From NCBI GenBank assembly GCA_019096065.1, contig JAGUCH010000001.1, positions 14,942,001-15,006,000 on the forward strand: a stretch of 64,000 bases of DNA, in the 5' to 3' direction. A model generated the notes under the pieces. The model ran no database searches. It had not been told where the DNA came from and saw only the letters and a program-made list of their open reading frames with translations. The translations under genes were made by a program, and so were the position numbers. The first letter of the stretch is position 1; every line of letters begins with the position of its first letter. The stretch comes from Paracyclopina nana. Lineage: Eukaryota > Arthropoda > Copepoda > Cyclopoida > Cyclopettidae. This document shows positions 1-64,000 of the stretch, piece after piece.

Positions 1-1
1 G

Positions 2-3000
2 GAAACTGAATGCAGGCCATACGACTCTTATGCAGTGATTTCCCAGCTCAAAATGGCTCGTGGATTTGATGTCAGCTCGAACGCCGAGGCTATGGTACCC
101 ATTTCAGGCAAGGGTCACAATATCCTCCACATGGATTTTGCTTACGAGTACGACGACTCCAACACTGTGAAGCCCAACGTGTGGATTTACTGGGTGGATT
201 TCGAGACTGAAGATGATGGACACAATGGAATTTTCAGAGTTCGCCCTGACGGCACTGAGCTGACACATGTTATCAAGGATGGCATTGGCAAGTCTGGGCT
301 CAGGGGAATCGCTATAGATTGGGTGGCTAAGAATCTTTACTTCTCCAATGTTTTCCCCCATGAGACGTTCATTGAAGTTTCATGGCTGGATGGGCAGAAT
401 CGTAAAGTCATCTACAAGTCCACTACAGACAACCCAAGAGAGCTTGCAGTGAACCCGATCAAGAGGTACCTCTACTGGATCGACTATGGACAGTTCCCCA
501 TGATCGCAAGGTCTTGGCTAGATGGGACCCACCGAGTGCCAATTGTTACTGATAGAATCTCCAATCCCACTGATATTTCAATCGATATCATTACCCATGA
601 TGTTTATTGGGTAGACTCAACTGAAGATGCCATTTTCAAGGTTGACTACAAGGGTGAGCAGCGACAGATGATCCGCAGAAACCTTCCCAGTCCTCGAGGC
701 CTGGCAATTTTGCACGGTGATATTTATTGGGTGGACCGGAATCTGGGCCATATTGCCAAAGCTTCCAAATTGCCATCGCAAGTGGCTGCTCCCACGATTG
801 TCAAATCCGGACTGGATTCTTTGCGCGATATTATGCTAGTGGACAAGCAAAATCAACCAGTGGACAAAAACAATCCATGCAACCGACTTGGCAATGGGAA
901 CTGCGAGCAGCTTTGCTTCACCTTCCCTGTTGACACTCCCAATGCTGATGCTGGCTCCTTTGCTGGCAGGAATTGCGAATGCGCATTTGGCAATTTGATC
1001 AATGGCCGCAAATGCGCTGTGAGCTCAGAGTACTTGGTGTTCTCCACAAGGACTGAGTTGAGGTCGGAGCACATCAGTCGCGAAGGCAACGAAGAGGTTG
1101 ACTCAGCCAACCCGTTCCAGGCCATCACCAACTTGACTAATGTTGTGGGTGTGGACTTTGACTACAAGGACAATTTGCTCTTTTTCACCCAGATTGGTAG
1201 CGAAGCTCGCATCGCCAAAATAGACAGCAAAAACCCTACAGCTTCTGGCATCTCAGATGTGTTGACAGATGGTATCAATCCAGAGGGCATTGCCTACGAC
1301 TGGGTCCACAAAAAGATCTATTGGACGGATAGTCGCAACCGGTCAGTCTATGCTATGAATGTTGATGGCAGCCAAGTGGTGGACATTGCCCATGTGGACC
1401 GGCCTCGCGCCATTGTTGTTCACCCATGCCGGGGCTATCTTTTCTACACTGACTGGGGTCGATTTGGCGAGACTGGATCCATCGTTCGTACCACCATGGC
1501 TGGAACGCTCAAGAAGGAAATCGTGTCCACCAACTTGACCCAGCCCTCTGGCCTGGCCTTGGACTATGAGGAAGATATGCTCTATTTCACCGATGCAGTC
1601 CGCGAAGTAATTGAGCGAGTCAACATTGAAGGAGAAAGGAGGCAGATCCTCATTTCCGCTACCATTTATCCATTTGCCATTACTGTTGACAAGTCATTCA
1701 TTTATTGGACAGATCTCCAGCTTCGAGGTGTGTACAGGGCTGACAAGCACACCGGGTCAAATGTGAAGGAAATAGTCAAGAGGCTGGATGACTCTCCTCG
1801 AGGAATTCAAGTGTATGCCCCTGAGAGACAATCTTGCACTGTCAACGTGTGCAAAATTAATAATGGAGGCTGTGCTGATTCCTGCCACCCTGGCCCTGAT
1901 GGAGAGGCTCTTTGCCTTTGCTCAAACGGCCTCACCTCAGTCAACGAAGGCAAGCAATGTGTCAATGCCACCGCAGCCTCAAGTTGTGGCCATCTTGGAC
2001 CTGCTGATGAAAAGTTCGTTTGTCAAAATGGCAAGTGCATCTCAAGATTGTGGGCATGCGATGGTGACGATGATTGTGGTGACAATTCGGATGAGGATAC
2101 CAACTATTGCTCAACTCACTCTTGCAAGCCGTCAGAGCTGAGGTGCGGCAATGGCAGATGTATTTTCAACTCATGGAAATGCGATCACGAGGACGACTGT
2201 GGTGATGGGACTGATGAGCAGGACTGCCAATATCAAGATTGTGGCCCTGGAGAATTCACTTGTGAAAACTACAGGTGCATCCCTGACAGCCAAGTGTGCA
2301 ACGGTATCAATGACTGCAAGGACAACTCCACGTCTGACGAGAGCCTCGAAACTTGCAAGGACAAGAATGTGACATGCGCAGAAAACCACTTGAAGTGCAA
2401 GACCACATCCATTTGCGTCGAACCTTATTGGCTTTGTGATGGTGACAACGATTGTGGAGATAACTCTGATGAGGATGAGTTCCACTGCAGCTCAAGATCG
2501 TGCCCGCCAAATTCGTTCAGGTGTCCCGATCATAGGTGCATTCCAGCTACTTGGTACTGTGATGGTGATCCGGATTGCGAAGGTGGAGCTGATGAACCCG
2601 AGGAGGAGTGCAAATCAACCCAAAGAACATGCTACGGCGATCTCTTCACCTGCAACAATGGCAACTGCATTCCCAGGATCTATGTTTGTGATGGTGACAA
2701 TGATTGTCTGGATAACAGTGACGAAAGTGAGGAACAGCAATGTGAAGCTCGTACTTGTGATCCGGATACAGAATTCACCTGTGAGGCCAATCGGGCTTGG
2801 GGCAGGCAAATTTGCATCAAGAAAGACTGGGTTTGTGATGGAGATCCAGATTGTGTGGATGGTGCTGATGAGGACAAGTCCAAGATCTCCAACTGCAATG
2901 TGACTCTCGAGGAATGCAGTCCCGACCAGTTCCAGTGTGACAATGGCCGGTGTATCAACAACATTTGGAAATGTGACCATGACAATGATTGCGGAGATGG

Positions 3001-6000
3001 CAGCGACGAGGGCAAAGACTGTAAAGATCACTACCGCAAATGCAATGACACCGAATTCAGCTGCCAAAATGCCAAGTGCATATCGAAGAACTATAGGTGT
3101 GATGGGGAAGATGATTGCGGAGATGGATCTGACGAGTTTAACTGCGATGCAGAAGAGAACGCGTGCAAAAAAGATGAGTTCCTTTGCAAATCCGTGTCCA
3201 CGGTTTACAGCAAAAAGTGCATCTCCTACGATTTGGTTTGCAACAAAGTGGAAGATTGTCCTGATGGCAGCGATGAGCCTCTTCACTGTGGTGTCAACGA
3301 GTGTGCTCGTGTTCAAGATAACGGGTGCAGTCACAAGTGTATTGACACCAAAGAGGGCTTCAAATGCGAGTGTAACGAAGGCTACAAATTGATGGCTGAT
3401 GGCAAGGCTTGTGAAGATATCAACGAATGCACTGATGTGCCTGGTGCTTGCTCGCAAAAGTGCGTTAACATTGAGGGCAGCTTCCATTGCAAATGCGATC
3501 CCGAATTTTACGAGCGTGAACCTGATGGCACCACATGCAAGCGTTTGGACAGCATTGACCCCTGGATCATTTTCAGCAATAAGTACTACATCCGCAACAT
3601 GAGCGCCGATGCATCACAAATGAGCCTCATTCAAAGAGATTTGCGTAACGTGGTCAGCTTGGATTATGACTATAGGAATAGTGACATCTATTTTGCTGAT
3701 GTGACTGCCAAAACCATTTACAAGGCCAAAATTGGAAACGATGATATCACCGAAAAGGAGCCCGTGATCGAGCATGATGCCGATGGCTTGGAAGGCATCG
3801 CTGTCGACTGGGTCAATAGGAAGCTCTATTGGGTTGACAGGCATACGCAGCACATGAGTGTATCTGAATTGGACGGCAGGCATAGGAAAACAATCATGAC
3901 TGGCATTGAGGATGCGAGAGCAATTGTTGTCCACCCTGGAATCGGCTATATCTTTTTCACATCTTGGCACCTTCAGGCATATGTTGGAAGAATCGGCATG
4001 AATGGAGACAATGCAACTTTCACCAGAATTGTGTCCACGGTCAAGGGAGATAACTTGGCCTGGCCAAATGCCCTTGCCTTAGATTACTTTACCGACAAAA
4101 TATGGTGGGCTGACGCGCATCTTGACTATGTGGCCTACGCTGACTTTGACGGCAAGAATCAGCACATTGTGTTGAGAGAACGTCAAGCTCCGCATGTCTT
4201 TGCCCTTTCCATAATGGATGACTGGTTATACTGGTCAGATTGGAACCTCAAAGCCATAGTGAGAGCCAACAAGTTCACTGGCAAAGATATGACTGTGCTG
4301 AGAAATACAACTCATAGGCCTTACGACATTCACGTATTCCACCCTTTGAGGCAGTTGCAGTACGACAATCCCTGTCAGTTCAACAATGGAGGCTGCTCCC
4401 ATTTGTGCCTGATCGGGCCCACGCCAGACCTGAAAGGAGTCAAGCCTACATGTCAATGTCCGGATGATTTCATTTTGGCACCTGACAGGCGGACTTGCAT
4501 TGCCAACTGCACAAAGTTCCAACATAGGTGTGGCCCTGAAGGTAAAGATGACAGGTGCATTCCACACTACTGGACATGTGATGGCAAGGAAGACTGCAAG
4601 GATGGATCTGATGAGAATTCCTATTGCCCTGAAAGGGTGTGTGCTCCTGGCCAATTCCAGTGCACCAACAAGAACTGCACACTCACCACAGCCATATGTG
4701 ACGGCATTGATGACTGCGGAGACAACTCTGATGAGGAGATGTGCAGCCATGCCTGCCCTGAGCATCAGTTCAAGTGCAAATCCACCGGCAAATGTATCCT
4801 GGGTGCTTGGAAGTGCGATGGTGATAAGGATTGCCCTGATGGGTCTGATGAGGACGAGGATATTTGCCGTAAGTCCCTGTATTTACTAAAAATCCATCTA
4901 CATTGTATTTACTTATATTTTTCCTTTTAGATAATCGTGCTTGTGATCCTGACACGGAGTTTTCTTGCAACAATGGCAAATGTATTCCCATTTTGTGGAA
5001 ATGTGATTTCGACAATGATTGTGGCGATGACAGCGACGAGCCTGCTCACTTGTGCCGAAACCGAAACTGTACAAGTGGTTGGAGACGTTGTCCTGGCCAT
5101 GCCAATTACAGATGCATTCCCGAGTGGCTGTATTGTGATGGAAAAGATGATTGCCGCGATGGAACTGATGAGCTCAACGAGAATTGCCCTGCATGTGAAG
5201 AAAAGGGTGACTTTAGATGCAAAAACCGAAGATGCATTCCAAAGTAAGCTTCTTTTTCCCCTAATTTTCATCTCGGATTATTTATTCCCTTTTTTCCTTT
5301 CAGGCGTTGGCTTTGTGATTTTGAAAATGACTGCGGCGACAACACTGATGAGGATGAGGAAATTTGCTCAGGGCGCTACAGGGAATGCTCAGAGTCTGAA
5401 TTCCGATGCAACAATGACAAGTGCATTCCATCCCGGTGGCGTTGCGATCATGACGATGATTGCGGCGATGGCTCTGATGAGGTGAGCTGCGAGGCCCACA
5501 CTTGCCCTGCTGGCAAATTCCAATGTGCTTCCGGACATTGCATCAAGGAAGAATTGAAATGCGATGGTGAGCGCGATTGCCTCGATCTCAGCGATGAGCT
5601 GGGATGTGGACCGAGATTCTCCGATGGAAGCTACTGCTCTGCGGAAAAGTTTGAGTGCGCCAACCATCTTTGCTTGAGTCAAAGTGACCTTTGCGACGGC
5701 TCAGATGATTGTGGTGACGGTTCTGACGAGGACACCGAGCTCTGCAAATCTTTCGCTTGTGACAGCGTCCACAAGTTCCAATGCAATAATTTCAAGTGCA
5801 TCCCTCGCTACTATGTCTGCAATGGAGAGGACAACTGCGGAGATGGTTCCGACGAAAATAATATGACCCTTTGTGGAAATCGTCAGCGAGCCTGTGCCAA
5901 CCTCTTCTCAGACTACAAATGTGCCAATGGCAATTGTGTGGATCGAAGCAAAATCTGCAATCTCCAAGATGATTGTGGAGACAATACAGATGAGCGAGGC

Positions 6001-8128
6001 TGCCACGAAGTCGGATCTTGTGATGATGAAATTGATGGCACTCGCGGAGGCTGCCAGCATCGTTGCAACAATCTCAACTCTGGAGGATACTTGTGTCTTT
6101 GCGACAGAGGCTACGTTGTGGATCCCAACAACCCGAAAAAATGCATTGATGTGGATGAGTGCGCCAGTTTTGGCCACAATTGCTCCCAAATTTGCACCAA
6201 TCTCAAAGGCTCATACGAGTGCTTTTGTCGAGATGGGTTTGAGCTCAGTGACAGATTCAGCGGAGTCTGCAGAGCTGTCAAAGGTGGCGAGGCAAAGCTG
6301 ATTTTCTCCACTGGCGAAGAGGTGCATGGCCAAGTTATTGAGACGACAAACAACCGTCGGGAGTTTGAGGTAATTCGTAACGAGACCAGGATTCAAGGCA
6401 TGGATTACAGCCAGAGGACTATGATGATGTATATTGCTGACTCACAACAACGAGTCATCAAGCGGTCTTTCATTCCTGGATCCACTGGCCATCCCGAGGC
6501 CATGATTGGTTCAAGCCAGACAATTGTCACAATGGCTGACGATGGTGTTCCTCTCGACGTTGCTTCCGATTGGCTTGGTGGCAACATCTACTGGACCGTA
6601 TCTCAAGGCAAAGGCAATGGTATGATTATGATGGCCAAAGGAGATGGCAGGTACAAGAGAAGCATTGTGACAACCGATCTTTACTACCCAACTGCGGTGG
6701 CTGTTGACCCGGAGCACGGTTTCCTGTTTTGGGCCGATGCTGGATTTGGGCCCAAAATCGAGACTTCCAACATGGACGGCACTCAACGAAGAACAATTGT
6801 GAGCACCAATATTGGGCATCCAGAAGCTATTGCCATCGACTTTTCCATGGATCACACAATATTCTGGGTGGACTCGAAGCTTGGCGTCATTGAAACGATG
6901 GACCACAACGGCAACAACAGGCACGTGGTTGCTCGTGGAATTTCCGGATATGTTCGGAGGCCAGTGTCAATCGATGTATTCGAGTCTAACATGTTCTGGG
7001 TCAACTCTGAGGACGGTTCAGTTGTTCAGCAAGACAAATTTGGCCGCGGAGTGCCAGTGGCCATAGCCAAGAACTTGGCCAATCCCAAAGCTGTCAGAGT
7101 CCTGCATCAATTCAGATATAACAATACAATCCACAATCCTTGCGAGGATCGCCATTGTTCGCACCTGTGCATCATTGTGCCTGGCAACAGGGCCAGGTGT
7201 GCTTGCCCTGATGGTCAAAGGTTTGTGGATAGCCAGCAGTCGATATGTGACGCAGCCTCGGAAGCTCCTCTGCCCCAGCCCTTGATTTGCAAGTGTCGCA
7301 ACGGAGGCATTTGCAGGGATGACACGAGTTGCGAGTGCAAGGAAGACTTTAGTGGGCGCTACTGCGAGACTGAGGTCCGCAGGGTGCCCACTATGGGAGC
7401 CGCGACCCCTGCGGCCGTCGTGGTGCCAGTTTTCCTCATCATACTCGTCATTCTGACTGCCATCGGCCTCTATGTGTATTGGAGGCGAAAGCAGGGAGTG
7501 TAAGTAGAATAATTTATGCTTTAGAATTACCAAAGTGTGCTAATAATTGATTAATTTTTTGCAGTCCCAAGAGCTTAGGGGGAATCAGTAATAGCGTGTC
7601 ATTCCGAAGCGGGTCAAATATCGAATTTTCGGGTCCTTCGTTTGTCAACACTGCTCCAGCTGGAGGTCACACGGTAAAAGCTTACACTATTGGAAATACA
7701 GTCTATGATATATTTGCTGATTCCCATTGTAATTATAGGAGGTGAACCCGCCCGAATTCGGCCTGCACGAAGTGACTGCTCATCGTGCTTTTGAATCAGC
7801 ACCTGGCGAAGGCAAAAATGACTTCAGCAATCCCATGTTCGACGCGATGAACTCGATGGATACTGCTGCTGCCAATTACGTTATTCCTTCTGGAGATTCA
7901 TCGGGATCCTCAACAGGATCGGGTTCGAGGTCAGGCGGCGGCTCTCCGGCCTCAACCCTCGCAGCCTCGGGGTACATGGAGCCCCCGTCCGCCATCTTAG
8001 CGCCATCTAGCGTCACCCACAAGAGCTCTCCTCAGTTGGCCGTCCGCCACAAGGAACTGGCCCCTTCCACAGTGGATACGGGCAAAGACACTCAGTGCTT
8101 GGTAACCGAGGATGACTCGGAGTGTTGA
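2..8128 (+). CDS. Lrp2: Megalin / LDL receptor-related protein 2, C-terminal part (5' end outside window)
   Basis: Large endocytic receptor of the cell surface that binds and internalises many extracellular ligands. Exons: <2-4868, 4931-5243, 5304-7499, 7565-7673, 7739-8128, all phase-consistent with GT...AG introns of 60-65 nt; about 2,624 residues lie in the window. Domain order: a YWTD propeller, EGF, second propeller, EGF, ten LDLa repeats (about 1984-3290, each with a Cys-rich CDGDxDCGDxSDE-type calcium site), two EGF modules, third propeller, EGF, eleven LDLa repeats (about 4503-6003), two EGF modules, fourth propeller, two EGF modules. A membrane helix follows (about 7411-7479), then a Gly/Ser-rich tail with an NPMF motif (7829-7840). 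The 10 + 11 LDLa clusters and propeller layout match LRP2 rather than LRP1. The first exon is unusually long (over 4.8 kb without an intron). The reading frame is open to the left edge, so the start is missing. Drosophila name: mgl. Confidence 0.94.
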
Positions 8129-8425
8129 AAAAAAGTGAATTTTGTGATAACAACAACTTCTACAAGCTCTATTTTTATGAAGAAGAAGATGGCATCAAAA
8201 ATGCATTTAATACTGCGCAACTATACAAAATTTTCAGTTCTTTTTATAATAGAAATACTTACAATTGAAGACTGTGACCAAAAGAAGATAGAGATCCCGC
8301 GCCCTCCCTTTTTTAGCAATTAAAAATTCTAATGTTTTTTTCTTTAATCATTTGACTGTTATTGAAATGTTTAGCATCACATGCCTGCTATCAACGATTC
8401 ATTGAGTGTTACAACATAATCTTTC

Positions 8426-8431
8426 AATAAA
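8426..8431 (+). terminator. Polyadenylation signal of the megalin gene
   Basis: AATAAA about 300 bases past the megalin stop codon and before the next gene's start. Canonical sequence and fitting position, but no transcript evidence. Confidence 0.5.
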
Positions 8432-8550
8432 TGAATCCGTCCAGATCCTGAAATATGACGCAATTGATGCACATTTGATTATCACATTCTTAAGAATTAC
8501 TAAAACAACAGCGTTCGCGTTCGGAGAAGTTTTTATCTCTTTGAATTTCA

Positions 8551-8558
8551 TATAAATA
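8551..8558 (+). promoter_or_regulatory. Candidate TATA box of the PAN-domain gene
   Basis: TATAAATA lies 49 bases upstream of the ATG at 8600, which would leave a 5' UTR of only about 20 bases. Position and sequence fit a core promoter. No start-site data. Confidence 0.35.
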
Positions 8559-8599
8559 AAAAACAATCTTTGTTAGCCAACAATTAGTTGCTATCAGTG

Positions 8600-10499
8600 A
8601 TGTTCGGGTTCAAGACGTTCTTTTGGGGCCTCTGGGCTTTGAACGTTGCAAGAGCTAACTCCATTGAGCCTGAATGTGGGGACTTCTTGATCAACAACTG
8701 CCACTTTGATCCAGGCGCTATTCTTGATGCCCTGGACTTGGAAAGCGAGCAAGAATGCCAGTTTCTCTGCCAGATCACGCAGGATTGCCAACTGTTCCAC
8801 TACAACAAGTATCAGAGCTATTGCTATTTGTTGAATCAGACCCTTGGGTCGTACATGGAAACATGTCGCATTTTTGGTGGACCTGATCATCCTGATATTG
8901 AGGAATGTTTCAACCAGATCAAAGTTGACTCGTGCCTCCAAATCAGAAATGCATTTTGCATGCCATTAGGTATAACTTGAGTATAAATAATTTGCAGCGT
9001 TTAATGGAGACTCGCTGCTATAGGGTATCACTTGGAGAATTTGCAGCATATCAATAGTTACCATGTGTGCCAATCTGCATGCAATTTGGTTGACAGGTGT
9101 TCGTTCTTTATCTACGATTTGGATCAGCTCAACTGCGAGTTGATCGAGGGTCGTGATGCTCAATGTGATATTATGATTGGGCCACCGCAACCTGAAGTGG
9201 ATTATTGTTTATACGGAAATACTACAACTTCTTCATCCACTTCTACGACAATTACAACTACTGATCCCACCACATATTCGCCGACAGAAACTACGACAGA
9301 CACTACAACTGAAACCACAACAGACACTACAACAGAAACTACTACAGACACTACAACTGAAACCACTACAGAAGCTACTACAGACACTACAACTGAAACC
9401 ACTACAGACACTACAACAGAAACTACTACAGACACTACAACAGAAACTACTACAGACACTACAACTGAAACCACTACAGACACTACAACTGAAACCACTA
9501 CAGACACTACAACTGAAACCACTACAGACACTACAACTGAAACCACTACAGATACTACGACGTATACTACAACGGATACAACTACGGATACTACAACAAC
9601 TGAAGCTCCTGAAAGAAATATTATCCAAGTGCTTGTTATTGATGCCCTCAATGGGAAAGTACTGAAGGAGGCCAGGCTCACTTCAATGAACGAAAATGGC
9701 GACACTCTCGAGGTTCAGTACACAGACAACAAAGGATATGCAAATTTGGGACCCTATTTAGCTGATATGGTGGTCACGATCAAATCAGAGTTCTATGGAT
9801 TCTACGATCGCGTAGAGGTCGTAGATTTAGGGGAAGAGAGTCCGGGCGAGGATTCCGTCGTAAGAATGATCATCGCAATGGCACGCAACCTTGAACACAA
9901 AGAGGTCCTCAGGCTTGGCTTCGACTACGAGAAGGACAACTTGCAAAATGTGAAGCTGCACGCAGTCCAATTTGACAAGAAGCACCATTTCATTTGCGAT
10001 ACATACAAATGGTGAGACTAAATTATACATGTACCTTTTTTAATGTGACAGATAACAGAATTTGCGCTTTTATAAAGGCATGAGACTTGCACTGATATGG
10101 AATTCAGTGCCTTTGAGAGGCAAAATCACGAATTTGATACAGTGACCTGGTACAAAGGCCATCACTTTGTAGCGCGAAGGCACAAAGAAGAATGGACTTT
10201 GATTTATGTATTTTATGATCTCTATTGGCTGACTCCGTTAATTGACGCAGTTTTTACACTACACGGGTAAATAATCCCATTGAAGCGAGAAATGCCATAA
10301 TTTTCTATTTGCTGCATTCTTTCGCAGAGATCACGAAGATGAGGCAATGGAGCAGGCGTTTGACCTCACCAATGGAATCAACAGGCATTACTGGGTTCTT
10401 GGCTGCCTGAAAAAAGGCCACAAGTTCAAAGATTTCAAGTTGATTAATGAGTATACCAACTCAGATCCGAAAGCCAGCTCCAAAGTCTATTGCCACTAA
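8600..10499 (+). CDS. Secreted PAN-like-domain protein with Thr-rich (mucin-like) repeat
   Basis: Exons 8600-8969, 9024-10011, 10078-10266 and 10328-10499 join in frame into 572 residues. An N-terminal hydrophobic stretch ends in ...LNVARA and looks like a signal peptide. Two Cys-rich modules follow, each with the pattern of PAN/apple domains (EC-x3-C-x5-C spacing around residues 28-105 and 125-190). Residues of about 205-325 are almost entirely Thr with Asp/Glu (TTTDTTTE-type units), probably O-glycosylated. The last 240 residues form a separate globular-looking domain beginning near NIIQVLVIDALNGKVL, with Trp, Cys and charged residues and no family I recognise. The ATG at 8600 was chosen because it directly precedes the signal peptide. 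Likely an extracellular adhesive or lining protein; the function is unknown. Confidence 0.82.
9227..9604 (+). repeat. Coding minisatellite (24-base ACA-rich units)
   Basis: Tandem 24-base units of the type acagacactacaactgaaac plus ccta, roughly a dozen copies with small differences, flanked by more degenerate ACA/ACT triplets. They encode the Thr/Asp/Glu repeat of the PAN-domain protein. Near-identical adjacent units suggest recent slippage or unequal exchange, so length should vary between individuals. Confidence 0.9.
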
Positions 10500-10503
10500 T
10501 AAA
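10498..10503 (+). terminator. Polyadenylation signal overlapping the stop codon
   Basis: AATAAA shares two bases with the TAA stop (10497-10499) of the PAN-domain gene. If used, the 3' UTR would be only some 15-30 bases long. Confidence 0.45.
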
Positions 10504-11992
10504 GCTGACAACAACAACAAAGTGACTAATTGACCGTGAGTCTCGCCATGGCACAATAATATGCAGATCTTTTGCAGTTGCGGGGTGGTCAAACTTTAAG
10601 TTGACAGCTTAAAAGCATCTCAAACTATGGCAGTATGTGTGACGGCCATTAACCGTCACTCGGGCATTAAGCAAATTCCGTTGTCAGGGAAATTATCAAA
10701 AATGCTTTCTAGTCATACGTAGATTCATTATGGCTGATCGTAAAGCTTGGGTTGAACGGTTGGCCAAAAAAGCCACTCTTTTAAGGGGTCGTATAATAAT
10801 AGATTTCCTTGGTTATTGAGGTGTGGTAAAAACGTCCAACCCCCGCCGAAGTTTCTGACGTCTTTATCCGAGCTGGCTTCACAAAAAGGTGACTTACGAC
10901 CCTTTAGAACTTTTAACAGAGACGCACTCATCTCTTCGTATATTTACTAGCATTTAAGTACTACAACCAACATCCACAATTTTTGGTAGGGTCAACCATC
11001 CGAGCAGGAGAAAAAATTGGTCATACTTTTACCCCTATATATACTGCTATGTGCGAGCGTAGGATATTAGAAAGTCGCCGCTCTCCGCTTGCACGTTTCA
11101 GGATCATAAAAAGTGATTGGAAAAAGTATGGCAGTATCGCGTCTACTGTGTAGTATATACGAACACAGGATTTCGACCCTTTTGCTGTCATTTATTTTCC
11201 TTCTTTCAAATTGACGACTTCCAAAGATGCTTCTGGTTGTAAACACTGTTCAAAGGGGTTTATGGGAACCTGACACATGACGCGCCAGCAGTGGCCAATA
11301 GAGCTGTCACTTATTTGACCTGCTTTTAAACAGACTAATTGGTCCATGTCCTTGAAGTTGTCGAAGAACAAAACGAAGTGGAAGTAGCAGCAATTCTTCT
11401 CTTCATCGCAATGGATCGATGCGTAAAGGGAAAAGTTATTTGAGTGCCCTCTGTTTTCCAGAGTACCTTTAACAGGAGGAGAAGAAGCTAGCAGACCAGA
11501 TTTTGGGATAAGTAGCCTCCATTTCACGTGAGAGCATTCTTGAATACGGTGGACTGTTACAACCCATTAGGCACCAGAATGAGCTCTTATGGATCATCTC
11601 CCAGTGGGGTGAGTAAATCTTTTTTCTTCCGGATTCCGGAATCGAGCAACTTTCTTTGCTTCCGGGCAATGTAAACAGGAGAGGCAGCTAGTCACAGGAT
11701 GCGATGATCTACTATCAATTTGGCGCGTTTATTTTTCTGTTTGAACTTAAAAAAGGACTTTTAACCTATGTAATATAGCATAGAAAACAAATCATGCTGA
11801 AGGGGCGCTATGAAGTAGATGCCCTCTTCCATATATCACTATCAATAATTAATAATCAATGTATCCTCACATATAATGTAGTAGAGTAAGTAGTAACATG
11901 CATGTCCTCGTGTGTGTATGTGGTTGTTGTACTGGTTTTTGGCGACTTGGTTTTTGGCATAATTTGCAGCTGACTTTGAGGATTTTTTGCGT
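10504..11992. other. Intergenic DNA without a supported gene
   Basis: Open frames on the - strand at 11192-11669 lack convincing homology, a joinable splice structure or a start. Nothing else was recognised. It may carry the 3' UTR of the CBF-beta gene on the - strand: TTTATT at about 11725 reads as AATAAA. Confidence 0.4.
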
Positions 11993-12073
11993 TTACGATG
12001 TCCGTACTGATGAGGAGGTTGGCGGCGAAGATGACGAAGACGATGACAAATCATGCAACTGCTTTTTACGAGC
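11993..12073 (-). CDS. Possible alternative terminal exon of CBF-beta copy A
   Basis: A strong pyrimidine-rich acceptor (CCTTCTTTCACAG) is followed by 26 codons, ARKKQLHDL then Ser/Pro/Thr-rich sequence, and a TAA. It is in phase 0 with the GAG|GTAATA donor at 13743 inside the last exon of copy A, with an intron of about 1.67 kb. Supported only by splice consensus and frame. The unspliced alternative ends at 13651. Confidence 0.35.
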   Translation of the reverse strand, partial: ARKKQLHDLSSSSSSSPPTSSSVRTS

Positions 12074-13650
12074 CTGTGAAAGAAGGAAGGAAAAAAGAAT
12101 TGAATTATTAGTACTATAACATACACAGTGTACTAGGGCGTGGTCGATATCGAAGATACCATACGTAGTAGTACAGATGCCATAAAAGAGATATACATTG
12201 CTACAACGTATACAGCCTGAGTCGTCAAATACTTTACACTTTCAATACAAAAGTTTTTGTAACGTGTAAAGTATTTGACGACTCAGGCTGTATATTGACT
12301 AGTGGGGCTGTCACGAAATGGCCAATTCAAGACAGAAATACAGATTGCACCAACTATAAACCATGTGCGCGCGCGTACGTAGCTCGCGTCATTCTACTAC
12401 AACAATATAGTATACTGGACATAGCAATTACGGTAATGGAGTGTCAATTGTCACAGCAGCAATGAGATCTGATTACAGCTACGTCGATTGGCCAAATGAT
12501 TTCTTCTTTCCTGCTTCTACTCGTGAGAGAGATCAATTAAGGGGATTGGACATGGCCGAGAATGATAGCTTTCTTGGCAAATGGAAAGGAAAGCAGAGAA
12601 ACTATTTCGGCTCTTTTCTTCGGCCCCCCAAGGAAGTAGGACGACGACGACAACGACGAACTCGTGAGGAATGCTGTCGTCGTTTTCGATTTTGATGGAA
12701 ATCTGCGACACAAACAACAACTTCTCAAGCTATAAAGGCGGCCTCCTAAAGTCCTAGAGTCTTTGGACCGTGTAGGATACCCGACCGACCGTTTAAATTC
12801 CCAGCAGCCAAATGACCCTCATTGTACTCTTACTAGTCTACAGTTTCTCTCGTGGAGTGTTTTCCAAGCCGGTGGGGCTTGACTTTTAACACCATGCAAC
12901 AACGCATTTGAGAATTCTGCTGAATGCTTGAGTGTCATATAGAGATGTCAATCTCCGTTAGGAGGTCAACAAGAACCGTTGTGTGAGCTACAAACATGCC
13001 ATGCTAATATTTTGAGCCCCGCGCTTTTGTGCAGCCAGCGGGGGGGCTCCCCAATTTTCTATTTATGAATATATTGCAGCTTTCTCCCCCAGCTTCAGCA
13101 TCACCCAATGAATGCGGATCTCCACTCTCATTGGGCGAACAAAGGGAAACGTCCAAATTAAGAATTCATGATTTATGCCACGCACTTTTTTGGACAGATT
13201 TTCGGTAAGCCAGCGTGGCGAATGCGCGCGTAAAATTCGAGGGCTCTTGATTCGTCAAGGCTTGTGCATGACAATTGGGGCTTTTCCCATGAATTTCTCC
13301 ATCTGCCTTAATTCGATCAAACGCCTAATGAGGCGAGCTCCTGGCTTTTTTCCAACCATAAAATTCATAACTTTTTATTGCTGCTATACCGTAAAAAGGC
13401 TGACTGCCGCGGTGGAAAGCAACTTTGGTTTATTGCTTTTGCGGTCTCTTCCTGGCCTGAATACAATAATAATCATACTGCCATGATATGGTAATAATAA
13501 CTAGCATGGCGTGATCGCGCCTTGGAAAGTATGTGGCCACATTTGAGGGAAACTTAGCGCAGTGGGGAATTTTTCCATTTCTCCATATAGCATAGTACGT
13601 AAATAGAGCATATCGTGCCACGATTACATTTCTCTATGATTGTTAGTTGC
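12074..13650. other. Non-coding stretch (intron or 3' flank of CBF-beta copy A)
   Basis: Contains the 31-bp-arm hairpin at 12209-12294 and a TTTATT at 13429 that reads as AATAAA on the - strand, usable if the transcript ends at 13651. No coding region recognised. Confidence 0.4.
12209..12294. repeat. Perfect 31-bp inverted repeat (mini-hairpin, MITE-like)
   Basis: Arms 12209-12239 and 12264-12294 are perfect reverse complements separated by 24 bases. Each outer end begins TATACAGCC. Reading the outermost TA on each side as a target duplication gives an 82-bp element with TA flanks, as for Tc1/mariner-type MITEs. A hairpin RNA precursor is an alternative. Confidence 0.75.
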
Positions 13651-16600
13651 CTATTCAAGTTTGTGGCCGCATTCATCACCGCACTTTACTCCAGCATACG
13701 AAAATGCACTCGCGATCGCTGCGGTTATGCCGCAAATTATTACCTCGTATGGGTCTCCAGATGCAGGACTAGTTGCCATTAGATGACGGTGGCTGTTGAC
13801 TATTGAAGGACTGCTATTATTGGCACTGGAAGTCGTCGTTGATGAACTAATGAGGTTGTTGTTGGTTGGAGAGGTCACCAGAGGGGGCTGCTGTAGCGTC
13901 GACCCCGTCGAGGCCGCCAGCTGCTGCTGGGCATGCAGGGCTGCCGCGGCCATCTGCTGCTGGTGGCCCATGAAGGCCGCCAGCTGCCTGGATCTGGCCT
14001 TGGTGTGCTCCTCGAAATCCTTGATCCTACGGTTGTATGCTTCCACTGTATCTCGCATGATGGCGTCCTCTAAGGTCGCCGTTTCTTCATCGAACTCGAT
14101 GCAGCCGACCCCATCTAGCCTCTCGAGGTCCATGTAGCCTTTCCAGCGTACGCAGACTCCGTTGAGAATGAAAGGGGAGCGGATATGAACCTGCAAGGAG
14201 ATGATGTATGATTTATTGCTGCGAACCTCCCAAGGGACTTCTTGATCGGCTAAAACAAACGAGGACAACACGTGTCGGTGACAACCGAGGAGCAACTTTT
14301 ATCCTCATCATGAGCATGGCCCGAGAGGATATTCTGAGCACAGGGTGTCCCAGCTGAAATATGCTGCATTTGTATACAGGGATCGCCTTCTTGTGCTCTT
14401 ATGAATTACTGTATAATGTGAATGATACGCGTCCACGCTCGAGCGGCATTGAAATTATTCTTTTTCGCACAATTACGAATGGCTGCTGCGACGACATCTG
14501 ATAAAAGTAATCACAGATCCGTCGGCGGATGAAACGGATGATTATCAACGTGTGACATCTCACTTGACCCCCTACTGCACATGCTTATGTGCGATTAACG
14601 TCTCTCTCTCTCTCTCCTCATAACATTGCTGAATCAATACCATATTTTTTGGTCCTGCCATAACGGGATGTGACCAGGGATCACACTGGGGGACACTTCA
14701 GAAAATTGAATCTACTACTTATTCTAACGTAAAAGTCGCGACCAGTGTGCAGTGTAAGCAACGCGCCCTAATATTCCATCTGCAAGATCAGTGTGATTTT
14801 CGTAGTATCAAAGGGGGGATTCTGATTCAGGATCATGTACGGTAGGGTTTCGATCGTTTGTTGCACATGGGCCAATTCAGAAGCTTCCTCCTCGTCGTCA
14901 GCTTTTGTGTTCTCGTTACCGAGCTCAAAATCCACGGCTGTAGCAGCAGCAGCTACAATTGCGCCGTCGACGACGCCAACATTTTCACCGCCATGTCCGA
15001 CAACTTCAACTTTTTTTCCAACAAAGCTAATATTCCTTATAACATATTTTCACTTGCTAAAGCTGATTAATTTTGTCTTCTGAAAAAAATTCGTAGATAA
15101 ATAAATTGCAAAAAATAGTGAGAGCCAAAGTGAAAAGTTATGGCCTTCTCTACTTGAAAATCGATACAATTTGCATGTTCGTCGGAAGTGCACACAGGGC
15201 CAATCAGACTTTTTTTTGTACGTTATGAATTTTTCCGTCAAATTGTAGCTTCTATGGCGGAGCTTTCTAAACATGGCAAATTTTGACTTTTTGACTTCTT
15301 CAAACAGATAAGGTCGCCAAAAAATGCAATCAGTTCCACTTTAATCCTTGGTCATGAGACTTTTGCTCCACTTTGGACTTGATTTTATTGAAAACCACTC
15401 ATGACCCCACAACTTAGGCTTATTTTTGTTATTCTATTTTTTAGGAAAATGGGATGTTCATTTTGGGCCCAATTGTGGTCCTCCTAAAGTACTAAAACAT
15501 AAGCTCAAAAGCATAAATGGGAAGAATTAGCTTCAAAAATGAGTTATTTAAAAGAACATTGATCTTTTTTGCCTAAAAGTGGACTTTTGAGCCATTTTTT
15601 TGCTTTTGATTTTTTATTGAGGTTTTTTAACAAACTTGACTGGGTCACTTCTCGACCCGCTTGTTTCTACGGTATGATACCGCTACCGCAAATAAAGTAT
15701 TAATTTGGGTCTGTTGGAGCATGAACTGCAGGTATTGAGCCAAAAAAGTGAAAAATGACGAATTTTGATTTGGCCGAAACGTACAAAATGAAGTTTTTTT
15801 GGCCCAGTGTGAAGTGAGAAGAAGTCAATTGACTCTTGCTTTCTAATTGTTGTTGGTGCTATGCTGCTGGTATTGTATGCGCATTGAGCTTTTCCAGGAA
15901 TCAATGGCATTGTAAAACAGATGTGTTCGCGAAACTAAAACAAACTTTTGGGAGGTCTCAATTGCAATTAGAAAGCAGCTGCGAGTTTGTAATTTGCTAC
16001 TGCTAAATAGTTAGTGCACATCTAATTGCTCGTGGTCAATTTCGGTGTCAACTTTTCCCCAAATGCTGCGTGCAAGGATCGCACACATTTTTTGGCCATT
16101 TAAAAAAAATTAGAGGAAGAAATTAGGTGCAGTCAGCACATCTGTTTGGGCGCGTGCTTTCCGGTCAAAAATTGACTCTACTTAGGTTAACTACACAGGT
16201 GCAAAACGGACACGCATAAATCTTGGACGTGTTTCAAGAGACCCAAAGTGGACCTCCAGGCTGAAAACTTTTGTTTTATTTGACAACAAAAGCACCTGAC
16301 AACACGAGCAACTATTATACTGGGAAAATATATAGTGAATTTGAGCGCGAGCATTGCACAGTGCTATACGAGTGGTTTCTCCCCCTCCAAATATGGCGTA
16401 AGCTGCTCGATCCAAGGAATGTGAGACCTCTTGTGCAGTTGTGTCAAATTATTTGCCTTTTTGAAAGCTGACACTCTCTCAGAGCTTTCTTTTCAAAAGA
16501 GATCAATTGACTTCAAAAAGATGCTACAACAACGCGCGTGTAGATACATATCAGGTTCTGAGTGCTTACCTTTCCAGGCTCTTTTTCGTAGTCACATTGT

Positions 16601-18097
16601 CTGTGGGCAGGATTGAACGCAGGGGTGGGATCAAATGTCAGCATTACATTAAAACCCGTAGCAATAAATGCCTGAAATGAAAAAAAAAATCGACAGTCAT
16701 CAATCTCATCCTCGTTTACACATTTCCACGAGCCTCTCAGAAAAAAGGGAGAACATTTGACAAATTCCTCGGTTTCTCCTCTCCTTCTCTTTTTGCCATG
16801 ATACGAATAACGGCACATGAAATACTTACAATTTCCGAATGACCTTCTCGCAGTGCACAAATGAATTTGGTTTGTCTCTCATGCAATGGTCTATCACGAT
16901 AGCCAGTGTATCTGACCTGGAAAGGAAACCGAAGCATAAACATTTTTTAATATTCAAGGATATTTAGAGTTGAAATAAAAATAAAAATAAGTCAGCCTGA
17001 GTTTTTCATTTTACAATTTTATCAATTTTCTCATTCATAATTCAGCGTCAATTTTATAAATGCTTTTATAAATGTTTAAAGGAAATTAGCAATGAACAAA
17101 GCGAGATAAGAGCCAAAAAATCAATTGACAATTTTGAAAGAAGACAAACAAATTGCAAAAGTTTTATCTTGCTTATTTGGCTTGAGCCTACAAAACATGT
17201 ACAAGTGAAGCCATCAAAGAAATCAATCATTAGAACAATCGCAGTATCAATTATCTTTCAATATGCCAACTGATTGCAATATATGATTGTTTGTATCGTT
17301 TTATCCAAGCTCTTTGTCTTTCCAGCGCAGCACACTTGTTGTTTTACTGAGGGCAAAAAGGATACGTATTGCGGTCTATAAATGTATCCAACTTTTTTTG
17401 CATTCATTGATCACCTGATATTGCTTGAAGTAGCATAAAGTGGCCAAGTAGGCGTTTTTGCTCCACTTTATCTCTGTTTGCCCTCGTCTCCACACAAAGC
17501 AAATATCAAAGTTTCAAATAATTTTGACACCACGCGAGCTCGTTTATCAGCGCGTAAAACAGAGTCAACAACTGTGATTATCTCTTGCTTACCTCTCCCT
17601 CCCTGGAATGCCTCTTCATTAAATCATCCGTTTCGTACTTCTCCTTTTGGTTGGGCACAACTCTGGGCATCTTGAAGAGGAACCTCGGCCGGGGAGGCTC
17701 CATGCCCGCCAAATGGGGATGGAAGGGGTGTCCTCCGTGGTGGTGATGCGGTGGAAGTCCGGGATGAAAGGGTGGATGATGTGGAGGCGGCCCGTGGGCA
17801 GCAATGTTGAGTGGGGCTGACGTGACTCCCGAGGCTGAGTTTGACGGGCTCGACGTGGCCGAGGCCACTGAGGTCACTGAGGTTGCACTTTCCTGCCTTT
17901 GTTGCTGCTGCTGCTGCTGCTGTTGCTGATGGTGATGCTGAGCAGCCTGCAAAAGTTAATCTTGCTGCGGTGAAGTCGTTTGCGGTAAATGAGGCCGCAC
18001 ACGCAATTATTCATATTAATAATCCTACCTGCACTGCTGCCACTTGCATGGCATGGTGGAACGGCAGCATGCTTGCCAAGGGCGGACTTTGCAGCAT
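13651..18097 (-). CDS. Core-binding factor beta homologue, copy A (Brother/Big-brother type)
   Basis: Non-DNA-binding partner that stabilises Runt/RUNX transcription factors on DNA; nuclear and cytoplasmic. Exons on the - strand: 18029-18097, 17593-17946, 16830-16916, 16570-16671, 13651-14190; all junctions are phase 0; about 382 residues. The N-terminal extension contains polyQ (CAG at about 17901-17928) and a His/Pro-rich tract. The conserved core follows: PRVVPNQKEKYETDD, RYTGYRDRPLHERQ, FIATGFNV, and SPFILNGVCVRWKGYMDLERLDGVGCIEFDEE. Residues matching human Gly61, Asn63 and Asn104 of the Runx interface are kept. A Gln/Ala/Ser-rich tail follows. The ATG at 18097 opens a 23-codon exon spliced in frame. 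The last ~30 codons run past a good donor (GAG|GTAATA at 13743), so the true C terminus may instead come from a downstream exon at 11993-12073. Confidence 0.9.
14191..16569 (-). other. Large intron of CBF-beta copy A
   Basis: 2.4-kb intron separating the GK|V junction of the conserved core. It contains a (TC)n run near 14600 and AT-rich sequence. No nested gene was seen. The paralogous intron in copy B is also its largest. Confidence 0.7.
16917..17592 (-). other. Intron of CBF-beta copy A
   Basis: 676-base AT-rich intron at the E|VRYTG junction. Nothing further seen in it. Confidence 0.7.
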
Positions 18098-21000
18098 ATT
18101 TGTGATTAGTTGGTCATTTAAACACGTTACTAGCGAGGTGAAGTGCCTGAGATAACTACGATCACGTCCGCTTCTGCGGCTGCACTACAAACCCGCGTTA
18201 AACCGCACGAGTCTGAGGTCTCACTCAGCAGCCTCCATCCTCCCCCCCTCTCCCCCATGCTCTTGCGGGTAGCCCCGAGAGTAACCAAGTTATTATTCGT
18301 TGGTTTCGCGGACGGCCATCATGGCAAGCTCGCAACTCGCGCTTGCAACGACAACGGCGAGCATCGCCGCGTTTCGCGGTCTGCGGCTTTTTTTCGCCCG
18401 ACAATACTCGTTACGATAGGCGGGACCATTTTGCGGACGGCACAAGCTTCTCTCTCTCTCCACAACTTCACGGCCACCAACACCGCAACGAGGTCGAGCC
18501 TTCCGACACGCTACCAGATCTCCCGAAATCCCGCCACCAGGACTTCTCGAAAACGCCAAAAAGCCAGCAGTTCCGCTCATGTGCTCGCGCGAGGCACATG
18601 AATTTCGCGGCGAAACTAGCGCAGATTTGCGATATAGGTTGAAGTTCTAGCGGATCTTCAGTTGGGTAGATGAACGGGGCATGGCCCGTTGTGGCCACGA
18701 CGTTGTAGGAGTGGCGTAGAGATGCTGAGGCTTTTTTTGGGGGAGAGACTAAGGAGGTAGCAAACCGAGGAGCGGCCCGCATCGCTCGGTTACCGAGACC
18801 GCAGCAGCCTCGGCTTTCCTCAGACATGAGGATAAGGCCGGGAAAATGTGCTAGAACAGCTAACAGAAGGGGGAAGAATGATAGTAACTCGACCATGCGA
18901 TGAATACGTAATGGGCTGCATATACTACTGTGAATGCTTACATGCAACGTATCCTCGCTATATTGACGAAAGCAGAAGCTATGCAGCGTTCGGCCATAAA
19001 ATGAAATTAGCTAAACTCTCGCGATTTTGCTATTGTTCTCACTTGCAGCTGATTGATGCGAGATTGTTCCACGCTCGGAGAGCACAAAAGCTTCGAACTG
19101 CCATAATTAGCTTTGAGAGCAACTTCAAAAAGAGGCCGACGACACCAAACGTATATATATGGCAACTTGTTTCTAAACAATTTTTCTTGTAAACACTGAG
19201 ATCCTCAGATGTCAGGCTGAATTTCGGCATTATATGATCCAGCAGCAGCAGCAGCTGCGCTGCCTCTTCTCAATAATAGCTGTTTACTGGCCGAAAATGC
19301 AGTAGCAGCAGACCCTTTTTGTGGTCAAAATAAAGAGGTGTCAAAATGTGAGCGTGAATGCAAAAAGCTCACCATGGCATTCCAAGCCTTTTGTAGCTGC
19401 TGGGTTTAAAAGTCAGCCCAACAAAGAGCTCCTCGCAAAGTCTGGAGAAAAGCTGTTTGCTGTCATGTGGCATTTCAATTATTGTGCGGCAGTGCATGGC
19501 TTTTTTTCTGATAAAAGTGCTGAGAGTTTTGGAATGTGATGACGACAAGATTCCTCGTGATGATCATCCAGTGTGTCGAGTCTCTTGACTTCTTTTATTG
19601 AAAGGTGAAATGTGTGTGCTTGGTGCTTTGACATGAATGCTTCGTTTTTCACACACTGGTTTTATTGTGCGGCCCAATGGGATCTCTTTTCATGGTTGCT
19701 CCCAAAACTTTCTCATTGTCATTCAGCCTGGCTCGCTATTGAATGCGATCCCAAATGGCTTCCTGGATATATTGTTGTGTCATACACTTAACAAAGATGT
19801 CAGTTGTCATCGTTATACCCCATAACCAAAGCAAAAATACGATATAGTATTATTTTGGCTGAGCAATTTCGGCCTCAAGGCTATTTTTTACATTTCCATT
19901 ACAGTTTTTGTCATCATCAATCAAAACAAGCATATACGTAGCATAAAAAGGCCATATGGCTGCTAATGATGCCTTTTCGCGCCTAACGTAAACATCCGCT
20001 GAAAAAAGTGCATTGAGATGGCTTTTTAATGGCCCCAAATGCGTCATTGACCACCCAAAAATGGGAGTGAAATTGCCGAGATTTCAATCGTCGCTCGAGG
20101 AATTTCGCCTAGTCACCCAAAATTAAAATGACGCCCAAAGGATTGAAATCATGTAGAAAGCTCTTAAAAATCAGTTAGCCTGCTAATGGAATCGTCACAC
20201 CCGCCCCCACGTTATGAATGATTTATTTAGCACAAAAGAAGTCATTCTGTCATCACGCGAGATGTGACTATCCATTCCAGTCTTGTTTTCACATCCAACC
20301 CATGGTTCATTGATTTCCAGCAGCTCAATATTGATGCAAACAGCGCGCGCGCGCGCTTCAACTGCAGCTGGCTGCTTAAATAGATAAATTCCAGAGTCGA
20401 GTTGATCACATCATGGTCATGTTTTTGGCCATGCTTTGACCCACTTGACACTAAGCTTCGCTTAATGATCACAAGTCCTTGAGTTTGCTGCTGAAAATAT
20501 TTTCAAGAAGGTGGCCATTCAAAGCTACTTGCTTGCTTGCCCCCTCCTCTCAGAAATGTCCATATCTCACATCTCAATCGCACTGCACTTCCACATATTG
20601 TAGACGTTATATACGTCGTTTCGCCTGTAGTTCAACAAACGTAGTTGTACTACTTCTGCCGAAATCCCCACCAGATTGTAGGAGGGGATTAGGCCAATTG
20701 GCCAAATAAAAGTAGGCAGGTCCTGAAATCAGCGCCCGTTTCTTCATTTGGATTCTGGATGAAATGCCGCTAGGCACAAATATAATTTATCGAAGAAGTA
20801 CCGGCAAAATCAGGCACCCTGCGGTTATGCTGCTGTTTTTGAACACAGTTTGGAATATTATGTTGCAGTTTCTCGTGGGGATTCATCTTGGCGAGATTGG
20901 GGCCATTAGAGTCAGAGCCACATATAGCGTATGGCATGTACCCCATATCCATATTGAGGCTCATATACGAGTGCATGTATACTATTTGAAATGGGAAAAG

Positions 21001-24000
21001 TCAACTGGCTAATATCCTGCAATTCCTGTCCTTCTCCCATCTTTTATGCGGATCATTTTTCAACAGTGTAACTCATGGTTGGTTAACCAAGAATTGGTCT
21101 CTACTTTTTTGAAGCCAGTACCATAAGTAAGTTGGCAGAGGGAATAAAAGGGGACAAATGGTCCCACCATTGCAACGGTTGGAGCCCAGCAAAAGTTTGA
21201 AAACATGTCGTTCACAAAATCATCACCTTCAAGTGACAGCAGGTCCTTTCAACTGAAAAATTCGGATTTCAACCTTGTCAATTCCTAGCCAGATTATAAA
21301 TGGACCAAGTGCTGCGTTCGCTATACGGTGTAGGGTTAGCAAAGCCAATTAATTAGCTTAGTCATTATGTAACAATTACTCACATGTACGCTCACACACA
21401 CCCTTTTGTGCCATTTGAAAAACCAGAGAACAATAAGCTAATGAAGACATTAAAAGCTCAGCCAGTCCGCCATTAATTTTCAGCCTTGTTTGCAACAGCA
21501 ACCGTGCTAATGGTTGAAAAAAGAACAATAAACTGAGGGCTGACTGCATCGTAAATGTGTCAAAGGCTCAAAAGGACAAAAAAGGCTTACAATAAATCCT
21601 CCCACAATAAGGAAACTCCAAATGGAGTCAACGCCGAGTTTGTTTGCCTTTGGAAAGCGTTGCGCGCACCACTGTCGTGAATATAGCACCCATTATTAGC
21701 ATTATTATAGCTCCCAAAGGATCTCACTACTACAGGTCCTGGTTTACGCCCGCTTTTCTGGGAAATCTCTAGCTTTACAGTCGTACTGGAGAGCCATAAT
21801 CATGTTTGCATGGGATGGACAAACACACTGCTGCATTTAACAATCTTTTACTATTTACAGTTAGCACGAGCTTTCACTTTACTATTTTGCTGCTGAAAAA
21901 AGCACTAGCTTTTTGCGGCTAATGAAAGCAATGTTGACACAACTTCTTTGAGGAAAACCACCATAAATCAAAAGATATTAATCAAATCAAATACGGGCCG
22001 CTAGGATGGGAGATTTTTATCAGGAAATTCTATAGAGCAAAGGGGGTCAATCCTGATTACTCTGCCCCCATCATCACATAGTGATTGTGCACAATGCAAA
22101 TGATGTCAGCTCTAATCCGACATCTTTATTTGGCGCGTGCTGGAGCTGAAAAAACCCGAAGGCAAACATTTAGCAGGCGATTTAGAAGCACACACAAAGA
22201 GGCTAGTAACGTTGGCAAACAAGTGGCTTACGAACTGCAATAATGCAAAAATACACTAAAAAGAGTTGGGAAATGTACTAGTAGTACACATATAATAGTG
22301 TGATGGGGGTCATAAGTCACACACTTTCTGATCAATATCTTATATTGTACGCTCTTTTGGGACATTTTTTCGGCAAAACAGTAGTATATTAAATGGAATG
22401 CTAGCTGCTGTACGTAGTTTTACGTTTGGATGCAAGGGGTGACGACGCCATGTGCAAATGTGAACATTTTTTCAACCCCATTCGGATCTCGAGTCACGCT
22501 TAATTTGATCATTCGATGCAATTAATTGCAGCTGGCTACCAAATCACAAAAAAGCCGCGTGCAGGAGCGAAATTCAGCTTTTTTCCACTGCTCAGCAGCG
22601 CACCAATTAGTGCAGTATGCAGTAGTGGTGCAATTTTTATGGCTGAAAAAACAAGTTGTTTATGAAAGGGAAACGGCCACAATTCCACTGCTGTGCTGTG
22701 GTTGTTGGTCACCAAGGCACTAATCCCTGCTATAAAACCATTTTTGACAAATTTATCCAAACAAATCATTTGGGTAAGATCCAGCTGGTGATTTCCTTGG
22801 TCGCTCGACGGCAGCTAGGGTCGAAAATAATATCAGTAGCGCAGTGAAATTGGTCACCTTAAGCCCCTTTTATGGCCATCCCCGTAAGCCTTCAATACGC
22901 GTGGTGTTCAGCTACATTCGCGAGTCAGCTGCATCCTTCCTATATACCAAAGAAATTGAAAAAAAAAGGAAAGAGCTCAGTGGCTGAAATTGGCCAAGAA
23001 AAAAATCTTAATGTACTTTTTTATGGTTATAGCCTTCAATACTCCCTCCTTACCATCATGATGGGAATGTTGTACCACTGCTACAACTACTACTATCTGT
23101 TATGGGCGTTTAAATGGGATTATCCTCTTGTCAAAACAAGGGAACAATTGCGCTGTCCTCCAATGAATAGTTGTCTTTTTTCTTCAAGACTGTGGGAGGA
23201 GACACTGTGATTTCGGACAATTTTTTCTCACTCAATGCACTCGCGTACTTCCATGGCCAATCAAGCAAATAATGCTCTCAATTGCTAAATTCAATTTCTC
23301 TGCATGCATGCACCATGTCAATTTTTGAACAATGCTCCATCATCATCGCCGTCGTTCGAAAAGAGTTCATTGTTGGGGATTGCCAAACCATCCATGAAAC
23401 AAGAGTACCAACCTTATTTAAATGCCTCCCCTTTCCAAAGTGGAGCTGGCTGCACATCCACAGTCTAGCAGTAAATGGGGTCAATATGCAAAATCTTCGA
23501 GGGAGTTTAAATCCAACCATATGTGTGTGACTAAATCTTTTAAAACAACGTGTGATGATGCCCAGATGTTGAAATGAGCAGAAACGCGACGAGCTCCGCG
23601 GGTCAAAATTGCTTTATTGTTATTGTGAAATTTGGTTACAGCATTATTGGTGCAATTTTCTTCTTCATGTTCCCTCTTCCTGCAATTGATGATTGGTTTG
23701 TCGTCGCAGCAACGTACGATGATTATCTATTGGCAATAATACAACACGCAATACACTAAACTACTACTAGCTGAATTGGAAAACAATTTGTCAAATTCAA
23801 ATAGGAGGAGGAGGAGGTCACACATGTGAATTTCCTGTCTAACTGAAAATTGAGAAAGTTGCTTAAAAAACTGGAATAAATGTGACAACTCAGCATATGG
23901 AGCCTCGAATTACGACGAGCACGACGAAGACAACTAGTATAGTATACTGAGCTGGTCCAACGGAAGAGGTGTTGTAAAAGCAACATATTAACACAGAAGC

Positions 24001-27000
24001 TTCGTCAGCTTCCAATACTAATAAACCAGCATAGTAGTTAACAAGACTCTGGGAACGGACGAGGAAAATGTTGCAAACAATGATGCTCTTGACGGGCGCG
24101 AGAGAGCTAGCTTTTTTGTTCGAAAAACAGCTGTTATGGCTTAGCTTTCACTAGAGAGCCCGTATAGCATGCGAGATAAAAATCTGGGTAATAGCATCAG
24201 CCAAATGTGGCATTAACTCTCGTGCTGACCTTCAAAATCCAGCGCATAACATCTAGATTAAAATTCCATGCACAGATTTCCATCTTTTGTGTCGCCAATC
24301 CGGCTGCCATTGCGGAGGGAATGAAAGGGAATTTGATGTTATTTTGGCCAAAAATCAGACCACTCAATGTAGCAGAGACTTATTTAAGCTCTTTAGCTTC
24401 TTAAAAAGCTCGCATTAAGGAATGTTTTCCAAAACAGGCATCAGTCAAGGCAACAATTGCTGCTGAGGGGGCAAAAAGCATTTGAAGCGACGCAGTAACC
24501 GCAAGTGTCAGGCAGCTAGCAGCAAAATGTATTAAGTTGAGCTATTTAAGGTCGTTGCTTGTATTCTCCTCTCGTTGCTGACTCATTTTCAATATCATCT
24601 TCCTGACACGTGCGGCCGACAACGTGGAGCATATTCATTCCTGGCTGGTTACCATGACAGGAGGAGAGTCTGATGTTGGTACTTAATCCGATTTTAAGTT
24701 AGCCATCCAAAGTTGGGAGCAAGACTGGCGAATATTATTGAAAAAATTAGCTCCATGTGATCCTTGGGAAACGCAAAATAATGATTATCATCTTGTGCAA
24801 GTCTACTGCTGATGATGGCATCACCTTCCCCCTCCCCAGCAGTCTCCGATGCTAGTATCAACAAACAGACATCTTTGTCGGTATGCTAAGCACTTGGGCA
24901 GCAACAAAATCTTAAAGTTTTATTGCATTTCTGTTTTTGAAGACAACATCAAAATACACGAGCTCTATGGCAAATTGGTGTGGGCTAGGGAAATTACTGA
25001 TGTAACCATTAGACCGATAGGATCTTCTTTAGACCGCCCTGATTGGGACCACCTGGCTCGAGTTGTCCACCTAGAAAATCGTGTGGAAGGTCACGTGGAT
25101 GCTAAACTACAAACAGCTAATCGGATATAACTCGAATAATTAGCCGAGCATAGATTTCACGCTCGGGATAGTAATAACTAACGTTCTCTCCTCGGATTTC
25201 CACTAACATTTCACTTGTCAACTCGGCAGGGGACCTGTAATGAATGAAATTTCTTGATTTAGCAAGCGCAAGACAAATGAGTGGCAGACCCCGCAGCCTT
25301 TTTTCCTCGAGTACTGAGTGTGGCCAAAATCAGAAATGGCTTCTTCCTTCCTGCTCTTTTGCCAAAAGCCTTTTGGAGGCTGCCAAAAGTGCGCTTGGTA
25401 TGTCACGATTGACCGTTCGAAGGTCTCAATCAGGACAAGTGGAGCAATAGAAAAACGGTTGACCAGCCACTCTCTTCGGGTCTACCGAAGAATTTTTACA
25501 GTTTTATGACTTACTTATGGTCATCCCTCTTGGAAGGAGCAAGAAAGATCTATGGCAGCAGATTATTTCCCAATCTCTTTGCGAACTTTATGGTCTGCAT
25601 TTTGACCAGCCAAAAAGGATCCAGTGCAGTTATTAAACACGAGCTGGCTGTCAAGTCTCCTTTGGACATACTTTCAGCCTCCAACCGAAAAAAATGTTTC
25701 TCTTCACAGCTTGAGAAGCAACATTAGATTCTCAGAATAACGACGTGACTGATGATGGTGAGAGATGTTCTTACCTGGGCGGAGTCACCGCAGAACTCAT
25801 TGAAAGGGTTTTTATTCTTTGGTTGTCACCACTAACTTCTGAAGGCTTTCGGCGTCCTCGTGGCTTGTTATTGTTTGTTTATTTACCATTATGCAGAGTT
25901 ACCATAGCGACTCTGGCCGAATTGGATCTTATGTTTACGAAAATGCCACTTTAGCCCGAAAATCGGAGCCAAGTGTTACCAATAAAATATTCCAAATTAC
26001 TGGTCTGCTTTGGCTGGAAAAAATGTTTACATTTGAGTAGAGCATAACTTTCAGGCTTTTCCCCCGAAATCAAAACAAAAACAGCTCGTCTTCTCCATGC
26101 ATTTGGCTTACACAGCCGAAAAAGCTATTGGCTTCTGGTTGTAAAAACGTTTTGCAGTTTTTCTCGTAAAAATCTTAGTGTGGAAGCCAAGTTGTAAAGC
26201 GACAGCAACAAAGAAGCTCGGCAAAAGGGTTTTCACCCATTTAACAGTTTAGTTTTTCGGGGGGGACTTAACACCAAAAGTCCACACGTGTTCTTTTGAC
26301 TTCTGAGTGAGACGGCATTCTTCTCACTTTCTATCTTTGGTAGTTTCTACTTGTCGACTTGAGCTTTCACTTTCCTTCAGAAAAGTCTCTTAAGCATCAT
26401 GAGAACTGATATTCTGTCATGCAGAAATCTGAAAGTAAATTAGAATTCTGACAACAAGGGCAATACTTCTTTTTTCTCTACTAGACATCTCCATTTTAAA
26501 GAAAGGAACGTTGGAGGAGTGCAAATTTTGCCTGGCCAAAACAACTATCTTGTTGGATATGGTAATGACAAAGTGATCCTGTGACACTTTTATTGCTCTC
26601 CAGTCCCTGAGCTAGCCAACAACATGCATGGATGCATCTTCGGGACAAATGGTCACACAAAGATGTCTCATAAGGGAAAATTTCCTCTACACACTGAATA
26701 CATAAGTGGATGCTGGACAAATTAGGAAGACAGAGAGCAAGTCACAAAGTTTTACAGCTCGTTTATCAGCCTAGCTGAACTTCTTTCTCTCCTCCACCAG
26801 CTTTTTCTGGAGGGGAAAAAGTGAGTTGTCCAGCCAATCTGTTCGTTCAAACTGCTGTTTTGCTGGCTTCCAAACTAAACACACATCGCAGCTCATTTTC
26901 AGCTGTGAAATCAAAAATGCAAACATACCATGGATAATGTTTCAATTTGCATAAAGATATTCATTGGGATCAATAGTATTTGAATCATAAAAAGGCAAGC

Positions 27001-30000
27001 TTAGTTTTAAACCGATTACACGATATTGCGTTTTTTAGATTGCCACATCACCTAGCTAGCTTCTCCTTTGTTTATGAATTATACTACTACCAAGACTTCT
27101 ACTGAGCTAGGGGGAACTTTAATAGTGGAAGCGCAGAGTTTGCGTATACAGCCCCAACTTTCGCCAGCATGAAAGGGTTGAACCGTAAAATTCCGAATAA
27201 ATGGCGCGTAAATTGGCCAGCACACATCTCTTTTATTCGACACGCGCTTTATTTAAAATACAATGCACTACATAGTAGTTCGTTTAGTAGTGCTGGGGGA
27301 GAGTATGGCGAAAGGTTGGCCCTAGCTTTTCTCCACTCTAATATGACTTGATGGATTTGTATGTTAAATGCAACTTGACACTTGCTAGGGCGCATATTTT
27401 TAACTTGAAAATTGATTGCTTTTTAAATCCAGTCAAAATGCGAAGCAAATTGATGCATTTCAAGTTCCTCTCGATTTATGGAGGTAACGAGGGCTTTATT
27501 GGCTCGTGCAGCGCGCTGCTATTGATGACAAATGGCTTTTGTTCCAGCAGTTGCTGTATTTTTTTTAATTTCGCGGCGACCCCATACAGCCCCCTTCTTG
27601 GTTCAATAAAAATACTATCAGGAGTGTGAAAATGTCAGATGTCACAATGCGCGCCATACGAGCTACGATTGTGCTGTATTTAGCGCTGCACAGTAGCTAT
27701 AATAAACCGATTGATGATTATGTTGTGAAAGCAGATGGCAAAATAGGAAGCATTTTTTGGCCAATTTGTCACACGCAGAAAAATATGGGTGACAAAACCG
27801 AAAAAAGCTGCCCTCGTGCTGTTTTCGGTATTGTCCTCTCCTCCAAGAAAGCCAATCTGTCAAGCCGATTTCATGCTTGTTTCTTGTGTCAAGAGCCACA
27901 CTTTTAGAATCCATATAGCGAATACAGGGGGCGCAAACACATTCATCATACATTTGACAAGCCTGAAACTTCAAAAGATTGGATGGACGCCTCAATTTAA
28001 CAACAAAAAATCGATGATGATGCTGCATCACTTCACAAATTCACAATTGTTTAGTTGCGCTGATACAGCTGAAAGAAAATCCTTTAATTTCCCACGTTCA
28101 CTCCAAAATAGTTGTTAAACGAGTGACTTCATTTTTCCACGAAAAAAACCGTGCTGTCCCCCCGGGGTAAGCTCATTATTCGTATTTACGCCATTTCCAA
28201 AGCGTAGTATTTTGACTATTTTGCTTGATTATCGTTTTCGTAGGACACAATGATTATAAGTCAGCAGCTCCCCTTTATTTGCAAACATCGGCTGCTTGCA
28301 CTTACTTTAAATTCTTATTTCAGTAATTCAGTGCAACAGAGTGAGAGGAAGACGATCACGATTTGGTGCTCCCATTTCCAGAATATTTAGGATGTATATA
28401 TTTGCTCCTTTATACAATCAATTTCCTGCATGGTACTCTGTTGACATGTGATGTTCAAGACCAGGAGCAATTGTGCCCAAAAGTTGACATGTTCACACAG
28501 TGGATTAGCTGTCCCCTGGTAGCCAATTCCAATTTCTGGGAAACTGACTTCTTTAGGACCCTAGCTAGCTCCCTAAAGACTTTTTGATTGTGTGCCTCAG
28601 GCCAGGATTATTCACCATGTGATTTATCATTGTTGTCACAAGAGAAAAAAAACCTCATCAAGGATGATGCCTTATCAGCAGCAGAATAGTATTTAATGGA
28701 TGGAAATCTTTTGCCAAACAACTAATGTGCTCGTAATCCTCAGCTTGCTACAATAAGGCACGCGTTTGGTTCCCTGAAAAGCCAGTCTATTTGGGTGCAG
28801 CACTGAGGACCTAAAAGTGGTAATATTTCTTGTTTTCAGGCCAGTTAGCACAATGCAGCTTTGTTCTTCTCACGTCAAAACGAAAATGCCATTGAATGGA
28901 AGCTTGAAAACCCACATGATCGGCAAGAAATGCACGATAGAGAAGTAGTATACAGCCTAGTTTGAGTTGACATACCTTAGATTACAGGCAGGTTTACGAC
29001 CGTTGATTTATGTCCACATTTTATGAATGGCAATTGAGCTGCTCTGGCTGCCATTAAAAGTTTCAATGAATGAAAAATTAATTCAATCTGGAATTGAGCC
29101 ATCAACTGGGGCTTGTCACCCATATGTGTGGAGTGATTATCTTTATTGCTCGGATTATGTGCGATGCTGAAACCTTCATCATTTGAAAACGAGAAAGGGA
29201 TATTATCAAGCCCAATTGTTACTCCTTTTAAGAGATTCAACTCTTAATCCCCCAGCTTAGCTTGACATGAAGAGAATGGTATACCAACTTACTAACCCCC
29301 TTGAAATCCTCTCGTATTTGATACTACTGTATTCAACATCACCCAACTTGATCTGGCTGACATTTACTATTCCTCTTGCCCAATTTTGGGAAGTGGTGGA
29401 ATTTTCAAGGTGTCATAAAATTAGTAGCAGTAGCCTTAGAGAGAAATCTTTATTGCTCTGGAATTCAATGAGTTTATCATGATTGATCCTCACCCAATAA
29501 ATACCACTGCTGAAACCTTTTGTGTTTCAGGAATTTGTACAACATGCATGACTTTCCAGTCTGTTGAGCGCTTTCTAATTAATTTTCGCCATCCTTCCGC
29601 TCCACAGCAGCCCTCTGGAATTTACAACTGGGCTGCTAATTAGAAAATTTCATTAAAACAGGGAACCTCATTAATGGCACCATGGCAGCAGCACCCCTTT
29701 GGTGACTAACGAGAGGAGTGCGCGAGAAAAAACCTTTGTAATTACTCAGCTCGAATACACAGCAGCAGGAAAGTGCCAAAGTCCCGTTCATCTGAGGAGG
29801 AAGATAGTGGATGTAGCATGGTAATTTGGCGTAAACAAAGAGAGGGCAAATGTATATCTGTTCACTTTAAGATTGCCCCTTTTTGTTAAAAGATTCATGC
29901 GGACATGGAGGAGGAAAAGTAGGGAACTTTCCACCGACAAAAGGGGTAAAAACAGATAGATAGTATATACACTATGCTAGCAGGGGAAGCAACTATACTA

Positions 30001-31556
30001 CAACAATGAAACGTTAAGTAGCAGAGCTCAAGGGAGAGCAACAAAGTGCAACGAGATCTTTTGTACTTTACGGATGAGGGATAACGAAGTTCCAATGCTC
30101 TTCTTTTTTCCCTTCAGTGGATAGTTTTGATCAAGGCTGCCCTTTTTATTCAAAAGTAGAGGAGGTGTTTTTTATTATCTTTCAAGGAGCACGTGCCCTT
30201 TCGGAGTAAATGACCAAGAGACAGATTTTTGTCTGGATAAGAGCTTCTCTGCATTCCATTATCAAGTGGGCTCGTAAAAGTCAGATTCCTGGGCTGCTGG
30301 ACCATCCCGAAAAGGACACAGGCATTTACGAGATTCAGAGCACGTGCCTCCGTCGAAAATTACAGCCGAACCCACTCAATTGCATTATGGACTGAACAAA
30401 TGGAGGCGCAGGATAGCTTTGCTATTTTTGTGCATGTCAACCTGAGCTCTGCACCTTGAACACGCAACGAAGACCGCCAACGAACAAAACCATGACAAAC
30501 AAGGGATCTCGAGGCTCATCAAGACGGAAAAAAAGAGCCCGCGCGTGGTTTATGGCAGAAATTAGAGGTCTACCTTATTGTGGCCACTAGGTGTTGTGTT
30601 GCAGCAGAAGCAGGAACTTTGCGTGTTTTTTGCTTGCCATATTCGGCCCCCAGATGTCGCCACGTAGCATAGGCTGGAAAATCACGTCCGTGATCGCGGT
30701 TCATTTAATCCATCTGCTCACAACATTTCATAGTACACATATACATTTCCGTCTGGTTGGCTGCCCATTATACTTGACATTTTTTAACGAGAACTGTGTA
30801 GTAAGTGCAATTTGAATCTGCGTCACTGCCAGCCGTTGGAGGTTGGTTGGTGTGCGCCGCCACTCTCGCAGATCCGGAGAACCGCCACTCTCGCCAAAAC
30901 GAGAATAAAAGGCCACGCCGCGTCGGTTTCCTCGGCCTTTGAATTAGGCGTCGGCAAAAGATGAATGCAACCACCAGATACACATTTGATGGGGAGATCC
31001 AGAAGGCCAAGAAAATCAACTCTTTGAGCACAATTTGCAGCTCACTGTTTATACTGAACGTCATGAATGTATGATTGAATCACAGTGGGTCTGCATGCTC
31101 GATTTCTCCGACAGGAAAAGCAAACACCAACTTTGAAGTTTCGCCGATAAAGCATCTGCGATACAACAAGCACTACAAAAAAAAACTGATATGAGACACC
31201 GCTGCTAAAGATGACGGAGGAAAAATGCTCTTTTTTCAAGGATATTTGAAGGACTCTCGCAGCAATCTTTTCTTCCGCCAAGTGAACGAGGATGATCTCG
31301 TCGTTATCTGTATCTGAAATCTGATGAAAGACTTTCCCATCGTGGAAGCATGCCATTTATAAAGTCCCCCCTTTGTGATCTCGAGGAGATCATCCCCTTC
31401 GTCTTATGTTATTTTACAACAAAGCTTTTTACCCACGTCATCTATTGTGAGAACAAAATTGGAAATTGAAATCCAAGATTATAAAAAAATGATCACATCC
31501 TTCCTTGCTATATCCCTGTGGGAGAATCATAAAAACATCTAACAATATGACAATTT
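18098..31556. other. 13.5-kb region between the two CBF-beta genes, no gene recognised
   Basis: Neither strand shows an exon chain, signal peptide or familiar domain. The longest open frames are short and of low-complexity or random composition. It contains a GC-rich, CpG-bearing block next to copy A's first exon (about 18150-18800), a (GC)n run at 20341-20358, and CAG runs near 19240. By position it should hold the promoter of copy A, the 3' flank of copy B and probably enhancers for both. That is inference only. Confidence 0.5.
20341..20358. repeat. Alternating GC simple repeat
   Basis: An uninterrupted alternating C/G run of about 16 bases. Such purine-pyrimidine alternation can adopt Z-DNA. 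No function is shown. Confidence 0.6.
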
Positions 31557-34500
31557 CTAGGCAGTTGTCGCGGAATGTTGGTGTTGGTGTTGCTGCTGAT
31601 CTTCAGTTGAAGTTGCTGGGATTTGTCGGGCCTGTTGAAGGGCAACTCGGTGTCGCTGCTGCTGTTCATCCCAGTCTCTGAGTGCGTGCTTGTAGCTTTC
31701 CACTTGCTGATGCATTATGGCGTCTTCAATCTGGAAAAAACAGCAAAGCCATAAGTGTGAAGTTGATAATTATAAGAAATTGTACTCGCTGGGTTTATGA
31801 TAACGAGGCAATTTCAGGGCTTGGATTTTTAATAAAGTTTGATAACTTTTTGAGAGGGCTTATATTTTATATGGTGTCAAAAAGTGGGCTTTTGTTCAAG
31901 TAAGACATGTTCGGCTTATATAAAAGCGTTGCTTAAGCGGAGCGCCGTGCGTTTGCATGAGCGGTGAAATGCTAAAGAGAGGTTGCGCGAGCGCTGTTTC
32001 TATTGTTCCGATTGCAGTTGCGCATATCGCGAAGAGTCTCTTACTCTGGCCGAGTCCTCGTCAAACTTCATGCCGCCGACTCCATCCAGCTTCTCAAGAT
32101 TAATGTATCCCTTCCATCTGAGGCAAACTCCATTCAGAATTATGGGCGAGTCCACGTAGACCTGCAATAAAGAAGAGAATTTATGCTAATTCACATAATT
32201 TAATTAGCTTCCGCTCCTCAATGACTTCATCGCATGGAAGCTGCTAATTGTGGCATATTGTGAGCGTATGAGCGGTCATAACTCATACGGGCTCCAACCA
32301 TTTCAATTACGCTAATTTCGCCTTCAAAATAGTGTGCGCAACCGAGTGGAGCAGGCAAATCTGAGGCTGTTTTTGTCACTTTTTACTGTTGTTGTACTAT
32401 GCACGACTGCCAAGTGAGTTTAATGATGACGACAAGAAGTTGACTATTAAGAGTCCTCTCAAGGTAGAGAACTATTATGTTGAGCAAAGTTCTAGAAACG
32501 ACTTCCCTAATTGTTTTAATGGCCCTTGAGAAGAGCCGACATAATACACAGAATTACCCTCTCGGAAACTTTGAACAGAACAAAAAGTGGCACAATAAAA
32601 ACAAGCAAGCTTTATTGGTTTTCCATGGATAAAACAACAATAAAATATCAAAATGCTCACGCGCGCGCTCGCACACTGTACCTTTACGACAATATTTTAG
32701 TATTTTACAGCTCACTCAAGACCCCCAACTCTGATCATCTCCAACGACGACTGATTGCCACTGGAAATGATCAGCCATTACTCTCCATTCACTGACGTCT
32801 CTTTTCGACCAAAAACGCCTACCCGAGGAGCCAATTAATTACAATACGTAGCACTACCCACAAGGCTGAAATTTCGCCATTTTTTATACGTGTCTTGAGA
32901 GTTGAGAGTCTGGAGACCACCGTGATCATCATCATTTTCCAAAGCCACAAGAAAAGCCCAGAGGAGCAAAGGTCTAGAGATCTTCTTCTTCTCCAGACAT
33001 TTACACGCTGCGAGTTTGGATGACGAGCAATAAACTCTTGCTTCATTTTATGAAAATAGTGCATGCATAGTATGAAGGAAGGCGTGCCGCGCCATGACCG
33101 GTGCACTGCATGAGGATGTTGTGCGTGAATTTGAATGCAATCTATACTTCAATTCACTACTTATATGACCTTTGTGGCTGTAATTACTACTGACTATTGG
33201 AGCAATCAACAAAAGTGATGCAGGAATGAATGAATTTTCCAGCATAGGCCATAAAATATTTGTGGCCCTCCCGCCATTCAATGCATAGCATCTTAACATC
33301 TTTTTGTGCTCTTCTGGCCGGATTTTCAATAGTCTGATGACCGACTTCTTCTTCTTCTTCTTCTCCTCCTCCCAGGGAGAATGAGCTTGAAGCAAGAAAC
33401 TCTGTCGCAAGACACCTGCTACCAGTCTACTATGTACTGAGAAAACGGCAATTTTTCTCCAGACATGATTGGAATGGACACAAAGGGGTGTCTTCTCGCA
33501 ATAAATAGGTGTATAATTTTACCTAATCTAATTGACTCGTGAAAAGCCTGTAATTTTCTGTTATGGCAGATGAGAAATTGCCGTTCTCGTCGCGTTCGTT
33601 TGAAACGCTTCACTATATGGATTTGAATAGCTAAAAATCACTCCCACTTTGCTACTACTACATCTCTGGCTCCCTTTGATGTGTAACCAAATTGAGGAAA
33701 TTCAAAGTGACAAGTCTCGACTTCCCAATTGATCTGGTGCTGAAAGTTGAATAGTCCCTTGTTAAAAAGGGATGGTGCGATGATCAAGGAGAAGAACTTG
33801 CTCATCTAAGCTAAAGCCGTAGTAGACCCTTCTTGTCAAGAAAAGTGAGATGGATGGTCGCAAAATGAGCTGACCGGGCAATTAGTTCGGCGCCGAAGAC
33901 TCCGACGCAAAAACAAACAAGAGGCACCCGAATCCATTAAAAATGGCCAATGATTCGCGAAAAACTGCTACTTTCTAAACTCGTATAGCGAGTACACTAA
34001 TTGTACTGACTGGTAATCAATAAGGCTCCTCGTTTTTCCGATCAATCACCGGTAATTTCATGATAATAAAGTAGCAACATGCGATTAGACCATCGTCAGG
34101 AAAAACAATGTTCCCATAAAAGAGGAGGAAATTGGTAACTTACCCGGCCTCTTTCCTTGCTGAAATCGATTCTGGTCATGGCATGAGGATCCAAATAGCC
34201 ATTCTCCAGCACATTCCACATGAGGCAAAATGTGAACCCATTTGACATGATTGCCTACGCGACAAATTATTGCAGCTGTACTACGTAACTAGTAAAGTGC
34301 GTTTTTGACGCTATACGTACCAGCTCGATTTGGCCCTCGCGGCAGGCTTGCTGAAACTTGGCTTGCCTCTCATGCAGAGGTCGGTCCCTGAACCCCGTGT
34401 ATCGAGCCTGTTGAATGGAATAAACGTGCTCAATTGAATGGAAAAAAAGCGATTTCCTTCTCAACTGCTGTCCTAATTTCGTCAAGTCTTCTTGCCACCC

Positions 34501-35200
34501 CTTCCAGCTTGGGAGGGTATTTTTTCTACAAGGGATGATGACAATGTGTGAATCCCATTGTCACGGGAGAATTTCCGTCGTCTTTCGGCCCTGGGGGGAT
34601 TTCTCAATTGATGCTCTAACAATGATGTGATGTGACGCTTCTTGTTATCCCATCAAAACGTGATGGATGCGCCGCTACGTTTAGCTCAAGGGCGGCCCAC
34701 TTTTGCAATAATAAGGCCGTTCTCATGCTTCTAGAAAAAGCTAAGCTAAGGTAAAAATAGCTAAGCAAGCGCTCAACATTTCAAGCAGAGCAGGTTTTTT
34801 TTGTGAATATTGAGCGAAATTATGCAACGAAAACCAGTTATTTCGCTTGACATTCACAAAAAACAGCTACTCTGCTTGAAATGTTGAGCGCTTGCTTAGC
34901 TATTTTTACCTTAGCTTAGCTTTTTCCGGCAATATGAGAACGGCCTTATATAATCTTGCTTACCTCAGACTCCCTGGCCAACTTTTTGAAGTAGTCGTCC
35001 GTCTCGAACTTCTCCTTCTGCTCCTTGTAGGGCAGCACGCGGGGGATCTTGAAGTAGATCCGCGGCACCTTGTACCCATGGTGGGCGTGGTGCATGTGGT
35101 GGGCGTGGTGGTGCATGCCCATGCCCGTGGGGTCGGGGAGGGCCGCGGCCATCCTGTAGGGGTCCTGGTAGCCCGCGAACATGCCCCCGAAGGCGTTCAT
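31557..35200 (-). CDS. Core-binding factor beta homologue, copy B (tandem paralogue)
   Basis: Second Runt/RUNX partner gene, same orientation as copy A. Exons on the - strand: 34964-35200, 34321-34407, 34144-34254, 32045-32161, 31557-31730, all phase 0; 241 residues. The N terminus has a His-rich stretch (HHHAHHMHHAHHG) before PRIYFKIPRVLPYKEQKEKFETDD. The core continues with ARYTGFRDRPLHERQAKF, a divergent SNGFTFCLMW strand, and SPIILNGVCLRWKGYINLEKLDGVGGMKFDED; the tail is Gln/His-rich. Three splice positions coincide with copy A. An extra intron (SAR|IEDAIM) is present here and absent from copy A. At the Runx-contact strand the residues matching human Asn63 and Gln67 are Thr and Met, so binding may differ. 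The ATG at 35200 is the first in a good context; the frame stays open upstream without an ATG, so a longer start is possible. Confidence 0.88.
32162..34143 (-). other. Large intron of CBF-beta copy B
   Basis: 2-kb intron at the GR|V junction, at the same position as the largest intron of copy A. It includes a CTT/CTC-rich tract near 33343-33370. No other feature recognised. Confidence 0.7.
34408..34963 (-). other. Intron of CBF-beta copy B
   Basis: 556-base intron at the E|ARYTG junction, nearly half of it occupied by the foldback MITE at 34711-34949. Nothing else seen. Confidence 0.7.
34711..34949. mobile_element. Foldback MITE in an intron of CBF-beta copy B
   Basis: 239-bp element with ends ATAAGGCCGTTCTCAT (34711-34726) and its exact reverse complement at 34934-34949. 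A second arm pair, 34734-34790 and 34870-34926, is a perfect 57-bp inverted repeat, and the centre is imperfectly self-complementary too. Flanked by ATA on both sides (possible 3-bp target duplication). It has no coding capacity. It lies within 15 bases of the 5' splice site of the first coding exon. Confidence 0.85.
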
Positions 35201-38083
35201 GCTGTGCTGCTGCTGATTTGTGATATCTTCGTTGCAATTGTTTTCTATTGAACGTGGCTGTTGTAGTGTGGCGATTGCTAGCAGTTCAGCTGCTCGGCGA
35301 AGCGGCGCGCGCACCTCGTGCGGTTAAAGCGGCGGAGTCGGCGGCAGCCTCGATCCAGCCCTAGCTTTTGGCCTTTCTCGGCACAAACATACTATATTAA
35401 GTGACATGTTAAGGGGGATGGTGGGGTGGGTGCAGATGTCCGTCCCCAATCCTTTTTCTTGTTGTGACAGCAGAACAACATCAAAAGCTCGCTGATTTGA
35501 TGAAGTGAGCAGTCGATGACATCTGTTCAATTCACGCCTTGAGCCACGCATATAATAATGGCATTAGACGGATGATGCCAACACCTGATCGCCATCAAAA
35601 ATAACACCATTTGCAGCGATTTCGATTCATACAATGCTGCGCGGAGTTTGACAACACACTTGTTTTAATCCTATTGATCGCGCGCTACATTCTCCTCCGC
35701 CGTTGATGGGGTTGCTTGCCAACCAAAACTTCAATTAATGGAACGGAATTTCATTTTCAAGGCGGTGCCAGGAATTTCATCATCCTCTTCATGATGAAGG
35801 GGAATTTAGCAGCTTCGACTCGAATTTCGATGAAAAAAGGAGCCTTCGGTCGATGGCTAATTGCTGCATACTACGTTGGCCAGCCTGGCTGAAATCTACT
35901 AGACTGGCTAGGCTGAAAACCACAACCCGCTAGTCTCGACGTTTCTCTCCTTTCAAAGGTGCACGACGCCGTGGCCGTGGTGGAACTTGCCGAAATAATG
36001 CACAGGGATCGATATTCCAGCTAAAACACCCTACTGCTATCCTTCTGAATTACTGGAAAAGAATGAAATATAAGCTGCTATCAAAATACAATTATTGAGG
36101 TCTTTGATTTTGTCCTTGATCTCATTTTATTCACCAGGGGGCGTAATTCGTGTCTGGGCTGGCTGGACGGCGGGCGGCGGAAAGGGCAGGAAATTGGCAG
36201 ACGGCGCCATCTAGAGGACAAGTTTTGGCCCTTGCATGGCTAATAGCTTAGCGTGAGGCTCCATTGTACAATTGCAACTCCAAAGTCCTAACCGCAAGCG
36301 CTTCCTGTTCTCCGCGTTCTACTATACACTCAACTTTTGTTGCAGTTGGCTAGCGCAACACTCCAAGTTATTCACATTTTTTTTCCAGTCTACAAACAAT
36401 ATGCAGTATCTTCTCTAGTCCTTGCAGGAGCTAATCAAATCGGAAAGTTAATTGATTCTCCACTTATCCGAGAGAGAGCAAAGATTGATCTTAATTACAT
36501 TTTTTTGTTCAGCTTCCACACGCGTACAGCATGGAAAAAGGGGAGAGATGAGCCAAAAAACGGCGCGGAGCAGTCTGCTTTATTTGAGAAAGCTAAGGAT
36601 CTAATTGAACTCAATGGTCCTTGTTATCTAAAATACTTTCCCCAATTGGAGATTCCCTGAGGGTCGGATGTTGTGCTCACAAAAATATGTTTTATTGGCC
36701 CTGAGGACACACACGCGCGCTTTCATACATGATGGAACGGCTTTAAAGATCTTTTAAAATCCTTTGGAGGTAATGGACACGTCAAGTGAAAGGTCATGTA
36801 AATCTTCGTTTTCAGCTTCCGAAAACAAGACAAAGTAATGTTTGGACTGAGTGCTAACTTATCTCAGTGAAGCATCTCGAACGCAGACAATGGAAGAGCA
36901 AATCTACTTTAATCCCTGGTGTTTTACAACATCCCCCCCCAAAAAAAGTTTGAATGGCAAAAGCAAAGCTGGACTTGTATTGGTTGTTGCATAGAGCTCC
37001 CCACTTGGCCCCCCAAAAAGGTAAACGCATTTAACACGCTTCAAATACACACACACAGCATGATCTGCATGAATTTAGCCAAATGTCACGGAGATCGCAG
37101 CAATACGGATGAAATCTCAAGTGGTCTGCACTCGTGAATCACTTTTGCCCACAGTAACAGCAGAGAAGAGCTCGGTGTGAGGTCATCTGCTTAATGTTGT
37201 TGGCTCGCGAGAGAGCTAATTGACTTAGTAGTATCGTAGCTCTTTTCCTACGTGCAATTTTTCCACGATTTATGGCCATTTGGACGCCATAAATCAGCAT
37301 CAATGTGGGCGCAGAAATTCCATGAAATCTCCGCTCTGAGCAGCACAATAATTGAGGAATGCGGAAAATGCGCGCGCATTAAAGCTTGACCATTGACAAC
37401 TTCATTTTTGGAGGGCTCAAAATAAAATCCGCTTCTTTGCGTACGGCAAGATTAATAGACTCGCAAAGATGAAGCTGGTGTGATATGGTGAAAAAATAAA
37501 AAGATAAATGTGCCGTTGTCGTCGTCACACACTCGCGCGCGAGTTGCCACTGTTGCAGCATTTGCATAAAACCATCGTTAATTTTTCCTCATAGTGACAG
37601 AATAAAAAAATATCACGCTGTCATCTGCTGTCACAGAGAGCATCAAAATAACATCGCAAATTGGAGGCCATCGAGAAAACGCGCCCATTTGTATTAGCTG
37701 CCAAGATTGATCGGGGAGCATTTTCGGTCTTGTTTTCGTTTCTGCCAGACTTGATGGGAAAATAAATTGTCACTGCATGATTCCACCACCCCTTGCAATT
37801 CTTTCGGGCTTTTCTTTATGCCATGCACACCAGTTGTAGGGGGAGTGATAAAAAACTTGCCATCGTGAACGGGGGGATCCATATGAACGTGATTCGCATC
37901 TTGATTTTGTGAGGAGGAGACTTGCCATCATGTGCTGCTACCTTGCAATACACATAGCCTTGCATGATCAATAATTAGGAAAAAAATGTCTTAAGCGGAT
38001 TTGTTTCAACGGAATTTTCTTAATCACGCTCCGCCTATCTTGGAAGAAACTGTCAATCTCGCTCTAGATTGTCAAGAGTCAAG
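35201..38083. other. Intergenic region upstream of CBF-beta copy B and of the guanylate cyclase
   Basis: Presumed divergent promoter region for a - strand gene (copy B) and a + strand gene (NIT guanylate cyclase). It contains a GC-rich segment just upstream of copy B, a GCGCCATCTAG box at 36204 and a C8/A7 run near 36935. No supported coding region. Confidence 0.45.
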
Positions 38084-40814
38084 ATGCCACCAAAATTAAC
38101 GAAAGAAGATATGGAGGGATTTGAGGACGACGATGACGACGAATTGCCGTTGCCTTCCATGAAAAAGAGAAACGTAAGTCACTCTAAATCAAGCTATTTC
38201 TATAATCTTTGCTTTTCTGTTCTATTGGTGGACTCAATCAAAAGCATATAATTTTTTAGTTTGCTTTCTATTCAAAAAGAAAAACTTTTGAAAAATAATC
38301 ATTTAGGAATCCGTGCTTGAAAAAATGTCCGTGACGTCAAGGGATTCCGAAGCCTCAGCTTCCGAGACCCTGATGTCGTCTCACGCCATGAAAATGGGCT
38401 TCTACACCATCAACTTGGGGACAAAGTTGGGGCAAAAGTTGCATACAGCGCACATGCTCATCTTACCCCTCATTCCGGTCTTCATTTTGCTGGCTCAGAA
38501 CACAGCCATCTTTTTGCAATACGTCAGCGATGCCGAGGAAATCCTCGAGGTCAAGGGCCAAGTGGGCAATGCTGTAGACTTGTCCATTCTTGTCCAAAGG
38601 CTGCAAGAGGAGAGGGCAGCGGTTGCACTGTCCTCCTTTTTGAACAGGTCAAATTCAATGGATGATTTGTCGGATCTTCAGGTCTATGCACTGAATCAGT
38701 TGGACATTTCCAGGTTCACTCTGCTGAACGTAATTATTGTCATCATCATTTTCAGCCCAAATAATGGTGGTCCCTCTCATTATGCTTTCAGACATTCAAT
38801 GCCACGGATACGGTTTTGAAAAAAGTCGAGGTTTGGCCGACCATCAAGCTGGTCTCATTTTTCGAGAGCAAACTCACTTTTCAAATTCAGCACAGCATTT
38901 TCAGGACCAAAGTGAGTATTTTCTCCACACAAAAGATATGTTCACCTGCTTATCCGTATTTTGGCCGAAAAATAGCTCACAGTTCACATTGGAACTTGAG
39001 CACTAGATTTTGATTTGGAACGCTTGACACGTTCAGCTGCAAAATGTTGTCATTGCAAACTAGTTCATTCTTAACTGCTTTGTTTACGATCGGACCGAAA
39101 AAGCCTCGATCTAAAATAATATGTTTCAGATCAGAGAGGGCGAAAAGGGCATTTTCGAGGTGCTCAAATGGTACAATGATATCAACTCCTTCATTTTGGA
39201 CTACATTTCCGTGTCGATCAAGGACTCGGATGTGTCCGACTTCTACAGATATGTCATTGGGTTCAAGAACTTGCTCAGATCAGTCGAGTTTGGCGGGAAA
39301 TCGAGCATCTATGGCATGAGATACTTGGCCCAGGGGTTCCTTGAACGTGAGCACATGCATGACTTTATCAGATTTGAAATGCTCCGTAGAGAGTATCTCA
39401 ACCAAACATTCAACTTCATGCCCGGAATCCAAGACGAGTACGACGTTGCCACCAAAAACATGTACTACGAGCAGGCCCAGATGACCATCACCAAAACATC
39501 CGACTACACCCGAGTTGGCATCAGCAAGTTTTACCGAAATGAACTATAATCACATCTATCTAAATTATCTAACTGTTTACAGATAAAACTGGAAGTGACT
39601 ATGGCATAGCTTCCACTGTGGATTACTTTGCTCAAGCTCTTGAGTATTCCGCTGTGGTCAAAGGCATAGTGGATAACATGGCTGACGACATTGAGGTTTT
39701 CGTGCAGAGAGAATTGGAGCGTTTCAATGGTCATCGAACTATTCCATTGGCCATCATAATCGTGCTTGGCCTTATGGTGCCAGTCATCATTTATGTCACC
39801 TACTTGTCCACAACATCAATGTTTAAGTATGCATTACCGCAGATAGCATGCAAGCATATTTACTTTAACTGGCCCACCTAAAGGTTTTCAGCTCTGTATG
39901 ACGAAAGGGTAGAAATTTACCGACAGGAGAAGCGGAAAACTGAGAAACTTCTCACAGATCTGCTGCCAAAGCAAATCATCCGGCAAATGAAGAAGGGCGA
40001 CGTTCCAGTTCCGGAAACGTTCGACTGCGTCTCTGTATTCCTGTGTGACATTTGCGGCTTCACAACTTTGTCCTCGGAGTCCACAGCTCACCAAATTGTG
40101 GACATGCTGAACACGTTGTACAACCTCTTTGATTCCAGAATTGATGCCTATGATGTGTACAAGGTACGCATATTCAAATGTATTTTACATTCAACGTGAA
40201 AGCCCTCTTTTTTTTATTTGTAAGGTTGAGACAATTGGAGATGCGTACATGGTTGCTTCAGGAGTTCCAGAAAAGAACAGTCATCATGCTGCGGAAGTGA
40301 GCAAAATGGCCCTGGATTTGCTTGCCAAGGTAAAACTCATGCTTCTTATGAATTGCATATAGAGTTCCAATTGGCCTTTTCATTAGCTTGTCACCTTTGA
40401 AGTGCCTCATAAACCAGGATACAGGCTGAGGATGCGGATGGGAATCCACACGGGCTCTGTTGTGGCGGGTGTGGTTGGATCAAAGATTCCTCACTACTCA
40501 GTGTTTGGGGAAACTGTCGAAATTGCAGGCATCATGGAGAGCTCTGGCGAGCCCATGAAAATTCAGGTTGAATGTTATATTCGTTCTTTAGCATGCGCAT
40601 TGAAGCTTTCAAAGCTCCATTTCAGATCACACAAGAGACTCGTAATTTTTTGAAAGAGCACGGAGGCTTCAATTACATCAAGAGGGAATCAACTCATCCG
40701 AAGATCCCCAACGGAATGTCCACATTCTGGCTCATTGGGCTGACTGGAGGGGCTGAATTGACCACAGTCATCACGAGCAATGATGAAACCAAGTCTGACT
40801 CAAAGTCCAAATAA
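38084..40814 (+). CDS. NIT-domain receptor guanylate cyclase, catalytic site altered
   Basis: Membrane cyclase family in which a nitrate/nitrite-sensing-type (NIT) domain replaces the usual receptor domain. Exons: 38084-38173, 38307-38729, 38792-38911, 39130-39523, 39583-39826, 39884-40163, 40225-40329, 40387-40566, 40626-40814; 674 residues, all phases consistent. Acidic cytoplasmic N terminus, membrane helix about 80-101, extracellular NIT-like domain about 105-390, second helix about 396-417, linker helix with [11 protein letters not shown], then the class III cyclase domain. Kept: metal-binding Asp479 (CDICGFT), Asp523 and purine-selecting Glu519 ([10 protein letters not shown]). Changed: in the segment normally reading RYCLFGDTVNTASRM this protein has [15 protein letters not shown]. 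The guanine-contacting Cys is Ser590, the ribose-binding Asn is Glu597 and the transition-state Arg is Ile601. It is therefore probably inactive as a homodimer; a heterodimeric partner or scaffold role is possible. The fourth intron appears to use a GC donor. Confidence 0.88.
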
Positions 40815-41129
40815 TGCAGTTAATAGGGGCTGTGCAACTCACTTTAGCTTTTGCGTGTGTACAAACCAAATTAGATGTTTTCTCATTTCACGCTGTTGTT
40901 CGTCCCTTGAGGCCACCAAAAAAATGCAGAAATGGAGGCCATTCCAAGCTCTTTGTGGACCGTGAAAAAAGTCCATGATATCGTTTGAATAAATCGCTGT
41001 GTGTGTGTCACGAATGGCGGTAGTTTGCATGATTCTATATGCAAATTGGGTGACTTGCTTTCCCACCACTGATGGTAAAAGGTGAAAGGTTGCACGAATA
41101 TAATCGCAATCATTGCGCTATTGAAGCTA
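40815..41129. other. Convergent 3' spacer
   Basis: 3' UTR space between the cyclase (+) and the small coiled-coil gene (-). It contains the AATAAA at 40988 and a (GT)n stretch. Nothing else seen. Confidence 0.5.
40988..40993 (+). terminator. Polyadenylation signal of the guanylate cyclase gene
   Basis: AATAAA 174 bases past the stop codon, before the convergent gene on the - strand. Confidence 0.5.
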
Positions 41130-41522
41130 TCACAATATTGAGTTCCGGATGGTCCACAATTTGATTGACTGCAATTTTGTCTCCACGTTGTCTTTCCTTA
41201 GCAAAAACTCGTTCGTAATGCCGTTTTTCAGCAAGTAGCGATCGAATTGATCCAGCTCACACTCAGCGTCCCTTAGAATGGCCATATACTTGCGAATTTT
41301 CTTAGCAAAAATGACACTTGTCTTCTTCTTTGAGAAAGAATTCATTTTCAGCACATTTTCACATAGTTCAAGATCTTCAATAACGTCTTTCACCATGGCC
41401 TTGATGTCCATCAACTCATCCCCTGAAAAAAGGATGGCAAAGTTATTAGACAAAAGGTTTTTCAGCGAGAAACACTCACATATGTTATCTTCTTCATGAG
41501 CTGAATCAAATATTGCTTTCAT
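41130..41522 (-). CDS. Small charged, probably helical protein, unknown
   Basis: Two exons on the - strand, 41480-41522 and 41130-41422, joined by a 57-base intron (T|GTGAGT...TTTCAG) into 111 residues with Trp-Asp-Glu at the junction. The product is rich in Lys, Glu, Asp and Leu, with heptad-like spacing (DIKAMVKDVIEDLELCENVLKM) suggesting coiled coil. It has no signal peptide or membrane segment, so it is probably intracellular. I recognise no family. The correct splice phase and the length of the open frame are the main support. Tail-to-tail with the cyclase gene. Confidence 0.5.
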   Translation of the reverse strand: MKAIFDSAHEEDNICECFSLKNLLSNNFAILFSGDELMDIKAMVKDVIEDLELCENVLKMNSFSKKKTSVIFAKKIRKYMAILRDAECELDQFDRYLLKNGITNEFLLRKDNVETKLQSIKLWTIRNSIL

Positions 41523-42260
41523 CTTCAAGCTTCCGAGTCAACCAAAAATGTAATGCATCGTTGTCTCTGCTCCACATTTCTCTCAGCCAATTTGATTACA
41601 TATAAATGTCAGTATGAAACTCAATTTTCCGATGCACACATATTGCTTGTCAAAGTACTTTTCATATATCGCAATATTACAATATTTATATAATCTACAC
41701 GAGGATGAGTCATTATAGGAGCTAGATATTTTGAAGCCTCTCCTAATACCTTAAGATATTTGTACTGAAAATAATTGAAGCTCGTCATCAAAACTAAAAG
41801 CGCACTTCCAAAGTGACTCATCCGATTAAGCTAGAGCTTGATATAGTTGAAGTGTAACATTACTATACCGTTCTCTGGATCACATGGCGCATAACTTCAT
41901 TGTACTCGATCCCTCGTACTGCGTAGTGGTGTGTAATTATGCGGCGATAGAAGAGTAATTATATGCCTTATTACGGTAGCACCAATGTCGAACTAACCAA
42001 TGCAATGTTAAGAATATACTTATCTGGTAACTCTGCATTAATAAATATGTTAATATGCTAGGGAATCCGTTGAGAGTAAAGCGGCAGTTACAAATAAAAC
42101 ACCAAAATACTGACATCATCGTTCAACGTTTACCTTTAAGTCTTGCAAAAGTCTTATTGGAATCCTCCAAAAAGCTAATATATTTGCTAATAAGTACAGG
42201 ACTTCGTTGTTGATCTAGAGATTTATTCGAAGCTAGGTTGAACTTGAATTGATACACGAA
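41523..42260. other. AT-rich intergenic spacer
   Basis: About 740 bases, strongly AT-rich. TTTATT at 42222 reads as AATAAA on the - strand, 34 bases past the stop of the Cys-loop receptor gene. No coding region seen. Confidence 0.5.
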
Positions 42261-45200
42261 TCAAAAAACTTCATCAGAGTGAATGTATTCCTCCGCTGGT
42301 CGGACATACTCTGTGATGGCTGTGATCCAAAAGATGATGTTAAATGTGACATACAGCACCACATAAATGACTTTTCCTATTGCATTCCACCATATTGCAG
42401 TAGCAATGGCAGCTTGATGCTCCTGCTCTTGTTTATGGGGATCCTGGTCATAAGACCTGTTGCCCCTTCCACTCAATCCCATGGCAGTTTGAGGACGAGA
42501 CTCTTGCACAAGCAACGTCGTGGAATTACTCACAGAATTGCCCTTATTGTTATGGCCACCCAACCTTGCCAAAAAAGATTTGTCTGATAAAAGCCTCAGT
42601 GGCCTTGATCAGTGTTAACACGGTTAATATACTTCTATTTTTGTGAAAGCGTGCAGGCTCGCAAATTAATGCATACTTACTTTTTCTGACCTTTGGATAT
42701 TATATGGGCTAGAAATGTGTGGAATGCCATGGTTAAAACCATTATATTGAGGGACACCAAAAGCCACCAGTCAATCAATTTGTAATATGACGTTTTTGGC
42801 AAGCTCTAGAAAGCGTAGAATTTCTTTTCTGTCGTATATAATGCTCCATTCACTCAAACATGAATGTGCACCAATGAATGTTTAAGTGTACCCAAAATTA
42901 CGTGACTTGTGAAAAGTGGGTTAATCCTTTAGTACTCACATCTTGGATGGCAGTAGTGATTGTGGCAACCACAAGCATCGTAGTCAATACTACCATAACC
43001 CTATCACTGAAATTGTCCACATCAAAGTAAAATGACAGGTAGCCCACACAAGTCAGAATGAATGTTTGCAAAAACGTATTTGTCACGTGGAACTCCATAT
43101 TTCGCCTGAATACAAACTTGACCGTGCCTTGGCTGATGTTCTTCACCGAGGTGAACAGAATGGCCTCCATCTGAATTTCGTACTCAACGAGCTTTCTGGA
43201 TGACAGAAACTCAATGCCAGGCTGATATGCTTTGGCTAGTTTGACGTAATTGTCCGTTTTTCCTTGCACCTCAAAGACCATTGTGCAAACTTGAGTATCA
43301 AACGGGTAGTAAATGAGATCAAATTCGCAAGCGTATTCCTGGTAGTATTCTCTCGTCAAGTAGATGGCGTTTGTTCTCCCGGAAAACAACATGGCTGCAA
43401 AGAAGCATGGAAAAATCAGCCGTATTTAGTATACGATATGATGTCCAGTATGGTGATATCTAATACCTTCAGTGGATAGTGTAATATCTTCTGGCAATGA
43501 ATCATCCTCCCTTATGAGGACTCCAGATGTAAGCTCGTCCACTTGGGTCTGAAATAAGCAAGATTAGAAATTAATTCACTCAGATTATGGTAAGTGCTCA
43601 CTTGAAAAGGCCCTAATGCATTTGTGAAGCTTAATTTCGGTGTCCAAATCACGTCTTGATCTTTTTGGCTCAGAGAATTCAGAGCCGTCACATTGTTCAA
43701 ATCTCTGTACTCAATTCGCAAATCATACCACTTCAAGTTGAGAAAGAAGTCAGCAGTGAACTTCAAATTGACAGTTTCAATGAAGGGGAACGCGAGCACG
43801 GATACACTCATGTACACCACTAAAGGTCGGCCACTTTCGTCCCTTGGGATCAGCTCTTTTGCGTAATTTTCGCCAAACTTCAGGTAGTCGCAGTAGTATT
43901 CGTCCGATTTGTCGAAGCAGTCGATTTCAGTATTGCATTTATCACTATTATAATGCAGATTAATATTTATAGGTGTTTTTTAGTTAGTCGCACAAATGGA
44001 ATGCAATACATACCTGAGGTCGATACAGTCACCGTTGTTGCAAGTGTACTTATTGGGAAAGCATTGGGACATTGTTAGCTCTAGAATTTCGCCTTTTCTC
44101 AACTTGCACATGGTATCATCTTCACTCAACTCCCAATCATGAGTACCAATAGGAAGATCCTCTGGCAGCCTCGAAACTGTCTGAATGTATTTGGTAGCAT
44201 TTCGCAACGACTGTAGCCGCCATTTGAGCGTAGCTCGGTCGAAATACATCATGCTATTTTGGGACCCTCTAAAAAGGGGCTTTCCATTTTTGGTGCCATA
44301 CACTCTAAAGTCAAAGTCAAAGTTGTACTCCACATCTTTTGCGCACACGCCTTTCAATAAGAGCCTCTTGCCAGCTGGCAATTTGCAGAGGCCACATGGA
44401 AACCGCTCTGTGCAAGCCATCTTTTCGACTCGATCACCAAATACAAAGCCACAATCATAGTTGGTAATATCATGATAATAAGTCGTAATGTTGGGATCAA
44501 GCAGCCAGAATTTCACTTTGTCTTTGCCAGCTGCGCAATTGTCGTAATAATTTCCAGTTGTGAGAAACCTGAAAAATGACAAAAGTACCTTTCGTTAGGC
44601 GATCTCTAGACACGCTCGCAAACCTTACCTTTTAAGGGCAACGCTGTGAATGTCAGCCACGTTTTCTGATACAGACAATTCTGGCATCACCCCATCCATT
44701 CTTCTGCAGTAATCCGAGATTTGCACGTACGTCACGGATTCCGCCCAAATGAGGTAATTCATTAGCGAAGAGCCCCTGCAGAAATCGCCAAGTCGCATAT
44801 TTCGCTGTTCCACTGCCATGGTGGTCCATTCATCCAATGATTCATTCCACGTAGCTATTTTGGAAAAGACAAAGGCAGTTTCTTGTTCACAAGAAGCAAT
44901 CGCTTTTATAGTCGTGGCATCAAGTTCAATATCCCAAGCTTCCACTTGAGCAAGCTCTCCAGAAAAGGCCTGATTTTCATCAAAGAACCCTCCCAAAGAG
45001 TCTTGTTCTTGACCTAGCACCAAAATTCCATTTCTACTGATGGGCAAATACTCTTGACTTTCACCAATCACAATTTTGTCTGGAATGCAGTTAACTACAG
45101 TTTCGTGGCTAAAATGAGTAATTTTAGCATTTACTAAGTTTGACCAAGTCTCCGTCAAGGTAAAGCTTCATTTCGATAGATGTACCATCATCCGGAGATT

Positions 45201-45750
45201 GAGCAGATGCAGTGTAGATTAGGCAAATATGGTACCACTTATAGAACTCAAATCCTTCCCACACATACTCCACGCATTCGTTGTGCATGAATGGATCTTT
45301 GCAAAATTGAAGCCTATACATAATGAATAGTTTGATTCGGCATTGTCATTTGGGCTAATAAAATAGCAATTTACCTGTAGGGCTCATCAAAGGCTGTTCT
45401 TTCAATGCTACCAGTTAACGAGTCCGAAGACGCTGGAGTCGAATAAGAAAGAAAGTTGGTCGTCCTCCCTCGCAAATAATGTAAGGAAAGGCGTAAGCAA
45501 ACTGTGAGTACATTAAGATCTGTGGGTTTCTGACCCAATCCACCTCTGTGCTTCATATACGTGTTGGCACTGAAGCCCCCATTTTTCTGGAATCCGACAA
45601 CTGGAACTTCTATAAATGGGGTAAAAGGATATTGTACTTATTTAAAGCTCTCATTACATTTGGCAAAAATAGTATCTTACCGCATGCTACGTTGGAAAAG
45701 CTCAAGGTGAATACTAACAAAATTAGACCAATTACTTTCATGGCTGTCAT
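42261..45750 (-). CDS. Multidomain Cys-loop ligand-gated ion channel (pentraxin + lectin-like + LDLa + channel)
   Basis: Ten exons on the - strand: 45681-45750, 45375-45609, 45135-45313, 44629-45094, 44014-44568, 43602-43944, 43467-43548, 42940-43394, 42681-42805, 42261-42603; about 950 residues. Order: signal peptide (1-22); pentraxin/LamG-like domain (about 25-215, with LVLGQEQDSLGGFFDENQAF and GELAQVEAWD); C-type-lectin-like segment (about 240-370); an uncharacterised module ending LPIGTHDWEL; one LDLa repeat (DCFDKSDEYYC); neurotransmitter-gated channel ligand-binding domain; four membrane helices. The Cys-loop signature CEFDLIYYPFDTQVC has 13 residues between cysteines. The segment before pore helix M2 reads FDVDNFSDRVMVVLTT, so ion selectivity is uncertain. 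From memory, similar fusions recur among uncharacterised crustacean predicted proteins. Two junctions are uncertain: a 40-base intron at 45095-45134, and the last acceptor, set at 42603 because it alone keeps M4 in frame. Confidence 0.85.
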
Positions 45751-46523
45751 CGTGGATGAAGATCAGGAAAAACTAAATTAGCTTTCACTTTTGATTAGCT
45801 CACAGACGAACGCTCCGCAAAATACTAAAATTAATTTTTCATGCACATTTTGCATGCGCGCTAGCCTTGAGCCAATTGGCTTTGACTGCTTTTGACTGAC
45901 AAAAAATTTCGCCATACAATTGCATGCTAGGTCTGTGGCTTTTCTGACCCTAAATAAATAATCATTGTATAGCTATGTTTATAAAAACCCACACAGAAGT
46001 GGGCTTTGGGCAAGACACTAAACCTTGAAATTAGGCCCTGAAATTGCATAGCAAACAAATGACTTGAAGGAATGCTTCATTCTATTACTTTGGTGTGGTG
46101 AACTTGAGCGAGCCTTTTTCACGCTGCATAACTTCCCGAGACAAATTGTCTTGACGAAAATAGCCGAGTTTGACAACTAATGGAACATATAAGAGAAACC
46201 ACCAATTACGAAGCCCAACCTAAAAAAAAACTCGTCTGAGCAATTATATCCAACTTAGGAACGATAATTGCAAAAATTGGATTGCTCAATTATGAATTAG
46301 TGTCTTCGTGACCTCCACTTGGGAAAAAAGATATAAAAAGTGCCTTTCTTTCACTCAAACAATATGCTTTCCAAGGAATTGCTTTGCGACACGTGTTCAT
46401 CTCCAGCCACAGAAATAGATAGGTTTGCTACCATGGCTGACGTGTGCTCTCGTGAGCACAACTAAGAGCACCTAGTGGAAGATAAAATTGAGGCTACTTC
46501 ACAGTTTTCACTCTCATCTCAAG
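45751..46523. other. Divergent promoter region
   Basis: Lies between the Cys-loop receptor (- strand) and a small secreted protein gene (+ strand). It carries a TATAAAAAG box at 46332 that fits the + strand gene. No other feature recognised. Confidence 0.45.
46332..46340 (+). promoter_or_regulatory. Candidate TATA box
   Basis: TATAAAAAG 184-192 bases upstream of the ATG at 46524, followed by a pyrimidine-rich TTTCACTC that could be an initiator. Sequence-based guess. Confidence 0.35.
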
Positions 46524-46999
46524 ATGAACAGTCGAGTAGGGTCACTCTTTCTGATTGTTTTTGCTCTGACCCCAATTTGGGGCCAGCCCATGAGGGCTAA
46601 GGGATACTATGGGCGAACCTTCAAATGGCGGCCCTTCAACATGATCCAGAGCAGCCCTCAAGATACCAAAGAACCTGATATAAACTTGGCCATGAACGTA
46701 AGTTGGCACAAACGTTTACCAAGAATTCATAGGTCAAACTTGTATCCATTCATTAGTTAAACTTGCACCCCTTTTAGGACTTGGACAAGGCTGGAGAAGA
46801 GGACATCCAAATTCCTGGACAAATGTATGAGCTGGAAGGATTCATGAATGAGCTCAAGAAGAAATTGAGGAGGGAAATTGAGTCACTTCTTCAGGAGAAG
46901 GCAGAGGAAGATACACTCGAAGACTGGTCATTCTCCTTGGGCACACAATCGGAGGAAAAGAGAAAAATTGTCCCATCTCAGCTATTGAAAATGATTTGA
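46524..46999 (+). CDS. Small secreted protein, possible peptide precursor
   Basis: Exons 46524-46697 and 46778-46999 (GT...AG, phase 0) give 131 residues. Residues 1-21 (MNSRVGSLFLIVFALTPIWG) form a clear signal peptide. The mature N terminus reads QPMRAKGYYGRTFKWRPFNM, basic and aromatic. The second exon encodes an acidic amphipathic helix-like region (LEGFMNELKKKLRREIESLL). There are no cysteines after the signal peptide and no obvious amidation site, so whether it is a hormone precursor or a structural secreted protein cannot be decided. I know no family match. An ATTAAA at 47077 is a likely polyadenylation signal. Confidence 0.65.
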
Positions 47000-48979
47000 A
47001 CCATTGAAATAGAAAATTATTTTGTTGTAAGCTATCATTGCGTACAATCATTGTAACACTGTTTTCATACGTTTGAATTAAAGTGGCTTACGGTAGCATC
47101 AGCTAAGCGCCATCTAGATTTTGGCTTGATTTTGGAATTTGGCTTGATTTTGACTAGCAACACTAGACCGATTTCATATAACAAGCAAGACAAATGTAGT
47201 TCGGTAAACTGACGCGAGAGCATTTTGGCGTCGGTAGTGCACAGGGTGACCAGATGTGGCTATTTATAGCCAAAGTGGCTATTTTCACTTAATAAACGCT
47301 TGAAAATCATCAAAAAAGCAGGGAAAAAATGAAATTTGCAAAAATGGCTGACTTTTTTAGAAATCTTTTGCCACCATTATAAGAAGAAAATCATAATTAA
47401 ATACTTGATTTCATCCACAACAATTCCCAAAAACGGTAAATTTTTTCATGATAACTAATATTATCTCGAAAATTCATAAAAATGTGGCTATTTTTTACCA
47501 ATTTGTGGCTATTTTGAGCAATTTTTCTGAGATAGCCAAACGTGGCTATTTTAGGGGAAAATCTGGCTACAACCCACTCAAATTTTCTGGTCACCCTGGT
47601 AGTGCAGTGGTCAGGGCGGGCTTACTTGGCTCAAGATGCCAAAACACGCTTTTAAAAAGCAATTCACTCTTAGGCCTAATTCAGATCCTCTTTTCCATAC
47701 ACTGATTTTGAAGGCGAAAAATGAAGTTTTTTCTTCAATATTTGCAATGTAACGTACTGAATTTTGCGGAGACCTCAGCGAGTAATCTGCCCCCTAAAAT
47801 TCCGTGTCGCCATCTTGCGGAATTTTGAGTCCCTAATAAAGCCCAAATAATTCTTTTAACAGCTGGCTCTATTCTAACACTTCTGAAAATGAGCCTGTCA
47901 TGGCTATTTTGAAGATTTTCTGGCTCCTTCAGCCGCTAGTAGAAGTTTTTTTTCAAATTAGCGTGCCGTCATTTTCGCCACTCTTTCGAGTTTTGACTAG
48001 GTAATCCGAATCCGGAAAAGGCGGGAAAATTTAGGTAAAGCGTTTTTCAAATTTCAAATGACATCATAAAGCGCAAAAAAGACGCCGAGCTCCAAACTTA
48101 CCCAATCGCCAGAGCTATTCGCAAGAGTCGATCGTTCACCAAAAAAACAAGTTGACGATTTTGATGGCAGTCTTTTGTTAGCAGCAAAGCTCAGCACTCA
48201 GTAGTCAAGATAAGCCCACTACAATCAGAACAAGGCGCCGGTCACGCGCGCGCGGACGCTTTGGCATGTCATGATATGAAGCACTACGCTCAGTACTGTC
48301 TCTGTGTCTCAGCGCAGCTAGTAGATAGTTTTGCATGCCAGTTACTAAACTCGACTCCCCAGCTTTTCAAACGGTAGCATATTAGAGCAATTCTCTCAAC
48401 CTTTCGTGGCGTTGGCTAAACCAACATTACGATAAAAATTCGAGCTGGCGCTAGTTTTTTAAAAGTTTCTTTGATATGATTTGATTCAGATGATAAGAAA
48501 CCGACTTTTCTATTTATTTCCTCGTTGTTGTTTTTTTGAAAAGCTAATAGATAATTCTGAAACATCCAGAAACAGCAAAAATATAGATTATTTCACTTCA
48601 CGAGGAAAGCTTACAAAAATTAAGATTTTTCTGTAATTTTTTTTATATACCGCTTCGTATACCACACAATTTCTTTTTTCCGATGACACTCTTGGAGTCG
48701 ATAATTTACATTTCAAAGCCTTAGTATCTTCGTAATTACATAAATATGAGATTATTGTTGTATACAAGATGATCTATGTTGTATAATTGTCGTATCAGGC
48801 AAAGCGGGTTTTAAAGTGAATTGGGCCTCATCCATGCCTCACAGTTGAGAGAAATATGCTTTCCTTTTAATTTCCCTTTGATTATAAATTACGACAAGGT
48901 ATGGGAGATTGGCTCAATGCACTTTTGGTAGCCTGGCTGGACACTCAAAAATTTTTATCTGCTCCATTTCACCTATAAA
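47000..48979. other. Intergenic region with a hAT-type element
   Basis: Holds the non-autonomous element at 47242-47598, a GCGCCATCTAG box at 47107, and further GGCTATTTT words outside the element (near 47900). Otherwise AT-rich with no supported gene. Confidence 0.5.
47242..47598. mobile_element. Non-autonomous hAT-type transposon (357 bp)
   Basis: Terminal inverted repeats CAGGGTGACCAGA (47242-47254) and TCTGGTCACCCTG (47586-47598) are exact reverse complements of 13 bases, flanked by identical 8-bp target duplications GTAGTGCA (47234-47241 and 47599-47606). An 8-bp duplication with CAGGG-type termini is characteristic of the hAT superfamily. The interior repeats GTGGCTATTTT several times in both halves, resembling the subterminal transposase-binding repeats of hAT elements. 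No transposase is encoded. Confidence 0.9.
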
Positions 48980-49983
48980 ATGTTGACTCAATCCACAGCT
49001 ACGGCCATTATGCTAGGCATTTTTGGTGTTAGTGGAGTGGTATCTTCATTCCTTTGCTTAATTTACATAGTCTATAGACTGAAACTAAACCACTACATCA
49101 AGCGAATCCTTCTCGCGCACACCGTGCAAAATCTCATAGCGCAGCTAATAATTGGCTGCAGTCTCGTTTTGGTGCTTGCTTTTCGCATCCAAAACTTCAC
49201 CACGTGCTCCCTGTTTTATGGGCCCGTCATAGTGACACTAACAGGAGGCCACATTATGGCTGCTTTGATAGCTGTGATTAGGTAATTCAAAAGACTTACG
49301 AAAAACTGCTTGAAAGTTTAACAGTGCTCAATTTCAGGTATCACATGGCCTCAAACACTGCCAATAACGTCAATATCAACCACCAGTACATTGACATCCT
49401 GACCTTCGGTGTCATGGTGGGTCACTTCATTTTGCATGTGGTCTTCTTCACACTGAATGGAGTTCTGCCGAATGGAGTCTACTTGATGATTTCCAATTGT
49501 GCACGAATAGAGAATGGAGGGAACAAGGAAATTCTTGGAGCCCACGTCATCTTGATTATGGCTGCATTGGCTGTGGGCACACTCTATGATGCCAAAATGG
49601 TGAAACTGGTGAGAGCCCAGGCCAAGGTTGAGCCCATTAGGTTGGTATCATGGCAGCCTCCCCGAAGAACCCAAAATGACTCGCAGGAAATCAAGGATAC
49701 GATTCCAGTCAATGCTACCATTCTGTCATCTTCAAGCATGGTAGCGAACTTGATCATCACAGGATTCCTGTACAAATTGAACGTGGCCTCGCACATAGTG
49801 GTCCTCACAATGGCTTTGATGCTGTGGTCCATCATTCAGATGCCTCTGATTTTGAGCCTAACGGTGAAATCTCAGCATAAGAAAACAGGAGCAGCAAGGC
49901 CAGAAATTCCACGGAGTCTCCAATTCCATGAGAGAGATGAAGATGCTTCGAGCAGAGCCACACAAAGTTCACCTCGATACTAA
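48980..49983 (+). CDS. Orphan seven-transmembrane receptor (divergent, rhodopsin-like)
   Basis: Exons 48980-49281 and 49338-49983 join in frame (AG|G, Arg) into 315 residues. Seven hydrophobic helices are visible at about residues 8-31, 42-66, 76-100, 120-143, 161-186, 240-258 and 265-285. Helix 3 ends IRYHMA at the place of the DRY motif, with only the Arg-Tyr kept. Cys77 at the top of helix 3 and Cys in the loop after helix 4 could form the usual disulphide. The N terminus is very short, the tail basic then Ser-rich. I cannot assign a ligand or subfamily. The single intron falls right at the RY motif. Neighbours include two small secreted protein genes, so peptide sensing is conceivable but unproven. 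Confidence 0.75.
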
Positions 49984-49986
49984 CAA

Positions 49987-49992
49987 AATAAA
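49987..49992 (+). terminator. Polyadenylation signal of the receptor gene
   Basis: AATAAA only four bases after the TAA stop. If used the 3' UTR is very short; other AATAAA words lie further downstream. Confidence 0.35.
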
Positions 49993-51010
49993 TATTATCA
50001 CGATCATCTAATGGCTTAATCAGCAGAAATTAGAGGTGATTTCCAAAATCAAGTGTGTACATACTATGTGTACTATGAATTTTATTCATGCTTTTTAAAA
50101 CTATTACTGTGTTGATGTTGTGTAGCAATTCATTTCATAATAAAAATAGAAAAGGACAAGTAATACATGAACTACAATATGGCGAAATAAACTTAGATTA
50201 CGTGCACATTTTAAAGATAAATACACCACATACTTTTTGTATAAGTTTTTTCAATTTGGTGGAATAGAATAATCCCTTGGTACACTATTCCGTTTATAAA
50301 CTTGGTCTGTAAGCCACTCTGAGATAGCATGGAATGCGTGCGAGCAGGTTCTCAGGAAGGATCCACCCAATTCATCTTGAAAGTGATTAATTGTATCCAA
50401 TTTGCCCAACCTGACAAATGTTTGTGCCTTGACATTCTTCAGCTAATCAAGCTCTGAGAGGCAAGGAAACACAAACATTTTAAGTTGTGATCCTTAAGTT
50501 GTACTCATAAATCAAAATCTAATATATGAAACACGCAAAGGCCCAGATCGCCAAATCAGTTATTGGCAATATTACGGCCAAATATTAATATACAAAAATG
50601 CCAATTTATGCCTTTTTCGCTATTTTTCCAGTTTTAAAATAAGCCACAATCGACTTAAATAGAAGACAATACTTGATAAAGATCATTAAATTTGTAACCT
50701 TTATTGCAAGTTGCATTGCATTATAATAATATGCAGGTGAACAGGCCCTAAATGTTAGGATATATAATTACGAGTATTGTTTCAGCAGCATTGTTCTTTA
50801 AAGCCCTGTATTCTATGTATACAACAACCATCCTGACAACGCGGCCTCATTTTAAAGGAAATTAGCTCACTCTCTCTCGTGTGGAAGGTGCACGATGTAG
50901 TTGAATTTGGAAAGCCTTTTGTAATGAAGTCACATTGTTTTTCAGAAAAATGAGCATGTAACGACGGCTTTCGCTGGCTCCATTCAAACTGAAGAGGCCG
51001 GCGAGGCAAG
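49993..51010. other. AT-rich intergenic spacer
   Basis: About 1 kb of AT-rich DNA between the orphan receptor and the secreted precursor gene. No coding region or recognisable element. Confidence 0.5.
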
Positions 51011-52701
51011 ATGTCAAGAGCGGCCACATTTTTCTGCTTAGCCATTGGCCTCACCAAAGCCTTGGGGATTTTCGATCCTCTATCCGAAGAATTTTTGGTG
51101 GACGAAGGTAGAAACGAGATTCTCCCTCCCAATTCTGTCACTTATGACGATGCTCATGCGAACCCATGCCCTCAGTTCGAGTATCCCATAATCATCCCTC
51201 CCTCAAGGTAAGTAAAATGTATTACTATTAGCTGAGACGGCTGAGCAGTACATAAGCTCCGACCTCATAATTTCCATGATGCTCTTTGATTCGCATGATG
51301 ATAATGAACATTATCCATCTACAAGTGGATAATGATCATTATATCTCAATTGATCTGTGCGCCATCTATTTCATATCCGTATAAAAGAAAAGGCAGCAGA
51401 GGGTGGCAAGAATCGAACCTGGGTCAGCCAATTAAGGCGCCGAAGCTCTACCACTGAGCTATCAGTTTAACCATAAAATTAATGCTGTGCTAGCTGTAAT
51501 AAAGAGGCTAGACTGATGGGCCAACTAGCGAGCGCAGCAAAAACATGGCCGTACGGGCCGGCGCGGCATGCTGGCAAGACGCAACGGCGCAACTGGCGCA
51601 TGTTGATGGCTAGATCGCTGGGTCAGCTTTGATGAGCTCACGTTTGCTATCTGCAATAGGGCGAATCGCAAAATTTAAGGCATATCTTGCAAAAATCATG
51701 CCTAAAAAACGTTCTTAAATTTAATATTAGCCAATGCTTGAAATGTTGGGGGGCAGCTAATAGTAATAGGATTATACACCTCTAGGCTGTCGGATAACAC
51801 TCATTATTTTTTAGCGTCGCGTGCCAATCACTCGTTCGCTCCGCTCACTCGTGATCTGTCACTTGACGCTAAAAAATAATTCGTGTTATCCTCCAGCCTA
51901 GAGGTGTATAATCCTATATTGTAAGTAAAATGTATTGTAGGCATTTTCCACTCCAGAGCATTGCCTAACTTTAGGCATAAAAGTTCGTGCCGTGCTGAAT
52001 GCAACCATGTATGTCCGGCTATTAAATGCTGGCTGATTTGTGACATTATGTCGTCTCTTACTTTTAGCTTTTGTCTGATTCATAGCATAGCCAGAACAAT
52101 ATAAAAGTCTTTGAGCCACACTCAGTTGACCAATTCAAAGGATTCTAGAATTTAGTACTTTAAATTTTAAAAGTATAGATGGAAATGACGAATGAGCAAT
52201 GATGATCTCCATGGAATCGTCGTTTCCTTGGCTAACTTACTCTCTTTATGAAATGTTTTATGGCTCAATTATACTTGCCTAGTCAAAACCCTCAGAGAGC
52301 ATCTAAGCATAGCAATTCTAAGTAGCTCTTCTACCAGCATTGTATTCATTCGAGTTCTATTTAGGAATTCTTTGGGTAACCTGTTCCAAAATTTCGGAGA
52401 GATGAGTTTGAAGGCGAAACGCTACAATCCACTTGTTCGCCCTTGGCCAAAACGCTACAACCCTCTAATTCGCCCTTGGCCGAAAAGTGACGAAGGATCG
52501 CAGAGTAAAATCGAGGCTACAAAGTCAACTGACCTTGTGAATATTCTGCCAGATGGGGATGTGTGTTTGGTGGGGAAGAAACTGAATTTCCGCATCCCAA
52601 TGCAAGGCTCCGGAGGATTGTTTCCCTACGTGGTGGTTTTGAGGCGTTTACTGCATCGGATTTGCCCTCAAAATGTAGGATGTGTGATCAATCAGCCCTG
52701 A
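51011..52701 (+). CDS. Secreted precursor with two KR-flanked YNPL(V/I)RPWP repeats (candidate neuropeptide precursor)
   Basis: Exons 51011-51207 and 52365-52701 are joined in frame (AG|G) across a 1.16-kb intron; 177 residues. An N-terminal hydrophobic segment (ATFFCLAIGLTKALG) is a plausible signal peptide. In exon 2 an 11-codon unit is repeated in tandem at 52417-52449 and 52450-52482: KRYNPLVRPWP then KRYNPLIRPWP, followed by K. The Lys-Arg pairs are classical convertase sites and would release nine-residue peptides starting with Tyr. Of five base differences between units, four are synonymous and one is Val/Ile, so the peptide appears to be under selection. A later GKK (amidation-type site) and RR occur. 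One Cys in exon 1 and three in exon 2 could form disulphides. I know no family with this motif. ATTAAA at 52786 may end the transcript. Convergent with the TRPA gene. Confidence 0.7.
51400..51468 (-). repeat. tRNA-like sequence (SINE head or tRNA pseudogene)
   Basis: On the - strand, an A box TAGCTCAGTGGTAGAGC (51445-51461) and a B box GGTTCGATTC (51410-51419) are spaced as in tRNA genes. The anticodon arm reduces to GCC-TTAATT-GGC, the T stem has mismatches and no acceptor stem forms, so it is not a working tRNA. RNA polymerase III promoter boxes without tRNA folding are typical of tRNA-derived SINEs. Confidence 0.6.
51766..51917. repeat. Long imperfect foldback at the end of the insertion
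   Basis: Arms 51766-51789 and 51894-51917 are a perfect 24-bp inverted repeat (ATAGGATTATACACCTCTAG and on). The next ~27 bases of each arm match at all but two positions. The loop is about 60-70 bases. MITE-like. Confidence 0.75.
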
Positions 52702-52765
52702 TCTTGCCTACAAGAAAGTTAGAATAGACTTCGATTTGGCTCGGCAAGCTTGTCAACTTTCATCG

Positions 52766-52771
52766 TTTATT
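52766..52771 (-). terminator. Polyadenylation signal of the TRPA-like gene
   Basis: TTTATT on the + strand, read as AATAAA on the - strand, about 85 bases past the channel's stop. It overlaps the zone where the convergent precursor gene probably ends. Confidence 0.5.
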
Positions 52772-52853
52772 ACACACGTACTATAATTAAACTATGATAT
52801 CAATCCTGAACTTGTTAATAACGACCACACAGTTACAGTAGTACTCATTAAAC

Positions 52854-55579
52854 TCATGTGCTAACTTTGCTTAGTAGCATATTAAACGTTTCTCTCTCCT
52901 CTTCGGCCACCAATTCAAGAATTATTTTTTTGGCCTCCGAATTGATGGACTCTTCTGTCACGAGCACATCTGAATTCGGGGCAATTTTACCTCTGCAAAA
53001 GATTTTTTGAAATGTTTTCTTGATCGAAAACGACCTTTTTCTGTTTGGATAGAGGACTAATTTGCGACTGTTTTCATTAGCAAACACCTTGAACCTCTTG
53101 CCCCAGCGTAGCATTTTTTGGGTGACCAGGAACTCTTCGATGTAGTTGATTTTCACCATCATTTCCATCCACGTGAGATCAGAAGAGGCGTTGGATATTT
53201 CCTGAACGTCCATGAGAGCCATGCCAGTTAGCAAATTCATCATCACAAGCACGATGAAGTAGACAAAAAACAGAAATGTCAGGTGGTTGAACACCAGAAA
53301 TTTTCCACTCTGGAACGGGAAGTCTCCATATTCCAGTTCACCAACAAACATTGCAAACGTTTTTAATGGGACTCTGTAGTAAAAGTGGAAAGGAGACTCG
53401 GATTCCTGCTCGTGGCCATGCTCGTCCAAAAAATCATCATGCAGTTGGATGTAAAACGTTAGCATAAATCCTAGCAAGATGATGACATGCACCTAAAAAA
53501 CAAAAAAATTAAAGACATACGTATTTTGATTAAAAATCTCTGATCCTCTTACTTTGAAGAAGTTAAAAATAGACCTTGAGACCACTTCAGTCCACGTTAT
53601 CATGGCAGCTAATGTTCGGTTGGTAAGGTGATTTCTCAGAATGAAGCAAATATCAAAACAAGCCACGAGGATATAGAATCCTGATACATCCCTATTGAAG
53701 GGGTCATTTGATTTGGTACAAATCATCAAGGGAACTATAACGAGGTTGTTACAAGCTGTGAGCTTGGACTCTCCTTGCTCCCACACCGTCCCCCAATTGC
53801 CCATTGTTATGCTCATGTCCTTCTTGGCCAAGATCATGAGGATGAAGCCACTTCTTAGCAAATTGAGAATCCACGAGCCCATAAATAGGAGCCATGAATA
53901 ATGCCTGAACGTGTCCGGGCAGCAGGTTCTGGAGCAGAATAAGTTTACTGATGCACCTGTTGTCTTTGTGCCCTCGTCGTAGTTGCAATAAAGTGATGCT
54001 CCTCCATACGCTGACATTACATATGCAATCCCACAAAGGTGCTGGAGTAATTTGATTGCCGACAGAACGACGAAAAACCTCCATATCTTTTGCCATTTCC
54101 GCCTGCATAGTATTTTTGTCGTAATTCAATTTTTGATGGCACTTTAATTAATAAGGAGCAGTAATACGAACCAAATTACAGAAGATATAATAGGATGGTC
54201 AAACAAATCCCTGTGGACATCTTTGATTCTGCCAAGATAGTCCAGCTCCGGAATGTTACGACGGGATTTCGCCTGTTTCTGTTCGTCCAGAGTCATCATC
54301 TCCATATCGCAATCTTTTGTTTCGTTCAAATGAGGAAAAAAGTAATCAGTTTGAAGAGTGAGCTTGAAATCAGCCCTCGTCGTCAATCCTACATGAGAGA
54401 AACAATCCCTTCTGTAAAAGAGGATTAACTGATTCTACTTGTAAAGGTACCTTGGAAATGGATTTGCTTGTTCAAAAATTCCCTCACTGTTTCGGTGTCC
54501 ATATGGCTAATTGGAATATCCTCATTTTTATTCAAAACAAAGAGACTTTTTTCTGCTCCATGTTGAAGTAGAAGTTTCGCCAGAGCCTGGCCATGATGCT
54601 CAGTGGCATAATGCAATGGTGTGTTTTTCCTAGGCAAATCTTGGTCATTGATAAGCTTGGCAATTTCCACCTTGGATCTCGTTGCAAAAAATTGCTCCAG
54701 CATGGTATAAGTGTCCGTCAGCAAATTCCAGTCAATCGCTTTTTCAGCCCAATCAATGGCCTCGTCGTACGCCTTTTTGCTAGCAATCAATGCATGCAGG
54801 ATATTCATCGACTTTCCAGCATCAGGAAATATCTTCTGAGTGATGTTCAAGTCACCTCTCGCGATTAGCTTTGCAAAGACCTCAACTCTTAGATTCGTGG
54901 CAGCCTCAAAAACAGGTGGATAAGGATTGGCATTTGAGGCCAAATTGACGTCAATATGTTCTTCATTTAGAAGGTGAAGGACAGTTTTCGTGGAGTTCAG
55001 TTTTATTGCGTATTGCAGGCAAGTTCCATGTGGTCCTTCCATGTTCACTTCATGTGGCTTCATGTTATTTCTGATCCACTCAACATCATCATTGGAAATG
55101 GCTTCCCATACCATTAATGAATTGCCTCCAGTAAACTTTTGCAGGTACTGAATGAGGCTCTCATTTTGCACGCTTTGGGCTTTATCAAGTGCGGTCTCCC
55201 CAAATTGGTCAATCGCACCCAATTCCAGCTCAACAAAGTCCTCCAGAAATCTGAATGTAGCAGTCACCTCTTCTTGGCTTTCCCTATTCATTGCGAGTAA
55301 ATGGTGGGGAAAACGTTTACCCGAGTCTCTTTGGTGCCAGAGTGAACTGAGATCAGAGGTTGCTTGTGAAGCTTCTTTTACCAAAAATTCAAGAATTTCC
55401 CTATGGAAGTGCTCACACGCCATATGGAATGAGCTCCGGACTTTGAGGTCATTCCACAAAAAAGCCGGATTTTCTCCATTCGGTTGAACTAAGGATTTGA
55501 CCAGGTCAAAATCCTTCTTTTTAATTGCACTGAACAGTGCGTTCATTTTGACTACACTAATTTTATCAACTTCCTTCAT
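52854..55579 (-). CDS. TRPA-like ankyrin-repeat cation channel
   Basis: Four exons on the - strand: 54451-55579, 54172-54388, 53553-54102, 52854-53492; all phases consistent; 844 residues. Residues 1-380 contain ankyrin-type repeats (for example TPLHYATEHHGQALAKLLLQ). Six membrane helices follow from about residue 440: S1 near WQKIWRFFVVLSAIKLL, S2 near SWLLFMGSWILNLL, S5 near VIILLGFMLTFYI, S6 near FFVYFIVLVMMNLLTGMAL. The pore loop reads FAMFVGELEYGDF, and the GE(L/I)xY/F form is typical of the TRPA subfamily (TRPA1, painless, pyrexia). The C-terminal cytoplasmic tail is about 120 residues. Probably a plasma-membrane sensory channel for heat, irritants or touch; the exact member cannot be named. 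The ATG at 55579 opens the frame; no upstream in-frame exon was found. Confidence 0.88.
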
Positions 55580-58500
55580 GACGATAACTGAATCGTATTA
55601 TAGTCAGAGGAGAAAGGTTGCGAGACCGCGGAGAGAATACTTCCCATTTTATGCAATGCATTACGAATTTTCTCGGAAGTTCTGGCACCAATTTACTCAA
55701 ACTGACGTTTTTAGCCTGAAACTGTCAGGTTTTTCAACTATTCGAAGGACAAAGTAACAATTATCGAGAGGTAGGTTTTTGTTTCGTTTTTCCCGAGGAG
55801 CCATCGTGAAATTGTGATTGGCCACCCACATTGAGTCGTCACAAGTATTTTTGTCACTGGTGGTAGAAGCCATTTTTGTGCCCCCTGCAGTGCATTGAAA
55901 AATTCCACTGGAAATCAGGAGTGAGCACGCGATGAGATTTCGTATATAGAAGTAAACTAGCATATAATGGTGTCGTTGGACCGCAAACTTTTCAACGGTA
56001 ATTGACTCTGCGCGATGGATTTTGAAGTTGTTGCAATTATGCTGCGTTGTTGGTGAGCTCTGATTCGGCTGAGCAATTTCACTCTAATGATATTTCACTT
56101 AAGCTTTTTTTTATCTGCAGAAAAAATCCACTACTACTATGATGATGAGTAGCTGTTAGTAGCTTCAAACGAAGATCAGATTGAGTCATGCTCCGCTAAC
56201 TTCTGCATTCAACCTCTCGTTGATGATTCACGCATGCTACGTATATAGTCATTTCGACGTGGTACTACTACATAGCAGTAATTTTTTAAATTGGTTCAGT
56301 TGAAAATGTGCCTTTATGTGGCCTAGATATTTCATAATTACCATCATCTTGGCAGTGAGAGTCTTCTTTGTGAAAGATTTATTATTTTCTGTTTAAAATT
56401 CGCTATTTGACATCAACTGAAAAACTGCTAGCATGAGTAGAAGTGACCATATCTTTAGACTTGTTGTAGCTGATAGAGTACGTTGTTTTGGTTTGCTGAC
56501 AGCAGCTGCTGAAGTTCACTGAATGAGCAAGAAATAGTAAGCCTCAATGTGGCCACTGCTACTACATGTGATGCTCATTAACCATTTGGGAGTGTTATGC
56601 AGAGAAGAGGCACCTGCAACTTCATCAGTCAGCAGCAAACCACGGCGTGAGTTACTGGCCAAAAAGCCCTGTGCTGATTGATGAGGTGCGGGCAGGGAGC
56701 AAAACTATCGAGCCACAACGTGGGTAAAGGTCTATTTACTCCCCAGAATGAACTTGCAGCTTCCACATTGAAGCATGACCCCTCTTTATACCACCATCGT
56801 TTCTGCGCCTTCATCATCCAGCTCTGAGGTCCAGAGTCATTCAGTTCATTCAGCAGAACTCTCGGCTAGCAAAGGTAAACGTGACAACGGCAATAATTTC
56901 TGACAGAGCTTATTTGCAGCATACTACCATATCGAGTGAAACCTCTAATTATTAGCAGGGACAGATGGAGCCGTAAATGAAGCATATGCATGTAATGAGA
57001 CCGGTTTTTGGACGAAATGCAAGCGTAATTATCGTTGGTAGCCTAGTCGTATACTATCTTCTCTAGTTGATAATGTAATTTTGCCGTTGGCCATTCACAC
57101 TTCTCACACTTGGCATGGCATTCGGAATGCCAAGACAAATATGGCTCTTTTTCCTAATAGATGAGTATCACGACTGTAATGCGCCTCTAATGTGAGCAAA
57201 AAAACTACCTCGTGTTTTTTCAATTCGTGTCCTCAAAAATCCACTTTAGCTTTTTGCAGGCGCTTTTTGTCGTTCAAAACAGATCTAATGCATATCTAGC
57301 TCGTTTACAGCCCTGTCGTGTCGACGTTGACGCAGGCCAAGCTAATAATTGGTACAAAATCACCTTGACAGTAAAATTGTGAGAATTCGATCACCAGTTT
57401 TTCTACCTGTCTGCCTTGCTGCATGCTGATCAGCAGAGGCCAGAAATGCACAAATCTGTCGAGCTCAAGTAGCTTTGGGTATAACCACTTGTGAAATATT
57501 CCAGAAGCCACATCCACTCGGCAAAATATGAATTTTATCTGGCACGAGGCTTCTTTGTCTCTATAGTTCACCTACAAAACGAAGAGTTATGGTTTCAGAT
57601 GATAAATACAGATAAGAGACTCCCATGCTGAATAATGGGAGCGCAAAACAGGATATTATTTTTCACTAGTTCAGATTCCAATCTCTCTGCTGCGGAGCAA
57701 AATGGCACAAAATAATCAATCAACTTTGGCAAAATACTAGTAGTCATGGTATTGCAAGGAGAGGGCCTTGACTTTGTTTTACCTTGGCTGCTGCTTCAGA
57801 AAATTGCCAAAGAAAATTCACTAAATATTTCTGCTGTGCTGTGCAGTCTATTAAGGCATAGTTGATAGAGTGCGGTGTGAAAATGTCAAGCCTAGATAGT
57901 TATGATAGCTCCTTATCACTCTCCTCGCCAAAAGTGGCTTTCTACATGCAAGCGCGTAGGATTTGAATTTACATGCTCTTATGCACTCAAAGCAGGTGTG
58001 CTAATTGAAAAATTACTCTTACGACCTTGTGAATTTAATCACCACCGTGGTGGTGGTGCAGTACCTCCCGCTAGAGGCTCATTATTATCTTTCCTCATTG
58101 CGCTTAATGTTCATTAATTATGGGAAGAGTCGGTAGAAGAGCAATTTTCAGCCCATTTTCGAAAGAAGGTCAGAATAGGCAAATCCCCTTTTAAAGCCTA
58201 GAGAAAACACAACGCAGATGAGGGGAGGAGAAAATTGAAAGTTGACAATATGGTGTGGAGATATTTTGTGCCAAGCTGCATACTGTAGTCGTATATGCCT
58301 ACATCATCGGTGTAGTGATGAGTTCACTCACATTTCTGGAGAGAGAAGCAGCAAGGCACTGCTATCAGCTGATCAGTAGGCGCGAGCCGCGCGCGCCAGT
58401 GCGCACCACCATCATTGTTGTTGGCCACTGTGCTCACGCAGTTTCAGCATTCAGTACTGACTAGCCCGGCATCAAACTCACAGCGTATTAAGCACATCAT

Positions 58501-59524
58501 TTTTCCCTCGCAGAAATAATTCTGACAAGATAAGCGGGACTACATTGAGTGAAAAGCAGTGAACAGCATTCCTCCGGGGAAGCCTGATTATCGAGGTAAG
58601 CATAGAACAAACTAGTGCAATAAAATTATGCTGCGCTTCACAAATTTCAAAGCTGCACTCACCACATTTTTGCTTCGAGTGCAGCTGTTTCCACTTGAGA
58701 TGAAATATAGGTGACGCAGGATTAAGCTGAGCCTTAAAAGCACAGTTGTTTCTCCTCTTTATATAGCAGCATTTTGTGCTCATATTGGCCATATTTTCCC
58801 TTTGTCTGGATTTTCAAAGCCTATAGAATTTCCACCAACGGCTCAGACTCCTCGCATTAATAAGGCATATTTCAGGCTCGCTTGCACTCCGGCCAGCCTT
58901 TGCCATAGTCGTGTAGCTTGGCTTTATAAGCTAAAAAAGCTCTTTGAAAGCACTCGCGTTTTAGGCCGAAACTCATTAATAAGTCAGAGGCCCAGAAAGC
59001 TTTCTGTTGGCCAAACTGGATGCAGACCATGCTGAATAGGTCGGCTAGTTTTGGCTAATTCATATGGACTGCCTAATGGTTCCAATCTCGCGAGTGAGAT
59101 CTCATTGTCAGCCATAAATTCCGAGCCTTTTTTAGGAGTCATCGAAGCATGAATCGATGCTTATCTGGCGCTGAGAAGACAAAACGACGTCGTCTCAAGT
59201 TTCCCTTGAAAAATCTTTATTTACGTGAGAAGCGGGAAAGCTGATGAAATTGATGAAGTTACGGCATAAAAAGCAGCAGCAGCAGCTCACTTGCATTATG
59301 GCTGTTTTTGTCGCGTTAATTCCAGCGTGAGACATTTCCAGCCATTTCCGTCGCCCAACTGCAACCCTAGAGCAAAATACGATTTGTCTGGAAAAATTAC
59401 TCATAGTAGCATTCAGCCAATCTCAAGAGCATTTTCTGTGGAATTTTGTGATTCATTTGTAGGAAGCATTAATTGCCTTGATAAGACATTACTGTTGCGT
59501 TAAGGACACGAGTAACGTCCAGCA
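55580..59524. other. Gene-poor region between the TRPA-like channel and a small GTPase gene
   Basis: About 3.9 kb, AT-rich. An 88-codon frame on the - strand at 55697-55963 begins with a signal-peptide-like segment but has no further support. A GC-rich CGCGCGC patch sits near 58380-58400. Promoters of both flanking genes are expected here. No gene recognised. Confidence 0.45.
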
Positions 59525-59680
59525 ATGCTAAAAAACATTCTCAATAAATCTTTCCAGGCCAAAATGGGGGTCAAAAGGCAGCAAGAATGGTCATCAACCT
59601 GCAATGTTGTTTTGATTGGAGATGGACGAGTTGGAAAAACTGCACTGGTTAACAGAGCCCTCGCCGACAAGTTTTCAGAG
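59525..59680 (+). CDS. First coding exon of a Ras-superfamily small GTPase (rest outside window)
   Basis: ATG at 59525 opens 52 codons ending at a consensus donor (GAG|GTAAGC). Residues 24-52 read CNVVLIGDGRVGKTALVNRA then LADKFSE, a beta-strand plus P-loop GxxxxGKT that binds nucleotide phosphates. Arg occupies the position of Ras Gly13. The GDGRVGKT form and following sequence suggest a Rab- or Rho-like member (Rab21-type is one possibility). Switch regions and the G3-G5 motifs are not found in the next 4.3 kb, so the intron probably extends beyond the window. Membership of the superfamily is fairly secure; the subfamily is not. Confidence 0.65.
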
Positions 59681-62600
59681 GTAAGCAAAAAAACACAGTC
59701 ATTTTTCATTCGAAAGAAGGAGAAAAAAGTTGAACCATTCCTGTCAATACGTGACATGAATCTGCCTTCTGGTTGTGCTATAAATTGAGATACTGTGTGG
59801 TGACAACTCCCATTTTTTTCCATTTGATAGTTTATGCCATGGTAGAATAATATTACTTGGCAAATCTTCTTTTGCAACACGGCAAAAACACGTTTGTCCA
59901 CCAAAAGCCGACGACCAAGCCTAAGATAAATAGATAGATAGACCCTCAACCTGAGCTGAGGTGAAGACAACAAGATTGTCAATAAGTGAAGATTTTCCCA
60001 AAGAGCTCATAAATCAAAAAAGGTTGCGTGACATTGCCCACTCTTTGTTCACAATCTGGTTATTAGCCCATTTTAGGGTAAAACTTTTCTGATGGTGAAT
60101 TGATTTGAAGGTCATGACCTTTCAGTCCGATTTGCCGAGCATCCTACCCCGGCCCCCTTATAGTGAACACGAATAAATTAGTGCGTGAAAAATCCAATCA
60201 CGTAAAAAGTGCAAGGCCGCCATACATAGATGGTGTGTATCTCTTTTGGCAAATATCTATGAGGGGAGAAACTTTTTGATTGAAAGAACATCAAACTTTC
60301 ACACTACGCAGTGTACGGATAGGGCTGCTCACGATCCCATCATCAGTCAAATCAGTCACGATACGCAATGATTCTTGGGGTTTCTATCGCTAATGTCATC
60401 GAAAAAACACAAGCCACGCACACATTTTCGATGGGGAAATCAGGAAGAAAGTGTCGTAAAATTCACTTAGCATTTGAACTTCAAAACAATGGTAGCTTTC
60501 AAGTAAAGGAGCCAAATCACGAAACTCATTTCGAGCGTATGCAAAGATGCTCATGATCATACCAGATATTTTGGTTCTAACCGCAAAGCTGCAATTGCGT
60601 TTTTCTGGCTATTGCTCAATGCTCAGCTAGCGAAGGACATTTTCTAATTAGACTGCTGAAATATGCAATAATTTACAAGTGTACGAGATGTTAGCTGGAA
60701 GAAAATGTACAACATTTCTCTTTGACGACAAGTCGTTAAAATACTTACGGAAATTATCACATATACGCAACGGGCTTTATTGCACCACAGCTCATTGTAC
60801 GACTTGAGATTGCACAATTTCCCTGCACCAAGGGAAAATGAAAAATTTAGCCAATTATCCTTCTGACAATTACCTTTCAGCCTCTTGATATCTATACCGG
60901 AATTGCACTTTCAATCTCCATTTAGCCGTCTCATAATAGAAAAATGCATCTGTCAATTTCTTTTTACATCAGCCTATCAAACGCTCAGAGAAGGAACTTT
61001 TGTTTATAAGCGTGCGGCAACTTTGAGAAACTTCCATTAAAAGTTATGACTCGACAATAAAAATCTAAGGAAAAAGATGAAATCGATAGGCGTAAATTAT
61101 CTTTATAGCAAAACTATGCATACATGTTGCATTGGATTTGCAAAAGTTCCCCTCGTTGTTTTACAGCAGCGAATGTCAGCCTGGTGGGAAATAGCATGGC
61201 AGAAAATTCACTTTTGTTGCATTATTCACTCTTGTTTAGCGAATCATTTTAATTCCCCAGAGTTTTTTACCAGTTTACAACTTCCTGCTAAAAACGAAGT
61301 AGAAGAGAGTGACATTGAAGGTTAAACCATAAAGAAATTTTTCTTTTTTATTTCTCGGGGCATTCAGCCTAGAATAAAGCATGTGTTTTGCAAAATTGCA
61401 AAGTTATAAATCAAAAAATAGCGAGAGACTGCTGCATTTTGGCTAATAATAATGTTTTGAAGTTTTCTCTGTTTTTCGTTAGGCCTCCTCATCATAGTTT
61501 GTCTTACCTCTTTTAGCTCACTCAGGCAAGAAGCTTGGTGCAAAATGATTTATTGGTCTGACCTTTAAGGACAGTCTCGTACGTTCTTACCTGGGGCACT
61601 TGGAAAATCGTGAAAGTCAAAAGGTTAACCACAGCTCAGGCTTTGTGATGTTTGTGTGGCAAATTGATTTCGCGTTTTCGGTGAAATGGATGATTCCTCC
61701 AGATCTATGAATGGTATTGACAAACCATTATTATTGCCAGGTGTGTGCATTCAGCTAATCCCCCCGAAGGACCCAGAATTTAAACTCTAAGGTGGCGCAA
61801 TGCTGCTATGGCATGCAATCATCCTGTCCTGTATTAAGGCTGGAATTTCGATTGGTATAATTAAAGGGTCTCCGAAGCAATTTACGTTCACGCCTCAAGA
61901 TCAAACGGAGCCAAATGAATAAGTTAGTTGTGGGAGCTTTAGTAGGTTGGCAAGTTCTTCAAATTGTGAACAGCTGACCGGCGAGAGAGCATGCTAGGAC
62001 TCGCGCACCCTCAAGCGGCGAGAGTAAAGGGCGAACTCCTGCAAGTAGTCCTTCTAATTTGTTCCATGGCCTAAACTAAATAATACTGGCGGTTCGTATC
62101 AAGAGGGCATGATAATGATCTGCATTTTTGCAAAATTAGGCACGTACAAATTTACACAGTGTGTGCGTATGTTCTGGCGACTCGGACGAAGTTTGCGTGT
62201 CAAAATTGATGTAGGACCAACCACTGTGCTTGCTTTGCGTGTTGAGGTTATCACCGATGGCAAAAATAAGAAAACTTTTGTGTTTTCCCAACGAAAAGTG
62301 TTCCCTCAAAGGGATTCCATGCTTTTTTGTTGCTGTTTGTCTTTCTCTTTGGCAGCAAGGTCAAGTTAGTCAACTTTAAAACGTCGGATCGATTATTTGG
62401 CCCGATCCTGTCAGCAGCAGCATGCATTTTTTACGACCACACACAGCATGAAGTGGATTTCTCTTCCAGTTGTAGGCAAATCTTTGCTGATGCGTGAAAC
62501 GATTTTGTTGTTTTGAAGCTGTCAGCTTTTTGATTTCCCAGGCAGTATTTTTTAAGTTGAATTAATGACTTCGGCATTGCAGCTTTTGTTCTCTCAACTT

Positions 62601-64000
62601 TTTCCTAGGGCTTTCAAGCATCTCTAGAGGAAAAATTTTGCAGAACTTGTTAAATGACTAGAAGGAGACTACTACTACTTCTCCTCTATGTGTAGTGGCC
62701 TTCTTGGTTCCATGTTGCAAGAAGGCCAGGCTTGAATGAAGGTTCATTAGTGTCACAAGAAAAATCGTACCAGCTGATTACGTATTCATGGAAAAAGGGT
62801 TAGCAGCTAGTTGCAATATAGCTTATACAAGGTGTTGCAAAATAATGATTTGTATTCAGGCTGTAGTTGGATGTACTACAACATATCCCCCCGCTCTCAG
62901 GAGGGCATAACTAAATAGATATACTACGCGTACACAATTTTACATGGCCTACTTCGTACGCCATTGTCATTACATATCTCAAATCTGAGTTCTCAGCATT
63001 GCTAAACTGCTTCTTTTTCTCTGGATGTCAAGCATATTTCCTTTGTCCTTTAGCGCCAAACTTTGGCTGTGTAGCGCGCCTTGAAAAACAACCATAAATC
63101 TGAGAAATCGACTTGTATTCGTAACATTTACATTAGCCCCAAAAAGGCAGAGCATGCATACATTTGCAGCGACTGTTTATGCAATACTACAATGCTTCTC
63201 TTGTCCATCCCTGAGCCTGGAGCTGAAGTGACTTTTGCCCCCCTTCGCCCAGAAATTTCTCCTTGTTTTGACTTCAACTACAATCCTGCGCCTCTAAACT
63301 AAATAAATTCTCTGTCGAGGGAAAAAAGGTTAAAAATGTCGTTGGAATTTTTGTTCCTCACACTGGATCTTTATTTATGGGTATACATGGGTGTACATGG
63401 ACTCGCCGATAAAGATCTACGACCCTCTCGATTAAGATCAACTTTTCCCCCTTCCTCAGCATATTTCGGTCAAGGTGAAGATGGCCTTTGAGTCGTCGTA
63501 AGGTAGTTCATTTGCAAATCGCTTCCCTAGCCTTGAATTGAGCTTGGAGCAGATTTAGCATGATGACATGGATAATAACTTTATTCACGCATCGCATGAT
63601 GAGGCTGCTACTGATCCCATAGTGGTTTCCAAATTAGCAGGGACTTACGTCATGAGATATTATTATGCCCATATTTGGAGTAGATGCAAATGCCGGGCTC
63701 CCCCTGGGCTCAATGGCCAATATATAAATCTTAAAATTGCGTTGCTCCCCTTTATGGTATTGACTTCAAGATGGCGGCCAAAGAAATGCCATTCTTCCAG
63801 CTAGCAGCAGCTCATAAAAAATTGATGCCGATCGCAGAGCTTCACAATTTGATCCAAATATGCTTCTTTTCAACAATTCAGAATTTGAATGGAAATGCTG
63901 ACAACAAAGGAGAGGGATTTGCAGCTTAAAGCAAACTGACTGCAGCCACAAAAATGTGTTTAGTTTGTGTGTCTTTTCAATTGAGCCTAGAATGTATATG
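59681..64000. other. Probable first intron of the small GTPase gene, or intergenic
   Basis: 4.3 kb with no exon carrying switch I/II or NKxD-type motifs. AT-rich. An AAGATGGCGGC word (63768-63778), a match to the YY1/Pho binding motif, occurs near the right edge. Nothing else supported. Confidence 0.4.

Follow-up and report, generated by a model that had tools for sequence, protein, structure and literature searches.

The tandem repeat

A 64,000-nucleotide stretch of the Paracyclopina nana genome (contig JAGUCH010000001.1, positions 14,942,001 to 15,006,000; hereafter the window, whose coordinates are used throughout) contains two adjacent and nearly identical 33-base units in an open reading frame, which raises the question of whether this locus encodes a secreted precursor of short peptides and, if so, what such peptides would do. 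Short of even confidence, we tentatively propose that it encodes a convertase-processed secreted precursor whose nonapeptide acts as an extracellular signal (hormone or neuropeptide), and that this precursor is the product of a single-copy, perhaps lineage-specific gene.

Translation of the forward strand, exactly as first described, gives KR-YNPLVRPWP for unit 1 (52417..52449) and KR-YNPLIRPWP for unit 2 (52450..52482), which differ at 5 of 33 bases, four of the changes being synonymous and one exchanging valine for isoleucine. The description of both copies as KR-bounded, however, holds for copy 1 only, since copy 2 is preceded by KR but followed by K-S (AAA AGT, 52483) and has no dibasic end. 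TRF, which along with translation delimits the units, reported an array at 52417-52486 (period 33, 2.1 copies) with a score of 105, the second highest in the window after an array at 9284-9598. When the window was dinucleotide-shuffled 40 times, no shuffle reached this score and the highest was 59.

The intactness of the encoded peptide had been ascribed to purifying selection. In simulations of five random changes (three transitions and two transversions, as observed; 40,000 trials per base unit), at most one amino-acid difference arose in 1.9% of trials starting from unit 1 and in 2.1% of those starting from unit 2, and translation in the remaining five frames gives 2 to 4 residue differences between the units, as opposed to one in the coding frame. 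This synonymous bias is real (about 2% of trials) and speaks for a repeat that is translated and under constraint. It concerns one pair only, however, picked after the fact because it was striking, and the case for selection is suggestive.

Gene model and codon use

The repeat belongs to a plausible two-exon gene on the forward strand with a predicted product of 177 amino acids (51011-51207 joined to 52365-52701). Exon 1 (51011..51207), delimited by translation, hydrophobicity and codon score, starts with an ATG and a signal-peptide-like sequence (MSRAATFFCLAIGLTKALG, then IFDPL...) and continues into an acidic pro-segment with one cysteine. The intron (51208..52364, GTAAGT...TTTAG), recognised from splice signals and genome comparison, carries a 701-bp repeat insertion at 51220-51920. 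Exon 2 (52365..52701, from translation) comprises the repeat module, a spacer and a C-terminal part with three cysteines and the dibasic sites KK and RR, and ends in the stop codon TGA. The reading frame is preserved across the junction between the donor (AAG/GTAAGT) and the acceptor (TTCTATTTAG/G). An ankyrin-repeat gene on the opposite strand (52854-55597), its last frame ending at 52854, converges on the precursor gene to within about 150 bases of its stop codon, so that exon 2 probably terminates the precursor gene. A candidate poly(A) signal, ATTAAA, lies at 52786..52791 on the forward strand, with others at 52847 and 52881, each a short motif only.

Codon use agrees with a gene but does not prove one. 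In a comparison with held-out exons and with controls of equal length containing no stops, exon 1 scored 0.129 per codon. It outscored 17 of 31 held-out coding chunks and every one of 2000 random open frames, but 56 of the 275 other open stretches in the window did as well or better. Exon 2 (0.076 per codon) exceeded 6 of 15 held-out chunks and again all 2000 random open frames, and was matched by 35 of the 68 other window stretches of equal length. In both sets, the other stretches may include genes not yet recognised. Frame totals were obtained with a codon model of eight exons of the window in which one training stretch ended in a stop codon, a stop left out of the comparison above. They were +8.4 for exon 1 against -6.1 to -17.4 in its five other frames, and +8.5 for exon 2 against -13.6 to -31.0 in its five; a charge of -5 for each stop in the other frames explains some of this difference. 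Taken by themselves, the 22 repeat codons scored -6.4 in their own frame, and three of the five other frames scored higher (-1.7, -1.1 and +3.0).

The hydrophobic N-terminus has A-x-G ahead of the presumed cut, and 30 of 258 ATG-started open stretches of at least 40 amino acids are equally hydrophobic. A secreted transcript joining 51207 to 52365, as the preliminary description had it, is plausible given the splice signals, the frame, the hydrophobic start and the exon-like codon use, although many open stretches of the window score alike.

Predicted processing of the precursor

We infer that the gene would be transcribed, its product secreted and cleaved, and a resulting peptide received by a receptor. 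In the proposed scheme, the signal peptide would direct the 177-residue protein into the secretory pathway, proprotein convertases would cleave after two KR pairs (residues 84-85 and 95-96), and subsequent removal of KR by a carboxypeptidase would leave YNPLVRPWP with a free C-terminus. Since copy 2 is followed by K-S, a clean second nonapeptide requires a cut at a single lysine; YNPLIRPWP would be released if the lysine before the serine is cleaved, but copy 2 would more likely yield a longer peptide extending to the next dibasic site, the glycine-preceded KK at 137-138. Dibasic sites occur at residues 84 (KR), 95 (KR), 137 (KK) and 159 (RR). In the translation, no amidation glycine precedes the KR or K at the end of either nonapeptide, and the only glycine ahead of a dibasic site is that of DVCLVG-KK. 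Cysteines beyond the signal peptide are found at residues 53, 133, 166 and 172, the last two of which could form a short ring close to the C-terminus.

Searches for related sequences

Within its own genome (92 Mb in 10 contigs), no second copy of the gene was found: searches at E values up to 10 returned nothing beyond its own two exons. Eighty matches of the cuticle family PF00379 over six frames, a family that marks arthropods, fit an arthropod genome. A pattern of the NPLxRPWP type occurs in this genome at both copies and at one site on contig C9, which reads NPVERPWP. The 177-residue protein matched no Pfam family at E values up to 10 with the HMMER filters on. Against PDB, from which chains shorter than 20 residues were excluded so that short antimicrobial peptides could not show up, the protein and a 35-residue piece containing the repeat each gave one weak match (E = 1.5 and 0.67, respectively), which we consider due to chance. 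Searches with exon 2 found 1 pattern-matching stretch in viral and 38 in prokaryote contigs, none confirmed by tblastn, and are uninformative for relatives. A search for the insect odorant-receptor family gave no match and is likewise uninformative, since the control genomes gave none either.

The view that YNPLVRPWP and YNPLIRPWP represent an undescribed family agrees with searches of open-licence PMC papers, a collection that leaves out many crustacean peptidome papers, in which neither nonapeptide was found. RPWPKR and fragments of the nonapeptides were not found there either, and a search of the neuropeptide literature therein for RPWP matched metalnikowin-2B, in PMC9315633.

A proposed hormone or neuropeptide precursor

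The proposal of a secreted signalling peptide draws on the in-frame tandem duplication in which four of five changes are silent, with copy 1 enclosed and copy 2 initiated by KR. It also draws on splice signals that connect two frames with exon-like codon use, and on the number of dibasic sites, four against 1.76 from shuffling (P = 0.057). The predicted protein resembles arthropod neuropeptide precursors in its signal-peptide-like start, its tandem near-identical short peptides, its KR sites and the silent differences between copies. Unlike them, it has no amidation glycine, its copy 2 ends in K-S and it matches no named family. The nonapeptides have proline at position 3, a feature counted among the N-terminal patterns for mining cnidarian neuropeptides in PMC6756747, where it is combined with a C-terminal Gly-Lys/Arg that the nonapeptides lack.

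The preliminary interpretation as a neuropeptide precursor is sustained in so far as a secreted, spliced precursor is plausible. Its neuropeptide function is not established, because the nonapeptides lack an amidation glycine, copy 2 does not end in a dibasic pair, and proline-rich antimicrobial peptides, too, can contain RPWP with a K or R after it. Were the peptide made, an arthropod lineage would gain either a proline-rich peptide without amidation or a new antimicrobial lead, and both predicted nonapeptides are short enough for immediate synthesis and testing. If it were absent from relatives, the gene would be a lineage novelty of modest interest.

A possible proline-rich antimicrobial precursor

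The strongest rival, which we regard as possible but rather doubtful and rank slightly below a hormone or neuropeptide, is a proline-rich antimicrobial precursor from which an acidic pro-segment would be removed at KAKR, leaving a cationic 21-mer rich in proline, arginine and tryptophan that would act on bacteria either whole or as its halves, perhaps at the ribosome or DnaK by analogy with known members. According to Box 1 of PMC7736402, the definition of proline-rich antimicrobial peptides includes at least 25% proline, a net charge of at least +1 and antimicrobial activity with an intracellular target (DnaK/70S), and a PRP motif is indicative but not essential. The uncut 21-mer (29% proline, charge +5) and each nonapeptide (33% proline, charge +1) fall within the proline and charge parts of the definition given in that box, and the 64-residue pro-segment has a charge of -7. 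However, the repeat contains no PRP motif, and the KR within the 21-mer would split it into nonapeptides with a charge of only +1.

In the tables of PMC7736402, sheep OaBac6 contains three copies of RPWPK, and metalnikowins 2A, 2B and 3 contain RPWPR. Like the repeat, these metalnikowins (YRPRPWPR) and OaBac6 have a K or R directly after RPWP, a proline content of at least 25% and a net positive charge; the repeat differs in having no PRP motif and in being splittable at KR, and the comparison is one at the peptide level with a predicted product. The best alignment to 25 proline-rich antimicrobial peptides, hand-picked from the tables of PMC7736402 (Table 2 holds 55) and not including metalnikowin-3, was equalled by 0.4% of 500 shuffled queries (P = 0.004). 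By contrast, the best score against 30 arthropod neuropeptides was no better than that of shuffles (P = 0.96), but the two comparisons are uneven, as the neuropeptides are shorter and the best antimicrobial match is mammalian and repetitive and comes from 25 hand-picked entries. Since this match, OaBac6, is mammalian and itself RPWPK-repetitive, the resemblance is convergent at most.

As described in PMC3415428, ants have repeated antimicrobial units spaced by dibasic sites, with the units of hymenoptaecin separated by RR or KR and one intron in the pro-region, and bee apidaecin also consists of repeated units. Hymenoptaecin and apidaecin precursors therefore resemble the predicted protein as secreted precursors with repeated peptide units. 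Unlike the present sequence, from which EAEP-type spacers are absent, hymenoptaecin has EAEP spacers and units of 97 amino acids, six of them in Camponotus (PMC3415428).

Less likely readings: an uncut protein, several products or a mistaken gene model

It is unlikely that the product is instead an uncut protein, secreted or at the cell surface, whose duplicated segment stays in place as a linker or structural repeat with incidental KR pairs. The number of dibasic sites fits such a protein, being only marginally above expectation (4 in 158 residues, including both KR pairs of the original finding, against 1.76 from shuffling; P = 0.057), as do the absence of a clean cleavage end in copy 2 and the fact that most of the 158 mature residues, among them four cysteines that possibly form two disulfides, lie outside the repeat. 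Against this, both units start with KR-Tyr, a plausible convertase site, and the proline-rich repeat is probably exposed.

A hormone precursor could also be richer than proposed above: as an improbable elaboration, we consider a new arthropod prohormone with several products, the founder of a peptide family not met with in searches of open-licence PMC papers, namely YNPL(V/I)RPWP, an amidated ...DVCLV peptide ahead of KK and a disulfide-ring peptide after RR (LLHRICPQNVGCVINQP). For the last of these, the cysteine spacing of the C-terminal CPQNVGC equals that of CNAFTGC in CCAP. We treat this as a lead only, since the remaining sequence differs and the ring here has no amidation signal. The canonical CCAP coding pattern FCNAFxGCG has no exact match in the 92-Mb genome, and CCAP is consequently unusable as a control for the ring; the CCAP gene may have diverged, contain an intron within the pattern, lie outside the assembly or be missing altogether. 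We also considered whether the C-terminus is related to Trunk/PTTH cystine-knot ligands and rejected this, since its cysteine pattern does not seem to fit theirs.

Finally, it is very unlikely that the gene model is wrong, with exon 2 joined otherwise or the frame a fossil or chance open frame: no homologue was found in the genome, Pfam or PDB, long open frames are not rare at the base composition of the window (a stretch of at least 149 codons is present in 27 of 400 random 3-kb sequences), many other open stretches have codon scores as high and a repeat element has inserted at the now duplicated splice donor, but the silent-site bias between the units, the canonical in-frame splice sites and the codon scores of both exons, which lie in the range of held-out exons and exceed those of every one of the 2000 random open frames, argue against it.

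The intron repeat element

The 701-bp element within the intron (51220-51920) has 61-nt inverted-repeat arms near one end. Its relatives in the genome comprise at least 112 matching pieces, with 40 of 208 candidates scored, and at least 28 matches, the window copy included, cover all or nearly all of it. A 16-base direct repeat (GTAAGTAAAATGTATT) that holds the splice donor flanks the element at 51208-51223 and 51921-51936, so that GTAAGT is present at both 51208 and 51921 with the original donor intact. This direct repeat has the look of a target-site duplication, but the flanks of two other copies support this unevenly. The copy at C1:14321893, whose 100% identity suggests recent movement of the element, has no such direct repeat at its flanks, and the second has a short one, ATTTTA. 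By eye, a tRNA-like stretch lies at about 51400-51465 on the minus strand, and ARAGORN reported no tRNA in the window.

Neighbouring genes

The gene at 48980-49980 has a seven-transmembrane appearance by eye, and neither of its two exons matched a Pfam family above the cut-off. It had been suggested as an orphan receptor on which the nonapeptides could be tested. Its exon 2 matches 43 places in the genome, its own locus among them, and a single gene may in some cases account for two of these places; the nearest other match, on another contig, is 54% identical. Because the gene belongs to so large a family, adjacency is weak evidence for a ligand-receptor pair.

A second small, secreted-looking protein of 131 amino acids (MNSRVGSLFLIVFALTPIWGQPMRAKGYYGRTFKWRPF...), from two exons joined by eye, is encoded at 46524-46999. 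Pfam gave it no family above the cut-off, a genome search found two other places that match it weakly and in part, and one frame of its exon 2 had a codon score of +14.7. The converging minus-strand gene at 52854-55597 combines ankyrin-repeat exons with an ion-transport match (20.8 bits against a Pfam cut-off of 25), and its domain order points to a TRP-like channel. Also on the minus strand, at 42898-45167, are exons for a pentraxin domain, an LDL-receptor class A piece (below the Pfam cut-off) and the ligand-binding domain of a Cys-loop channel, which perhaps belong to one chimeric ligand-gated channel.
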